Below, in pieces: positions 1 to 46,674 of a stretch of 46,674 bases of DNA (position 1 is the stretch's first letter; each line of letters starts with the position of its first letter). The stretch is from a virus. Under the pieces are notes generated by a model, which made no database searches, was not told where the DNA came from, and saw nothing but the letters and a program-made list of their open reading frames with translations. Position numbers and translations under genes: made by a program. The stretch covers positions 1-46,674 of IMG/VR virus record IMGVR_UViG_3300046506_000224. The stretch is one strand, 5' to 3'.

Positions 1-579
1 GCACTGGGTTTCGCGGCATTTCTGTGGCTGGCGACACCGGAATCTGCGGCAAGTACCGACGCGACCACGCCTGCCGAACACCCTCCGGCGGTGGCCGCGG
101 CAGCGCTGGCCGCCGGAGAACACGATTTCGACTTCGAGATCGGCGCGTGGAAGACGCATCTGTCCCGCCGCCTTCATCCGCTGACGGGATCGCAAACCTG
201 GGTCGAGTATGGCGGTACGACGATTGTCCGGCCGGTCTGGGGCGGTGCCGGGAATTTGGTCGAGCTCGTCGTTGATGGACCAGCCGGGCATTTCGAAGGG
301 CTGTCGCTGCGCCTCTACAATCCGCAGACCCGGCAATGGGCGTTGAACTTTGCCAATCGCAGCGACGGCCAGATGGTGGCGCCGACGATCGGCGGCTTCC
401 GTGACGGCCGCGGCGAATTCTATCAGCAGGACACGCTCAACGGCCGCGCGATCTTCGTACGCTTCGTCATCACCAAAAAGTCGAAGGACGCGATCCATTT
501 CGAACAGGCCTTTTCCGCTGACGGCGGCAAGACCTGGGAAGTGAATTGGATCGCCGACGATACCCGCACAGCGTCCTGA
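1..579 (+). CDS. Host exported protein of unknown function (5' truncated)
   Basis: The reading frame is open from base 1, so the start codon lies left of the window. The first visible residues form a hydrophobic stretch (ALGFAAFLWLA) followed by an Ala/Thr/Pro-rich linker, which looks like the end of a signal peptide, so the protein is probably exported. The remaining ~150 residues are a compact Trp-rich domain with the segments DFEIGAWKTHLSRR and LRLYNPQTRQW. I do not recognise the family with confidence; it resembles small beta-rich domains of unknown function. It lies outside the phage, on the host side of the tRNA-derived attachment site, so it is a chromosomal flanking gene. Shorter starts within the frame, for example GTG at 91, would delete the signal sequence and are less likely. 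Confidence 0.7.
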   Translation, partial: ALGFAAFLWLATPESAASTDATTPAEHPPAVAAAALAAGEHDFDFEIGAWKTHLSRRLHPLTGSQTWVEYGGTTIVRPVWGGAGNLVELVVDGPAGHFEGLSLRLYNPQTRQWALNFANRSDGQMVAPTIGGFRDGRGEFYQQDTLNGRAIFVRFVITKKSKDAIHFEQAFSADGGKTWEVNWIADDTRTAS

Positions 580-743
580 CCTCGCTTCCGCCGACGTGGC
601 GGGCGCGCGTTGCGGTCCGGCATTCGTCGCCGCCTCGGCCGGGATTTCGAAGAGCCGCTTGCCGGAAATCTGGCTGGGCCACCCGCGGGAAGGCTCGAGC
701 CGACGGGTAAGCCGCGGCGGCCTGATCACGACAGATGTTGGGA
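580..743. other. Host intergenic segment
   Basis: GC-rich spacer between the host gene and the tRNA remnant. I see no convincing gene, RNA or terminator in it. Open frames that cross it continue into the antisense of the tRNA and are spurious. Confidence 0.4.
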
Positions 744-794
744 TGGTGCCGGTTGCAGGAATCGAACCCGCGACCTTCGGTTTACAAAACCGCT
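744..794 (-). tRNA. tRNA-Thr(TGT) 3' fragment, prophage attachment-site remnant
   Basis: On the minus strand this reads as the 3' part of a tRNA. It has the anticodon arm with loop TTTGTAA (anticodon TGT, Thr), variable loop AGGTC, T arm GCGGG-TTCGAAT-CCTGC, acceptor strand AACCGGC, discriminator A and encoded CCA. No D arm or 5' acceptor strand follows to the right; the sequence beyond about 795 does not pair with the acceptor strand. A 3' half abutting phage DNA is the signature of integration into a tRNA gene. The intact tRNA-Thr should lie at the other prophage end, outside the window. The fragment itself cannot be a functional tRNA. Confidence 0.85.
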
Positions 795-1016
795 GTGGAG
801 CGGGCTGGGGCTCGCCGAAAAACGGCAGAAGTCCAGGGTTTCTGCGGGTTTCAGGACTGATGGCAACGCGCGAAACGCGCTGCGGGCATCGGTTCATGTC
901 GGCACAGAAGGTGGCACATTCTGTTCACGGCGCGTTCGCGTCGCCCTCGCGGTGAACACCGATCAGACAGCGTTCGGGTGGGATGCGTTGTGACATGGCC
1001 CTTCGGCGACCTCCGC
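795..1016. other. Phage-side attachment region without genes
   Basis: This spacer joins the tRNA-derived core to the first phage gene. It contains short inverted repeats (GCAGAA/TTCTGC around 830-850 and GCGCG-AAA-CGCGC around 867-880) and a repeated GGCACA about 900-917. Such features could be arm-type integrase or excisionase sites, but that is inference from position only. No integrase gene is present here, so it should be near the other end of the prophage. Confidence 0.4.
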
Positions 1017-1610
1017 ATGTTCGGCTACAACGTGATCTACGCCGACCCGGCATGGACCTTCGAAACATATTCCGAAGCCGGGGCCGGCCGCAGTCCGCAG
1101 GCGCACTACGACACGATGACGGTGGACGAGATCGCCGCGCTCCCGGTCGGCCAACTCGCGCAGGGTAACGCCGCATGCGCGCTATGGGTGGTCGACCCGC
1201 TTCTCCCCGAGGGCCTGTACGTGCTCAAGCGTTGGGGCTTCCGATTCGCGACGGTGCTGTTCACCTGGACCAAGGAAAAGCCCAGCGGCGCCGAGCATAT
1301 CGGCACGGGATACTACACCCGCGCGAACCCCGAAATGTGCCTACTCGGTATCTCGGGATCGATGCCGGCGCGTGATCGCGGCGTGCGGCAATGGCGACAC
1401 GGCCCGGTCGGCGAGCATAGCCGCAAGCCGGACGAGTTCGCGACCGATCTGGAGCGGCTGTTCGGCGACGTGCCGCGGTGCGAGCTATTCGCGCGGTCGC
1501 GTCGGGCCGGATGGGATGGCTGGGGGTTTGAGATCGATGGCCGGCGGGAGCGGAGGGTGGTGGCTCCGGTGATCGCGCCAGCTCCGCTGTTCGATGAGCG
1601 CGCGGCATGA
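1017..1610 (+). CDS. MT-A70 family DNA adenine-N6 methyltransferase
   Basis: This predicted SAM-dependent adenine methyltransferase has the motif IV variant DPAW at residues 10-13, immediately after a hydrophobic strand (NVIYA), as in short phage MT-A70 enzymes (canonical DPPW). The core includes CALWVVDPLLPEGLYVLKRW and a C-terminal SRRAGWDGWG segment typical of the family. Length is about 197 residues. I prefer ATG 1017 because the catalytic domain begins directly there; an in-frame GTG at 978 would add 13 residues with no visible domain. The gene is the first of the rightward cassette at the prophage end and overlaps the next gene by ATGA. In phages such enzymes usually modify viral DNA against host restriction; its recognition site cannot be read from sequence. 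Confidence 0.85.
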   Translation: MFGYNVIYADPAWTFETYSEAGAGRSPQAHYDTMTVDEIAALPVGQLAQGNAACALWVVDPLLPEGLYVLKRWGFRFATVLFTWTKEKPSGAEHIGTGYYTRANPEMCLLGISGSMPARDRGVRQWRHGPVGEHSRKPDEFATDLERLFGDVPRCELFARSRRAGWDGWGFEIDGRRERRVVAPVIAPAPLFDERAA

Positions 1611-1780
1611 CCAGCGAACAACGCAGGCTTATGGTCGAGGCGCTCGATATGTTGATTGCGCAGCGCGGCCGCGAAGCGAAAACCGCAGCCAAAGAAGATA
1701 ATCGCCAATCCATCGCCGCACTTCATCGCCGCGAGAAGGCGATCGCCGAGCAGTTGCGCGACGAGATATGGCGCGCATGA
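1607..1780 (+). CDS. Small charged protein of unknown function (57 aa)
   Basis: The ATG overlaps the stop of the methyltransferase gene (ATGA), which implies translational coupling. The product is short, helical and rich in Arg, Lys, Glu and Ala (MTSEQRRLMVEALDMLIAQR at the start). It has no cysteines, membrane segment or recognisable domain. It may be a small DNA- or protein-binding factor made with the methyltransferase, but no function can be assigned. Confidence 0.55.
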   Translation: MTSEQRRLMVEALDMLIAQRGREAKTAAKEDNRQSIAALHRREKAIAEQLRDEIWRA

Positions 1781-1827
1781 CCTGCGAGCCTGCCAAGATT
1801 CGACATGTAGGAAATCCCCCGCGATCT

Positions 1828-1850
1828 AATTACGGGATTATCCCGTAATT
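1828..1850. promoter_or_regulatory. Perfect palindrome, probable operator (copy 1)
   Basis: Two perfect 10-bp arms (AATTACGGGA and TCCCGTAATT) are separated by 3 bp. They sit between the methyltransferase pair and the next rightward gene, directly upstream of its GAGAGG ribosome binding site. There is no T-run, so it is not an intrinsic terminator. A 19-of-23 match occurs at 31334-31356 in the control region of the late operon, which suggests both are bound by one phage regulator. Confidence 0.6.
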
Positions 1851-1862
1851 GAGAGGCGACCC

Positions 1863-2141
1863 ATGCTCGACTTCGATACAATCCTAGGCCCATTGGTGGG
1901 CATCTGCCGCCGCCGCGATCTCAAGCTCAAGTGGAGGATATATCCCAAAGGCGAAGTGTGGGAAGCCGAGGTGCGCTGCGGTAGGCGTGACGGTGATGGC
2001 GCGCAGCCTTGCTGGGCAGGAAAGGGTGAAACCCAAGAGGAGGCCCTACAGGCCGCCGCCAATGCTGCCGCGTCGTATTGGGATGACCGTGGGCAGCATG
2101 GGATTTCGACCACGTTGCTGGATTTGGTCAGGGCTGGGTAG
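1863..2141 (+). CDS. Hypothetical protein (92 aa)
   Basis: Starts at ATG 1863 with GAGAGG about 7 bases upstream and follows directly after the 23-bp palindrome, so its expression is probably controlled there. The product begins MLDFDTILGPLVGICRRRDL, contains a WEAEVRCG strand and ends in an Ala-rich helix. This layout (short beta strands, then AxxAAAxAASYW) resembles small phage proteins with an alpha-beta fold, but I cannot name a family. Confidence 0.6.
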   Translation: MLDFDTILGPLVGICRRRDLKLKWRIYPKGEVWEAEVRCGRRDGDGAQPCWAGKGETQEEALQAAANAAASYWDDRGQHGISTTLLDLVRAG

Positions 2142-2160
2142 CGCGGGCGCAAGGGAGTAG

Positions 2161-2463
2161 ATGGGCATGAATATGGAGGCACCAACAATGGCCGACACCA
2201 TGATCGAACGAGTGGCGCGGACTTTGCGCGATGAGATCGCGTCACCGTCTGGCGATGGTGAGTGGGTACTGGACGAAGGGTTTCGAAGCGCGGAATACTT
2301 CGCCGACATTGCGCGCACCATCGTGGCGGCCATGCGCGAGCAGACCGATATGATGGGCAACGGCTTGTCGACGATGCCACGCCAGCCGTACAAGCCGGGA
2401 TCGCATAGTGCGGCAGAGATTTGGCGAGCCATGATCGACGCTGCGATTGAGGAAGCGTCCTAG
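2161..2463 (+). CDS. Hypothetical protein (up to 100 aa)
   Basis: Last gene of the rightward cassette. Two starts are possible. ATG 2161 has GGGAG just upstream. ATG 2188 (MADTMIERVARTLRDEIASP) has GGAGG about 9 bases upstream and begins where the ordered helix starts. The product is acidic and helical, with the type of sequence (IARTIVAAMRE, AEIWRAMIDAAIEEAS) common in phage early proteins. It has no motif of known function. The stop is followed within 5 bases by the A-rich side of the leftward terminator, so the cassette and the late operon converge here. Confidence 0.6.
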   Translation: MGMNMEAPTMADTMIERVARTLRDEIASPSGDGEWVLDEGFRSAEYFADIARTIVAAMREQTDMMGNGLSTMPRQPYKPGSHSAAEIWRAMIDAAIEEAS

Positions 2464-2467
2464 ACAC

Positions 2468-2500
2468 AAAAAAAGCGCCCCAGCCGGAAGGCCAGGGCGC
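2468..2500 (-). terminator. Intrinsic terminator at the end of the late operon
   Basis: Read leftward, the stem GCGCCC/GGGCGC is extended by a GCC/GGC inner pair around a 4-base loop and is followed by seven T residues. It lies 28 bases after the stop of the last late gene (the outer-membrane spanin). It is placed to stop the roughly 28-kb leftward transcript before it enters the convergent rightward cassette. Confidence 0.85.
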
Positions 2501-2527
2501 GTGTAGCTTCCAACGATGTGCAGGCGG

Positions 2528-2893
2528 CTATTGGGTGGGACAATTCCCCGGCAGCTTCCCCGTCTCGAACACAGCCTTGACGCAGCGGTCATAGGCATTC
2601 CGCGCGCCCTGCCGGTTATTCAGCCGCGCCACGGCACCGATCGCCTCGGCCATCAGGTCGAGTTGCTCGCCATATTCGCCCTTGTCGATCAGGATGAGAT
2701 CGCCCGACTTCTTGCCGGTGAGGGCTGGGAGGCGCTCGGTCTTCTTGGCCTCAGCGCTCAGCGTCGGCAGCGTCGGCCGCTCGGTTCGCGCTATCGACGA
2801 CGGCGTTGAGGGATGCACGCACCCCGCTACCGTCAAAAACTGGAGGAGGGACAGTAGCGCCAACAGGGCCGCCGGGCGTCGCATCGAGCGCAT
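2528..2893 (-). CDS. Outer-membrane lipoprotein spanin (o-spanin, Rz1-like)
   Basis: The N-terminus is basic (MRSMRRP), then hydrophobic, and ends in a lipobox (TVAGC, Cys at about residue 25). It is therefore a predicted lipoprotein anchored in the outer membrane facing the periplasm. A Pro/Ser-rich stretch follows. Its start lies inside the 3' part of the upstream i-spanin-like gene in another frame (142 bp overlap), the arrangement known for Rz/Rz1 pairs. Together the two would span the periplasm and fuse the membranes in the last step of lysis. At 121 residues it is longer than lambda Rz1 but within the range of two-component o-spanins. Confidence 0.75.
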   Translation of the reverse strand: MRSMRRPAALLALLSLLQFLTVAGCVHPSTPSSIARTERPTLPTLSAEAKKTERLPALTGKKSGDLILIDKGEYGEQLDLMAEAIGAVARLNNRQGARNAYDRCVKAVFETGKLPGNCPTQ

Positions 2894-3209
2894 CGTGGAT
2901 CTCCGTTATCTTGGATCGGACGAGGGTGGTGGTCTTGTCGTCGGCGATGGCGACCCGCTTGCCGATCGCGTCGACCGTGGCCTGGGCTTCACGTTCGTCC
3001 GAGCGGGCTTCGGCGACGGTTTTGGCGTGGGCCTTTTCCTGTCGTGCCTCGACCTTGGCAGCGCCTGCCGTGGAACCGCGGTGATAGATGATGGCGTAGA
3101 TGCTGCCGAGTAGCGCTGCGACGGCGATGAACGGAACAGCCCAGCCGAACAGGGTGGCGGCCCAACGCGGCCATGCCCAGCCGCTTGCGAGGGAGATCAG
3201 GAAGAGCAT
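2751..3209 (-). CDS. Inner-membrane spanin (i-spanin, Rz-like)
   Basis: One strong N-terminal membrane segment (about residues 20-45, LFGWAVPFIAVAALLGSIYAI) is followed by a long Ala/Glu/Lys/Arg-rich helix (AAKVEARQEKAHAKTVAEA) predicted to form a periplasmic coiled coil. This is the architecture of Rz-type i-spanins. The gene lies in the lysis cassette after the endolysin and DUF6527 genes, and the o-spanin gene starts inside its 3' end. The Pro-rich C-terminus (PGGPVGATVPPPVF) may contact the o-spanin. The assignment rests on topology and gene overlap, because spanins diverge strongly in sequence. Confidence 0.75.
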   Translation of the reverse strand: MLFLISLASGWAWPRWAATLFGWAVPFIAVAALLGSIYAIIYHRGSTAGAAKVEARQEKAHAKTVAEARSDEREAQATVDAIGKRVAIADDKTTTLVRSKITEIHDALDATPGGPVGATVPPPVFDGSGVRASLNAVVDSANRAADAADAER

Positions 3210-3210
3210 T

Positions 3211-3486
3211 TCAGCAGCTCCTAAATTCGCCGGCGGTCAGGAAGCCGTGCCATTTGCAGGGCAGGCCCGATTGCAGGATCGACGGGGTCACGGTCGGCGC
3301 AGCGAGATTGCCGTCCCAGTTCCAGCCGCCTTCACGGTTCACGGGGAGCCAGCTGTCGAAGCCGCAGCCGCAGGGGCAGCGGAACGCAATGCCTCGCACG
3401 CTCCCCTCGCGTTCGCGGAACTCGATGGCGCCCGGCTGGCGGCCAGCCTCGGATAGAATGTCATCGACGACGATTGCGCAGACCAT
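3211..3486 (-). CDS. DUF6527 family phage protein
   Basis: A small protein with a Cys-rich core (FRCPCGCGF, about residues 36-44), then WNWDGN and PTVTPSIL, ending in CKWHGFLTAGEF. This pattern matches the DUF6527 family found in phage lysis and tail regions; the Cys/His residues could bind a metal. Its function is unknown. It sits between the endolysin and spanin genes, and a ribosome binding site (GGAGGG) precedes the ATG. A very short upstream frame repeats its C-terminal motif (see 3489-3575). Confidence 0.7.
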   Translation of the reverse strand: MVCAIVVDDILSEAGRQPGAIEFREREGSVRGIAFRCPCGCGFDSWLPVNREGGWNWDGNLAAPTVTPSILQSGLPCKWHGFLTAGEFRSC

Positions 3487-3488
3487 GG

Positions 3489-3575
3489 CTATATCCCTCC
3501 CACTATTTCGCCGTTGGTGATGAAGCCGTGCCAGTCGCCCGCCGAACTACCGTCGATCGATGGGATGTCGGTCAT
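3489..3575 (-). CDS. 28-residue ORF resembling the DUF6527 C-terminus
   Basis: Starts at ATG 3575, right after the endolysin stop, and ends at TAG 3489, three bases before the DUF6527 start codon. Its second half (GDWHGFITNGEIVGGI) parallels the end of the next gene (CKWHGFLTAGEF). It is either a functional small lysis-region protein, a translational leader, or the remnant of a tandem duplication of the DUF6527 gene. The close spacing to both neighbours supports translation within the operon. Confidence 0.45.
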   Translation of the reverse strand: MTDIPSIDGSSAGDWHGFITNGEIVGGI

Positions 3576-3576
3576 A

Positions 3577-4155
3577 TCAGGCTCCCTGGATGCAGGCGTT
3601 GCGCTCGCGGCGGCGGCGATCCGCGAGTCCGCGCACGACGCGCCCGCCGGCACGGTTCCACATCAGGATTGCCTCGCAGCCCGCGCGCCAGTGAGTAGCG
3701 CGAAACTGCTTTGCGGCGGTCGACGTACAGAAGCGGGGTGTGCCGACATTGTAGCCGAGCGAGATCGACGCGAAGAGCGGATATTCACGACCGGGTGTCC
3801 AAAGCTGCGGCGCGCAGACCTTCTCCTCCTCCGCCGTCTTGATCAGCGCCGCCTCGAGCATGTCGGTGCACTGCTGCTCGGTGAACTTGGCGCCATTGCG
3901 GCGCGCCTCGCGAATCTCCGGCCCGGTCAGGCCATCGCACGCAGTCGCGACGCCGACGATATCGAGGTACGCCTTTAGATATTGCGGCCCGGAAATATGC
4001 GTGATCGTCGCCGCGCCCGTCGTCGGGTTGATCGCGACCTTGACCGTGCGCCCGCTTTCCTCGCGCGGGATCGACGTCAGCAACAGACCGGCGACGAATA
4101 CGCCGACGATACCGGCAAGGGTCTTCTTGCCTGGGCGGCGCGTCTCAGTCCCCAT
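3577..4155 (-). CDS. GH24-like (T4/P21-type) endolysin with N-terminal signal anchor
   Basis: Predicted peptidoglycan hydrolase. Residues about 11-30 (KTLAGIVGVFVAGLLLTSIP) form a weakly hydrophobic segment like the signal-arrest-release anchors of P21-type endolysins, so export may not need a holin pore. The catalytic region LKAYLDIVGVATACDGLTG (59-77) supplies Asp65 and Thr71 of the GH24 triad. The expected Glu nine residues before the Asp is instead Gly56, in SGPQ. Cysteines at about 73, 96 and later could form disulfides. The start overlaps the end of the holin candidate by 11 bp. The family is clear; whether it is active with the missing Glu is not. Confidence 0.8.
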   Translation of the reverse strand: MGTETRRPGKKTLAGIVGVFVAGLLLTSIPREESGRTVKVAINPTTGAATITHISGPQYLKAYLDIVGVATACDGLTGPEIREARRNGAKFTEQQCTDMLEAALIKTAEEEKVCAPQLWTPGREYPLFASISLGYNVGTPRFCTSTAAKQFRATHWRAGCEAILMWNRAGGRVVRGLADRRRRERNACIQGA

Positions 4156-4429
4156 CGGATTTGTCCTTTTGCTTGAACAGGCGAGCGGCCATCGCCGCGG
4201 CGAATATGATGGTCGCGATGATCCGCGCGATGTGCTGCGGCATCAGCGAGCGCAGTTCGTCGGGAAGCGCGTTCCAGGCATCGAGCGCGAAGCCAGGGAA
4301 GGCTGCACCGACGAACGACCAGGCCAGCCCCACGAAGCTCAGCCGCACCGACCAGAAGCGCCATGATCGGCGCCAGTCATCGATCAGGCGGGCGCGGATC
4401 GGCGCCCACCACTTGCGTAGCAGGGTCAT
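4145..4429 (-). CDS. Probable holin (small two-helix membrane protein)
   Basis: 94 residues: a basic N-terminus (MTLLRKWWAPIRARLIDDWRR), a first hydrophobic stretch (about 27-50), a turn with ALPDELRSLMP, a second hydrophobic helix (about 65-85) and a charged tail (KQKDKSDGD). It closely resembles small membrane proteins of Rhizobiales and Sphingomonadales phages that precede endolysins and are annotated as holins. Its stop overlaps the endolysin start. It would control the timing of membrane permeabilisation. Holin function is inferred from topology and position. Confidence 0.65.
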   Translation of the reverse strand: MTLLRKWWAPIRARLIDDWRRSWRFWSVRLSFVGLAWSFVGAAFPGFALDAWNALPDELRSLMPQHIARIIATIIFAAAMAARLFKQKDKSDGD

Positions 4430-4459
4430 GGTTCCTCCCGTGCGGCGCGATGCCGCGGT

Positions 4460-4717
4460 TCAGGTGTTGCGGTAGGCTTCGGCCAGGCGAGCGGTCGCGC
4501 TGAGCAAGGGATCGTTGGCGAGGGCTTCGTCGGCTTGGTCAGCTAGGCGCTCGAGATCGGGCGCTTCCGGCTGGTGGTCATATACCTGGTGCAGTGCCGC
4601 AGAGATCGGGAGCGGACGGGCCTTCGCGCGCGCGATCATGAGTTGCAGCGGACAGACGGTCATCAGGGACATCGCCAACGCCAACAGCAGGGCGCCGAGT
4701 ACCTCCAGCCCCATCAT
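4460..4717 (-). CDS. Small membrane protein of the lysis cassette
   Basis: 85 residues with one N-terminal membrane helix (MMGLEVLGALLLALAMSLMT, about 1-25) and a soluble helical tail (LERLADQADEALANDPLLSA). The ATG overlaps the stop of the preceding gene (ATGA). It may be a second holin, an antiholin or another lysis-timing factor; there is no diagnostic motif. Confidence 0.55.
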   Translation of the reverse strand: MMGLEVLGALLLALAMSLMTVCPLQLMIARAKARPLPISAALHQVYDHQPEAPDLERLADQADEALANDPLLSATARLAEAYRNT

Positions 4718-4980
4718 TTCAGCGCACCCCGTTGCTCGACATTGCTCGGAACCAGCACCTCGAGCTTCGCCTCGATCCGGGCAGTCCGCTCATTGATCTT
4801 GTCGAGCTTGTCGGCGTCGGAATCCCGTTTCGCCTCCAGCCCGGTCAGGCGGCGCTCATGGTCGGCGAGCTCCGTCATCTTGCCGCCCGTTGTCAGCAGG
4901 AATCCGCCGATCAGGAATAGGGTGGTGATGACGGGGAGCCACGCCAACCAGGTCGGCTGGGGTTTGACGGAGGTGGGCAT
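4714..4980 (-). CDS. Small membrane/coiled-coil protein, holin-associated type
   Basis: An N-terminal membrane helix (about residues 10-32, WLAWLPVITTLFLIGGFLL) is followed by a heptad-like helix (LADHERRLTGLEAKRDSDAD) reaching near the C-terminus. The topology resembles phage proteins encoded just before holin/endolysin genes. It is the first gene of the lysis cassette, downstream of the acyltransferase and a weak terminator, and is coupled by overlap to the next gene. A role in lysis is inferred from position only. Confidence 0.55.
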   Translation of the reverse strand: MPTSVKPQPTWLAWLPVITTLFLIGGFLLTTGGKMTELADHERRLTGLEAKRDSDADKLDKINERTARIEAKLEVLVPSNVEQRGALK

Positions 4981-5016
4981 GGGGCGCTGGATTCCGTCGT
5001 GCGAGGGTGGGAATAT

Positions 5017-5045
5017 CGAAAGGGCGGCCCGTGAGGACCGCCCGT
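5017..5045 (-). terminator. Weak leftward hairpin between acyltransferase and lysis genes
   Basis: A six-base GGGCGG/CCGCCC stem around a 10-base loop is followed on the minus strand by TTTCGATATT. The short T-run suggests attenuation rather than full termination, leaving the lysis genes expressed by read-through. Confidence 0.35.
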
Positions 5046-5087
5046 TGATGCGTTAGTTCGGTCCGTGGAGCCGTTTTCCGGGCGGGA

Positions 5088-6059
5088 TTACTCGGCCGGA
5101 ATTGCGAGCGGCTGAAGCAACGGAAGGGGCTGGCGGCCGGGACGACGTTTCAGACGGCGCGTCAGCGGCTGTTCGACATACCGATACTGAATGACCCCGA
5201 CGCCGATCGCCGCCGCCGCCGCGAGCGGCCACCAAAGAAAGGCGCTGAAGGCCGATAGCGCAAAGACGTGGATCAGATATGTCGAATAAGATGCATCGCC
5301 GAGATAGGCGAAGAAGCGAGCGGCTCGGCCATGCAACACCGGCTCAAGCTGGATGGCGCCGAACACCAGCAGCGCCGCAGGGCAGCCCCATACGATCGCG
5401 CGCTCCGGCGCCGACAGATCGGCCAAGCTTTCCATCAGGAACCGGCTGCCACTGCTGGGAGCCGATGCGACGAACAGCGCGGCGGCCAGTGCGATCGAAC
5501 CCGCCCCGACCGAAATCGATGAACGCGGCATCCGAGCGATGATCACGCCCATGCCGAACTCCAATATGATCGGGTTGCCGATGAACCGGAACAGCGGCCA
5601 GCCGGTCGAGAAGGCGAGCACCATGGCGGCGACGTATCCCGCGACCGCGACCTTCAGAAATGCGGGCCGCCACAACACCAGCGCCGTCACCGAATAGAAC
5701 AGCATCTCGAAGCAGAGACTCCAGCCCGGCCGGAGATACGGCGCGACGTAATCGGCATAGACGGGCCAGAGCGTTACCGTTGCGGCGAGGCGTTGCCAGT
5801 CGACGCCGTGAGCTGCGATCACGAACCAGGCGTAGGGTAGCGAGCAGAGCAGGTAGATCGGGTACACGCGCCTGACGCGGTCCCATAAAAAGACACTTGG
5901 CTCTTTCCCGGTGGCGATGCTTGCGATGATGAAGCCCGAGATCACGAAGAAGATATCGACCCCGGCCGCCCCGACTCGCAGCGATGAGTTGGCGTGCAAC
6001 ATGACGACCAGGGCGGCAGCTACGAAGCGCAGTATTTGGATCGATTGAAGCCGCCCCAT
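5088..6059 (-). CDS. Acyltransferase-3 family membrane O-acyltransferase
   Basis: Polytopic membrane protein (about 323 residues, roughly ten hydrophobic segments) of the OafA/NodX acyltransferase-3 family. The first helix carries the family signature Arg (LRFVAAALV) and the catalytic-region His (VVMLHANS), followed by GVDIFFVISGFI and an RRVYPIYLL segment. Such enzymes O-acetylate O-antigen or other glycans. Located between tail-fibre and lysis genes, it is likely a lysogenic-conversion gene that changes the phage receptor. I prefer ATG 6059; the frame extends to a TTG at 6092. No extra C-terminal SGNH domain is present. The acceptor is unknown. Confidence 0.8.
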   Translation of the reverse strand: MGRLQSIQILRFVAAALVVMLHANSSLRVGAAGVDIFFVISGFIIASIATGKEPSVFLWDRVRRVYPIYLLCSLPYAWFVIAAHGVDWQRLAATVTLWPVYADYVAPYLRPGWSLCFEMLFYSVTALVLWRPAFLKVAVAGYVAAMVLAFSTGWPLFRFIGNPIILEFGMGVIIARMPRSSISVGAGSIALAAALFVASAPSSGSRFLMESLADLSAPERAIVWGCPAALLVFGAIQLEPVLHGRAARFFAYLGDASYSTYLIHVFALSAFSAFLWWPLAAAAAIGVGVIQYRYVEQPLTRRLKRRPGRQPLPLLQPLAIPAE

Positions 6060-6111
6060 AGCATCAACATAATCATTTCGGCGGATAAACAACAGTTAAA
6101 CCGCTTCTTGG

Positions 6112-6588
6112 CTACATCACCGTGAACAGCACCGGCCTGGCCGCCACGACAACCACCGGCGCTGGGAAGCTGTAGCGCATCCTGGCGCGCGGATCGGTCC
6201 AAGTCCCGACGTCATCGTCCAGCATCGCTGCGCGCCGCACAAAGGGATAGGCGACCGACACCTGAGGCGGGGCGGCATAGAACTGCCTGCCGCGCGGATC
6301 GCGCCAGTCAGCTTGCCCGTCAAGCATCGCGGCCGAGGTATCGCGACGAACGAACGGATAGATAACCGCCGGCGCCACCACTGGCGCCGAGTAGAATTGC
6401 CGGGCGCGGGGATCACTCCACCCTGCTTCTTCATCGGCAGCGGACTGAAGCGCACGGAAGACATTCGCGTTGCCCGTCGGCGGACTGATCGCACCGAAGT
6501 TGAAAACGACGCTGAGGCCATAGGGCGGCGAATAGAGCGTCGTGAAGTTGAAGGTGACCGCACTGCCGGGCGGGGGGCTATATCCCAT
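6112..6588 (-). CDS. Repeat-containing phage structural or fibre-associated protein
   Basis: 158 residues. After a Pro-rich beta N-terminus, three units of about 26-28 residues each begin with W-x-DPR-x-R and continue to a Tyr, a Pro/Val-rich strand and (in two units) YPFVRR. I know no family for this unit. Position between the SPRY-like tail protein and the acyltransferase suggests a virion-distal or fibre-associated part. The regular aromatic and Arg pattern could form a beta-repeat surface. Confidence 0.55.
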   Translation of the reverse strand: MGYSPPPGSAVTFNFTTLYSPPYGLSVVFNFGAISPPTGNANVFRALQSAADEEAGWSDPRARQFYSAPVVAPAVIYPFVRRDTSAAMLDGQADWRDPRGRQFYAAPPQVSVAYPFVRRAAMLDDDVGTWTDPRARMRYSFPAPVVVVAARPVLFTVM

Positions 6589-6593
6589 TGCCG

Positions 6594-7544
6594 TCAGACC
6601 GGGACGACGGCGTCATAGACCAGTGCGTTATAGGTCGGGTCATCGAGCGCGACGCCGAATGTCTTGGCGCGGCCGAGCGCGGGGATGGAGAAGTTGCCGC
6701 TACCGTCGCTGGTCGCGGTGCCGAGCAATTCGCCGGTGTTGTGATCGTAGAGATAGACCGTCTTGCCGGCTGTCGGCGTGCCGCTTTCCTGTACCTGGCC
6801 GCTGACCGATTTGATCGCGCCGGCGGGGGTGAAGGTCTGATAGTTCCGGCCAAGCCCGAGCCATGATGCCCGCGCCGCAATCGTCGTCGTGACGGCATTG
6901 TTGGTGGTTGGGCCAACGGTCGAATAGGTCGCACCCTTAGGTGTCGCCGAGTTGGTCGCGGTCGCCGCGCAGGTGTCGATGGTGATATAGCCGGTGGGCG
7001 CCGTCTGCGCGAAGCCTGACGTGAAGATCGCAGTGAATACGTCCGCGGTAATAGAAAACGTCGCACCACAAGCAGGCAGTGCCGACCCCAGTGTCATCGT
7101 CGACAAGCTGATCCCACCCACACTTCCCACGGGGTTCTGGTTGCCGATGACGTCGTTGTTCCAGTTGCCTGCCCCGACCCGGAACCAGATAAGCCTGTTC
7201 TGAATATCGACGGCCACACCGATCGAATTTGTTGCGAGATAGGTAGCGATCGTCGCCACGGTGGCTCCGTTGATCACCACTGCACCGGATTGGCGATAAC
7301 CGCAGCCGTTCGCGTCTGCGCCGAGCAGTGTACCTGCTGCGAAATTGATCCCGCGATTGCAGATGCCAATCGATGCGGTGCCGCTCAAATTGGCCCCCAG
7401 CGAGACCTCGAAGTAAGTAGGACCTGTAATCGACCGCGTTGCCGCGACGTTGCTGCTGCCGCTGCCTACCGAAGCGACAAGATTGCCGCCCGAGAGCGTC
7501 ACCCCGGCTGATTTTGCGTTAGGGTCCCAAGTCGTCGCGACCAT
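6594..7544 (-). CDS. Tail protein with SPRY/lectin-like and carboxypeptidase-regulatory-like domains
   Basis: 316 residues. The first ~190 look like a SPRY/concanavalin-like beta sandwich (start WDPNAKSAGVTLSGG, then YFEVSLG, GICNRG and LIWFRVGAGNW), a fold common in phage receptor-binding proteins. The last ~80 (VSGQVQESGTPTAGKTVYLY, then LLGTATSDGSGNFSIP) match the carboxypeptidase-regulatory-like (transthyretin-like) domain. The gene belongs to the tail-fibre block at the distal end of the structural operon. A role in host-surface recognition is inferred from domains and position. Confidence 0.65.
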   Translation of the reverse strand: MVATTWDPNAKSAGVTLSGGNLVASVGSGSSNVAATRSITGPTYFEVSLGANLSGTASIGICNRGINFAAGTLLGADANGCGYRQSGAVVINGATVATIATYLATNSIGVAVDIQNRLIWFRVGAGNWNNDVIGNQNPVGSVGGISLSTMTLGSALPACGATFSITADVFTAIFTSGFAQTAPTGYITIDTCAATATNSATPKGATYSTVGPTTNNAVTTTIAARASWLGLGRNYQTFTPAGAIKSVSGQVQESGTPTAGKTVYLYDHNTGELLGTATSDGSGNFSIPALGRAKTFGVALDDPTYNALVYDAVVPV

Positions 7545-7547
7545 GGG

Positions 7548-8609
7548 TCAGGTCCAAGTGTCGGAGGTTTCGACGTGGATTTGGCCGACGTCGATCGCGT
7601 TGTTGATAAACGCGGGGATGGCCTGTGCAATCATACTCTTGCCATTTAGATTGCCGCCCGAAACAGTGTAGGTGTCGCCGTGGTTTAGTGGTCGATCATG
7701 CAGTGGCGCCCAGAGCCCCTTAAAGTACCCTCTAATGGCATTGCTATGGTTGAGCCATATAGGAGAAATCCAGCAAGCGCCGTCGGGTCCATTTGGGTAT
7801 GCGAAATAAGCGCCGTTAGAATTTCTGCCTAGAGAAATTTGGCCATTCGTCGCGCCGGTCGTTTGAGTATCGGAGTTCCAATTGCCAACCGAAGCCGTTC
7901 CCATCTTTGAATTATCAATCAGTTTTCCGATTTTCTGAGAGCCTCCGACTCCAGTCCAGGACCGCGCTGAATAGTGTCCTGTCATAACATTTGAGAGCGT
8001 GTACTGAACCGTTGCCCCGCTCAGCGTTGATAGTGATTCAGAACTGGAGCTACCCGTATTCTCTAAAGGTCTTCCGACAATAGCCACCGCATAGGAATCG
8101 CTCGTCTTATAGGAGAAGAAATCCCCGAACACGAACGGGAACGCGGCGACCGGCGCCACTTGGTCCCCGGTCTCAATGAACAGATAGATCGTCTGTCCAT
8201 TTGCAATGATCGTCCACGCCCGCGCGGTCGAATCGGCGGTCGCCGACTTCCGAATGACCAGCGTCCCGACGCCCACCGCGCTCTGACCACTGGTCGGAAA
8301 CTGCCCCGTCCCCACCGGCGTAATCGCCGACATCGTCTCGAACCCGCAGGCGCGCGCCTCCTTGGCACCGCCGGCGCCAGGCGCTGTATCGTCGACATAG
8401 AGGTACATCCCCGAGGCGTTGTTCGCCCCGGTCAGGTTCTGCAGGTAGGCGCGCTTGTTCGTCGTCGTGTAGCCGATCGTCCAGCCGGCCGCTGTGGCAG
8501 AGCCATATCCATTGACCAGCACCGCATCGAGCAGCGACGTCAGCGATCCTGCCTGCCCGGTAAGCACCGGTGCCGAGGCGTCCGTCGATCGATAGACACG
8601 GACAGTCAT
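7548..8609 (-). CDS. Tail-associated structural protein
   Basis: 353 residues, beta-rich. The N-terminal section (TVRVYRSTDASAPVLTGQAG) resembles phage structural proteins that describe a per-particle property domain, and the C-terminal half is rich in Ser/Asn/Gly with WTGVGG and WNSDTQTTG. The C-terminal half (about 7680-8100) is visibly AT-richer than its neighbours, which suggests acquisition from another phage, as expected for host-range determinants. No enzymatic motif is visible. It sits between two tail proteins and is probably part of the baseplate or fibre. Confidence 0.6.
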   Translation of the reverse strand: MTVRVYRSTDASAPVLTGQAGSLTSLLDAVLVNGYGSATAAGWTIGYTTTNKRAYLQNLTGANNASGMYLYVDDTAPGAGGAKEARACGFETMSAITPVGTGQFPTSGQSAVGVGTLVIRKSATADSTARAWTIIANGQTIYLFIETGDQVAPVAAFPFVFGDFFSYKTSDSYAVAIVGRPLENTGSSSSESLSTLSGATVQYTLSNVMTGHYSARSWTGVGGSQKIGKLIDNSKMGTASVGNWNSDTQTTGATNGQISLGRNSNGAYFAYPNGPDGACWISPIWLNHSNAIRGYFKGLWAPLHDRPLNHGDTYTVSGGNLNGKSMIAQAIPAFINNAIDVGQIHVETSDTWT

Positions 8610-9082
8610 TACAGGATCTCGGCGAAATAGAGCGTGCCACTCATCGTCATTGCCGACCCGGGCGGGGTGTCGAGCGATACGACGGCCGCCTGGCTCAGTC
8701 CGATCACCGGAATGTCGTTTGGCGGCCAGAAGAAGGAGAGGCCATTGATGACGTTGAGGACGTCGGAATGGAGCGTCTCCGCGGTGCCGCTGGTCGTCGC
8801 CTGGGTCGTGTCATTGATCCGCGCCGTCGCGGTCGCCGCCGCATCGCCGCTCAGCGCCTTGCGCGGCGTGGCGGAAGATCCGACCGAACCAGGTGTAACG
8901 GTGGCCGTCAGGCGCTTTACCGTGACGCGGAGCGCTGCGACCGTGGTGGCGGTGATCTGGCCGATCTCGATGCCGTGCAGCTCGCACGCCATCGCCGAGC
9001 CGCAATAGAGGCCAATGAGGTCCTGGACAGCGGTCACGCTGACGCCAGAGAACGATACCGAATAAGCGCGGCCGCGAGCCAT
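8609..9082 (-). CDS. Phage tail structural protein, unknown role
   Basis: 157 residues, starting MARGRAYSVSFSGVSVTAVQ. The sequence alternates short beta strands, has ELHGIEIGQIT, and ends GSALTM-type strands into LYFAEIL. This resembles small tail proteins found next to the tail-tip protein in alphaproteobacterial siphophages. The stop and the next start share bases (TAATG-type junction). No catalytic motif. Confidence 0.6.
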   Translation of the reverse strand: MARGRAYSVSFSGVSVTAVQDLIGLYCGSAMACELHGIEIGQITATTVAALRVTVKRLTATVTPGSVGSSATPRKALSGDAAATATARINDTTQATTSGTAETLHSDVLNVINGLSFFWPPNDIPVIGLSQAAVVSLDTPPGSAMTMSGTLYFAEIL

Positions 9083-9085
9083 GAT

Positions 9086-11707
9086 TTATCCTCTCTTGAA
9101 AACGAAGGTGTAGTGAAGCCCAGACAAGGTCGCATCGACCGAGTCAGGCGCGTAGAAGGCCAGGCGGTCACCGGGGGCGGCGTCGTAATCCGCGGCCAGC
9201 GTCCATGTCGCGACAGTGTTACCGAGCGCGATATCCATGCTGCCGATGGTCGTTCCGTTGGCCTTGATCAGGCAGGTCACGTCGGCAGTCGAGGCGGCAA
9301 CGCAGCCGCCGAGATTGTCAGCGAGTCCCGCTTCGAAGGTCTCGTCGCCCTTCATCTCGATCGCGAACAATTCCTGCGCCGCGGTCGGCTGGCCGGCTAG
9401 GCTTCCATAGAAGCGGGCATCGCCCACGGCCAAAGCAGACGTGGTCTCGGATACCCCGGCGCTATTGCTGCTCGCGCCGACCGCGTTACGGGCGATTAGG
9501 AACCAGGTGTACGCAGTCGAGGCGGTCAAAGCCGGATCGGTCCAGGTCTGGCCTGTGACCGTAGCAACCTTGGAGGCGGTGCTGAACGACGCGCCTAAGC
9601 CTGCCGCGCGCCACACCTCATAGCTAGTGACGTTGTCGGTGCCGGTATTGGCGTTCCACGACAGCACCGCCTGCTGGATACCGGGAGCGACCGTCAGGCC
9701 GGTGGGAATGGCGGGGACGCCGCCGGATCCTGTGCCATAGCCGGCACCGCTCGGCGTCACCGTGTAAGCGGTGCAGTCCGCCAGATCCTGCAGGCCGCCA
9801 CCATAGACGTTGAAGCTCTGGAACTTCAGGTAGAGCGGGACGCCGATGTACGCGATCGGCAGGTCGTATTTGAAGATCGAGCTATCCAGCCGGGCGACCG
9901 CCGAACCGCTGGCGTGCAGCGCGGCCGCCGTGCCGTAGAGCCCGCGATAGATGTTCGTGCAGTCGAAGGCATAAACGCCGGTCGGAGTGACCGTCTCGAA
10001 CGACAGGAATTCGCCGTCGACATAGCAGAGGTTGGCACCGGCCGCGGCATCGGCGGCCGACGTCGCCGAGGTCAGCGAGGCCGCGCTTTGCGCGAGGTTG
10101 GCCGACAGGGTGTGTACCGTATCCGGGTTGGTGCCGCCATAGGCCGCGAGCGACGCCGTGGTGACGCCCATGCGCGACGGCTCGTTGATCGTGCCGATCT
10201 GGGTATAGCTGGAGTTGTCGGTCGAGATGTGGACGTTGGCGCCGCCCCAGAGCGGGTCGGCTGTGGTTCCGTCGCCGCCGGAGACTGCGGCCCAGACCTG
10301 CGCGGTGCTGGAGAGCGAGGATGGCGGTTCGAACAGGACGGGCGGGTTGACCGTGCTGGCCGCGACGCCGGTGTCGACGTTGGTGCCGGCGACCGATTGC
10401 GTCGGGATGACGGGGAGCCGGGTGACCGCCTCATTCCATTCGAACCCGACGATATCGAACGTGTCGTCGTCATTCTCGGTGATCTCGTTGACCATCATGG
10501 TCACGGTGCCGAGATTGCGGTCGACCGCGACGACGATGTCGCCAGGCTCGAGGCGCATATATTCGGCGCCGAGCTTGCACTGGTACTGGTTGCGGACATA
10601 GGCGCCGCGCTGGCCCATCAAGGCGACCATGCCCTGCGCCATCGCCTGGGAGGTCACTTCCTTGGCCTCGGTGCCGTCGTCCTTGTTAACGCCGAACTGC
10701 GACACCAGCGCCAGATCCTGCCATGGCACCGGCAGATCGTTGTACTGGTTCGCCTTATTGGCGATCACGATCGAGATGATGTTCTTGCAGTCCTCCGGAT
10801 CCGCGCGTTGCATCAGGACCGGGTCGGCGCCGCTATCGCCTTTGAAGTCGGCGTCGGTCAGCGTGTAGACCACCGGCAGGCTCGGCAAATAGGTGACGCC
10901 GTTGGCCGTAACAGTCTCGGTGCCATAGGGGAGGAACCGGAGGCTGTAGCCGGTCCAGATCGCCGCCGTGTTGGTCAGCGTCATCCACCGCTCGAATATG
11001 TCCGATGCTGCCGATTGGCTGGCGAGGATGGGCGAGAAGCCCCAGCCATTGGCCCGGCAATAGGTCTGGAACGAATTGTCGCCCGTCGTGGTCGCTGCCG
11101 GCGTCGAATAAAGCGAGTCGTTGTCGATGAACGACATATCGAGTCCGACGCCGATCGTCGGCTCCGACAGGAATTCTTCGATGATCAGCGCGATGTCGGC
11201 GTCGTTACCGCCGGTCCATGGTGCCGTGTTCCAGAGCCGCCCCTGCCATTCGAAGCTGTGCTGGTCGAGCGCGTTGCTGCTGCCGATGTCGTAGTTCGCG
11301 ACGGCGGTGTAAACGATGCCGGGATAGCCGCGCGCCTCGGTCGGGTGCGCCGAGGTCATATAACCCCAGGGCGATTGCGGCGTCGTGCCCGTGAACAGCG
11401 TCATGCCCAGCTTGGCGAGCGTCGTGACGTCTTTGCCCTTCCAGACGGTGCCGACGCCGTGAGCGACGCCCCAGCCCAGCGCGAGCAGGAAAGTGCCGGA
11501 ATAGGTATAGGTGCCGCCGCCCTTGCCGCCGCCGCCTTTGCCCCCAGAATGCTGCTTGTGCGACTTGAAGTCATCCTGCTGGATGATGTTCGGCGCGGTG
11601 CGGTTCTCGCCCCAGCAGATCGCGATCGCGACGTTGCTTGTCGAGGTCTGGGTGGCAAGCCCGGTATATTCCGGCTTGGTCTTCTTGCCGCCGAACAGGA
11701 GTCCCAC
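9086..11707 (-). CDS. Tail tip / central fibre protein (phage-tail_3 type, with fibronectin III domain)
   Basis: 873 residues; the largest tail-tip protein. The N-terminus (MGLLFGGKKTKPEYTGLATQ) carries a Gly/Lys-rich loop at about 53-66. The middle contains blocks typical of GTA/HK97 tail-tip hubs (IEEFLSEPTIGVG, EYMRLEPGDIVVAVDR, FEWNEAV). A fibronectin type III domain lies at about 665-755 (PAIPTGLTVAPG to YTWFLIARNAVGASS), and a ~118-residue beta domain closes the protein. The start is GTG 11707, with GGAGG six bases upstream. It follows the NlpC/P60 gene, as gpJ-like proteins follow tail assembly genes in lambda. It would form the tip that contacts the host. Confidence 0.8.
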   Translation of the reverse strand: MGLLFGGKKTKPEYTGLATQTSTSNVAIAICWGENRTAPNIIQQDDFKSHKQHSGGKGGGGKGGGTYTYSGTFLLALGWGVAHGVGTVWKGKDVTTLAKLGMTLFTGTTPQSPWGYMTSAHPTEARGYPGIVYTAVANYDIGSSNALDQHSFEWQGRLWNTAPWTGGNDADIALIIEEFLSEPTIGVGLDMSFIDNDSLYSTPAATTTGDNSFQTYCRANGWGFSPILASQSAASDIFERWMTLTNTAAIWTGYSLRFLPYGTETVTANGVTYLPSLPVVYTLTDADFKGDSGADPVLMQRADPEDCKNIISIVIANKANQYNDLPVPWQDLALVSQFGVNKDDGTEAKEVTSQAMAQGMVALMGQRGAYVRNQYQCKLGAEYMRLEPGDIVVAVDRNLGTVTMMVNEITENDDDTFDIVGFEWNEAVTRLPVIPTQSVAGTNVDTGVAASTVNPPVLFEPPSSLSSTAQVWAAVSGGDGTTADPLWGGANVHISTDNSSYTQIGTINEPSRMGVTTASLAAYGGTNPDTVHTLSANLAQSAASLTSATSAADAAAGANLCYVDGEFLSFETVTPTGVYAFDCTNIYRGLYGTAAALHASGSAVARLDSSIFKYDLPIAYIGVPLYLKFQSFNVYGGGLQDLADCTAYTVTPSGAGYGTGSGGVPAIPTGLTVAPGIQQAVLSWNANTGTDNVTSYEVWRAAGLGASFSTASKVATVTGQTWTDPALTASTAYTWFLIARNAVGASSNSAGVSETTSALAVGDARFYGSLAGQPTAAQELFAIEMKGDETFEAGLADNLGGCVAASTADVTCLIKANGTTIGSMDIALGNTVATWTLAADYDAAPGDRLAFYAPDSVDATLSGLHYTFVFKRG

Positions 11708-12187
11708 CTAGCGCCTCCAATAGCTGTAGACGCGGCACTTCAGCGTGGTCATCGGCGTCCCGTTGACGTTGCATTCAACCACTTGTTGCTCCGATGCGAA
11801 GGCGTGGACGATGCTCGGCCAGGCGGTGACGATCGCGCTGTGCGAATAGGTCCGCCCCCAGCGCCACATGAGAATGTCGCCAGGCTCAGCGCGGAAAGCG
11901 GCGCGCTCGGCCAGCGGCGTGTCGCTGTCATCGACCCGGCCGCAATAGCTTTCGACGACCGCGAGATAGCGTTCCTCGCCGCGGTGCAGATGCCAGTCTG
12001 GCGGATACTCGCCAGTCGAAAAGCGATCGATCAGGCCGGCGCCGACGAACGTCTCGATCAGGATGTGCGCGCAGTCGACGCAGGCGCCCAGCACAGAGCC
12101 TCGATGGGCGTATGGCGTCCCGACCCACCGGCGCACCTCCGCGACGACGGACGCGCGCTCCGCCTGTTCCCGCGCGGTGGTGTCCAT
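11708..12187 (-). CDS. NlpC/P60-type tail assembly peptidase
   Basis: 159 residues with the papain-like catalytic signature: Cys in GACVDCAHIL (about residues 34-43) and His in TYSHSAIVT (about 113-121), plus a downstream polar position in VHAF. It corresponds to the NlpC/P60 protein of GTA-like tail modules and to the gpK C-terminal domain of lambda. It may cleave peptide cross-links during entry or shape the tail tip. Its neighbours (DUF2163 and tail-tip genes) are in the conserved order. Confidence 0.85.
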   Translation of the reverse strand: MDTTAREQAERASVVAEVRRWVGTPYAHRGSVLGACVDCAHILIETFVGAGLIDRFSTGEYPPDWHLHRGEERYLAVVESYCGRVDDSDTPLAERAAFRAEPGDILMWRWGRTYSHSAIVTAWPSIVHAFASEQQVVECNVNGTPMTTLKCRVYSYWRR

Positions 12188-13099
12188 CTAGACCGCCGAT
12201 TCCGCGACGGGGATCAGGTCTTCGCCAGCAAAGAAATCGAGATATGCCCCGCCGTGAAAGTCCTGGCAGCGCGCGATCGTGCCAGGGCACCCCTCATAGG
12301 CGGTGAAGCTCTGGCCAGCCTCGGGCACGAAATCGAGCGGATAGACCAGGAAGAGACCCGAACTATTGGCCCCCTGGATCTTCCGAACCCGCGTCACCGA
12401 ATCGCTGTTGGCGATATGGACCATGCCCTCGACGTAATTCGCGCTGGCACCTGTCCAGGGCAGGAAGCTGGTCGTCGGCGTGCCGCCGCTGATCGTCACC
12501 AGGGTAGCGAAGGCATTGCGATCGACGCCGCATGCCGCATCGCCCCAGACGTTGTTGCAGCGGCTGGTGTAGAGTTGCTTCGGCATCTGCCGGTTGAGGA
12601 CATTGAGCGCCGATTTCACGTTGAGCGTCGCGGTCTGCCGGCCGACATCGCTGAGGCTGGTCAGCACGCCATTGTTCCAAGGCATGCCGCCGAGCCACGG
12701 ATGGGTTAGGTCAGGCGCCCATTCAGTGGCGATGAAGCGGTCACGCCGGATCTTGGCGCCGTCGAGATAGCCGAGCTTCAACGCTTCCGGCCAGGACAGC
12801 CGCGCCTGGAAATCGAGCGCATTGGTATAGTCGAGCTTGACCAGTTGCTCGTCGACGGTGACGCCGATCTTGTTGTGCGAGCGCAGCCCTTCGATCAGCA
12901 CGCTACGCGCCTTGTAGGTCTGCCGGATCGATCCGCCGATCGGCACCACGGTGATGTCGCGGCGCGCGTTGGTGTAATAAAGCGGGCTGCCGGCAATCGG
13001 GGTAATCGTGAAGCAATCGGCATAGGCGAAGTTCCGCGATGCCAGCGCGTCGACCACTTCCTGTTCGGTGTGCCCGGGCTGGGCGGTGATCGGTCTCAC
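12188..13099 (-). CDS. DUF2163 / BR0599-like tail-tip protein
   Basis: 303 residues. The N-terminal ~170 match the DUF2163 type (FTITPIAGSPLYYTNARRDI; TVDEQLVKLDYTN), and the C-terminal part matches the phage BR0599 family with conserved Cys motifs (SRCNNVWGDAACG and EGCPGTIARCQDFHGG). These cysteines may coordinate an Fe-S cluster or metal, as proposed for related tail hubs. The start is GTG 13099, overlapping the upstream stop (GTGA). The gene lies in the canonical DUF2460-DUF2163-NlpC/P60-tail tip order. Confidence 0.85.
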   Translation of the reverse strand: MRPITAQPGHTEQEVVDALASRNFAYADCFTITPIAGSPLYYTNARRDITVVPIGGSIRQTYKARSVLIEGLRSHNKIGVTVDEQLVKLDYTNALDFQARLSWPEALKLGYLDGAKIRRDRFIATEWAPDLTHPWLGGMPWNNGVLTSLSDVGRQTATLNVKSALNVLNRQMPKQLYTSRCNNVWGDAACGVDRNAFATLVTISGGTPTTSFLPWTGASANYVEGMVHIANSDSVTRVRKIQGANSSGLFLVYPLDFVPEAGQSFTAYEGCPGTIARCQDFHGGAYLDFFAGEDLIPVAESAV

Positions 13100-14190
13100 G
13101 CCAGCAGCTCGCTATGGAACTTGAGCGATTTCAGCTCCCACAGCGTGGCGGCGAATTTCGAGAAATCGAGCATGTCGTCCTCGAAGAAGCAGGTGAAGAA
13201 ATACTGACCGTCCCAGCTCAGCAGCGTACCGTCCTCCGGCGCCGAGCCGAACAGCAGCTTGTTGGGCATGGTGACGGTGTAATCGGCCGGGTTGATCGTA
13301 TAGCGATAGGAGATAGTCGCGGCGGCGCCGGCCTGGGCAGCGTTAAAGGTATAGACACCTGCCGCCACGGCATATTGACCCGTCGACGGCGTCCCGGCCA
13401 CCTTGGTCAGCGGCGTGCCACCGATCGTCACACCCTCGTCAGCGATGAATGCCGCGGCGTGGGTCACGGTCACGGTATAGGGGCCGGTGCCGGGCACGCT
13501 GTGGCTCTCATCGACCGCGCCATAGACGGTGATGGTGTTGGCGGTGTCGACCTGGCCTACCGGCTCGCGGTACGATCCGATTGCGCGCATGAAGTCGAAT
13601 TGCAGTGTGCCGCCGTCGGCGGTCGCAAGCGCGACGTTCGTGGCGGTGTAGAAGTCTGGGCTCTTGAACAGGAAGGGCCTGGCGCGACCGCCCGCGGTGC
13701 AGAAGGCGCCCTCCATCTGCCTCAGGCTGGAATCGTCGCCAGAATAGTCCTCAAGGAACGAGAAGGTCAGCTCGAACGCCCAGTTCGGATAGTCGGCGAG
13801 CGCGAGACGCGTGGAATTGAGCGCGGCACTCTGGCTCACCCGCGTGCTGAACTGCGGCGTCATCCCGACGGGAAAGGTCAGTCCGCGCATCAGCGGCGGT
13901 CGATCGAGTGCGGCCGGCCGGGTCGGGTCGATCGTGGAATTGCCAAAACCCGGCAGCGTGGCTGTGACCATGATTTCCTCAGGTTGCACTGGGATGAGGG
14001 TTTCGATGAAGAAAAGCGAAACCCGTAAATTGGGTCGCCCTTCTGTCAGCGGCTCGGTGATGACCAAGGGACTGCGCAGGTTCGGCGCGCCCTCGGTGAG
14101 GGGCTCCGTCACTATCAGCGGCACCCTGAGCGCCGGTCGCCCTTCTGTCAGCGGCTCGGTGATGACCAGCGGAACCCGGAGCTCGGTCAT
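13096..14190 (-). CDS. DUF2460 tail protein with N-terminal 17-residue tandem repeats and an inserted beta domain
   Basis: 364 residues. Residues about 95-225 and 300-364 match the DUF2460 (TIGR02217) tail hub family (FPVGMTPQFSTRV; WAFELTFSFLEDYSG; FFTCFFEDDMLDFS). Two additions are notable. Residues 4-71 are four tandem 17-residue units (consensus LRVPLVITEPLTEGRPN). Residues about 234-298 (PYTVTVTHAAAF to ISYRYT) form a small beta domain also present in the tail tube protein at 19605-20360. If translation began at residue 74 (MVTATLP) the repeats would be lost, but ATG 14190 overlaps the upstream stop, which supports the longer form. Confidence 0.85.
   Translation of the reverse strand: MTELRVPLVITEPLTEGRPALRVPLIVTEPLTEGAPNLRSPLVITEPLTEGRPNLRVSLFFIETLIPVQPEEIMVTATLPGFGNSTIDPTRPAALDRPPLMRGLTFPVGMTPQFSTRVSQSAALNSTRLALADYPNWAFELTFSFLEDYSGDDSSLRQMEGAFCTAGGRARPFLFKSPDFYTATNVALATADGGTLQFDFMRAIGSYREPVGQVDTANTITVYGAVDESHSVPGTGPYTVTVTHAAAFIADEGVTIGGTPLTKVAGTPSTGQYAVAAGVYTFNAAQAGAAATISYRYTINPADYTVTMPNKLLFGSAPEDGTLLSWDGQYFFTCFFEDDMLDFSKFAATLWELKSLKFHSELLA
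13978..14181 (-). repeat. Four tandem 51-bp units coding 17-residue repeats
   Basis: The units encode residues 4-20, 21-37, 38-54 and 55-71 of the DUF2460 protein. Units one and three share an identical 34-base segment (14033-14066 and 14135-14168, exactly 102 bp apart), which indicates recent duplication or gene conversion. The last unit is the most diverged. All four keep the pattern L-R-x-x-L-x-x-x-E-x-L. Confidence 0.9.
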
Positions 14191-15311
14191 CAGCTGTTGT
14201 TTTCCGGGCCGACTTCTATCGTGTTAGCTTCGGCGCCAGTAAAGCTGACCCCAGTGTGGGGGTTGAGCGCCCAGCGGTCGCGATAGAGCGTGAACGTCTG
14301 ATTGATGTAATGATCGGACCCGCGATATTCGGTGCCGCCGGTCTTGATCACCGGGCGTTCGACAACCTGTGTCGCGTCGTCCTGCCTGGCGCCCATCGTG
14401 ACTTGCAGCACATGCACCAGCGGCGAGTTGATGATCGCCTCGGGGGCGTAGAGGTCATAGACCCCGCTGGTTGGCGTGAAAGCGTATTTGGTGTCATCGA
14501 GCAGGGTGTTGAGGACCGACTGCCAGTTGGTCCCGGCCGGCGCCGTGCCGCCGATCGACATGCCGGTGTGACTGCCGGGGCCAGCCATGAACTGCGTCTT
14601 GACGCGGGTGTTGCCGGTCCAGTCGTTATTCTCGCTGCCCGACGTATCGTTGAAGAAGAGGTCGTCGATCGCGCAATGCGTCTTATGATCTGCTGCCGCC
14701 GTCTGTGATGCCGCGACCATCAGAGCATCGAAGGTCGACACCGACGATGCCTGCGTATCTGCCGAGACGAGATCGATCACAGTCGTGGTATTGATTCGAA
14801 CCTCGACCTCGCCGGCGGTGTTGTCGACCTTGCCGTAGAATTCGACGTGAAAGCGCTGGTTCTCCTGGAAGCTGCCGAGCTTCGAGGAAACAAGCCGGCC
14901 AGTGGTCGACGAACCGGACGGCTTGGCACCGCGCCACACGCTGATGATCCCGTTTTGCTCGAACGAAATGCAGTACTGGCAGACGCCATCGGTCGAATCG
15001 TAGACGCCGACGATCGGCGCCTGTTGGTCGTCGGAATCGCTGTACAGGATCATCGAGAAGCCGATGAAGCCGTCGCTCACGGTGACATCGGTCGGGATGA
15101 TATAGCCGTTGAGAAGCGGTACAAAGTTGCCGACTCCGAAGTTGAACAGCAGCGCCTTGCCGAAGCCATAGGCACCAGTCTCGACGTCAAGTGCGAGTGT
15201 CTGGCAGTATCCGAAGGGATACCAACCGGCCGCGCCCCATAGCCGCTCGCGTGTCGCCTGATTTTGACCGCTGGGGAACCAGTCAAGGCCGTGCAGGACT
15301 CGGTTGGTCAT
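14190..15311 (-). CDS. Tail protein with lectin-like beta-sandwich domain
   Basis: 373 residues, starting MTNRVLHGLDWFPSGQNQAT. The first ~220 residues look like a concanavalin/laminin-G-type sandwich (GFIGFSMILYSD; RFHVEFYGKVDNTAGEVEVR; AIDDLFFND). The C-terminal part (YLYAPE-type strands; HYINQTFTLYRDRWALNPHTG) resembles a domain found in many tail proteins. It sits between the tape measure and the DUF2460 hub and shares a TGATG junction with the tape measure. Virion carbohydrate binding is possible but unproven. Confidence 0.65.
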   Translation of the reverse strand: MTNRVLHGLDWFPSGQNQATRERLWGAAGWYPFGYCQTLALDVETGAYGFGKALLFNFGVGNFVPLLNGYIIPTDVTVSDGFIGFSMILYSDSDDQQAPIVGVYDSTDGVCQYCISFEQNGIISVWRGAKPSGSSTTGRLVSSKLGSFQENQRFHVEFYGKVDNTAGEVEVRINTTTVIDLVSADTQASSVSTFDALMVAASQTAAADHKTHCAIDDLFFNDTSGSENNDWTGNTRVKTQFMAGPGSHTGMSIGGTAPAGTNWQSVLNTLLDDTKYAFTPTSGVYDLYAPEAIINSPLVHVLQVTMGARQDDATQVVERPVIKTGGTEYRGSDHYINQTFTLYRDRWALNPHTGVSFTGAEANTIEVGPENNS

Positions 15312-18300
15312 CAGAATTTGACCCCTGCGAAATGGCCTTCGCGCTTGGCCTGTTTCATCGCCTGGGCGATTGCGCCGCGGTTCTCGTGGATCTGCGCCGG
15401 GGTGAGCCCGCGCGCGGTATGGTCGTGGTAGTGATAGTGCGAATCGCCGGCCGCCATCGCCTGAGGCGAGGGACGGTCATTATCGTTCAGCGCCGCCATC
15501 AGCTGGCTGTTGTCGGCCGCAGGGATGATGCGCTCGCCGGCGTGGATCTGCGCGATCATGTCGACCGGGACATCATTGGTGCCGACCGCAAGGGCCGCCA
15601 TGGTGCCGAACCCGGCTGCCGTCGCGGCCATCGATGCGCCGAACGCTGGAGCGCCGAGGTCGATCGGGAAGGGTGCCGCTGCCATCGATGCTACGCCGCC
15701 TGCGCCGGCGAGGCCGGCCAGAACGGGGATTTGCGCCGCAGCGGCGACACGTTGAGCGATTGCGGAAGCAACAAGCGCGGCAGTCTCGGCCGCGCCTCTG
15801 GTTGCAACCCCCGCTGTCGTGGCGGCCGTCTTGCCTACCTCGGTCGCCGTGTGGGCGCCGAGATGGATGCCGAGCAGGCCGAGCAGCTTGGCGAAGAAGC
15901 CAGTGTTTTCCACACCGGCACGCGTGGCGACGCCTGCCGTCGTGGCGCCTGTCTTTGCCACCTCGGCGGCGGTATGCTGGCCGGCCTGAATCGCCAGTTG
16001 CGCCCGCTGCGCTGCCGTCATGAAGATGTGGGTGACGATCCAGTTGCCGACCATCTTGGTGAGCACCTGGCTGATCGATCCCAGCAGCGAATTGTAGACG
16101 CCGAGGATCGCTTGCTTCCAGGTCTGAGTATAGCCGGCGACACCGACCAGCCCCGAAACGGTCGATCCGACGACACCATCGATATAGCTGTGATAAGCCT
16201 GCTTGACCGTCAGGATATCCTGGATCGATCGTGCATTCGCTTGGGTTTCGAGCCGCGCCTTGGCATCGGCGTAATCCTGATCAGCCTTGAGCTTGGACGC
16301 GACCGCATCTTTGTACTGCTTCGAATCCTCGGTGTAGCTATCCCTCGATCGGGTGACCTGGGCCCGCAGCAGTTCGTCCTGCTTGTTGTAGGTCACCTCC
16401 AGATCCGAGATTTCCTCGCGGTTGAGCTCCTGATGCAGCATCGCGATCTTGCGCGCGGATTCGATCTCGCCGAGCGGGTTGCCCTGCTCCTGATCGCGGA
16501 TCGCTGTCTCGGTTGTAGCGGCGTCGGATTGGCGGATCGCGCGAATCGCGGCGAGGTGCGACTTCAACTGCTCGAGTTGCTTGTTCTCGCCGTCGCGCGC
16601 GGCCTGGAACATCTGGTTTTGATGCTCGCGCTCCAGCCGCACGAAATCACGGTGGGCATCGAGATATTCGCGGGACTGATCGCCGAACTTCGATTTGATG
16701 AAGGCGAGCTTTTCGTCCCAATCCTTCTTCGTCGCGGCCCAGTTGTTGCGGTCGGCCTCGATCTGGTCGTTTAGATCGGCGAGGTGCTCCTCATAGCCCT
16801 GGCGGGCGAGCGTCTTTTGGGCCTGGTAGATCTTGGACTGAACGTCGAGCCATTCCTTCGAGCCTTTGGCGGTCAGGCCGACCTTGCTCTGCCAGAAATC
16901 GAGCTCGCGCTGGGTCTGGTCGCCAAAGAAGTCGTTGCTGAGCACCTCGGCGGCGTGGAGCTGCTCCTGCCATTCCGAAACGATGCTCGGACCCTTCTTG
17001 CCCTTGGGGCCTGGGCTGGAACGATCGCCGGCCAGCTTGCCAGCATCGGCGGCGCGGGTCGCGGCTTCCTCCGGGCTCATCACCTGACCCGCGAGCTTGG
17101 TCAGCTCGATCTGCTTGCCGAGATCGTCGATCAGACCCTTGTTGTGGGCGCGCTTGGCCACCACCAACTGATCCTGCAGCACCGATATCTTGTGCGCCTT
17201 CTCCGCTTCCGGGAGGAAGGTCTGGTAGGCGCGGGTATATTCCTCAAGCGCCTGCTTATCCCGCTTCACCGCCTCGGAATTGGCACCGCGCAGCGTGGTA
17301 TCGGCGACGATCGCCTGGGCAAGCTTGCTGGCGGAGCCGAGCAGCTGGTCGCGCTTCGACTGGTCGTTGCCTTCGGGGGTGGCGTTGAACAACGCACCGC
17401 CTGCCGATGATGCCGCGTTCAGCTTGGCGAATAGCTGGGTGAGGTTGGCCTTGCCTTCCGCCTGCGCCTGCGCCTGCGCCATCATCCCGGAGCCGGCAAA
17501 CCCGAAGCCCTGAAAAATGGCCAGCTGCTCGTTGACCTTGCCGAGCCATACCCAGAGATCGCTGAGTTTAGCGGTCAGTGCGCCGAACTGACCTTCCAGC
17601 CCGACGCCGGACGCCTTCGCATCATCCATGCGCTGTTGCAGCGCCTGGACCAGCGCGGCAACAGCCTCGTCCTTGTCGCCCATGTCCGACAGGGTGCGGA
17701 TGTGCTCCATCGTGGTGCTGTCGAGGATGCCGAGCGACGCGTTGAGGTCTTCGGCGCCCTTGACCGGATCGCGCATCGCCTCGGCCAGCGTCTTCTGGGC
17801 GTCGGCAGCCTTCTCGCCGGTCAGCTGGGCGAATATTTCGACATCGCCGGCAAGCTTGGTGACCGATTCCTGCGATCTCACACCGGCGGCGGCGAATGCT
17901 TCCGCCGCTTCAGTCGATGCAGCGACGGACTGATGGCTCCATTTTGCAGCTGCTTCGCCGGCGGCGTTGAGTTGCGAGACGGAGAGGCCGGATGCCGCGC
18001 CAACGCCGAGGGTGGACGCCAGCAGCGCGCGCTGGGCCGCTTCGTACTGGATCGTCGCGACAGTGGCGGCGCCAGCCACAACCACAACCGCGCCGATCGC
18101 GAGGCCAAGCGGCGACATGAGGGCGGTCAGGGCCGATGTCGTGTTCTCGGTTCCGGCAAGCGCCTGGGTCAGGATCATCGCCGACCCGGTCATCTTGGTG
18201 AAGCGGCCCGACAGCGCCTCGTGGACCAGGACAAGCGATTCGGTGGCCACACGGCTGTTGATGTGCGCCGCGGTGTTGGTCGTTGTCGCCGCGGTATCGG

Positions 18301-18580
18301 CTGCGGTCGCTGCCGTTTCTACGCCGGTCGCCGCCGCGTTCTGCAGTGCCGCGCCGGCCGCACCTTCGTTTGCTGCCGCCAGCCCCAACATCGCAGGCGT
18401 GATCTTGGAGAGATCGCCGCCGGTCTGTTGCAGCGCCTTCGCCATCGCGGACGCTGAGGCGTTCAGCTGATCGCCGAGGCCTGCAACCTTGCCTTTGGCT
18501 TCGTCGACCGAATCCCCGAGCGAGCGATCGACGCTACCGGTGATCGTGATTTTGACCTCGCCCTCACCTTCACTCGACAT
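15311..18580 (-). CDS. Tail length tape measure protein
   Basis: About 1089 residues. It is Ala-rich and helical throughout, with long coiled-coil regions (charged helices at about 560-720), hydrophobic segments at about 155-185 and near the C-terminus, and the common closing segment DVPVDMIAQIHAGERIIPA. The tape measure sets tail length and is ejected into the cell at infection. Two nearly identical helical segments (AEVAKTGATTAGVATRAG and TEVGKTAATTAGVATRGA) show internal duplication. I choose ATG 18580 with GAGG eight bases upstream, rather than the frame's first codon TTG 18592. It directly follows the tail chaperone pair, as in other siphophages. Confidence 0.9.
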   Translation of the reverse strand: MSSEGEGEVKITITGSVDRSLGDSVDEAKGKVAGLGDQLNASASAMAKALQQTGGDLSKITPAMLGLAAANEGAAGAALQNAAATGVETAATAADTAATTTNTAAHINSRVATESLVLVHEALSGRFTKMTGSAMILTQALAGTENTTSALTALMSPLGLAIGAVVVVAGAATVATIQYEAAQRALLASTLGVGAASGLSVSQLNAAGEAAAKWSHQSVAASTEAAEAFAAAGVRSQESVTKLAGDVEIFAQLTGEKAADAQKTLAEAMRDPVKGAEDLNASLGILDSTTMEHIRTLSDMGDKDEAVAALVQALQQRMDDAKASGVGLEGQFGALTAKLSDLWVWLGKVNEQLAIFQGFGFAGSGMMAQAQAQAEGKANLTQLFAKLNAASSAGGALFNATPEGNDQSKRDQLLGSASKLAQAIVADTTLRGANSEAVKRDKQALEEYTRAYQTFLPEAEKAHKISVLQDQLVVAKRAHNKGLIDDLGKQIELTKLAGQVMSPEEAATRAADAGKLAGDRSSPGPKGKKGPSIVSEWQEQLHAAEVLSNDFFGDQTQRELDFWQSKVGLTAKGSKEWLDVQSKIYQAQKTLARQGYEEHLADLNDQIEADRNNWAATKKDWDEKLAFIKSKFGDQSREYLDAHRDFVRLEREHQNQMFQAARDGENKQLEQLKSHLAAIRAIRQSDAATTETAIRDQEQGNPLGEIESARKIAMLHQELNREEISDLEVTYNKQDELLRAQVTRSRDSYTEDSKQYKDAVASKLKADQDYADAKARLETQANARSIQDILTVKQAYHSYIDGVVGSTVSGLVGVAGYTQTWKQAILGVYNSLLGSISQVLTKMVGNWIVTHIFMTAAQRAQLAIQAGQHTAAEVAKTGATTAGVATRAGVENTGFFAKLLGLLGIHLGAHTATEVGKTAATTAGVATRGAAETAALVASAIAQRVAAAAQIPVLAGLAGAGGVASMAAAPFPIDLGAPAFGASMAATAAGFGTMAALAVGTNDVPVDMIAQIHAGERIIPAADNSQLMAALNDNDRPSPQAMAAGDSHYHYHDHTARGLTPAQIHENRGAIAQAMKQAKREGHFAGVKF

Positions 18581-18619
18581 GGATTGCCTCAATTGTTCGG
18601 GTGGTTGGTGAGGGGATGG

Positions 18620-18892
18620 TCAGGCTTCGTATTCAGGGAGATCGAGTTCGACCTCTTCCGCCACAAAGCTGCTCGTCTCGGCGGGTGGCTCGTAGCCGAA
18701 GTACCCCGCAAGGAAGACCTCAGGCGGGGGCTGGCGGACCAGTTCGCGGCTGTAGATGTTATTCCAATCCTGCAGCGTGCCGTGGTCGAGCCAATATTCT
18801 GGCGACTGGTGGAAATAGCGGACCAGCTTCGCCAGGATGCCGTCGAAGTCTATTTCGGGGGCTTCGTCGCCCCCTTGGCTTCCCCCGCGCCG
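18620..18892 (-). CDS. Tail assembly chaperone -1 frameshift extension (GT-like product)
   Basis: In the -1 frame relative to the upstream chaperone, an open segment runs from the TGA at 18893-18895 to TGA 18620-18622. From 18856 it encodes 78 well-formed residues (EIDFDGILAKLVRYFHQSPE at the start, EELVRQPPPEVFLAGY-like middle, ending DLPEYEA). It has no ATG or GTG and no ribosome binding site near its beginning. It overlaps the end of the chaperone and fills exactly the gap to the tape measure. This is the arrangement of lambda G/GT, where a fraction of ribosomes shift -1 to make a fusion. Possible slip runs in the window are the five-base homopolymers at 18882-18886, 18870-18874 and 18857-18861. 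Confidence 0.7.
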   Translation of the reverse strand, partial: RRGGSQGGDEAPEIDFDGILAKLVRYFHQSPEYWLDHGTLQDWNNIYSRELVRQPPPEVFLAGYFGYEPPAETSSFVAEEVELDLPEYEA

Positions 18893-19233
18893 TCATCGCC
18901 CTCCGTGGGCGTGGCAGGCACCCAGCCGCCGCTCTGATAGCGGAGCACAAAGAACGCATCGAGCAGTTGGGGCGGCGCGACCGGCAATTCTTCGAATGCG
19001 GCGCGATCGATCGACGGATCGGCTGCCGAGACGCCGAGGAAGGCGAGGTCGACCAGATCGGCCATCTCGTCCTCGCTGCAATCGAGCGAGCCGCCCGACG
19101 CCGCGATGCGATCGATCAGACCGGCAGCGCCGAGTTTGCGGCACAGCGGATAGGCCTTCATGTTGAGGCGCAGCGGCAGGGCGGGCACGTCGAACGTGCG
19201 GCCACCCAGGGTCATTGGTCGTGTTTCGGTCAT
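18850..19233 (-). CDS. Tail assembly chaperone (G-like)
   Basis: 127 residues starting at ATG 19233, which overlaps the upstream stop (ATGA); the open frame extends further up but without homologous sequence. The N-terminal part (LGGRTFDVPALPLRLNMKAYP) and the acidic segment (DEMADLVDLAFLGVSAADP) resemble phage tail assembly chaperones encoded before the tape measure. The C-terminus is flexible (EGDDGAGEAKGATKPPK). Together with its -1 extension it would coat the tape measure before the tail tube polymerises. Confidence 0.75.
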   Translation of the reverse strand: MTETRPMTLGGRTFDVPALPLRLNMKAYPLCRKLGAAGLIDRIAASGGSLDCSEDEMADLVDLAFLGVSAADPSIDRAAFEELPVAPPQLLDAFFVLRYQSGGWVPATPTEGDDGAGEAKGATKPPK

Positions 19234-19598
19234 GAGGCAATCCGTTGGCCGGTGCGATGCCCGACTTCCCGGATCGTGCCGGGATGGTCGAGGCTTTCGA
19301 CGTAGATCGTCGGCAGTTCCAGCGAGGAGGAGAGGTAACGAGGGCCGAGCTTGGCGACCGCGTCGAGGAGCGCGAGGCGGTTCCAGCGGATTTCCTTGAT
19401 CGTTCCGCAAGCGAGCGGCGGCAGGAAGCGCTTGAAGCGATATTCGCGGATCTTGCGCCCGACGAACTCGACCTCTTTCGCCACCTCGGCTTCGGAGCGA
19501 CGAAACGCCGCCATGATCTTCTCGACAGGGACACCATTGGCGGTGTTCTCGAAGATCAGGCGGCGCTCCTCGCCGAGCCGTTCAAGTTCGTCGGCCAT
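19230..19598 (-). CDS. Small tail-module protein of unknown function
   Basis: 122 residues (MADELERLGEERRLIFENTA at the start). An N-terminal charged helix with VEKIMAAFRRSEAEVAKEVE, resembling an HTH-like helical pair, is followed by a mixed domain with FLPPLACGTI and RYLSSSLELPTIYVES. It lies between the tail tube and the tail chaperone genes and overlaps the latter by 4 bp. It is probably a tail assembly factor; no family is recognised. Confidence 0.6.
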   Translation of the reverse strand: MADELERLGEERRLIFENTANGVPVEKIMAAFRRSEAEVAKEVEFVGRKIREYRFKRFLPPLACGTIKEIRWNRLALLDAVAKLGPRYLSSSLELPTIYVESLDHPGTIREVGHRTGQRIAS

Positions 19599-19604
19599 GT
19601 GCTG

Positions 19605-20360
19605 TTACGCGGCCTGAGCAAACGCGAACGTGCCCAGCGTGTCGGACGCGTCGGTCGATGCCATGAAGCCGAACGTCGGCTTGGCATAATCGCCCTGCTT
19701 GGTCGAAATGGCGGCGTCGCTCGGGATGCAGTTGTTGAGCGTCAGCACGTCCTGGTCCACGCCATAGGGGAAGACCATGATGCCGGTGAATGCGCCGGCC
19801 GGACCCATCAGCGAATTGGTGATGGTCAGCTTCTCGCCCGAGGTCGAGCTCGTATAGAGATAGCTGATCTTCATGTTCTTGTTCGCGTCGGCGGTAGCGA
19901 AGGTGTAGACGCCCGCGGCGACCGAATACTGACCCGCAGCGGGGCCGGAAGCGACGCGGGTGAAGACGGTGCCATCCGACGCCAGGACAACGCCGAGATC
20001 GGTCGTCCAGGTCGAGCTGTTGGCAACGGTGATCGTGTAGGCGACGCTGCCGGGGATCGTGCCGGCCTCGTAATCCTGCTCGATGATCGTACCGGTGGTG
20101 TTGCCGACCGCGAACATGAGATCGCCGAACAGACGGGCCGAGTTCGCGCCCATCGTCACCTTGCCCGTCACCGACATGTCGCCGGCAGCGACCGCGACGG
20201 GGAGGCGATTCTCGCCCGACAGCGACTTGGTGTTGAGCTTGAAGTCGATGCTCTGATCCTGCGGCACATAGGCGCGCATCGGGGTCGGGGCAGCGACGGC
20301 GTTGATACCGAAGAAGCGGCCGGCGCCGAAGATCTTCTTGCCGGTGGTCGAGTTGGACAT
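19605..20360 (-). CDS. Major tail tube protein
   Basis: 251 residues with no signal peptide. The N-terminal part (MSNSTTGKKIFGAGRFFGIN) and PQDQSIDFKLNTKSLSG followed by TGKVTMGANSARLFGDLMF resemble siphophage tail tube proteins. A beta domain at about 104-170 (VAYTITVANSSTWTTD to ISYLYT) is shared with the DUF2460 protein and may decorate the tube. The C-terminal ~80 residues (LTITNSLMGPAGAFTGIMVF) complete the tube fold. It lies just before the tail chaperones and after the connector genes, the standard siphophage order. Confidence 0.8.
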   Translation of the reverse strand: MSNSTTGKKIFGAGRFFGINAVAAPTPMRAYVPQDQSIDFKLNTKSLSGENRLPVAVAAGDMSVTGKVTMGANSARLFGDLMFAVGNTTGTIIEQDYEAGTIPGSVAYTITVANSSTWTTDLGVVLASDGTVFTRVASGPAAGQYSVAAGVYTFATADANKNMKISYLYTSSTSGEKLTITNSLMGPAGAFTGIMVFPYGVDQDVLTLNNCIPSDAAISTKQGDYAKPTFGFMASTDASDTLGTFAFAQAA

Positions 20361-20366
20361 GGCGTA

Positions 20367-20606
20367 TTACTCCTTGGTGCCGGCGGGCTTGTCCGCCTTA
20401 GGGGTTGCAGAATCAGGCTTGTGATCGGGATCGGTCGTCGCTGGCTTGCCAGTGATAAGCGCGCCGAGGCGCCGCTTCAGGTCAGCGCAGGCGGCGTGCG
20501 CCTGGTTGTACGTCTCGACGCTGTACGAGATGGGCGGCTGCTGGATCTGCTCGGCGAACCAAGCGTCGATCTCCGCCGTGACAGCGTCGATTGGGGGCGT
20601 GGACAT
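20367..20606 (-). CDS. Small phage protein of unknown function (79 aa)
   Basis: Short, acidic-to-neutral protein (MSTPPIDAVTAEIDAWFAEQ at the start) with a Lys/Asp/Pro-rich low-complexity C-terminus (DSATPKADKPAGTKE). It lies between the tail terminator candidate and the tail tube gene. It has no recognisable domain; its position suggests a minor head-tail or tail assembly factor. Confidence 0.55.
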   Translation of the reverse strand: MSTPPIDAVTAEIDAWFAEQIQQPPISYSVETYNQAHAACADLKRRLGALITGKPATTDPDHKPDSATPKADKPAGTKE

Positions 20607-20619
20607 AATGTTCTCCGTC

Positions 20620-21048
20620 TCAGGGAATGAGCATGGTTATGGGGACGATCAGCACGGCGATGCCGTCGAGGTCGCCATTGTCCTTGTGGATCGAACCATC
20701 GATGAAGGCGCGGTAGACCAGGCCGCCGAGCGTTTGTTTCAGGCCAGGGAAAGCTGGACGGAAAGCATTCTCGACCGCGTCGAGGATATTGTTCGACTCC
20801 TCGGACGGGATTGCGGACTGGTCCTTGCCGCCGCGGTGAACGATGACCCAGTTGGCGCGCAGGGTCAGCATATCGAGTTGGTCGTCGTTCGACGTGATCG
20901 TCTCGGAGCCGTCGATCTGGTACAGCGATGGAGCGGGCGCCTTGTCCCACATCTTGAGGCGGCGCGACCGCTCCACGAACCGCTCACCAGAGCCCCAGGT
21001 CACATCGCTGAGCGCGAGCAGCGCGTCGAGGATGGCGTTCCGGTTCAT
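20620..21048 (-). CDS. Probable tail terminator / tail completion protein
   Basis: 142 residues. The N-terminal part (MNRNAILDALLALSDVTWGS), a central LYQIDGSETITSNDDQLDML and the C-terminal IDGSIHKDNGDLDGIAVLIVPITMLIP resemble siphophage tail terminator/completion proteins (lambda gpU-like) in length and strand pattern. Location between the HK97-gp10-like gene and the tail tube gene fits. The ATG overlaps the upstream stop. Confidence 0.6.
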   Translation of the reverse strand: MNRNAILDALLALSDVTWGSGERFVERSRRLKMWDKAPAPSLYQIDGSETITSNDDQLDMLTLRANWVIVHRGGKDQSAIPSEESNNILDAVENAFRPAFPGLKQTLGGLVYRAFIDGSIHKDNGDLDGIAVLIVPITMLIP

Positions 21049-21539
21049 CGGCTGACCGCCTGCTGCGCGCCACGGATGGCGGCCTCCTTGAGGCCCTCAA
21101 CGATCTCGTCAGCTTGGTCGGCGAGCGACGATCGCAGATACGATCGTTCCGGAATGACCGAACCGGGATGGTGGACAATCTTGGCGAAGATTTGCTTCCC
21201 CCCGAGCATGAAGGCCAAAGCGGACGCCTTCGACGGGACGATATCGTGGGGTGGCGTCTTGCCGCCGAATTCGTGGATCCCGGCATATTTGACATCGCCG
21301 GACGAGAAGACTTCGCCGACCACTTCGTCACCGTCGGTGTGGCTGTCCTGTTGGATCGACCTGGCGAGCTTGCCGCTACGCTGGTTCAGCACCTGCCCGT
21401 TGAGCTTGTCCTGCACGACGTGGCGCTGCAGGTTGATCGTCACCTGGCGCATTTTGGTCGCGACAAAGGCGATCACCTGAGACGGCACGGTGGGAAGGTC
21501 CGCGAGCAGCTTGCCCGCGTCGAGCCGCGCGCTCAGCAT
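21045..21539 (-). CDS. HK97 gp10-like head-tail joining protein
   Basis: 164 residues. The core matches HK97 gp10/minor tail Z-type connectors: a long N-terminal helix (KMRQVTINLQRHVVQDKLNG), the conserved VLNQRSGKLARSI and the loop VKYAGIHEFGG-TPPH, then IPERSYLRSSLADQADEI. These proteins help join the tail to the head. It is encoded between the gp6-like connector and the tail terminator candidate, with an overlap of 7 bp to the former. Confidence 0.8.
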   Translation of the reverse strand: MLSARLDAGKLLADLPTVPSQVIAFVATKMRQVTINLQRHVVQDKLNGQVLNQRSGKLARSIQQDSHTDGDEVVGEVFSSGDVKYAGIHEFGGKTPPHDIVPSKASALAFMLGGKQIFAKIVHHPGSVIPERSYLRSSLADQADEIVEGLKEAAIRGAQQAVSR

Positions 21540-22096
21540 GACGGCGCACCTGGCATGTAATTGGACAGCCGCGCCAGAACAGCCCTGTGCATCGCCTCCC
21601 GGCTGAACGCGACGGTGGTGGCACCGGAGCTCGAATGGCTCGTCTCGCCGATATGGGTCCGCGAGGCATAGGCCTCGCCAACCAGTTCGGTCACGGCAAG
21701 CGAGAGGTCGGCGGGAACGGCGGCGTAACCGGCGGTGTAGGTCACCTGGACCGGCTGGGCATAAGGCATGCGCGACCCGACCAGGATCACGGCGCGGCCA
21801 TCGGTGCAGACGCCGGCGGTCGAGCTAACCGGGCTGGTCTGGGTCGAGACAGCCTCGCCCGCCCACGCGATCGAGGCGACCGACTGGACCGGCCAGTTGC
21901 GCAGATTGAAGCGCGAGCCACCGGTGCCGCGGTACGTCTCGGTATGGGTCGCGGTCAGGATGGTGCGTTGAAGCGTCGATTCGACGAACGCCGAAACTTC
22001 GGTCACGAGATTGGTCAGCAGGGGATCGTCACCGGTGGTCGTAATGCTCAGCCACTGCTTCACAGCGGCAAGCGTGGTGAGATCCCCTGCCGCCAT
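21533..22096 (-). CDS. Head-tail connector (gp6-like)
   Basis: 187 residues. The start AAVKQWLSITTTGDDPLLTN matches the N-terminal helix of gp6/QLRG-type head-tail connectors, followed by FVESTLQRTIL and a beta region (YRGTGGSRFNLRNWPVQSVASI). The C-terminal helix pair (LAVTELVGEAYASRTHIGE) is typical. It would form a ring below the portal. Neighbouring order is capsid, coiled-coil protein, this gene, gp10-like gene. Confidence 0.8.
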   Translation of the reverse strand: MAAGDLTTLAAVKQWLSITTTGDDPLLTNLVTEVSAFVESTLQRTILTATHTETYRGTGGSRFNLRNWPVQSVASIAWAGEAVSTQTSPVSSTAGVCTDGRAVILVGSRMPYAQPVQVTYTAGYAAVPADLSLAVTELVGEAYASRTHIGETSHSSSGATTVAFSREAMHRAVLARLSNYMPGAPSC

Positions 22097-22099
22097 GGG

Positions 22100-22627
22100 T
22101 CAGCCCTTCGCGGGAACGAAGTTGAAGCCGTGATCGATGAGATCGGCCGCAGCCGCGACGGGCACGGTGACGACGCCATGGGCATCGGCGTCGTAGCTGA
22201 TGCCGCGCCACGAACAGCCGGCGCCGTCGGCGTTGCGCATTTCGGTGTGGCCGTCGTAGACGACAGGCTCGACGGGGGTTGCATCGGCAGCCGCCTTGGC
22301 CTCCGCAGCAGCCTTCTCTTCCGCCTCGGCCTTCTCGCGTGCGGCGGCTTCCTCGGCTTCCTTGGCAGCAACCGCATCGGCAGCCGTCTTGGCGTCGGCC
22401 TCTTCCTTGGCCTTGGCTTCCGCCTCAGCATTGTCGATCGCTTCGATCGCAGCGGTGATGGCGGCGACAGCGCCGGTGCGCGCATCGTTGCCCTTGGCCT
22501 TCTCGGCATCGAGCACCAATTCGAGCGATGGCTTGTCGAGCGCGGCCAGAGCCTCGGTCAGCGCCGGGATGGCCAGCGCGACGATCTCGGCGACGCGCGC
22601 CGCATCGATGGTGGTTTGATCACCCAT
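22100..22627 (-). CDS. Ala/Glu-rich coiled-coil protein with C-terminal small domain
   Basis: 175 residues. Residues about 45-115 are an uninterrupted Ala/Glu/Lys helix (AEAEAKAKEEADAKTAADAV onward) predicted as a long coiled coil. The C-terminal ~55 residues form a compact segment (EMRNADGAGCSWRGISYDAD; DLIDHGFNFVPAKG) like small domains in other phage head proteins. It is encoded between the capsid terminator and the gp6-like connector. It could be a head fibre or connector-associated protein; the function is unknown. Confidence 0.55.
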   Translation of the reverse strand: MGDQTTIDAARVAEIVALAIPALTEALAALDKPSLELVLDAEKAKGNDARTGAVAAITAAIEAIDNAEAEAKAKEEADAKTAADAVAAKEAEEAAAREKAEAEEKAAAEAKAAADATPVEPVVYDGHTEMRNADGAGCSWRGISYDADAHGVVTVPVAAAADLIDHGFNFVPAKG

Positions 22628-22642
22628 CGGAAATCTCCTTGG

Positions 22643-22675
22643 AAAAATGGCCCCGCAGTTTGCCGCCGCGGGGCC
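22643..22675 (-). terminator. Leftward terminator/attenuator after the capsid gene
   Basis: An eight-base stem GGCCCCGC/GCGGGGCC is followed on the minus strand by ATTTTTCC. It lies 46 bases after the capsid stop and just before the next start. It probably reduces expression of connector and tail genes relative to the capsid, with read-through for the rest of the operon. A weaker CCCAGG/CCTGGG hairpin lies between it and the capsid stop. Confidence 0.65.
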
Positions 22676-22720
22676 AGGTAACCCCAGGCCAAAGGGAGGT
22701 TAAACCTGGGAGGGGAGGGA

Positions 22721-24247
22721 TCAGCCGTTGGCGATGTTGTCGATCACGCCCATGGCAAACGGCGCGTAGACCGCCAGCGTTTCCTCGACATAGACGCCGG
22801 ACTGCTCCGCGCGCGTCGTGATCGGCCAGTCGATCTGGTAATAGTCGCGGCGGACCTTCATCTCCGCGACGTTCGGCACCTCGCTCGACTGGTACTGCAC
22901 CGGCAGATCGCCGGCCCAGCCCAGGATCGTCCCCGCCGAGATATTCGGGTGGAGACGGATCGGGATTTTCTTGTTGAGGTACGGGTTGTAATAATATTCC
23001 ACGTTCCCGCCGGCGGTGAGAATGACCTCGCCCTGCGCCGGGTCCTTGAAATAGTTGAGCAGCGAGGCCGAGCCGGAGGTCAGCACCTTCTTGGTGATGT
23101 TCCGCTGTTCCTGGCTGTTGACGTAGAGCACGTCGACCGAGCACTGGTAGTTATCCCACATCGACTGCATCATGTCGTCGACCTCGGTGATCGAACCCTG
23201 ACCCGAAGAGGTGAGCGTGGTGCCGGTGCCGGCCGTGCCGGTGGCGAGCGCCTTCACATAGGCGCCCGAGCCCGACTTGAGCGCGGTGGTGAGCAGGCCG
23301 TCGAAGGCCAGCGTGTTGGTCGAGCAATCGGCGGTGACGAGCGTTGCGGCCTGACCCGTGCCCGCCAGCGGAGCCGAGAACACGGCGGAGTTGATCGACG
23401 TGATCTTCTCCAGCTTCTCGTTGCCCGCGGTGCCGACGAACCATGCATAGCCGACCGCACCCTGGATAACGGTCGCGGTGCAGATCAGCGGAGCGCCGAG
23501 CGTGACCGCCTGGCTGGCCCCTGCCGACTTGTTCGACGAACCGCCATAGATGGTGAAGGTCTTGCCGTCGGCGCCGGTGACGGTCTTCGAGGTCGCGACA
23601 CCGCTGGCGAGCGACGAGTTGCGCATGCCCTCCATGGTGAGGGCGACGACGATCACCGAATAGGTGGCCGATGGCAGGGTCGAGCCGGTGCCGGACGAAG
23701 ATACGGTCGGCGTGGCAGGCGTGCCCAGCGCCAGCGAGGCGTTGCCGAAGATGACGCCCGCTTCTTCCTTGAGCATCGTCTTCTGCAACAGGCGCGTGGT
23801 CATCATCGCCTTGATGTCTTCGAAGGTGCGGCCCGCCGAGATCGCCTCGAACGTCGCCTGGTCTTCCTCGCCGAGCGTGACATAGGACGCCGCTTTGTTG
23901 GCCGTGGTGTACGCCATCTGACCCGCGCGCTGACCCTCGGGCACCCACGGGGTGTTGTCGAAGCCGGAGCCGATCAGGGCGCTGACCTGCTTCCAGTTGG
24001 TCGCGGTACCGACGCCGCCGCCGACGCGCGGCAGCGATTTGATGATCGGCGTATTGACCGGATAGAGGTTCTTGGCCGGCGCCTGGAGGTCATAGGCGAC
24101 CAGCCCGGTGCCGGTGGAGATCGCCTTCTCGATCATATCGGGACGGCCACCGGCCATCTGCATGATCTCGCGGGCGATGTCCTCGCTGGGGTTGGTCAGG
24201 CTGGTGACGAGGGCCTTCTTGATCTCGTCGGGAGTGATTGCGTTCAT
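22721..24247 (-). CDS. Major capsid protein (SU10-like, HK97 fold)
   Basis: 508 residues. The N-terminal part (AITPDEIKKALVTSLTNPSE) and the region TGTGLVAYDLQAPAKNLYPV resemble SU10-type major head proteins, as do LYVNSQEQRNITKKVL and LNKKIPIRLHPNISAGTILG near the C-terminus. The middle (about 185-330, STLPSATYSVIVVALTMEG onward) looks like an inserted Ig/fibronectin-like domain that would decorate the capsid surface. It follows the protease-scaffold gene and has its own hairpin-embedded ribosome binding site and downstream attenuator, consistent with high expression. Confidence 0.85.
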   Translation of the reverse strand: MNAITPDEIKKALVTSLTNPSEDIAREIMQMAGGRPDMIEKAISTGTGLVAYDLQAPAKNLYPVNTPIIKSLPRVGGGVGTATNWKQVSALIGSGFDNTPWVPEGQRAGQMAYTTANKAASYVTLGEEDQATFEAISAGRTFEDIKAMMTTRLLQKTMLKEEAGVIFGNASLALGTPATPTVSSSGTGSTLPSATYSVIVVALTMEGMRNSSLASGVATSKTVTGADGKTFTIYGGSSNKSAGASQAVTLGAPLICTATVIQGAVGYAWFVGTAGNEKLEKITSINSAVFSAPLAGTGQAATLVTADCSTNTLAFDGLLTTALKSGSGAYVKALATGTAGTGTTLTSSGQGSITEVDDMMQSMWDNYQCSVDVLYVNSQEQRNITKKVLTSGSASLLNYFKDPAQGEVILTAGGNVEYYYNPYLNKKIPIRLHPNISAGTILGWAGDLPVQYQSSEVPNVAEMKVRRDYYQIDWPITTRAEQSGVYVEETLAVYAPFAMGVIDNIANG

Positions 24248-24271
24248 GATCTATCCGTCCTTTTTGGATAG
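24248..24271 (-). promoter_or_regulatory. Hairpin presenting the capsid ribosome binding site in its loop
   Basis: CTATCC (24251-24256) pairs with GGATAG (24266-24271) around a loop that reads AAAAAGGAC on the minus strand. The loop therefore exposes the AAGGA ribosome binding site about 10 bases before the capsid ATG. Such presentation could keep the site accessible for high expression or allow regulation. Confidence 0.45.
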
Positions 24272-24336
24272 GCGCAGGGGTGTGTTCCGCGCCGCCTGGT
24301 GGCGGGCGGTGACACGGCTTTCGCCGGGCCGATCGG

Positions 24337-26037
24337 TCAGGCGGCTGCGCGGGCCGTCTTGACGAGTTGCGGATTTTGGAGCGCGGCGCGGAGCAGGATA
24401 TCGCCACGCTGGGCTTCGGGGAGGCTGTCGAGCGCCTTGTGGAAGTCCTCGGCGCTGATCTGGGCACCGGTACCGCCGGCACCGGGCGAGATGTCCTCGG
24501 ACTTGCTCACCGCACGCAGGGGTCCGCCCGCGGTCTTGGGCGCAGCGGGCTCGGATTCGACTTGCTCGAGCCGCTTGGTCAGATCGGAGATGGTCGCCTC
24601 GAACCGCTTGGTCAGTTCCTGTACCGCAGGGGCGGCCTCGGTCAGCGCCTTTGCCAGCCGCTCGTTCTCGGCGGTGAGCGCCTTGTTCGCTTCCTCGGGA
24701 TCATCGACGCCCTCGACCTTGGCGCAATTGTCCTTGTCGCACGTCGCGCCGAGTTTGGTCATGTGGTCGTGCGATTGCTGGATCATCGCCGCGTCACGCT
24801 TCGAATTGCGGGCGCCGACCTTCTCCATCAGGTCGGTGTCGGCCTTGACCATATCCACGATCTCATTGGCGCAGATGATGATCTCGGGATCGCCGTCGAT
24901 CATGGTCAGCGTGAGGTCGGGCAGGTTGGTCGTGATCTGCGTCAGCAGTTCGGACACTTCCTCGGTCGTCACCGCGATCACGAAGTCGCGAAGTTGGTTC
25001 AGGATGCCGACCGCCATCGCGGGGACGGGCGAGTCGTCGCCCTCGGAACGCTGTTCCCAGGCGATGGAGGCGGCCAGATCGCCGAAGCATTCCAGCACGC
25101 GCGCCGAGCCCGGGATGAACCACAGGCCCTTGGTCACGTCGTCGGTCTGGACGGTCTGAGCGATGAGCTTGAGCGCGGTGCCGGCCTTGGCCATGTCGGC
25201 GAAGGGGCCGGTTGCGGCGACGTCGGTCGGGGCGGGAATCACCACGTTCGCCTTGCCGATCGCGTCGGCGAGGGCTGCGGCGGGATCGGCTGGAGCATCG
25301 GCTTGCGCCGCTGCTTCCTTGCCCTCCTCGCCGGTCGCCTCGTCCACCGCTTCGGCAGCAAGCGCTTCGGTGCCCGTGGCATCGGCGCCTGCTTCGGCTG
25401 CGGCGTCGGCGTCAGCCACCTTGGCAGCTTCATCGTCGCCTTCCTCGTCATCGCCCAGGTCGCTCGCCAGCGCTTCGGTGATCAGCGCCTCGCGGGCCTT
25501 GAACAGGAAGTCCTTGTAGCGCTTCGACCCAGCGGCATCGGCCAACAGGCGGGCTTTCGCGACGACCTCGTCACCGCTCGGGGTATATTCGGGCATATCG
25601 GCCTTCCACATGTTGATGACGGCGTCGGGGTTGCACGGGGAGTCTACGAGGGAAATTTCCACCAATTTCAATGCTGTAATGATGGAGCGGTCGGCGGAAT
25701 CGCGCTTGAGCACCTTCCCGCCGACGGAGAAACCGGCATAGACGCCGGCACGAACCTTCGTGATCGCGAGCGGGTCAACGACCAGGGCGCAAATCTGCGT
25801 CGCGCCTGAGCCGTCGACATCGGCCTCCAGCACCTTCCCGGCCGCCGATGGCTCATGCATCTCGCGCAGTGCCGGGAAGCGTTCGTAATCGGGAAGGGCG
25901 GCCTTCATCGCGTCCGCGGTGATGACCTCGCCGGCGCCGTCACGGGTTTCGGCGGACGCGATGCCCCAAACCTTGATCGTCCCGTCAGCCTGATCCTCGA
26001 CCTTGGTGATGGCGCCAAACTGGCGAGCAATGGACAT
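24337..26037 (-). CDS. Prohead protease fused to a scaffold domain
   Basis: 566 residues. Residues about 1-150 match the XkdF/S78-type prohead protease: KVWGIASAETRDGAGE, a catalytic-region His in LREMHEP, a Ser in GFSVGG, and LVEISLVDSPCNPDA. The rest is long and helical (Ala/Glu-rich at about 195-260, coiled coil at about 450-510), typical of an internal scaffold that is later digested. One gene thus supplies both protease and scaffold for capsid maturation. It lies directly before the major capsid gene. Confidence 0.8.
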   Translation of the reverse strand: MSIARQFGAITKVEDQADGTIKVWGIASAETRDGAGEVITADAMKAALPDYERFPALREMHEPSAAGKVLEADVDGSGATQICALVVDPLAITKVRAGVYAGFSVGGKVLKRDSADRSIITALKLVEISLVDSPCNPDAVINMWKADMPEYTPSGDEVVAKARLLADAAGSKRYKDFLFKAREALITEALASDLGDDEEGDDEAAKVADADAAAEAGADATGTEALAAEAVDEATGEEGKEAAAQADAPADPAAALADAIGKANVVIPAPTDVAATGPFADMAKAGTALKLIAQTVQTDDVTKGLWFIPGSARVLECFGDLAASIAWEQRSEGDDSPVPAMAVGILNQLRDFVIAVTTEEVSELLTQITTNLPDLTLTMIDGDPEIIICANEIVDMVKADTDLMEKVGARNSKRDAAMIQQSHDHMTKLGATCDKDNCAKVEGVDDPEEANKALTAENERLAKALTEAAPAVQELTKRFEATISDLTKRLEQVESEPAAPKTAGGPLRAVSKSEDISPGAGGTGAQISAEDFHKALDSLPEAQRGDILLRAALQNPQLVKTARAAA

Positions 26038-26064
26038 GGTTTCGCGCCTTTCTTGATGCCGAGC

Positions 26065-26739
26065 TTAAGCCAGGGTCTGCCAGTTGAGCAGGATCGTGCC
26101 GGTCAGGATCGCTGCCGGATCGCCGGACGCGGCCCAGGTGGCGGCAGCGTTGAAGTAGATCGACTTGACCCCACCCGCTTCACTGACGAGCGAGAACGGC
26201 GATGCAGTGGCCAGCGCGGTCTGAACCGTCGCGGTACCGTTGCAGTCCGCCGCAGCCTTGCCGACCGCGATCGATTGGAACGTTGCGGTGCCGGACAGAA
26301 CTGCGACGGCGCCGGATGCCACGACATGGCCCAGCCCGACCGTGGGGGTGTCCGCTGTGATATGCGCGGCGGTCTGGGTGATCGCGACTGCCATGCGGGC
26401 GGATTCGATGATCTGCGAGCCGGCGGGGAGGGTATAGACCAGCTTGCCCACGCCGAGCGCTGCGCCACCGGCAATCGCGGGAAGCACGGCCCCGGAGCCG
26501 AACGTCAGCAGCGTGGTGTGCCGGAAGCCGTCGCCATATTCGAGCGCGGTTACGCCGGTCGCGGCGGTGCCCACATTGGCACCGGCCTGCACGACGAGAC
26601 AACCATCGGCCATCAGGTCCTGCAGATCGTTCCCGACCGGCACGTTGTAGATGAAGCCGTTGGTGTCGGGCGTGTAGGTCGCGCCGCGGGTGGCATATTG
26701 GCCGGACTTGGTCGGGGCGAGAACGGTGACGGTCGTCAT
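26065..26739 (-). CDS. Putative head decoration or small structural protein
   Basis: 224 residues, Gly/Ala/Thr-rich and beta-like (MTTVTVLAPTKSGQYATRGA). A DGFRHTTLLTFGSGAVLPAI segment precedes a repeated beta pattern, and the C-terminal half has TATWAASG-like strands and ILTGTILLNWQTLA. It lies between the portal fusion and the protease-scaffold, where decoration or small capsid-associated proteins are often encoded. No known domain is recognised. Confidence 0.55.
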   Translation of the reverse strand: MTTVTVLAPTKSGQYATRGATYTPDTNGFIYNVPVGNDLQDLMADGCLVVQAGANVGTAATGVTALEYGDGFRHTTLLTFGSGAVLPAIAGGAALGVGKLVYTLPAGSQIIESARMAVAITQTAAHITADTPTVGLGHVVASGAVAVLSGTATFQSIAVGKAAADCNGTATVQTALATASPFSLVSEAGGVKSIYFNAAATWAASGDPAAILTGTILLNWQTLA

Positions 26740-26766
26740 GGCAGGTTCCTTCGTGGGTAGAGGAAA

Positions 26767-28986
26767 TCAGATTTCGGTTGGGTCGGTCGCGGTGGCGGTG
26801 GTCGCGCAAGAACAATTCGGATGACTGGGCTCGAAGTCGTCGCCGCTGGCAAAGGGCTGATCGAGCGGGATATCGCCCTCCGCCTCGTTGCTGAGGCATA
26901 TCTGGCAGGTGTCGCCGTCGTTGGCGGTCTGCCAGGCCTTGGTGATCACCAGCCCGTCGGCCTGCGCCTCGCGCCAGCCCGCGCCCTTGCCCTCGCCATT
27001 GGCCTTGGCGACTTCGTTGAAGGCAATCGTCTTGGCCCGGTCGGCTGAGAAGGCCGTCGACGCCTGGATCGCGTCTGCAATGGCGTCCGTGCCGATGTTG
27101 TTGCGCAGGCCGTCGGCGATCACCGAGCGGATCATCGAGCGCGTCGTCGCGATCAGGCTTTCGTCGCCGTCGAGCGATACCAGTTCGGCACCGCGCGCCT
27201 CGATGTAGGCGATGGCGCGATCGAACACGCGGTTGGTCAGGGCGGTGTCGGGTTTCGCTACAACGACTTTCAAGGCGAGCGATGCGCTGTCCTTGATGAA
27301 GGCGTCGAGTTCGGCCGCGATGATCGCCTCGATCGCAAGCAGTTCGTCGAATGTTAGCCCGCGTGAGATGGCGTCGGCGACGCGGTCGGCCGAGATCCTT
27401 GGGTCTTCGTCGGCCTTACCGACAGCGGCGAGCGCCTTGACGACGTCTGCCGCGGCAGCATCGCCGGCAGCGGATAGGATGGGCTTGAGGGCCTTGGCGA
27501 GGCTCGCCGTGGTGCGGCGCGCCAGAGGGCGGGTGGGCGAGATCGGGGCCAGCTTGGCCAGCTTCTCCGCGGCGCCCGGCTTGACCGGCTTGACCGGCTT
27601 CGGCGCCGTCTCGTCATTCGCGGGGACAGGCTTGCCGTCAGGCCCGGTCTGCGCACCGGGGGCGGGCACCACGACCTGTTCCGGTGGCTCCGGCGGGTTG
27701 AGCACCGAATCCAGCGTTACGGCACCCGACGCGGTATAGATCAGCGGTTGTGCCCCCATGCCATTCGGCAGCGGATCGTCGCCGCGGGCATCCCTGATCT
27801 CGTCGATCGTCTTCGACCCGTTACGCAGATCGGTGTTTTCGAGTTCCGACCGCTCCTTGGCGCTGGTCGCGTCTTCCTTGGTCCAGGCAAATTCGAGATC
27901 GGGGTAACCCATCTCGTCCTGAATAATGTCGTCGATCCAGCGCTTGGCCCAGAGCTTGAGCGGTTCGAGGCCTTCCTCCAGCGCGCGTTCCTGGTCCGTC
28001 TCGCCGGTCGAGCGGTTCATCTGCCGGATGAATGGGGTGGGCGGCAGGGAGAACGCGAACGCCACGATGCGCGCGAGCCATTCGTCGAACTCGTCCTTGA
28101 CCGGGGCGGCCTTGAACGACGTGTATGCGGAGCCATGAGGCCCCCAGATCAGCTTGTTCTGCTCGGCCTGGTTGCCGCCGATCCTGTCATCGAACCATTG
28201 CTGCAATTCCTGGATCTTGGTCGCATCCCATCCTTCGGGCGCGTTGAGCAGACCGGCGGGGACGTTGCCTTCGGTGAAGTAGCTCAGCTGCGAGGCCTGC
28301 CGGCGCAGGATGATGTTGATCGTGACGATGATCTGCTCGACCGGGCCGAACCCGTAGAGGTGGTTCGGGCGGGGATTGCGGGGGACGTAGAGCAGATCGG
28401 CGTTGGTGAGGTCGTTCCAGGCCACGCCCTTGATGACCTGCTGATAGGCGATGTCGTCGGCGCCACGCGGGCGCCTGCCGGTGTCGTCGACCATGGGGTG
28501 GATCGTATCGCCGGGGACGATCTCAAGACCGAGCAGCTTGCCGCCGCGGGTGCGCCGCTTCTCGAATGCCGGAGCATCGAGCGCGAGCAGGTCTTCCAGG
28601 CTCATGCGCAGGAACGTCGCGAACGGGGTCACGCCATCCGGCTTGCCCCAGAACTTGGTGACCTCGGCGATGCGCGGATCCTCGCCCTTCTTCTTGTTGT
28701 CGACCGCCTTGATCTGCCATTCCAGGCGCTCGAACTGGTCCTTACGGGTCTCGATCGCGAGGCGGACCAATTCGACATTGGCGAAGGCGCGCAAGGCCCG
28801 GAATCCGAACGGCTCGTAAGCGCGCGGGGTCAGCGTGGCATTGATGTTCGGCTTGAAGTCGTAGCCGCGCACCGGCTGCTGCACGACCGGCGTTAGCGGG
28901 AATCCGGGCGAGAACGGACCCCACGCGTTGGCGTTGGCGGTACCCCAGCTATAGGTGATGTTGGTCTGCACGCCGCCCTTCGGCAT
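26767..28986 (-). CDS. Portal protein fused to a MuF-type head morphogenesis domain
   Basis: 739 residues. Residues about 60-420 are a portal core (VRLAIETRKDQFERLEWQIK; LLYVPRNPRPNHLYGFGPVE; FSLPPTPFIRQMNRSTGETD). A Pro/Lys-rich linker follows at about 440-510. The C-terminal ~180 residues are MuF-like: KTIAFNEVAKANGEGKGAGW, then KAWQTANDGDTCQIC and FEPSHPNCSC with Cys694, Cys697, His722, Cys725 and Cys727 as likely zinc ligands. MuF proteins are minor head proteins usually encoded separately after the portal; here one polypeptide carries both. The portal forms the DNA gate for the terminase. Confidence 0.85.
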   Translation of the reverse strand: MPKGGVQTNITYSWGTANANAWGPFSPGFPLTPVVQQPVRGYDFKPNINATLTPRAYEPFGFRALRAFANVELVRLAIETRKDQFERLEWQIKAVDNKKKGEDPRIAEVTKFWGKPDGVTPFATFLRMSLEDLLALDAPAFEKRRTRGGKLLGLEIVPGDTIHPMVDDTGRRPRGADDIAYQQVIKGVAWNDLTNADLLYVPRNPRPNHLYGFGPVEQIIVTINIILRRQASQLSYFTEGNVPAGLLNAPEGWDATKIQELQQWFDDRIGGNQAEQNKLIWGPHGSAYTSFKAAPVKDEFDEWLARIVAFAFSLPPTPFIRQMNRSTGETDQERALEEGLEPLKLWAKRWIDDIIQDEMGYPDLEFAWTKEDATSAKERSELENTDLRNGSKTIDEIRDARGDDPLPNGMGAQPLIYTASGAVTLDSVLNPPEPPEQVVVPAPGAQTGPDGKPVPANDETAPKPVKPVKPGAAEKLAKLAPISPTRPLARRTTASLAKALKPILSAAGDAAAADVVKALAAVGKADEDPRISADRVADAISRGLTFDELLAIEAIIAAELDAFIKDSASLALKVVVAKPDTALTNRVFDRAIAYIEARGAELVSLDGDESLIATTRSMIRSVIADGLRNNIGTDAIADAIQASTAFSADRAKTIAFNEVAKANGEGKGAGWREAQADGLVITKAWQTANDGDTCQICLSNEAEGDIPLDQPFASGDDFEPSHPNCSCATTATATDPTEI

Positions 28987-28997
28987 CGGGTTCTCCT

Positions 28998-30686
28998 TCA
29001 GGCGCCGGCGTCAGCCATGAAGCGCTCATATTCCATGCTGCCGGGGGCATATGGGCAGGCGATTGCGGCTCGCTGCTTGGCTTGGGCGGCGGCTTCGGTT
29101 TCAGCCGTCGCCTTCGCCGCATTCTGGTCGCGGACGAGATGCAGGAAGCCGGACGAGGCAACCTGTTCGCGCGACATGTAGGCGAGGGCCTGCGTCATCG
29201 AATCCACCTGGTCGTCATGCGCCGATGCCGGGAACTGCGCTGTCTCGCCGGTGAAGTCCGCCAGCCAGGCCGCGCCCTCGGGCAGGAACACCCGGCCGCT
29301 TTCGATCACGGGCGTGACGGCATGGGCTCGAGCAATTTTGTCGGTATCGACGCCGATCGGGACGATGGCCAATCGCGTGCCGGTCCGCAATTCCTGGATC
29401 AACGATTGGCCCGACGCCTTGTCCTCGACCAAGATCGCGTGCGGTTGATGCTTGGCGGCCAGCGCGATCACCTGACGCTTCAAATCCGGGAACTCGACCC
29501 GCTCGCGCCAGACGTCGAGGAGGTAATACCCGTCGTCGCATTCGGCCCATGTCGTGCAGACCGACGGGTCGTTGTCGGTCTTGATCTTGAAACCGGTATC
29601 CCAGCTTTGGATGATGCGGCGAGCGACCGGAAGCGCCTCGGACCGGAAGTATCGCCACCAGCTGGTGCGGAACACGCCGCCGCCGGCTGGGGCTGGCCGC
29701 TGCTGAAGCTGCCCCGCCGTACCATACGAACCAAGCGAGCCTTCGAGCGACTTGAGCTCAACTTCGCCCACCCGCGACGGCCACAGCAATTCGCCCCGAA
29801 CCTTGCGAGGATCACCGGCATAAACATGCGGGTGGTCCTCCTCGTACCGCGCGGGCAGGCACAACACGGTCCAAGGCTCGCCCTTGGCCAAGATATGCCC
29901 GACCAGGTCGTCCTCATGGAGCCGCTGCATCACGCCGACATACGCGCCCGTCTTAGGGTCGTTGAGGCGGGTCGACATGGTGTTGTCCCACCAGTCGTTG
30001 ACCGCCACGCGCGCCGTGACGCTGTTCGCTTCCTTCGCTGAGAGCGGGTCATCGAACATGACGACACTGCCACCTTCACCGGTCGCGGTGCCATCGACCG
30101 ATGAGGCGATGCGATACCCGCCGCGGTTATTCTCGAAGCGGATCTTCGTGTTCTGGTCGCTGGTCAGGGCGAAGCGATCGCCCCAAAGCGCCCTGTACCA
30201 GGGGCTATCGATGAGACGGCGGCATTTGACGTTATCGCGCACCGACAGCGAATGGGCGTAGCTGGTCGAGAGGAACCCGGCGCCGGGGCCGATCAGCGGG
30301 AAGCCTTGCGCCGATTCCAGCGTCCAGACCCATGCGGGCCACGCCACCGACACCAGCAATGATTTCATGTGCCGCGGCGGAATGTTGATGATCAGGCGGC
30401 GGCAGCGCCCGAAGGTCACGTCCTCGAGGTGGCGGCAGATCGTCTCGATATGCCAGTTGTCAACGAACTCGGCCGGGTCGATGTACTTCCACGCCGCCTT
30501 CACGAATTCATGGAGCGATCGGCAGCGCGCGCGAATCTCGATAGCGTCGCGCGCTACCCGCTCGAGCTCGCGCCGTTCCTGCTCAGCCTTGATCGACGCC
30601 AGCAGGTGCGCCGGATTCCCCGCCGCCTTCGTCAACAGCTCCGCCAAGGAGGGTTGCGGCTTTGGCGAGGATGTCGAGCTGATCAT
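28998..30686 (-). CDS. terL: Terminase large subunit
   Basis: 562 residues. The ATPase half has the Walker A-like PPRHMKS (103-109), Walker B VVMFDDP (208-214), and VGVMQRLHEDDLVGH with motif III character. The nuclease half has the first Asp in IQSWDTGFK (about 370) and the final acidic pair in SAHDDQVDSMTQAL (about 505). It packages DNA through the portal encoded next. The 5' end overlaps the small subunit gene by about 104 bp in another frame, so the two are probably coupled. Confidence 0.92.
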   Translation of the reverse strand: MISSTSSPKPQPSLAELLTKAAGNPAHLLASIKAEQERRELERVARDAIEIRARCRSLHEFVKAAWKYIDPAEFVDNWHIETICRHLEDVTFGRCRRLIINIPPRHMKSLLVSVAWPAWVWTLESAQGFPLIGPGAGFLSTSYAHSLSVRDNVKCRRLIDSPWYRALWGDRFALTSDQNTKIRFENNRGGYRIASSVDGTATGEGGSVVMFDDPLSAKEANSVTARVAVNDWWDNTMSTRLNDPKTGAYVGVMQRLHEDDLVGHILAKGEPWTVLCLPARYEEDHPHVYAGDPRKVRGELLWPSRVGEVELKSLEGSLGSYGTAGQLQQRPAPAGGGVFRTSWWRYFRSEALPVARRIIQSWDTGFKIKTDNDPSVCTTWAECDDGYYLLDVWRERVEFPDLKRQVIALAAKHQPHAILVEDKASGQSLIQELRTGTRLAIVPIGVDTDKIARAHAVTPVIESGRVFLPEGAAWLADFTGETAQFPASAHDDQVDSMTQALAYMSREQVASSGFLHLVRDQNAAKATAETEAAAQAKQRAAIACPYAPGSMEYERFMADAGA

Positions 30687-31077
30687 CGGTGTACCTGCTC
30701 ATGTCCCGGTGTTCGATCGGGGCGCCGCCTGGCCCGCTGTGTTCGTGGGCGGTGACCTCGCGCATCCGGCGCCGGGTCTTGTCCCGCCAGATGATCAAGG
30801 TCGGGTTGCCCTTCATGCACTCCCGGAACATCGCGCCTTCGACGAGCGCATCGGCTACCTCGATCCCGGCCTCGAGTTCCTTGCGACAATGCTTGAACAG
30901 CGTGTCGACGGTGATTCCGAGCACCTTGGCGATCGTCTCCTGGGTCGCCCGACCAGAATTGGCAGTCACGAACATCCGCTGCTCGTCATTCGGCTTCCAC
31001 GGCTTGCGTCCGGGCGAGCGGGGCATGACCCTAGGCGCTGCGGGCTTTTTGGCCCGCGGTGTCGGCCGCTTCGCCAT
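30583..31077 (-). CDS. terS: Terminase small subunit
   Basis: About 164 residues from ATG 31077, which has GGAG six bases upstream. A frame extension to GTG 31122 exists, but there the Shine-Dalgarno abuts the start. The N-terminus is basic (MAKRPTPRAKKPAAPRVMPR). An HTH segment (TQETIAKVLGITVDTLFKHC) would bind the packaging site, and the rest is helical with DMSRYTDDQLDILAKAA. It is the first gene of the late operon and lies just downstream of a leader containing a terminator, which suggests control by antitermination. Confidence 0.8.
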   Translation of the reverse strand: MAKRPTPRAKKPAAPRVMPRSPGRKPWKPNDEQRMFVTANSGRATQETIAKVLGITVDTLFKHCRKELEAGIEVADALVEGAMFRECMKGNPTLIIWRDKTRRRMREVTAHEHSGPGGAPIEHRDMSRYTDDQLDILAKAATLLGGAVDEGGGESGAPAGVDQG

Positions 31078-31154
31078 GTCGATCTCCGGGTGTTGCGGCC
31101 TCTCGCGCGGCGAATTGATCACCTCCTCTCGGACAATGGCGCGGGCCTGAAACG

Positions 31155-31190
31155 AAAAACCGCCCGACGGGCTGGGGAGCCCCGGGCGGA
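31155..31190 (-). terminator. Leftward intrinsic terminator in the late leader
   Basis: The stem CCGCCCG/CGGGCGG (31160-31166 with 31183-31189) is extended by GGGCT/AGCCC around a 4-base loop and is followed on the minus strand by TTTTTCG. It would stop transcripts from the accessory cluster. It also lies between any promoter in the control region and the terminase genes, so late transcription must either read through it or start in the 33 bases beyond. Confidence 0.75.
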
Positions 31191-31333
31191 TTTCTACGAA
31201 TGGATGAAGCGCTTAGTCTGTCGCGTCCCGATTTGCAACAGGATTTGCACGCATGGGCAGGAGGATGGTTCCTCGGGTCATCGTTACCATGGCGCGGGTG
31301 GTGGCGCAATGTGGCGGGGATCGAGAGTCTGGC

Positions 31334-31356
31334 AATTACGGGATTTGCCCGCATTT
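31334..31356. promoter_or_regulatory. Operator-like palindrome (copy 2)
   Basis: Imperfect inverted repeat AATTACGGG...CCCGCATTT, identical at 19 of 23 positions to the perfect palindrome at 1828-1850, including the first 12 bases. It overlaps promoter-like sequence upstream of the late operon, so a shared regulator could act here. Confidence 0.55.
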
Positions 31357-31503
31357 AGCGATTTAACCTATATTATTCATGTGGTTGTCTAGAAATGAGA
31401 TCGGCCAACAGCCCAGGGTGCAGCCACATGGCCAAGGAGAGCAGCTTATACGCAACGATCGCCATGAGATCGCGCCAGGTAGCCGCCATTGCCTCGGTGA
31501 TGG

Positions 31504-31908
31504 TCATGCTGGCCATGGCCCGTAAACCGCCCATCCATCATTGCGCCACTGGCTCGCGACCTCCTCGTGGATGAATTTGACGCGGTAGGTAGCCGCTAAA
31601 TCCTGGTCGAACTCCGGTTCTGAAATAGCGACGCAGACGTCAGGGCCCTTGGTGTAAGCTTCTTCACATAGCCGTTCAATCTCGGCGGATAATTTAGCGG
31701 CGCTCGTGTCTATGGCCGACTTTGCCATTGCTTGGAGCGCCTTCATTGCGGCGGCGTCGAGCGTCGACATGCCGGTCAGCGCGCGCGGTCGGAACTCGGG
31801 CAATTCAGGCTTACGTCGACCCAGTTCCTCAAACGCGACGGTCACGCTTGTAGTCGCGCGCTCAGTGCCCACCGAAAGGACCCCGCTGCCGAACTTGTAG
31901 TCAGCCAT
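31504..31908 (-). CDS. Hypothetical accessory protein (134 aa)
   Basis: Starts at ATG 31908 with GGAGAAGG just upstream; a TTG at 31920 in frame is less likely. The product (MADYKFGSGVLSVGTERATT at the start) has a beta N-terminus, a helical centre (AAMKALQAMAKSAIDTSAA) and ends in HEEVASQWRNDGWAVYGPW. No cysteine motif except LCEEA and DVCVA. It is the last gene of the leftward accessory cluster and is followed by the late-leader terminator. Function unknown. Confidence 0.55.
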   Translation of the reverse strand: MADYKFGSGVLSVGTERATTSVTVAFEELGRRKPELPEFRPRALTGMSTLDAAAMKALQAMAKSAIDTSAAKLSAEIERLCEEAYTKGPDVCVAISEPEFDQDLAATYRVKFIHEEVASQWRNDGWAVYGPWPA

Positions 31909-31994
31909 CACCTTCTCCAATTCCTAACCCCATATACCACCAACCGTCATTCTCTCATCCTACTCTGCGATAGTGATGCCAGCTAGCCATCCGA

Positions 31995-32019
31995 GCAATT
32001 TGCGTTTTATGCAATTTGC
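31995..32019. repeat. Paired GCAATTTGC repeats
   Basis: Two copies of GCAATTTGC (31995-32003 and 32011-32019) are separated by 7 bases. They are flanked so that GAGCAA and TTGCTC also form an inverted repeat. They straddle the end of the 56-residue gene and lie upstream of the last accessory gene. Possible operator; no promoter elements are clear. Confidence 0.35.
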
Positions 32020-32177
32020 TCCAGGCGAACGGCAATGACGAACGTGTCGCCATCGACCTTCATTCGGTATTCCCCGGTCGCTCCGGGATTGATGGCGTTC
32101 ATCGTCCGCACGCGCTCGGTCATCGCCATGACCTTTTCGCCGAGCCCGAATGCGTCCATCGTTTCCATGTCAGGCAT
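32007..32177 (-). CDS. Small acidic protein (56 aa)
   Basis: ATG 32177 overlaps the end of the preceding gene by 8 bp. The protein (MPDMETMDAFGLGEKVMAMT at the start) is Met-rich with a short hairpin-like beta end (GEYRMKVDGDTFVIAVRLEQ). Its length, coupling and codon use like its neighbours favour a real gene. No known family. Confidence 0.55.
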   Translation of the reverse strand: MPDMETMDAFGLGEKVMAMTERVRTMNAINPGATGEYRMKVDGDTFVIAVRLEQIA

Positions 32178-32559
32178 CGTCCACCTCCTGCGCCGTTCCT
32201 GCCCTGTCCATGGTGTGAGGGTCTGGAGACAGCCGATCGATCACGCGGCCCAGGATCATGTGCAGCCGCTCCTTGTTCCCATCGGCGAGGCGGATTCGCT
32301 TGCCGTTTGGGGCGAAGTAATCGCGCCAGTCCGTGAGCAACTCGACAAGCTCGGCATCATCGGACGACGGCATCCAACCCGCTTCTTGGGTGAAGGCGAG
32401 CGAGGACGCGAGTAGCGCGAGGATCTGATCAGCGGCACGGCCTGCAGGCAGAGCCATGCCCTTACCCTCGCGCGATTCCGTGATCGCCTGGATGACGATG
32501 CCGGCGATCGACTGTCGCGACCAATGCTCCCTCGCCCGTTCTTCCAGTTCATTTGGCAT
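32170..32559 (-). CDS. Hypothetical accessory protein (129 aa)
   Basis: Starts at ATG 32559 (MPNELEERAREHWSRQSIAG), overlapping the previous stop by 11 bp; the frame extends to 32580 without gain. The product is helical with a central AADQILALLASSLAFTQEAG and an Arg-rich C-terminal helix (ERLHMILGRVIDRLSPD). Proteins of this type, with an ADQIL/AD segment, recur in phage accessory clusters but have no assigned role. Confidence 0.6.
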   Translation of the reverse strand: MPNELEERAREHWSRQSIAGIVIQAITESREGKGMALPAGRAADQILALLASSLAFTQEAGWMPSSDDAELVELLTDWRDYFAPNGKRIRLADGNKERLHMILGRVIDRLSPDPHTMDRAGTAQEVDDA

Positions 32560-32740
32560 GGGAGGTGTCCTTGAGGACACGCCGCGGCAGATATTTCACT
32601 CTACTCTTGACTGCGCCACACCGGAGGCATCGATAGGAGACAATCACGTTACCGATCATCATTGCGGTAGCGTGGTCCACGTCCAAGACTTCAACTTCCG
32701 GGAGCGATGGCCACTTGTGGAAAAATGGAAGGCAGCGCAT
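32549..32740 (-). CDS. Small CxxC protein (63 aa)
   Basis: ATG 32740 shares bases with the preceding stop (TGATG). The product carries Cys-x-x-Cys (YRCLRCGAVKSR, about residues 37-48) after a hydrophobic strand (ATAMMIGNVIVS), resembling a minimal zinc-ribbon knuckle; an N-terminal Cys at residue 3 and His at 8 could complete a site. Basic C-terminus. Function unknown. Confidence 0.55.
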   Translation of the reverse strand: MRCLPFFHKWPSLPEVEVLDVDHATAMMIGNVIVSYRCLRCGAVKSRVKYLPRRVLKDTSHAK

Positions 32741-33597
32741 CAAACGCCTCCAGTAGGCGGGAGATTGGCGTCGATATCGGCAATCGCATCGCACAATCGT
32801 TTGGCTGATAGGTGCTGATCCTCGCCGCACACCGACCCGTCCGTGTCTTCGGCCTCATCGACCATGAAACGACCGGCGTAATCCCGCGCGGCTTCTTCGA
32901 TCTCGCGCAACAGGTTGATCTCCCGCTCCTGCGCGGCTTCCGTAACGGGGGTCGAGAGGGCGGCGGTTACCTTCACGATGGGGCAATTGTCCGCGTGCCG
33001 TTCGGGTTCGGTATTGAGCCAGCCAGCTCGACAGATATTGCATGTCGAACCTTCCGACCCGCGCCCGATCTCAAGGCGCAAGAATGGCAAAGCGGCCTCA
33101 AGCGCTTCCCGCTCCCTGCTCACACTCATAACGGGGGTGGAGCTAAGGATGGCGTCGGGCTCGACCCAGCCGGACGCGCGCATCATCGACCGAATAGCTT
33201 CGGCGAATTGACATTCCCAATCGGAAACGGGATGGTCCGTACTCATTAGCCACTCGCGAATGACCTCGACCAGTTCAGGCGACCGCCCCTCATCTCCCAC
33301 TACTGGCGATGGGGAGGCTGCTAGAGCGTCCCGGAGTTCGTAGGCAGCATCCAGATCCTTTGTCTTAACCTCGTGCCCGCACTGTTCGCATTCGATGAAC
33401 CCGGTTTCGAGATACATCAGCGCCGTTTTCGCCGACGCAAGCAAATTCACCCCCACTACGGGTTGGGCGAGGGCTTCAAGACGGTCGCGTATCTCGCGAA
33501 GGTCGTCGGGCTCAACGGCGATCATGGTGGTATATTCGTCCACCGGCGATGCCAACAGCATCTTGTCGATCCGCTCGATCAGTTCTTCATCCTGCAT
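32740..33597 (-). CDS. Hypothetical multi-Cys accessory protein (285 aa)
   Basis: Starts at ATG 33597 (MQDEELIERIDKMLLASPVD); the open frame continues upstream without a ribosome binding site. It has several Cys clusters: CEQCGHE (CxxC), CNICRAGW (CxxC), and later DNCPI and VCGED/RLCDA. These suggest two small zinc sites in an otherwise helical, acidic protein. Segments such as AALPFLRLEIGRG-SEGSTC and HADNCPIVK are typical of proteins in phage early clusters that seem mosaic. No function assigned. Confidence 0.6.
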   Translation of the reverse strand: MQDEELIERIDKMLLASPVDEYTTMIAVEPDDLREIRDRLEALAQPVVGVNLLASAKTALMYLETGFIECEQCGHEVKTKDLDAAYELRDALAASPSPVVGDEGRSPELVEVIREWLMSTDHPVSDWECQFAEAIRSMMRASGWVEPDAILSSTPVMSVSREREALEAALPFLRLEIGRGSEGSTCNICRAGWLNTEPERHADNCPIVKVTAALSTPVTEAAQEREINLLREIEEAARDYAGRFMVDEAEDTDGSVCGEDQHLSAKRLCDAIADIDANLPPTGGV

Positions 33598-33994
33598 GTT
33601 CGGTTCCTTCGGTGAGGGCGGTGTCGATCGCGGCGACCAGAATTTGTCTGACGTTACGCCTTGCATTGAGCGCGCCGACAGTGCCCGCCCCCGCATAGTG
33701 GTCGTGGCACTTTACCCCCGCCTCGATCATCGCCTCAGACGGCTCCCGAAGCGCGGAGATGGCTGCTCGGGCGCATATCGCCGCGATGGCTTGCCGCTGG
33801 TCCCATTCCCACTCGGGGAACAGCTTCTGCAACTCGGCATCAACGGCCAGGTCTGCCCGCTCCACGATGTTATCCGTCATCTGTTCTGGTCCTTGAGTGC
33901 CGAAATACGGGCAGTCCGAGCTAACGTGGCCGAGCGCTTCGGCTGCGTTCGGGCCACCGGGACAGGTGCAATGGTCGGCGCTGATAAGGGACAT
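33587..33994 (-). CDS. Hypothetical accessory protein (135 aa)
   Basis: I choose ATG 33994 (MSLISADHCTCPGGPNAAEA) because GAAGGA lies 8 bases upstream; ATG 33880 overlaps the neighbouring stop (ATGA) and is an alternative. The N-terminal CTC and DCPYF Cys motifs may bind metal. The C-terminal part (IREPSEAMIEAGVKCHDHYA-like; RNVRQILVAAIDTAL) resembles short domains seen in other phage early proteins. With the long start it overlaps the upstream gene by 118 bp in another frame. Confidence 0.5.
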   Translation of the reverse strand: MSLISADHCTCPGGPNAAEALGHVSSDCPYFGTQGPEQMTDNIVERADLAVDAELQKLFPEWEWDQRQAIAAICARAAISALREPSEAMIEAGVKCHDHYAGAGTVGALNARRNVRQILVAAIDTALTEGTEHAG

Positions 33995-34101
33995 TGGCGC
34001 AGTCCTTCGTAGGTTGTCTTGAAGCGCAGCATGGCCAGATGAAACGCCATCTGGTCGCGCATTTCGGGTGAGATATCGCCGCAGAGCTGGTCGAACGTCA
34101 T
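33877..34101 (-). CDS. Hypothetical accessory protein (74 aa)
   Basis: ATG 34101 overlaps the previous stop (TGATG). The first ~36 residues (MTFDQLCGDISPEMRDQMAF, then HLAMLRFKTTYEGLRQC) look like a genuine helical protein. The rest overlaps the next gene's start region in another frame and has low-complexity character. The gene may end in a non-selected tail, or the next gene starts further down. Confidence 0.5.
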   Translation of the reverse strand: MTFDQLCGDISPEMRDQMAFHLAMLRFKTTYEGLRQCPLSAPTIAPVPVARTQPKRSATLARTARISALKDQNR

Positions 34102-34349
34102 CACCCACCCCCGTTTTCTAGGAGGTGCGCGCGGACGACTTGGCCGAGCGGGGTAGCGACCCATCCGATGTCATCAGGACCGATGCGCAACAGGCCCTTT
34201 TCGGTCAGCCTTGCGAAGGCATTGCCGTTCGGTCTGACGATCTTCCAATCGGTCGGAAGAATGATCGGGTTGTCGTTCAGCATCGCTTGGCGCTCACCGT
34301 CGCTCAGCTTCCCCGCGACTGCGGCGATATCGGGGGGTGTCATGGTCAT
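34101..34349 (-). CDS. Hypothetical accessory protein (82 aa), winged-helix-like C-terminus
   Basis: Starts at ATG 34349 (MTMTPPDIAAVAGKLSDGER). The segment KLSDGERQAMLND followed by FARLTEKGLLRIGPDDIGWVATPLGQVV has the pattern of a small winged helix (helix, helix, then a strand pair) as in phage regulatory proteins. No catalytic residues. It may be a DNA-binding regulator of the cluster, but this is inference from the pattern. Confidence 0.55.
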   Translation of the reverse strand: MTMTPPDIAAVAGKLSDGERQAMLNDNPIILPTDWKIVRPNGNAFARLTEKGLLRIGPDDIGWVATPLGQVVRAHLLENGGG

Positions 34350-34633
34350 GACGAAGCGCCTTTCATGGCAGCGGCATAAATCGAGGATTGCATGTCTTTC
34401 CGGCCGAACGCATGATCCAGCCAGACTTGCTCCACGTAGAACATGCCCTTGTGCTGTTGCTCGGCGTAGGGCTTGTAGCGCTCGGCGATCTCTGCCGATG
34501 AGCAGATGGCGACGATCTGTGGTCGACCTGGCTTGAGCGACCACACGACGTGCAGCACAATGTCGCCGCGATCATCGTAGGTCAGGCGCGGGTCGCGTGG
34601 TTCGATCATCTCGCTTCCTTCCGTCTGTGTCAT
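34346..34633 (-). CDS. Hypothetical accessory protein (95 aa)
   Basis: ATG 34633 overlaps the previous stop (ATGA). The protein (MTQTEGSEMIEPRDPRLTYD) has strands DIVLHVVWSLKPGRPQIVAI followed by SSAEIAERYKPYAEQQHKGM and FYVEQVWLDHAFG. This alpha-beta pattern resembles small phage proteins of unknown function. ATG at residue 9 is an alternative start. Confidence 0.55.
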   Translation of the reverse strand: MTQTEGSEMIEPRDPRLTYDDRGDIVLHVVWSLKPGRPQIVAICSSAEIAERYKPYAEQQHKGMFYVEQVWLDHAFGRKDMQSSIYAAAMKGASS

Positions 34634-35064
34634 TGCGATGCGGCCTGGGAGCGGGCATGGAGGGCGGCTGCGGTAAGGGCGAGTGCTGGGCTAGCCCCAT
34701 ATCGTGAGACGATACGCGCCCCATGCCACACACAGGCTCGGCTCGTGTTTCCGGTGCGCTCAAACTGGACGTTGAACCCTTCCGGCACCAACGTCATCGC
34801 AGCATCGATGCTGCCGAGCCAGTCGGGCGGATCAATGCGCTGCCGGGGAACGCGCTGATCCTCGCCGGTCTGGCACCACCAGCCGCTATCGTCCTCACGC
34901 CAGCCATAGCCATGCTCGACGGGCGACAGTTCAGGCACTTCGAACAGCGCGCGGTAAATGTCCTTGGACAGAGCGGGGTCACGCCCGCCCAACCGCCCAG
35001 CCCGATCAGCCAGTTCGTTCAGGTCCATGTTCTTCTCCGCCATCTCGTTTAGCTCCGCGCTCAT
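34630..35064 (-). CDS. Phage ABA-sandwich domain protein (144 aa)
   Basis: N-terminal LNELADRAGRLGGRDPALSKDI, a central DPPDWLGSIDAAMTLVPEGF and C-terminal YGASPALALTAAALHARSQA match the widespread phage ABA-sandwich domain (alpha-beta-alpha) whose role is unknown. The WWCQTGEDQRVPRQRIDPPD linker is less conserved. Coupled to both neighbours by overlap. Such genes are common in accessory regions of proteobacterial phages. Confidence 0.65.
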   Translation of the reverse strand: MSAELNEMAEKNMDLNELADRAGRLGGRDPALSKDIYRALFEVPELSPVEHGYGWREDDSGWWCQTGEDQRVPRQRIDPPDWLGSIDAAMTLVPEGFNVQFERTGNTSRACVWHGARIVSRYGASPALALTAAALHARSQAASQ

Positions 35065-35288
35065 TGGGAGGCGCTCCGGGCGCGCTCTGGATCATAGACC
35101 CAGCCCAAGGCATTCAGACGCGTGTCAACGTCGGACTCGCCCTCTTTCCAAGTGCCCAGCCACAACGCCAAATGGTATCGCCCCTTCTCCTTGGGCGCGC
35201 CGTACGACAGCTTGACCGTGTCCGCGGGGTGATCCTGAAACGCCCGCAGTAGCAGGCCGTCTCCGGGCTTAAGTTCGCCGTCGCTCAT
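35061..35288 (-). CDS. Hypothetical accessory protein (75 aa)
   Basis: ATG 35288 (MSDGELKPGDGLLLRAFQDH) is preferred; the frame continues upstream without sense as protein. Short beta-like core (DTVKLSYGAPKEKGRYHLAL, WLGTWKEGESDVDT) and C-terminal ARSASQ. The YHLALWLGTW segment occurs in small phage proteins of unknown role. Overlaps the next gene by 4 bp. Confidence 0.5.
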   Translation of the reverse strand: MSDGELKPGDGLLLRAFQDHPADTVKLSYGAPKEKGRYHLALWLGTWKEGESDVDTRLNALGWVYDPERARSASQ

Positions 35289-35304
35289 GTTCTTCTCCGT
35301 GGGG

Positions 35305-35583
35305 TTAGAGGGCATCGGAAGGGGGTTGGGCGGGTGCGTTCTCTTCGTGCCAAGTGTCGATCTCGGCGCAGACTGCCTCCCATGTCTTGCCGTCTGCCTT
35401 CTCGCCATTGTCGGTCCACCCGATCTCTTCGCCCTCGTATGAGGCGTCGTAGTTCGGGCCGAGCGCCATGAAGGCGGGCTCTGGCCAGCGACCGCGATAG
35501 ACCGACCATCCGCGATAGGTGTCTGGCTGCTGCGGCACTTCGCCGAGCGCGTGAATATGGGCCTTTAACGCTGCGTCGGACAT
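35305..35583 (-). CDS. Hypothetical accessory protein (92 aa)
   Basis: I choose ATG 35583 (MSDAALKAHIHALGEVPQQP) because AGGAGG lies eight bases upstream. ATG 35619 overlaps the preceding stop and would add 12 residues. The product has YRGWSVYRGRWPEPAFMALG and YEGEEIGWTDNGEKADGKTW, aromatic-rich and acidic. Proteins with this YxGWxVY pattern are frequent in phage accessory clusters, without a known function. Confidence 0.55.
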   Translation of the reverse strand: MSDAALKAHIHALGEVPQQPDTYRGWSVYRGRWPEPAFMALGPNYDASYEGEEIGWTDNGEKADGKTWEAVCAEIDTWHEENAPAQPPSDAL

Positions 35584-35615
35584 TGTCTGCGCCTCCTTCG
35601 GGGGTGGGGTGGATG

Positions 35616-35822
35616 TCATGGGTAGGGCTCGTTTGCGTTGCGCTCGCGATACCGATCGCGGCATCCGACCGAGCAGAACACTTCGTCCTTTTCGACAATC
35701 CAGCCAGCCGCGCGCACGTATTCGAGCAGGCGGCCTTTGGGCAGGTAGTCGTCGGAGAACACGCCCTCGGATGGGATACTGCAATCCCCGCAAACGATCT
35801 CGCACCAAACCGAAACGCTCAT
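35616..35822 (-). CDS. Small Cys-rich zinc-ribbon-like protein (68 aa)
   Basis: First gene after the divergent promoter. CEIVCGDC (residues 7-14) and VFCSVGCRDRYRER form two Cys pairs with spacing like small treble-clef or zinc-ribbon domains (FCSVGCRDRY resembles FCS-type fingers). It probably binds zinc; partners are unknown. RBS-like AGAGG precedes ATG 35822. Confidence 0.65.
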   Translation of the reverse strand: MSVSVWCEIVCGDCSIPSEGVFSDDYLPKGRLLEYVRAAGWIVEKDEVFCSVGCRDRYRERNANEPYP

Positions 35823-35841
35823 TTCACTTGCCTCTAAAAAC

Positions 35842-35899
35842 AGTATCGATTAGCTAAACGACATCGTTTTGCTCGTCAACTACAAAAGAGTATCGTTTT
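35842..35899 (-). promoter_or_regulatory. Leftward promoter with operator in the spacer
   Basis: On the minus strand a good -35 (TTGACG, 35874-35879) is followed after 17 bases by a -10-like TAGCTA (35851-35856). The spacer contains the inverted repeat AAACGA-TG-TCGTTT (35856-35869, minus-strand reading). Related half-sites GTATCG occur at 35843-35848 and 35890-35895. The RHH gene reads away to the right. The arrangement fits repression of the leftward accessory operon by the neighbouring RHH protein. Confidence 0.5.
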
Positions 35900-35936
35900 C
35901 TTGAAACAGCCAGCCAAGCCAGCTACGGAGCGCCAG

Positions 35937-36110
35937 ATGGGTCGCCCTCCGCTTTTCATGAAACCAGTGCCCGTGCGGCTGTCGCAAGACGCGCTCGACC
36001 GCATCGAGAAGATCGCCGGGAAATACGGGCGCCCGAAGTTCATCCGAGAAGCCGTCGCCGAGAAGCTCGCCCGCGAAGAACTCTCCGAACTCCACCGCGA
36101 AGGCAAGTAG
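35937..36110 (+). CDS. Ribbon-helix-helix (CopG/Arc-like) regulator
   Basis: 57 residues from ATG 35937, with GGAG eight bases upstream; TTG 35901 in frame would add 12 residues without a ribosome binding site. The first segment KPVPVRLSQDALDRIEKIAG gives a DNA-binding strand (VPVRL) and first helix; GRPKFIREAVAEKLAREELS forms the second. This is the RHH fold of small repressors. It is the only rightward gene of the accessory region and lies just right of the operator-bearing promoter. Its stop codon directly abuts the stop of the TnpB gene, with no spacer. It likely controls the leftward operon and possibly itself. Confidence 0.75.
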   Translation: MGRPPLFMKPVPVRLSQDALDRIEKIAGKYGRPKFIREAVAEKLAREELSELHREGK

Positions 36111-37199
36111 TTAACATGCGCGCTGCCCAGCAAAGGCGGTGCTTCCCCCAACGGGAGGCTGATGTTCCAGCCCGACGCGAAGAATGTTGAGCGCTGCGTT
36201 GACGTCCCGATCGTGGGACGCTCCGCAGTCGCTACATTGCCAGCGCCTTATTCCAAGCGCGCCCATACCTTTCGGACTGCTGTCGGGAATGGTCCCGCAG
36301 CACGAGCACGTTTGGGAACTGTATCGTTCGTCCGCTTCGATAAACACGGCTCCGTGCCTTCTGGCCTTGTAGCGGAGCATGTGTCGGAAATCCGACCAGC
36401 CGGCGTCGAGCACGGACTTAGCCATCCGTGTCTTAGCCAGGCCGGCGGCGTTCACATTGCCGACGACGATCAGACTATTCTCCCGAACGATCCTGGTGGA
36501 CTGTTCGTGAAGGTGGTGACGGCGAGCGTTCGCTATCTTGGCATGGATAGCTCGAACTCGCTGCTTGTTTCGCGCCCGCTGGGCAACAGCCAGACGAGCT
36601 TCATATTGCCGGTAGTGCTGGAGCGCAGGCACCTTGCGACCGTCGCTCAACGTTGCGAGATCCTTCAGGCCAAGGTCGATGCCAATTCTGCCATCGCCAG
36701 TGGGGAGATCATCGGCCACCTTGCATTGAAAGACGACATACCAGCGCCCGCGCGCGTCTTGGGCGAAACTTCCGCAACGATACTCGCCCTCGACGTCGCG
36801 GCTTTTCCAAAATTGGTATCGACGCTTGAGGTAAATAACAGCGCCACCGTCTAGCCTAGCATTGCGCGATCTGAACGGCACCCATCCGAGAGAGCGCTTC
36901 GGCCCAAAGCTCACGCGGAACCGAGGGCAGCGCCGGCGCTGGTCGCGGCTCTTTGCGAACTGCAAACAGATTGCCGTTATGGTGTCCGAATGTAGCCCAA
37001 GGCCAACCGACGAACCTGCCGTCAAGCGGTCGAGTTCGTAGCCTGACGGCCAGAAAACGCGCTTGTCTCCATACCGCCGGCGCTCTGCATCCCTCTGCGT
37101 CGCGACGCAGAAGTTCCACACCTGATTGCAGGCAATCGCATGACGACGGAGATGCCGATCGCCGCTCTTAACGCGATATTTGAAGCTAATTATTGACAT
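36111..37199 (-). CDS. Lone TnpB-family (IS605 OrfB-like) RNA-guided nuclease homologue
   Basis: 362 residues from ATG 37199, 5 bases after the previous stop. Domains: an N-terminal wedge-like region (1-160), RuvC-I with Asp175 in RIGIDLGLKDLA, the helical insert (HYRQYEARLAVAQRARNKQR), RuvC-II region, zinc ribbon (CSCC 298-301, CSDC 322-325) and RuvC-III with HDRDVNAALNIL (Asp332). At the usual RuvC-II Glu (V-I-E-D-L-N in canonical TnpB) this protein has Gly247-Asn248 (LIVVGNVNAAGL). A Glu in ADERYSSQTC (291) is the best candidate for a relocated catalytic residue; otherwise the protein is nuclease-dead. No TnpA gene or clear insertion-sequence ends are visible; the gene sits in a phage operon. 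Confidence 0.8.
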   Translation of the reverse strand: MSIISFKYRVKSGDRHLRRHAIACNQVWNFCVATQRDAERRRYGDKRVFWPSGYELDRLTAGSSVGLGLHSDTITAICLQFAKSRDQRRRCPRFRVSFGPKRSLGWVPFRSRNARLDGGAVIYLKRRYQFWKSRDVEGEYRCGSFAQDARGRWYVVFQCKVADDLPTGDGRIGIDLGLKDLATLSDGRKVPALQHYRQYEARLAVAQRARNKQRVRAIHAKIANARRHHLHEQSTRIVRENSLIVVGNVNAAGLAKTRMAKSVLDAGWSDFRHMLRYKARRHGAVFIEADERYSSQTCSCCGTIPDSSPKGMGALGIRRWQCSDCGASHDRDVNAALNILRVGLEHQPPVGGSTAFAGQRAC

Positions 37200-37204
37200 G
37201 CCGC

Positions 37205-37579
37205 TCAACCATGATCGGGGGCCTTGGTGAGGGTGCGGAGAGAGGCGGAGACGGCGTTGCGATCGTCGGTGTGCTTCCGGTACAAAGCCCACAGCCGCTT
37301 GCTCTCTGCCCGCATCCCATCCCATACGGTCATGCCGTTGTCGGCGATCGGCTCCATCGGATCGTTCTTGTCGACCGTTCCGAGCGCGTTCATCGCTTGG
37401 CGTAGAAGCTCGTTGGAATCCGCGAACGTCTCTCGGAACCGCTCAATCGCCGCAGCTTCGGCAGCGAGCATGGCGCGGTAAGCCGACCGCCGCGCGAAGC
37501 CCGGTGCCCGATGCCCGCGCTCCTTCGCTTCCATAAGCAGCGCCGCGTCGTACAGCTCCTTCATTTCAGCATCACTCAT
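37205..37579 (-). CDS. Hypothetical early protein (124 aa)
   Basis: Starts at ATG 37579 (MSDAEMKELYDAALLMEAKE), overlapping the previous stop. It is helical and Arg/Glu-rich (FARRSAYRAMLAAEAAAIER; NELLRQAMNALGTVDKNDPM) and ends ASLRTLTKAPDHG just before the TnpB start, so TnpB is probably translated from the same transcript. No known domain. Confidence 0.55.
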   Translation of the reverse strand: MSDAEMKELYDAALLMEAKERGHRAPGFARRSAYRAMLAAEAAAIERFRETFADSNELLRQAMNALGTVDKNDPMEPIADNGMTVWDGMRAESKRLWALYRKHTDDRNAVSASLRTLTKAPDHG

Positions 37580-37778
37580 GACCATCATCCGCATAGGGAA
37601 CGAGCGCCGAGAACCGCTCCAAGGCCGCGTCTAGGGCGCCTTGCTCCCCGGCCGACAGGAACCCGGTATCGAATGCTTCACGGGCAGCGATAACGAGATC
37701 GATGACATCTTGTGGCAAGTTCGCTTCCAGGTCTGGACGCGACGGGCTGTCTGGACGTGCGGGGGAGTTAGTCGGCAT
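37572..37778 (-). CDS. Small acidic early protein (68 aa)
   Basis: MPTNSPARPDSPSRPDLEAN at the start, then a helix DVIDLVIAAREAFDTGFLSA and EQGALDAALERFSAL. The pattern (DVIxLVIAAREAFD, ALDxALERFS) is frequent in small phage proteins of unknown function in alpha- and betaproteobacterial phages. Overlaps neighbours by 8-11 bp. Confidence 0.55.
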   Translation of the reverse strand: MPTNSPARPDSPSRPDLEANLPQDVIDLVIAAREAFDTGFLSAGEQGALDAALERFSALVPYADDGHE

Positions 37779-38118
37779 TGGGGGTCTCCGGGGTGGGGTT
37801 GTGCGATGCCTGACGGCCCGCGCTGTCGCCTACGGCCGAGCCGCTGTGCGTCTCGTCGGCTTCGCCGCTTCCATCGCTATCGCTGGCGGGCGCGCCATCG
37901 TGCCAGACAAAATAGGTTCCGTATTCGGGATGGCCGTGGATTTTCGCCATGTCCTCAAAGCTGGACCAGACCGACGTTGACGGCGTGGTGCACCAGCGAA
38001 GCACGCAGGTTCCGTCGCTGAAAATGATGCCTTCAAGCTGGGGCTGATCGGCCGGAGCCTTTTGGTCCGCAGTATGCGTCTCGGGTACGAACGGGCGATA
38101 GAGCGTGAAGCGCTTCAT
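37768..38118 (-). CDS. Hypothetical early protein (116 aa)
   Basis: The first ~75 residues (MKRFTLYRPFVPETHTADQK; LEGIIFSDGTCVLRWCTTPS; YGTYFVWHDG) look like a small beta domain seen in other phage accessory proteins (FSDGTCVLRW). The C-terminal ~40 residues are Ser/Gly/Asp-rich and disordered. ATG 38118 overlaps the previous stop (ATGA). Confidence 0.55.
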   Translation of the reverse strand: MKRFTLYRPFVPETHTADQKAPADQPQLEGIIFSDGTCVLRWCTTPSTSVWSSFEDMAKIHGHPEYGTYFVWHDGAPASDSDGSGEADETHSGSAVGDSAGRQASHNPTPETPNAD

Positions 38119-38558
38119 GCCTTACCTCCAGAGAGATACGGCCCGCTCTCGTATGCCTCAGGTCCGCCCCATTTCCCGTTGTCGGGCATGGCGAACATTG
38201 AGCCGAGCCAGATGTGATTGATCGCGCCGCATGTGCACTGATAGTGCCAATGCCAAGCCGTTTCCGCGATTACCTGTGCGCACTGCTCAGCATGGACCCA
38301 ACGACGACAATCGCAGCAGATGAAGTCCCAGCCGTAGCGCTTTATCGCACGCTGCCTACGCCGCCGCTCAGCCCATTTGGGGAATAGACGCTCAATCAGT
38401 GTGTCGTGGTCGCGGACAAACCGCGCGCCAACTTGCTGTCGCTCGTCGCCGTGGGTTTGACGGCTGCGCGAGGGATCGAAGCCGCTTGCGGCCGAGACCG
38501 AAGGGCTCGGTTCACGAGAGCCCGGTGCCAACGGCACGCGCCCTAAATCGTTATCCAT
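38115..38558 (-). CDS. Cys/His-rich early protein (147 aa)
   Basis: Starts at ATG 38558 (MDNDLGRVPLAPGSREPSPS), overlapping the preceding stop region by 8 bp. After a flexible N-terminus and basic stretch (FPKWAERRRRQRAIKRYGWD), a zinc-binding centre appears: FICCDCRRWVHAEQC, then WHWHYQCTCGAINHIW. The two Cys pairs with His resemble a zinc ribbon. May bind nucleic acid. No family recognised. Confidence 0.6.
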   Translation of the reverse strand: MDNDLGRVPLAPGSREPSPSVSAASGFDPSRSRQTHGDERQQVGARFVRDHDTLIERLFPKWAERRRRQRAIKRYGWDFICCDCRRWVHAEQCAQVIAETAWHWHYQCTCGAINHIWLGSMFAMPDNGKWGGPEAYESGPYLSGGKA

Positions 38559-38937
38559 TCTTGCTCTCCGGGGTGATGGAGGGGATGGGGTCGGCAGCGG
38601 CAACGAGCGAGCGAAGACTGTCGATCGCGACATCGTGCATCGCCAGCGCTCGGCTGATCTCGGCCATCTTCTCGCTGACGTGGAACGCTTCATCCCGATC
38701 GCCGTCGTGATACGCGGACGCCATTGAGCGCGGGAAAAGGCCTGCTCTGGCGATATCGTCGGTGTAGCCGTTAGCGCCGCCAGAAGACGACTTGCGGTGC
38801 CACGCTCGCCAATACCGGGACCATATCAGCCATTCGCATGATCCCTCGGGCGTCTCTCGAAGGCGGCGCAGGAAGCGACCGTTCGGACCACGCTTTTGCC
38901 CACTCGTCTTGCCGACGCGCTCTGGGGAGGGAGTCAT
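38551..38937 (-). CDS. Hypothetical early protein (128 aa)
   Basis: MTPSPERVGKTSGQKRGPNG at the start, basic N-terminus, Trp-rich centre (CEWLIWSRYWRAWHRKSSSG), then an acidic helical part (EKMAEISRALAMHDVAIDSL). The ATG overlaps the stop of the methyltransferase gene. Not recognised. Confidence 0.55.
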   Translation of the reverse strand: MTPSPERVGKTSGQKRGPNGRFLRRLRETPEGSCEWLIWSRYWRAWHRKSSSGGANGYTDDIARAGLFPRSMASAYHDGDRDEAFHVSEKMAEISRALAMHDVAIDSLRSLVAAADPIPSITPESKNG

Positions 38938-39605
38938 GCTGCGAGGGCCTGTTGGTTGAGGTGCGCGATAAGCTGCCGGCCAATGAACTCGGTGTATGCG
39001 GGCGGGATAGCTTGGGCGATTTCCTCGCGCCGGGCCCGCCAGTTTATGCCCATCGCGGCGGCGCCATCTTCACGCTTGAAGTTGTGGCCTGCGACGCAGA
39101 TCATGTCGGCGCCCGTCTCAAATGTGCTATAGGTCCGCGAGGAATTGGTGGTGCCGCGATGCTGCCGATGGGGCGGCGTCATCATGAAGAAGCTGCATTC
39201 GAACAAACGATGGCGAAACACGCGCAACCCGAACATCGTGCCGCACAACATGATCGGATCAATGAGCGGCGCGCCGGGGACGTTCTCGATTACGTATGGC
39301 TTCCCGCTGGTGATGCAAATGTCTCGGGCCCGGCTTATGAAATCGCCGTGACGCGCGACCGTCGCCAGATGCAGCTTGGCAGTGATGCTGTGGATTTGGC
39401 ACGGAGGGCTGGCATGGATAGCGTCGAAGCCCGAAACGAAAGCCGGGCCCAGGTCGCAAACGTCAGCCTGGATGAACTCGAAAGGGTAGTTCGGCTGTGG
39501 CGCGATATCGACGCCGACGACATCGAAGCCAGCTTGGTGATAGCCCATACCAGCCCCGCCCGCACAGCAGAACAGGTCCAGCAACCTAGGACGCCGCCCG
39601 CTCAC
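38934..39605 (-). CDS. C5-cytosine DNA methyltransferase (short phage type)
   Basis: 223 residues. Motif I LLDLFCCAGGAGMGYHQAGF (8-27) binds SAM, motif IV SPPCQ (66-70, catalytic Cys69), motif VI ENVPGAP (107-113), motif VIII RVFRHRLFE (128-136) and motif X near AIPPAYTEFIG (199-209) are all present. The target-recognition region is very short, as in compact phage enzymes. It converts cytosine to 5-methylcytosine in an unknown site. Start GTG 39605 overlaps the previous stop (GTGA). Likely protects phage DNA from restriction, complementing the MT-A70 enzyme at the left end. Confidence 0.88.
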   Translation of the reverse strand: MSGRRPRLLDLFCCAGGAGMGYHQAGFDVVGVDIAPQPNYPFEFIQADVCDLGPAFVSGFDAIHASPPCQIHSITAKLHLATVARHGDFISRARDICITSGKPYVIENVPGAPLIDPIMLCGTMFGLRVFRHRLFECSFFMMTPPHRQHRGTTNSSRTYSTFETGADMICVAGHNFKREDGAAAMGINWRARREEIAQAIPPAYTEFIGRQLIAHLNQQALAA

Positions 39606-40588
39606 GATCCCACCTCTGGGGTTATCTCAGGGGTGGGGGTGGCATCGCCGCGCAGGATCTCCACAATCTCATGCCAAGGACGCATGTATCCGCGCGCATC
39701 AAGGAACTTCGGATCGGCCGTGACCACCACGCCAGGCTGGTGCGCGGCCGCCTCGAAATCCGCCGGCGCAGGCTCGCTCAGCACGACAGGCAACGACCCC
39801 GGCGCGCCCACAGCCCGAACCGGCAACAGATGCGCAATCCCACCCAACAACCGCAACGCCGCTAGCCGAACCACCGCGGTAACATTCGCGTACCGACACC
39901 GCGCCACCCGAGCCGCATCGGTGATCGTCATTTCCTCGAGCACCACCCGATCGAACGTGCCCAGCATGTCGGCAGGGATGAACCCGGCGGCGAAGCGCAG
40001 CGCATCGCGAGCCTCAAGCTCCAGCGGCGTCCGCGCCATGTGCCCGTAAGCCCGTTCCCCGCCGGCGCTGCGTTCCGACATGCCGGACGCGCTCAGGATC
40101 GTGTCGAAGCCGGTCTTCTCCCAGGTGCGGCGGTACCAGAGCACGGCGGGATAGGTGTCGTCGGTCAGGACGCCGCGGGCATGGAGTTGGACGATGCGGG
40201 ATTCGGTGACGCGCTTCATGGCCTGCGTCTGGCGCGCGGTCCCGTCGGTCTTGTCCGCGGTCACCATCTCGAACTCGCCGGCCGCTAACTGCTCACGCGT
40301 CGGTTTGATCTCGGTATCGGCCAGATTGGTGAATTTGCCCGCTTCGATCTCAGTTAGGGCATCGACGCGGCGTAGCTCGGCGTTGCGATCAGACCGGTCC
40401 CGCCCGAGCATCGCAACGATCCGCTTCGCTTCCGGAACCGTCGTCCGGTACAGCCTGACAAGATCGTCGTCCGTCAGCTTCGACCGATCGATTCCGTCCT
40501 CCCCGCTCTTACCCGCCATCGCCACACACTCCGCAAAATCTGTCGCCCCGCCCCGGAGCAGGTTTTCTGTTGCCGAAAATTGGGTCAT
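39602..40588 (-). CDS. Putative phage DNA-binding regulator (328 aa)
   Basis: Starts at ATG 40588 (MTQFSATENLLRGGATDFAE). The N-terminal half includes LTDDDLVRLYRTTVPEAKRI, which resembles an HTH-like pair, and the C-terminal half has ARDALRFAAGFIPADMLGTF followed by MTITDAARVARCRYANVTAV with HTH character, similar to DUF6456-type regulators of alphaproteobacterial phages and hosts. Function is inferred only; a role as early or late transcription regulator is plausible because it lies in the early operon. Confidence 0.5.
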   Translation of the reverse strand: MTQFSATENLLRGGATDFAECVAMAGKSGEDGIDRSKLTDDDLVRLYRTTVPEAKRIVAMLGRDRSDRNAELRRVDALTEIEAGKFTNLADTEIKPTREQLAAGEFEMVTADKTDGTARQTQAMKRVTESRIVQLHARGVLTDDTYPAVLWYRRTWEKTGFDTILSASGMSERSAGGERAYGHMARTPLELEARDALRFAAGFIPADMLGTFDRVVLEEMTITDAARVARCRYANVTAVVRLAALRLLGGIAHLLPVRAVGAPGSLPVVLSEPAPADFEAAAHQPGVVVTADPKFLDARGYMRPWHEIVEILRGDATPTPEITPEVGS

Positions 40589-40785
40589 CCCGAGCCGCCT
40601 TGTCTGGGGCCGTGGACCTTCTCCGCCAGCAGCTCGAGTTGCTTCCGGTCGGTCCAGGCGTGGAGCCATTCCGGGTTGATCAGCACTATGCCGGTGGCGT
40701 GCCAGGCCTCCCGGGCGGCGCGTCTTGCCGCGTTCGGGTCGGGCTCGCGCATTGCCGCGGCGTAGGGGGCGAGTTGGGATCTCAT
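40585..40785 (-). CDS. Small early protein (66 aa)
   Basis: MRSQLAPYAAAMREPDPNAA at the start, then ARRAAREAWHATGIVLINPE and WLHAWTDRKQLELLAEKVHG. The WHxTGIVLIxPEWL-like pattern recurs in small phage proteins beside replication genes. Overlaps both neighbours by 4 bp. Confidence 0.55.
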   Translation of the reverse strand: MRSQLAPYAAAMREPDPNAARRAAREAWHATGIVLINPEWLHAWTDRKQLELLAEKVHGPRQGGSG

Positions 40786-41585
40786 CGGGCGCTCGCCTCC
40801 CGTTCCTGGCGCTGGCGCTCGTCCTGTTCCTCGATCAGGCGGACACCGCGGCGCATCCTGGCGATCTCCGCTTCGTCAGCGGCGTGTTGCTCCCGGATCG
40901 CGGCGTCGAAGAACTTCAGCCGAAACGGCGCCCGTCCATCGCTCTGCCGTCCGCGCTCGGCGACGCGGCGAACGATGGGCAGGATATCCCGCTCCAACTC
41001 CATGTTGGGCAGGGCCAACCATTCCCTTAGCAATTGGTGATCGGGTGGCTGTGTCGCCATTCCTGCCGCATCGATCACGGCACGCAGATCAGGCGGACAG
41101 AGAGAACCTCGCGCAATAGGCTCTGGCTTATGGCTTCTGGCTTCTGGCTTCTGGGGCCGAGAGTTTGCCGAACCGTTTGCTGAGCCTTTGCCGAGATTTT
41201 GCTGCGGCAAATCAGAATTTCCGTAGCGTTTCTCGTTTGTTACCGATGCTCCCACAGAGCCCGATTTTGAGCGCGCTTTTGAGACTTTTGCGTCCCGAAT
41301 CATGCGCCGCGAGAAGATGCGACCATGCCGATCGCGGGAAAACACGCCGTTCTGGTCCAGTTCGTCGAGCAAGGCGGAAACCTCCGGTTCCACGCCACCG
41401 GTCATGCGAGCGATAGCGGGAGCGTCCAGGCCGCGGCCATTGACGGCGACGTAGCCAATCGGGTCGTGCGATGCCGCGATGCAGAGCATTCGCATCCACA
41501 GTCCCTGTGCAGCGAAACTGCACAGCTTGAGGGCGGGATCGGTGTCCCAATCTGCCCAGAAGAATTTACCCCAGGGGTTAGCCAT
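40782..41585 (-). CDS. Putative replication initiation / helicase-loader protein
   Basis: 267 residues from ATG 41585 (MANPWGKFFWADWDTDPALK), overlapping the DnaB stop by 8 bp. The N-terminal ~110 residues (GLWMRMLCIAASHDPIGYVA; ISRxMIRD-like FSRRMIRDAKVSKARS) resemble phage replication proteins with a DnaD/DUF1376-like winged-helix. A low-complexity linker (PQKPEARSHKPEPIA) encoded by a small tandem repeat follows. The C-terminal part has a DUF1376-like helical domain (LREWLALPNMELERDILPIV). Being next to the helicase gene, it probably recruits the helicase to the phage origin. Confidence 0.6.
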   Translation of the reverse strand: MANPWGKFFWADWDTDPALKLCSFAAQGLWMRMLCIAASHDPIGYVAVNGRGLDAPAIARMTGGVEPEVSALLDELDQNGVFSRDRHGRIFSRRMIRDAKVSKARSKSGSVGASVTNEKRYGNSDLPQQNLGKGSANGSANSRPQKPEARSHKPEPIARGSLCPPDLRAVIDAAGMATQPPDHQLLREWLALPNMELERDILPIVRRVAERGRQSDGRAPFRLKFFDAAIREQHAADEAEIARMRRGVRLIEEQDERQRQEREASAR

Positions 41586-43026
41586 GATGATTACTGCCCC
41601 TGGAGCTGAAGAAATTGGAGCCGCGCACGGCCTGGTGCTCGGCAAAGAAATGACAGACGCGCTTGCCGACACGGCCATTGCGGACCTTGGCCGCGATGAG
41701 CTCCACCCGGTCGCGGCACGCATCCATGTTGGTTTCCCAATCCGCCCGCTTCTTGTCGTGGCGATCGGGTTCGGCGCGCTCGAGGTAATATTGCTCGCGG
41801 TAGACGAAGAGCACGACGTCGGCGTCCTGCTCGATCTCGCCGCTGTCGCGCAGATCCGACAGCACCGGGCGCTTATCCTCGCGGCGCTCCACCTCCCGGT
41901 TAAGCTGGGCCAGCAGGACGATCGCGACGTCGAGCTCGCGGGCGATCTGCTTGATGGTCCGACTGACCTCGCTGACCTCTTCGTAGCGCTTCGCCTTGGT
42001 GGCGTCGGTCTTCACCAGGCCGAGGTAATCGATGAACACGATATCAAGCGTCTGGCCCTTGGCGGCCATCTGGCGCTTGTAGCGGCGGATCATCATCGCC
42101 AGCCGGCCGACCTTGAGCCCGGCGTCCTGACGCAGCACCATGGGCCACGATGTGATCGCGGCGCGGGCTTCGGTGACCTTCTCTCGGTCGAACACGGTCA
42201 GCTTGCCCGCCTTGACGTTGTCGAAGCTGGCAGAGCGGCCGTAATCGAAAATGATGTCGGTGATGGCGCGCTTCATCAGTTCGGGCACGGACATTTCGAG
42301 GGAGATGAACAGCGTCCCCCAGCCGGCGCGCGCGGATGCGATCGCGGTGGTCAATGCCATTGCCGTCTTGCCCATGCTGGGCCGTCCGGCGAGGATGATG
42401 ACTTCGCCGCGGCGGACGTTCCCGGTCAACTGGTTCCAGTCGTCCAGGCCATCGACGGCGAGCCCTGGCGGCTTATCGCCGGCGGCTTCGGCCTCGATCT
42501 CGGCCATGGTGGCGTCCCACGCCTGCCCGACCGTGTAGCTCTTGCCGATCTCTTCGCGCTGTAGCGCCGCCGTGAGCGCGGTATCGATGCCGTCGGCCAA
42601 TGCCTCCACCGGCTTGGCCAGATCGTCCCTGGCCGCGTCGAGGAAGCCCTGCAGGCCGGCATAGAGGCGGCGACGCTTGGCGAAGTCGGCGATCTGCCGC
42701 GCGAAGTCGACCGTGACGGTGAGCGCGGTGCTGCTGCCGGTGAGACGTGACAGGAAGCCCGGGCCAAACTCAGCCGATGACGGGTCATGCTCGAGGTACG
42801 GTTTCAGGGTCACCGGGTTTGCCGGGCGGCCCTGCGCCAGCTCGCGCTCGATCAGCGAATAGACGCGGCCAAAGAACGGGTCGAAGAAGTCGTCGGCTCT
42901 CAGCACGTCGGCGACCGAATCGAACAGGCGATTGTTGACCATGAGGCCGCCAAGCAGCGCCATCTCGGTTTCGACGACCTGGAGGGGAGCCGACTGGTCC
43001 GGCTGGATAGGATCGGTCGCCATCAT
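41578..43026 (-). CDS. dnaB: Replicative DNA helicase (DnaB family)
   Basis: 482 residues. N-terminal domain (about 15-150; VVETEMALLGGLMVNNRLFD) and RecA-like C-terminal domain with Walker A GRPSMGKT (214-221), DnaB motifs FISLEMS, LRQDAGLKVGRLAMMIRRYK and Walker B LDIVFIDYLGL, then QLNREVERREDKRPVLSDLR and the glutamate/arginine region SGEIEQDADVVLFVYR. It unwinds phage DNA at the replication fork. Length is typical. The ATG overlaps the previous stop (ATGA). Confidence 0.92.
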   Translation of the reverse strand: MMATDPIQPDQSAPLQVVETEMALLGGLMVNNRLFDSVADVLRADDFFDPFFGRVYSLIERELAQGRPANPVTLKPYLEHDPSSAEFGPGFLSRLTGSSTALTVTVDFARQIADFAKRRRLYAGLQGFLDAARDDLAKPVEALADGIDTALTAALQREEIGKSYTVGQAWDATMAEIEAEAAGDKPPGLAVDGLDDWNQLTGNVRRGEVIILAGRPSMGKTAMALTTAIASARAGWGTLFISLEMSVPELMKRAITDIIFDYGRSASFDNVKAGKLTVFDREKVTEARAAITSWPMVLRQDAGLKVGRLAMMIRRYKRQMAAKGQTLDIVFIDYLGLVKTDATKAKRYEEVSEVSRTIKQIARELDVAIVLLAQLNREVERREDKRPVLSDLRDSGEIEQDADVVLFVYREQYYLERAEPDRHDKKRADWETNMDACRDRVELIAAKVRNGRVGKRVCHFFAEHQAVRGSNFFSSRGSNHHG

Positions 43027-43211
43027 GCTTGCCGGTCCGACGCATTGAAGAGGTCAGCCCAGCGGCGGTGCGCGCGGACGGTAGCGATCTGGTGCGCCTG
43101 ATCGGTGCGCAGCGCCGGCGTCTCGTCCATCATGCGCACGAGGCGGGTATATTCCGCCCAGGCCTGGTCGACCGCGCGTGCTGTGGGGAGGATGGCGACG
43201 ACGCTGCTCAT
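43023..43211 (-). CDS. Small early protein (62 aa)
   Basis: MSSVVAILPTARAVDQAWAE at the start; a helix with YTRLVRMMDETPALRTDQAH follows. This sequence type (WxEYxRLVxMMxE...RAHRRW) is common in small phage proteins near replication genes. No known function. Coupled to both neighbours. Confidence 0.55.
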   Translation of the reverse strand: MSSVVAILPTARAVDQAWAEYTRLVRMMDETPALRTDQAHQIATVRAHRRWADLFNASDRQA

Positions 43212-43390
43212 CCCTCATCCCCATGACAAATCGCGACATGGCGCGGCATGTCCTCCGGCAGGATCTGGAGCTTGCACAGGGCGCAGGGCACGCGGCGCGC
43301 ATTCTCGGCCGCCATCTCGGCCAGCTTGCCCTTGATGCGATCTGCCGCAGCCCCGCCGAAGCTTAGGCCGGTGGGATAGGGGTTGTTCAT
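43208..43390 (-). CDS. Small zinc-finger-like protein (60 aa)
   Basis: ATG 43390 overlaps the RuvC-like stop (ATGA). It carries C-x2-C-x(11)-H-x3-H-type spacing in CALCKLQILPEDMPRHVAIC (about 37-56), plus a following His, which resembles a C2H2 or treble-clef finger. May be a DNA-binding accessory factor for replication or recombination. Confidence 0.6.
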   Translation of the reverse strand: MNNPYPTGLSFGGAAADRIKGKLAEMAAENARRVPCALCKLQILPEDMPRHVAICHGDEG

Positions 43391-43938
43391 AGAACCGCCC
43401 CGAATTGCGCGACCAGCGGATTGGCGAGGCGCCAAGGGGGGATTATCTGAAGCGAGTCGCAGGCGTAATCGAGCAAGCCGATGGCCTCTGCTTCGTCGTG
43501 CTTGGCAGGGCGAAAGCCAAGATCGCGGCATCGGGTCATTGCCATGTGCTTCAAATCCGCGGTGCGGGATTTGCGCGGCAGCTTGCCAAGGAATTCGCGG
43601 CGCCAGGTCGTATTGTTAACCCCTCGGATGATCCGGCAGCCCATCGCCTCTCCCCACGATTCCGCGTGAGCAGACAGGCCGAGCGCTAGCTTGATGGTGT
43701 CCAGGTTCGTGTGGCCCTGAAGCTGCGGCGGGCTGATCGGCTCTTCGAAGAACAGCGCGTCGATCGCGCCCACGCTATTGAGGTCAGTCATCCGCTCATG
43801 AAGTCGCGCGAAAACCATTCCGCGCGACGTCATCTCCGATCCGAGCTGCCATGTGCCCGACGCGACAACGGCGTCACCGGGCCCCCATGCGGCGAACCCG
43901 GTCGATGCTTTGCTGAGATCGAGTGCGAGCACCCTCAC
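43387..43938 (-). CDS. RuvC-like Holliday junction resolvase
   Basis: 183 residues with RNase H-like active-site residues: the first Asp in RVLALDLSKASTGFAAWG, a Glu in LFFEEP, and a late Asp in AKHDEAEAIGLLDYACDSL. This matches phage RuvC-type nucleases that resolve branched DNA before packaging. Start is GTG 43938, overlapping the preceding stop (GTGA). Encoded in the replication operon. Confidence 0.8.
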   Translation of the reverse strand: MRVLALDLSKASTGFAAWGPGDAVVASGTWQLGSEMTSRGMVFARLHERMTDLNSVGAIDALFFEEPISPPQLQGHTNLDTIKLALGLSAHAESWGEAMGCRIIRGVNNTTWRREFLGKLPRKSRTADLKHMAMTRCRDLGFRPAKHDEAEAIGLLDYACDSLQIIPPWRLANPLVAQFGAVL

Positions 43939-44075
43939 GCCCGGACGCCCACCGGGCCGTTGCGATCCTTCACCACGGTGCCACCCACAATGATCTTATG
44001 GGCCATCTGGACTTGACGCAGGGACAGGCGCTCGAATTCGTACCTGTCCCGGCACTCGATTACGCGCTGTGTCAT
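43935..44075 (-). CDS. Small early protein (46 aa)
   Basis: Starts at ATG 44075 sharing bases with the previous stop (TAATG) and ends GTGA-overlapped with the resolvase gene. The protein (MTQRVIECRDRYEFERLSLR) has a short helix and a beta hairpin (HKIIVGGTVVKDRNGPVGVR). Tight coupling on both sides supports a real gene. Confidence 0.5.
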   Translation of the reverse strand: MTQRVIECRDRYEFERLSLRQVQMAHKIIVGGTVVKDRNGPVGVRA

Positions 44076-44773
44076 TATTCCGCCGCCTCGGGCATTTGGT
44101 CGTGGCCGTCGGCAAGGTCGGAATCGTCAGCCGGTCCCTTGGGGATCGTGGCGAGCTTGGGCCTGGCTCGTTCGACGACCGGCATCGATGGAGGCGCGTC
44201 GCCGCCCATCTGATCGACAAGGTCCTGCGTAACGCCGATGCCGGCGGCGTGCATCCCGCCGTAGAATGTGCGCAGGAAATCGTCGCGCAATTCGGGGTCC
44301 ATGCGCATGAGTGAGTGGACCTGCTTCATCGCCTTCTTATTGCAGTGGCAGTCCTTCTCGATCGTCTTCCATGCCGCCGACTGATCGCCGCGAGTCTTGG
44401 CGCTCTCCTCGGAAAGCGGATTGAGGTCGTTGCGGATGATGGCGATCGCCCGGTCAAAATCGGGCTTGGGGATCTCGCCGTTCACGGTGCCTTCGTTTGG
44501 GGTGGACATGTCGTCTTCCTTCGGTTGTGGCGCCGGTTCTGGCGCGGGGATGGGTTGGGGGTCTGGTTGCGGCGTCACCGGCTCGTCCGGAACAGGCTCG
44601 GCGTTGGCGAATGCCTGCCGTCCCTCGGCCAGCGATGCGCGCAACTCGTCGGCCTCGATTAGCCTGGCCTCACCGATGCCAATTCCGGATTCGACCGCGG
44701 CCATCATCATGGAGCGGCCGTTGCGGCGGCAGGATCGATAACGGCGTAACTGGAGAGAACCGGGTGATTCCAT
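44075..44773 (-). CDS. Hypothetical early protein (up to 232 aa) with Pro-rich N-terminus
   Basis: Two starts are credible. ATG 44773 shares a TGATG with the preceding gene. ATG 44509 has a strong GAAGGAAG ribosome binding site and begins the folded part (MSTPNEGTVNGEIPKPDFDR). The folded domain (RAIAIIRNDLNPLSEESAKT; KDCHCNKKAMKQVHSLMRMD; FYGGMHAAGIGV) resembles small proteins encoded beside phage recombination/replication genes; the N-terminal Pro/Glu repeat region (PDPQPIPAPEPAPQPK) is disordered. Both forms may be made. Confidence 0.55.
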   Translation of the reverse strand: MESPGSLQLRRYRSCRRNGRSMMMAAVESGIGIGEARLIEADELRASLAEGRQAFANAEPVPDEPVTPQPDPQPIPAPEPAPQPKEDDMSTPNEGTVNGEIPKPDFDRAIAIIRNDLNPLSEESAKTRGDQSAAWKTIEKDCHCNKKAMKQVHSLMRMDPELRDDFLRTFYGGMHAAGIGVTQDLVDQMGGDAPPSMPVVERARPKLATIPKGPADDSDLADGHDQMPEAAE

Positions 44774-44970
44774 CAGCGCTGGCCCTGGCTGACGACGAAG
44801 CGCTCCAGCGCGGCGGTGACGCGGCGCTTCCGGTCGGCGATGATCTTCTTGCGCAACCGGCGGGGCAGGGCATCGAGTTCGGCGCGATCGGCGTCGTCGA
44901 AGCGGGCGAGGCCTTTCGGCTTAGGTGCCGGCATCACGACCGGCTTCCGGCGGGTGAACCAATGCATCAT
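44773..44970 (-). CDS. Small basic protein (65 aa)
   Basis: MMHWFTRRKPVVMPAPKPKG at the start, then DADRAELDALPRRLRKKIIA and a basic C-terminal helix (DRKRRVTAALERFVVSQ). May bind nucleic acid. No family recognised. ATG 44970 overlaps the preceding stop. Confidence 0.5.
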   Translation of the reverse strand: MMHWFTRRKPVVMPAPKPKGLARFDDADRAELDALPRRLRKKIIADRKRRVTAALERFVVSQGQR

Positions 44971-45758
44971 GCCGCGCGCTCCCTTGCTGCGTCCTGCTCA
45001 AAGCTTCCCAGCCCGCGCATCATCAGCGTGGCGGCGAGATCCAGGACGGGGATGCCGTCGCGGATCGCTGCGCGCGTGACTTCGGCGGGAATGCGGAACA
45101 GGGGCGTGGGCGCGGTTGCGGACTGCGGCTCGCCTGCCATCGCGGCTTCGAAGATATCTCGAGCAATCGGCCCGACATGGCCGCCATTCGCTCGGCGCCT
45201 CAATTCGGCGTAGCGCTCGGCGGAAACCTTGATGTTGACCTGATACTGCGAGAGGTCAGGCGCGGCGGCACGGCGACCCGGGGCCGTCGGCAACCGTTGC
45301 GGCTCGAATGATGGGGGAGCGGCAATTGGCACACTTGGTGCCGGCGCGCGGAGGTCTGAAACCTCCAGCCGCTCCCCTTCGCCGCTGGCCGGAGCTTCCA
45401 ACTCGGCAGCGGGCGAATCTGGTTGGACGGGTTTGCGGCCGGTGATCATCTGGATCCGGCGGACGCATTCCTCTTCGGACAACAACGGCTTCGGCGGCCT
45501 GATGACCGACGGCACCGGGCGCGGCGTCTCGATGACACGATGCTGCCGGCCGAGTGCGATCTGGCGCCCAGCATGGGTGTATTTGATCGTGATGTCGCCG
45601 CGGTCGGCGAGGTCGGCGAGCATTGAACGGGCTGTCGCCATGAGGTCCAAGCCGAGCAATTCGACGATCTGCTCATCGGTCGGGGAGGTATCCTCGCATT
45701 CGATCCGGAAGGTGAGCCAGTCGAGCAGGCGGGTGAGCTGGAGCTTGGGGTGCGCCAT
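44967..45758 (-). CDS. Putative winged-helix phage protein (263 aa)
   Basis: Starts at ATG 45758 within a TGATG junction (the frame begins one codon earlier at GTG 45761). N-terminal ~70 residues (RLLDWLTFRIECEDTSPTDE; IVELLGLDLMATARSMLADL; GDITIKYTHAGR) read as a winged helix-turn-helix. The centre is Pro-rich and disordered; the C-terminal part (VNIKVSAERYAELRRRANGG) is RHH-like or helical. Possibly a regulator or DNA-binding adaptor in the early operon. Confidence 0.55.
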   Translation of the reverse strand: MAHPKLQLTRLLDWLTFRIECEDTSPTDEQIVELLGLDLMATARSMLADLADRGDITIKYTHAGRQIALGRQHRVIETPRPVPSVIRPPKPLLSEEECVRRIQMITGRKPVQPDSPAAELEAPASGEGERLEVSDLRAPAPSVPIAAPPSFEPQRLPTAPGRRAAAPDLSQYQVNIKVSAERYAELRRRANGGHVGPIARDIFEAAMAGEPQSATAPTPLFRIPAEVTRAAIRDGIPVLDLAATLMMRGLGSFEQDAARERAA

Positions 45759-46240
45759 CACTCCGCCTCCGCAATGCTGGAGAGCTTGAGCGCCATTTTC
45801 CGGTGCTGAGGAAATCGGTTTCCTGGTCTGCGCCGGTACGCGCAGGTGACGTCAACGCTTGGATATTCCTGCTCGTGCAAGGCAGCAGCCAATTTCGCGC
45901 GTCTATCGATCTGCGCACGGAAGCGGCTCAAGGAGATGGTCACCGCGCTTTTTGCGTAGTCTAAATGACCGGCCGGCAACCGTAGGAGGTCACGAGCGAG
46001 CGCGTTAACATGCGCGTTGTCTTGGAACCATTCGCCGCGCATCCGATGCTGCCAGAGCGCATCGTGTATCGCTGTTTCGAGACGTTCACTTCCGGGTATC
46101 CAGCCGATGAGGTAGACCTCGACAGGGCTATCAGTCTGGATCGAGGAAAGCCTGCCGATGACGTTCGTCGAATAACCGACCTTGATAGCCCGCAGAGCCT
46201 CATTGCGGACGAAGTAAACGTAAGAATCGCCGGGTATCAT
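45758..46240 (-). CDS. GIY-YIG-like (T5orf172/Mug113) domain protein
   Basis: 160 residues. The N-terminal ~75 match T5orf172/GIY-YIG-type nuclease domains: YVYFVRNEALRAIKVGYSTN (the GIY-YIG equivalent YVYF...KVGYS), then RLSSIQTDSPVEVYLIGWIP, GSERLETAIHDALWQHRMRG and EWF. The Arg/Glu positions fit the catalytic pattern of the family, but activity cannot be proven. The C-terminal half is basic and unassigned. It could nick DNA in replication, recombination or defence evasion. The ATG overlaps the upstream gene by 4 bp. Confidence 0.7.
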   Translation of the reverse strand: MIPGDSYVYFVRNEALRAIKVGYSTNVIGRLSSIQTDSPVEVYLIGWIPGSERLETAIHDALWQHRMRGEWFQDNAHVNALARDLLRLPAGHLDYAKSAVTISLSRFRAQIDRRAKLAAALHEQEYPSVDVTCAYRRRPGNRFPQHRKMALKLSSIAEAE

Positions 46241-46674
46241 CGAGCATTCTCCAGCCGAAAGCGGGCGATGCGAGCATGGAGAGCGTGAAGCGAAAGCTCG
46301 GCGGCCTCGACATCGGTTTCCATCGCCGCCAACTCGGCATCGCTTTCAATCGCGCCGCGGGCGCGGGCCTTGCCCAGATCGCAGATGACCTGCCCCGTAG
46401 CGGCAATGGCATCGGGAGCGTCGTCGGACGGGAGGGGGGTCAGGACGAAACCCTTGGCGGCAAGCAGCGCGTCCAGGGCTGACGGATCGACATCCAGCAG
46501 GTTGACCGCGCAAGCGAGGCCGAGCGTGCTTTCCTGGTCGCGGGCACGCCGCACCGTCTTCTCGTCGCAGCCGATCGCCATTCCGACCCGCGACGGGCCG
46601 ATGGTGCCGCCGCCGATCGTGTTCGCCTTGCCGCAGGCGCGAATGATCCCGTCCGCCAGCAGATGACGGGCGTC
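46237..46674 (-). CDS. HTH-containing phage protein, truncated by the window edge
   Basis: The frame is open to base 46674, so the start lies beyond the window; the ATG at 46581 is internal. Visible residues include ARHLLADGIIRACGKANTIG, GPSRVGMAIGCDEKTVRRAR and DQESTLGLACAVNLLDVDPS. The segment VGMAIGCDEKTVRRARDQES has the pattern of a helix-turn-helix that recognises DNA, resembling phage transcription or replication regulators. The C-terminal ~60 residues are helical (ARARGAIESDAELAAMETDV). Confidence 0.6.
   Translation of the reverse strand, partial: DARHLLADGIIRACGKANTIGGGTIGPSRVGMAIGCDEKTVRRARDQESTLGLACAVNLLDVDPSALDALLAAKGFVLTPLPSDDAPDAIAATGQVICDLGKARARGAIESDAELAAMETDVEAAELSLHALHARIARFRLENAR

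What the first reader, a model, noticed from the sequence alone, without database searches (positions are those of the whole stretch)
36111..37199. Lone TnpB in a phage early operon, with a displaced or missing RuvC-II glutamate
Seen: RuvC-I Asp (GIDLGL), a full zinc ribbon and RuvC-III HDRDVNAA are intact, but the position of the canonical Glu (V-I-E-D-L-N) reads V-V-G-N-V-N. A Glu in DERYSSQTC next to the zinc ribbon is the best alternative. There is no TnpA and no clear insertion-sequence ends, and the start lies 5 bases after another phage gene. Known: TnpB proteins are RNA-guided nucleases; some clades have a relocated catalytic Glu and others have become nuclease-dead repressors (TldR). 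Inference: this protein is either a TnpB with rearranged catalysis or a domesticated guide-directed regulator kept by the phage.
Basis: partly seen in the sequence, partly recalled or inferred. Interest (0 to 1): 0.65.

Follow-up and report, generated by a model that had tools for sequence, protein, structure and literature searches.

The report
Relocated-glutamate TnpB in a phage operon
This phage carries an ordinary type of RNA-guided DNA cutter (TnpB) whose catalytic glutamate sits in a known alternative position; it looks intact, has its guide-RNA end, and has lost the jumping parts of the insertion sequence it came from.

Summary
The sequence observation is right; the "dead regulator" reading is not supported. 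Window 36111-37199 (minus) encodes a 362-aa TnpB. Gly247 replaces the canonical RuvC-II Glu, but Glu291 lies exactly six residues before the first zinc-ribbon Cys, the published "Ealt" position of a TnpB clade and of Fanzors. In 16 aligned relatives Gly247 and Glu291 are both invariant. Four relatives are IS605 elements with a divergent Y1 TnpA, so the rearrangement is a clade trait, not a lesion. This predicts an omegaRNA whose guide reads the neighbouring phage gene. Left end and TnpA are absent. A related phage (L002) has a 91% identical TnpB, also without a left end, on the other side of the same gene and with a different guide; dN/dS is about 0.11. Best reading: a nuclease-competent, IS605-derived Ealt TnpB trapped in a phage operon, possibly cutting TnpB-free rival DNA. 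No TAM or target was shown. It is a new member of a known kind.

The parts
36111..37199 (-). tnpB, 362 aa (P0001), RNA-guided endonuclease TnpB family
   Evidence: Pfam OrfB_IS605, Cas12f1-like_TNB; NCBIfam guided_TnpB, 221 bits against a cut-off of 100
36675..36677 (-). codon of RuvC-I Asp175
   Evidence: invariant in A1
36459..36461 (-). codon of Gly247, at the canonical RuvC-II Glu position
   Evidence: invariant Gly in A1; aligned with the Glu of ISDra2 TnpB
36327..36329 (-). codon of Glu291, alternative catalytic Glu (ExxxxxxCxxC)
   Evidence: the only invariant Glu in 16 relatives; matches the published Ealt pattern
36225..36308 (-). zinc ribbon, C298-x2-C301 ... C322-x2-C325
   Evidence: invariant cysteines
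36204..36206 (-). codon of RuvC-III Asp332
   Evidence: invariant; aligned with the second Asp of HDRD in ISDra2 TnpB
36111..36172 (-). insertion-sequence right end / predicted omegaRNA 3' scaffold: three hairpins and terminal GTTAA, overlapping the 3' end of tnpB and its stop codon
36162..36166 (-). pseudoknot strand 1 (AACAU, loop of hairpin A)
   Evidence: pairs in all sequences, two-sided changes at all five pairs
36113..36117 (-). pseudoknot strand 2 (AUGUU, right-end tail)
36091..36110 (-). predicted guide (CTACTTGCCTTCGCGGTGGA), antisense to the 3' end of the ribbon-helix-helix-like gene
   Evidence: follows the conserved right end; the first 16 nt match the TnpB-free RHH 3' end of relative L002 exactly; function inferred
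35901..36110 (+). small ribbon-helix-helix-like gene, convergent with tnpB (alternative ATG 35938); supplies the guide sequence
   Evidence: present without TnpB in L017; the name is from the sequence pattern only, no Pfam or PHROG match
37205..37594 (-). phage gene directly upstream in the operon, unknown function
   Evidence: its 3' end is shared with L002

Best explanation
It is a catalytically competent, RNA-guided TnpB nuclease of the Ealt / D-hydrophobic-G clade, derived from an IS605-type element that has lost its TnpA gene and left end and now sits as a passenger gene in a phage operon. Shown by sequence: the D175-E291-D332 set with the Glu in the alternative position, and a right end with an intact covarying pseudoknot at the 3' end of the gene. 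Inferred: the operon transcript is processed into an omegaRNA whose guide begins at 36110 and reads the end of the adjacent RHH-like gene; the complex cuts DNA carrying that sequence beside a suitable TAM, that is, TnpB-free versions of the locus in co-infecting related phages. That would favour the TnpB-bearing allele, as homing endonucleases do and as TnpB does for IS-bearing plasmids. The 0.75 is for identity as an Ealt, nuclease-competent, IS605-derived TnpB; the rival-cutting step alone I put at about 0.35.
For: E291 is 16/16 and G247 16/16 in relatives. ExxxxxxCxxC is the published Ealt definition (PMC10711439). In the Fanzor SpuFz1 structure the two Mg ions are held by E541, D383, N385 and D606 (PMC10432273), and Fanzors carry the Glu in the Ealt position. 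Relatives L005, L008, L021 and L025 have a divergent Y1 TnpA (Pfam Y1_Tnp 1.5e-33 for L005), and L005, L021 and L025 a left-end hairpin. Right-end structure: 95% of cells paired against 75.6% shuffled, 17 of 23 pairs with two-sided changes, pseudoknot 100% paired; slid versions pair 40-51%. dN/dS is 0.048/0.421 against the L002 copy. GC3 is 0.66 against 0.82-0.86 in phage core genes, so the gene is foreign. Guides differ between the two phages, and the W guide matches the L002 RHH 3' end at 16/16. The AF2 model places E291 directly after strand 285-290, and Foldseek finds TnpB structures 8h1j and 8iaz first. Precedent for TnpB gene drive in plasmids: PMC11870625.
Against: No direct evidence of cleavage, transcription or a guide RNA. 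Hairpin C is imperfect in this copy (7 of 9 pairs). The TAM of this subclade is unknown. The L002 match is preceded by TAACCC, unlike the TTNC-like left flank suggested by complete elements, so the rival-cutting step may fail. TnpB is about twice as diverged (dS 0.42) as the portal segment and the RHH gene (0.22 each), so the selection signal may partly pre-date life in the phage.
Confidence: 0.75

Rival explanations
1. A nuclease-dead, domesticated RNA-guided repressor (TldR-like) used by the phage to silence a gene.
For: Phage-borne, no TnpA, no left end, retained under purifying selection; canonical Glu absent. TldRs occur in prophages (PMC13418256).
Against: TldRs are defined by RuvC inactivation, whereas here D175, E291 and D332 are all present and invariant in a clade that includes IS605 elements with TnpA. 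The guide is not conserved between the two phages and points to the adjacent sequence, not to a fixed promoter.
Confidence: 0.06
2. An inert IS remnant: a trapped tnpB with no present function, carried by recent horizontal transfer and shuffled by phage mosaicism.
For: Foreign composition (GC3 0.66 against 0.82-0.86), no left end, no TnpA, weakened hairpin C, different positions in two phages. Relatives L004 and L007/L010 are broken by stops or frameshifts.
Against: Intact ORF, intact pseudoknot, and dN/dS about 0.11 between two copies that both lack the left end.
Confidence: 0.14
3. A fully mobile IS605-family element that TnpA supplied in trans still moves, with a left end too short to recognise.
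For: A clear right end, and two copies at different positions whose shared part starts within 1 nt of the start codon.
Against: Complete relatives have a left-end hairpin that has no match near this gene; the upstream 20 nt are phage sequence shared with L002, where TnpB is absent from that site.
Confidence: 0.05

Closest known systems
Ealt / D-hydrophobic-G TnpB clade (PMC10711439)
   Same: Glu six residues before the first zinc-ribbon Cys, DLG in RuvC-I, zinc ribbon, RuvC-III Asp, reRNA pseudoknot
   Different: This copy has no left end and no TnpA; activity not tested
IS200/IS605 elements (IS605 layout) encoding close relatives: L005, L008, L021, L025
   Same: 48-68% identical TnpB; right end with hairpin C and terminal (G)TTAA/(G)TCAA
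   Different: They carry divergent Y1 TnpA, and three of them a recognisable left-end hairpin; the window copy has neither
ISDra2 TnpB (PDB 8h1j, 8exa)
   Same: Overall domain order and RuvC/zinc-ribbon core
   Different: Canonical RuvC-II Glu; the window protein has Gly there and the Glu after the next strand
TnpB of Acinetobacter phage HFM1 and Salmonella phage LPSTLL
   Same: 46% and 42% identical, lone tnpB among phage genes, Ealt motif (ESYTTRTC, EAYTTQTC), right end ending GTCAA
   Different: Other phages and other positions; tens of bases or more separate tnpB from its neighbour genes
TldR (TnpB-like nuclease-dead repressors, PMC13418256)
   Same: Phage-borne, retained without TnpA
   Different: TldR lacks catalytic residues and uses a guide against a regulated gene; not so here

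Membership tests
Ealt / D-hydrophobic-G TnpB clade | Glu six residues before the first zinc-ribbon Cys (ExxxxxxCxxC), canonical Glu absent | tested here: met
   E291-RYSSQT-C298; G247 at the canonical site; both 16/16
Ealt / D-hydrophobic-G TnpB clade | RuvC-I D-hydrophobic-G (not DPG) | tested here: met
   GIDLGL, D175-L-G, invariant
Ealt / D-hydrophobic-G TnpB clade | omegaRNA/reRNA with pseudoknot at the element's right end | tested here: met
   five pseudoknot pairs, 100% paired, all with two-sided changes; RNA itself not observed
Ealt / D-hydrophobic-G TnpB clade | RNA-guided dsDNA cleavage | not testable with these tools
   needs biochemistry
IS200/IS605 insertion sequence (complete element) | Y1 transposase TnpA | tested here: not met
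   motif search of window six-frame ORFs found none; relatives have it
IS200/IS605 insertion sequence (complete element) | structured right end | tested here: met
IS200/IS605 insertion sequence (complete element) | left-end hairpin | tested here: not met
   phage sequence runs to 1 nt before the ATG; no left-end-like hairpin near the gene
TldR | inactivated RuvC active site | tested here: not met
   D175, E291, D332 present and invariant
TldR | conserved guide matching a regulated promoter | tested here: inconclusive
   guide differs between this phage and L002 and follows the position, which speaks against it; only two copies, and host genomes were not searched for the guide
Fanzor / pro-Fanzor | DPG in RuvC-I together with Ealt | tested here: not met
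   DLG
Cas12f (CRISPR type V-F) | CRISPR array nearby | tested here: not met
   no array-like direct repeats in 34500-38500

The most novel reading that the evidence does not exclude
The phage lineage has domesticated an end-less, TnpA-less Ealt TnpB as a free-standing RNA-guided homing or exclusion nuclease: wherever recombination drops the gene in the operon, the next ~20 nt become its guide, so it is re-aimed at the matching TnpB-free locus of rival phages. The two known phage copies (this window and L002) have different guides, and the guide of this one matches the other phage at 16/16.
Probability: 0.15. Interest if true: 0.55.

Novelty: new member of a known kind. Interest (0 to 1): 0.27.

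Why it matters
It removes a possible mis-annotation ('catalytically broken TnpB'). It shows that the alternative-Glu clade includes IS605-type elements with TnpA and phage-borne copies, and gives a covariation-supported omegaRNA end for this subclade. If the phage keeps the gene for its nuclease activity, it would be a simple natural case in which an RNA-guided nuclease is re-aimed merely by changing its position in a genome.

Tried and rejected
DNA-level search of phage records with the locus and with 21 kb of structural genes found nothing. Rfam found no family at the locus. Searches for empty sites through the upstream gene, the RHH-like gene and two junction patterns found only L002 from this phage group and RHH-only relatives, so no exact empty site could be shown. 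A survey of 297 genomes of the order of Shinella found no further close copy. The TAM was sought from multi-copy Pseudoduganella elements and complete IS605 relatives; a TTNC-like left flank is suggested but not established for this subclade. A TnpB-RHH functional pair was rejected: RHH relatives occur without TnpB, and its position relative to TnpB is not fixed. A CRISPR array was rejected. Distances between E291 and the two Asp residues could not be measured because model coordinates are not exposed.

Full report
What is there. The window is a 46,674-base IMG/VR virus record with portal, terminase, tail and DnaB-like helicase genes. The reported gene is real: minus strand, ATG at 37199, stop at 36111, 362 residues. 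It matches Pfam OrfB_IS605 and Cas12f1-like TNB and NCBIfam 'RNA-guided endonuclease TnpB family protein' (221 bits, cut-off 100). It starts 5 bases after gene 37205-37594 and ends tail-to-tail with a small ribbon-helix-helix-like gene (35901-36110, plus strand) with no base between the two stop codons.

The 'missing' glutamate. In alignment with solved ISDra2 TnpB, the canonical RuvC-II Glu falls on Gly247. Glu291 is followed by six residues and then the first zinc-ribbon Cys (ERYSSQTC). This is the pattern ExxxxxxCxxC by which a published survey defines the alternative Glu ('Ealt'), found in a branch of TnpBs with D-hydrophobic-G in RuvC-I and in Fanzors with DPG (PMC10711439). In the 16 aligned sequences (the window's and 15 relatives from viral contigs and bacterial genomes, 48-91% identical), Gly247 and Glu291 are both invariant, as are D175, D332 and the four zinc-ribbon cysteines; Glu291 is the only invariant Glu. 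Two named phages carry the same motif. In the solved Fanzor SpuFz1 the active site uses D383, E541 and D606 with two Mg ions (PMC10432273). The AF2 model here (pLDDT 79.8, pTM 0.55) puts E291 directly after strand 285-290, one strand on from the strand holding G247 (243-248), in keeping with the topologically distinct location the survey describes for Ealt proteins. I could not measure distances. The protein is therefore most likely an active nuclease of a known arrangement, not a damaged one.

The insertion-sequence family. Relatives L005, L008, L021 and L025 have a divergent gene upstream with the Y1 TnpA motifs (the L005 one is Pfam Y1_Tnp, E 1.5e-33), and L005, L021 and L025 a left-end hairpin. 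A right end is shared across the group: hairpin A, hairpin B, hairpin C and a tail ending in (G)TTAA or (G)TCAA. On the 14-sequence alignment the named structure, with a pseudoknot between the loop of hairpin A and the tail, pairs in 95% of cells against 75.6% in shuffles. 17 of 23 pairs have changes on both sides; the pseudoknot pairs in every sequence, with two-sided changes at all five pairs; slid controls drop to 40-51%. I wrote this structure after looking at these sequences, so the percentage paired is favoured; the two-sided changes are the stronger evidence. L022 and L025, which are less regular there, were left out of that count. In the window the pseudoknot is AACAU with AUGUU, intact, while hairpin C keeps 7 of 9 pairs. 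A pseudoknot of this kind was shown by mutation and rescue to matter for activity in ISXfa1 TnpB (PMC10711439). The stop codon, which falls inside hairpin C in many relatives, is moved in this copy and in L002 to the terminal TAA of the right end.

The left end is gone. The 20 nt before the ATG (CCCCGATCATGGTTGAGCGG, then one C) are phage sequence, shared with L002 at a place where L002 has no TnpB. No left-end-like hairpin lies near the gene, and the TnpA motif search found none in the window.

The informative relative. L002 (7.6 kb, fully read as L046) is a related phage: portal segment 97% identical, similar gene order. Its TnpB is 91% identical and also begins within 5 nt of the last shared phage sequence, but it lies on the other side of the RHH-like gene. 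The guide therefore differs: CTACTTGCCTTCGCGG here, GAAGGAGGCGCAGATG in L002. The guide of the window copy matches the TnpB-free RHH 3' end in L002 at 16/16. dN/dS between the two is 0.048/0.421, but dS of the portal segment and of RHH is only 0.22, and GC3 of tnpB is 0.66 against 0.82-0.86 for phage genes. The gene is foreign, and it is open whether the two phages share one capture. How an element without a left end came to two places is not explained; phage mosaicism is the simplest guess.

How it most likely works. Shown: intact catalytic residues in the Ealt layout; intact right-end structure; no left end and no TnpA; constraint on the protein. Inferred from TnpB biology: operon mRNA is trimmed to an omegaRNA (TnpB can process its own mRNA, PMC10278001, title and abstract); the first bases after the right end are the guide; the complex cuts TnpB-free copies of that locus beside a TAM, giving the TnpB allele an advantage, as shown for IS-bearing plasmids (PMC11870625). 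Not shown: TAM, expression, cleavage, and any effect on rivals.

Against the regulator reading. TldRs are defined by RuvC inactivation (PMC13418256), which is not met. The guide follows position instead of being kept. The neighbouring RHH-like gene also occurs without TnpB (L017), so there is no fixed partner.

Verdict. The protein is a new member of a known kind. The modest remaining interest is that two related phages keep a left-end-less Ealt TnpB, with little protein change, at different positions and with different guides.

Noticed in passing
window 35840-35900; L017 2486-2565; L018 5895-5945: Upstream of the RHH-like gene lies a cluster of repeated short palindrome-like sites (TATCGTTT / AAACGATA in the window and L017, GATATCGCTT in L018), looking like an operator array that changes together with the regulator.
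   Followed up: no
window 34630-37242 against L046 496-2326: Between the two phages, short unrelated genes are swapped at fixed places in the operon: L046 540-737 has a small gene absent here, and the window's 35065-35822 genes are absent there; in both phages TnpB sits where a gene of the other is missing.
   Followed up: partly
L007 5001-6067 and L010 5001-6067; L004 5001-6074: Relatives of this TnpB in other viral contigs are broken by a frameshift or a stop, so phage-borne copies do decay.
   Followed up: partly
window 38934-39605 (-) and 978-1610 (+): Two DNA methyltransferase-like genes: a short C5-type (Pfam DNA_methylase, phrog_363) and one matching phrog_359.
   Followed up: no
L024, L026, L028, L039 (TnpB near position 3001 in the first three): Pseudoduganella ginsengisoli carries several copies of a related Ealt element with both ends (left end TTRCTCC then GAAAC, right end ACGTCAA), suitable for inferring the TAM of this group.
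   Followed up: partly
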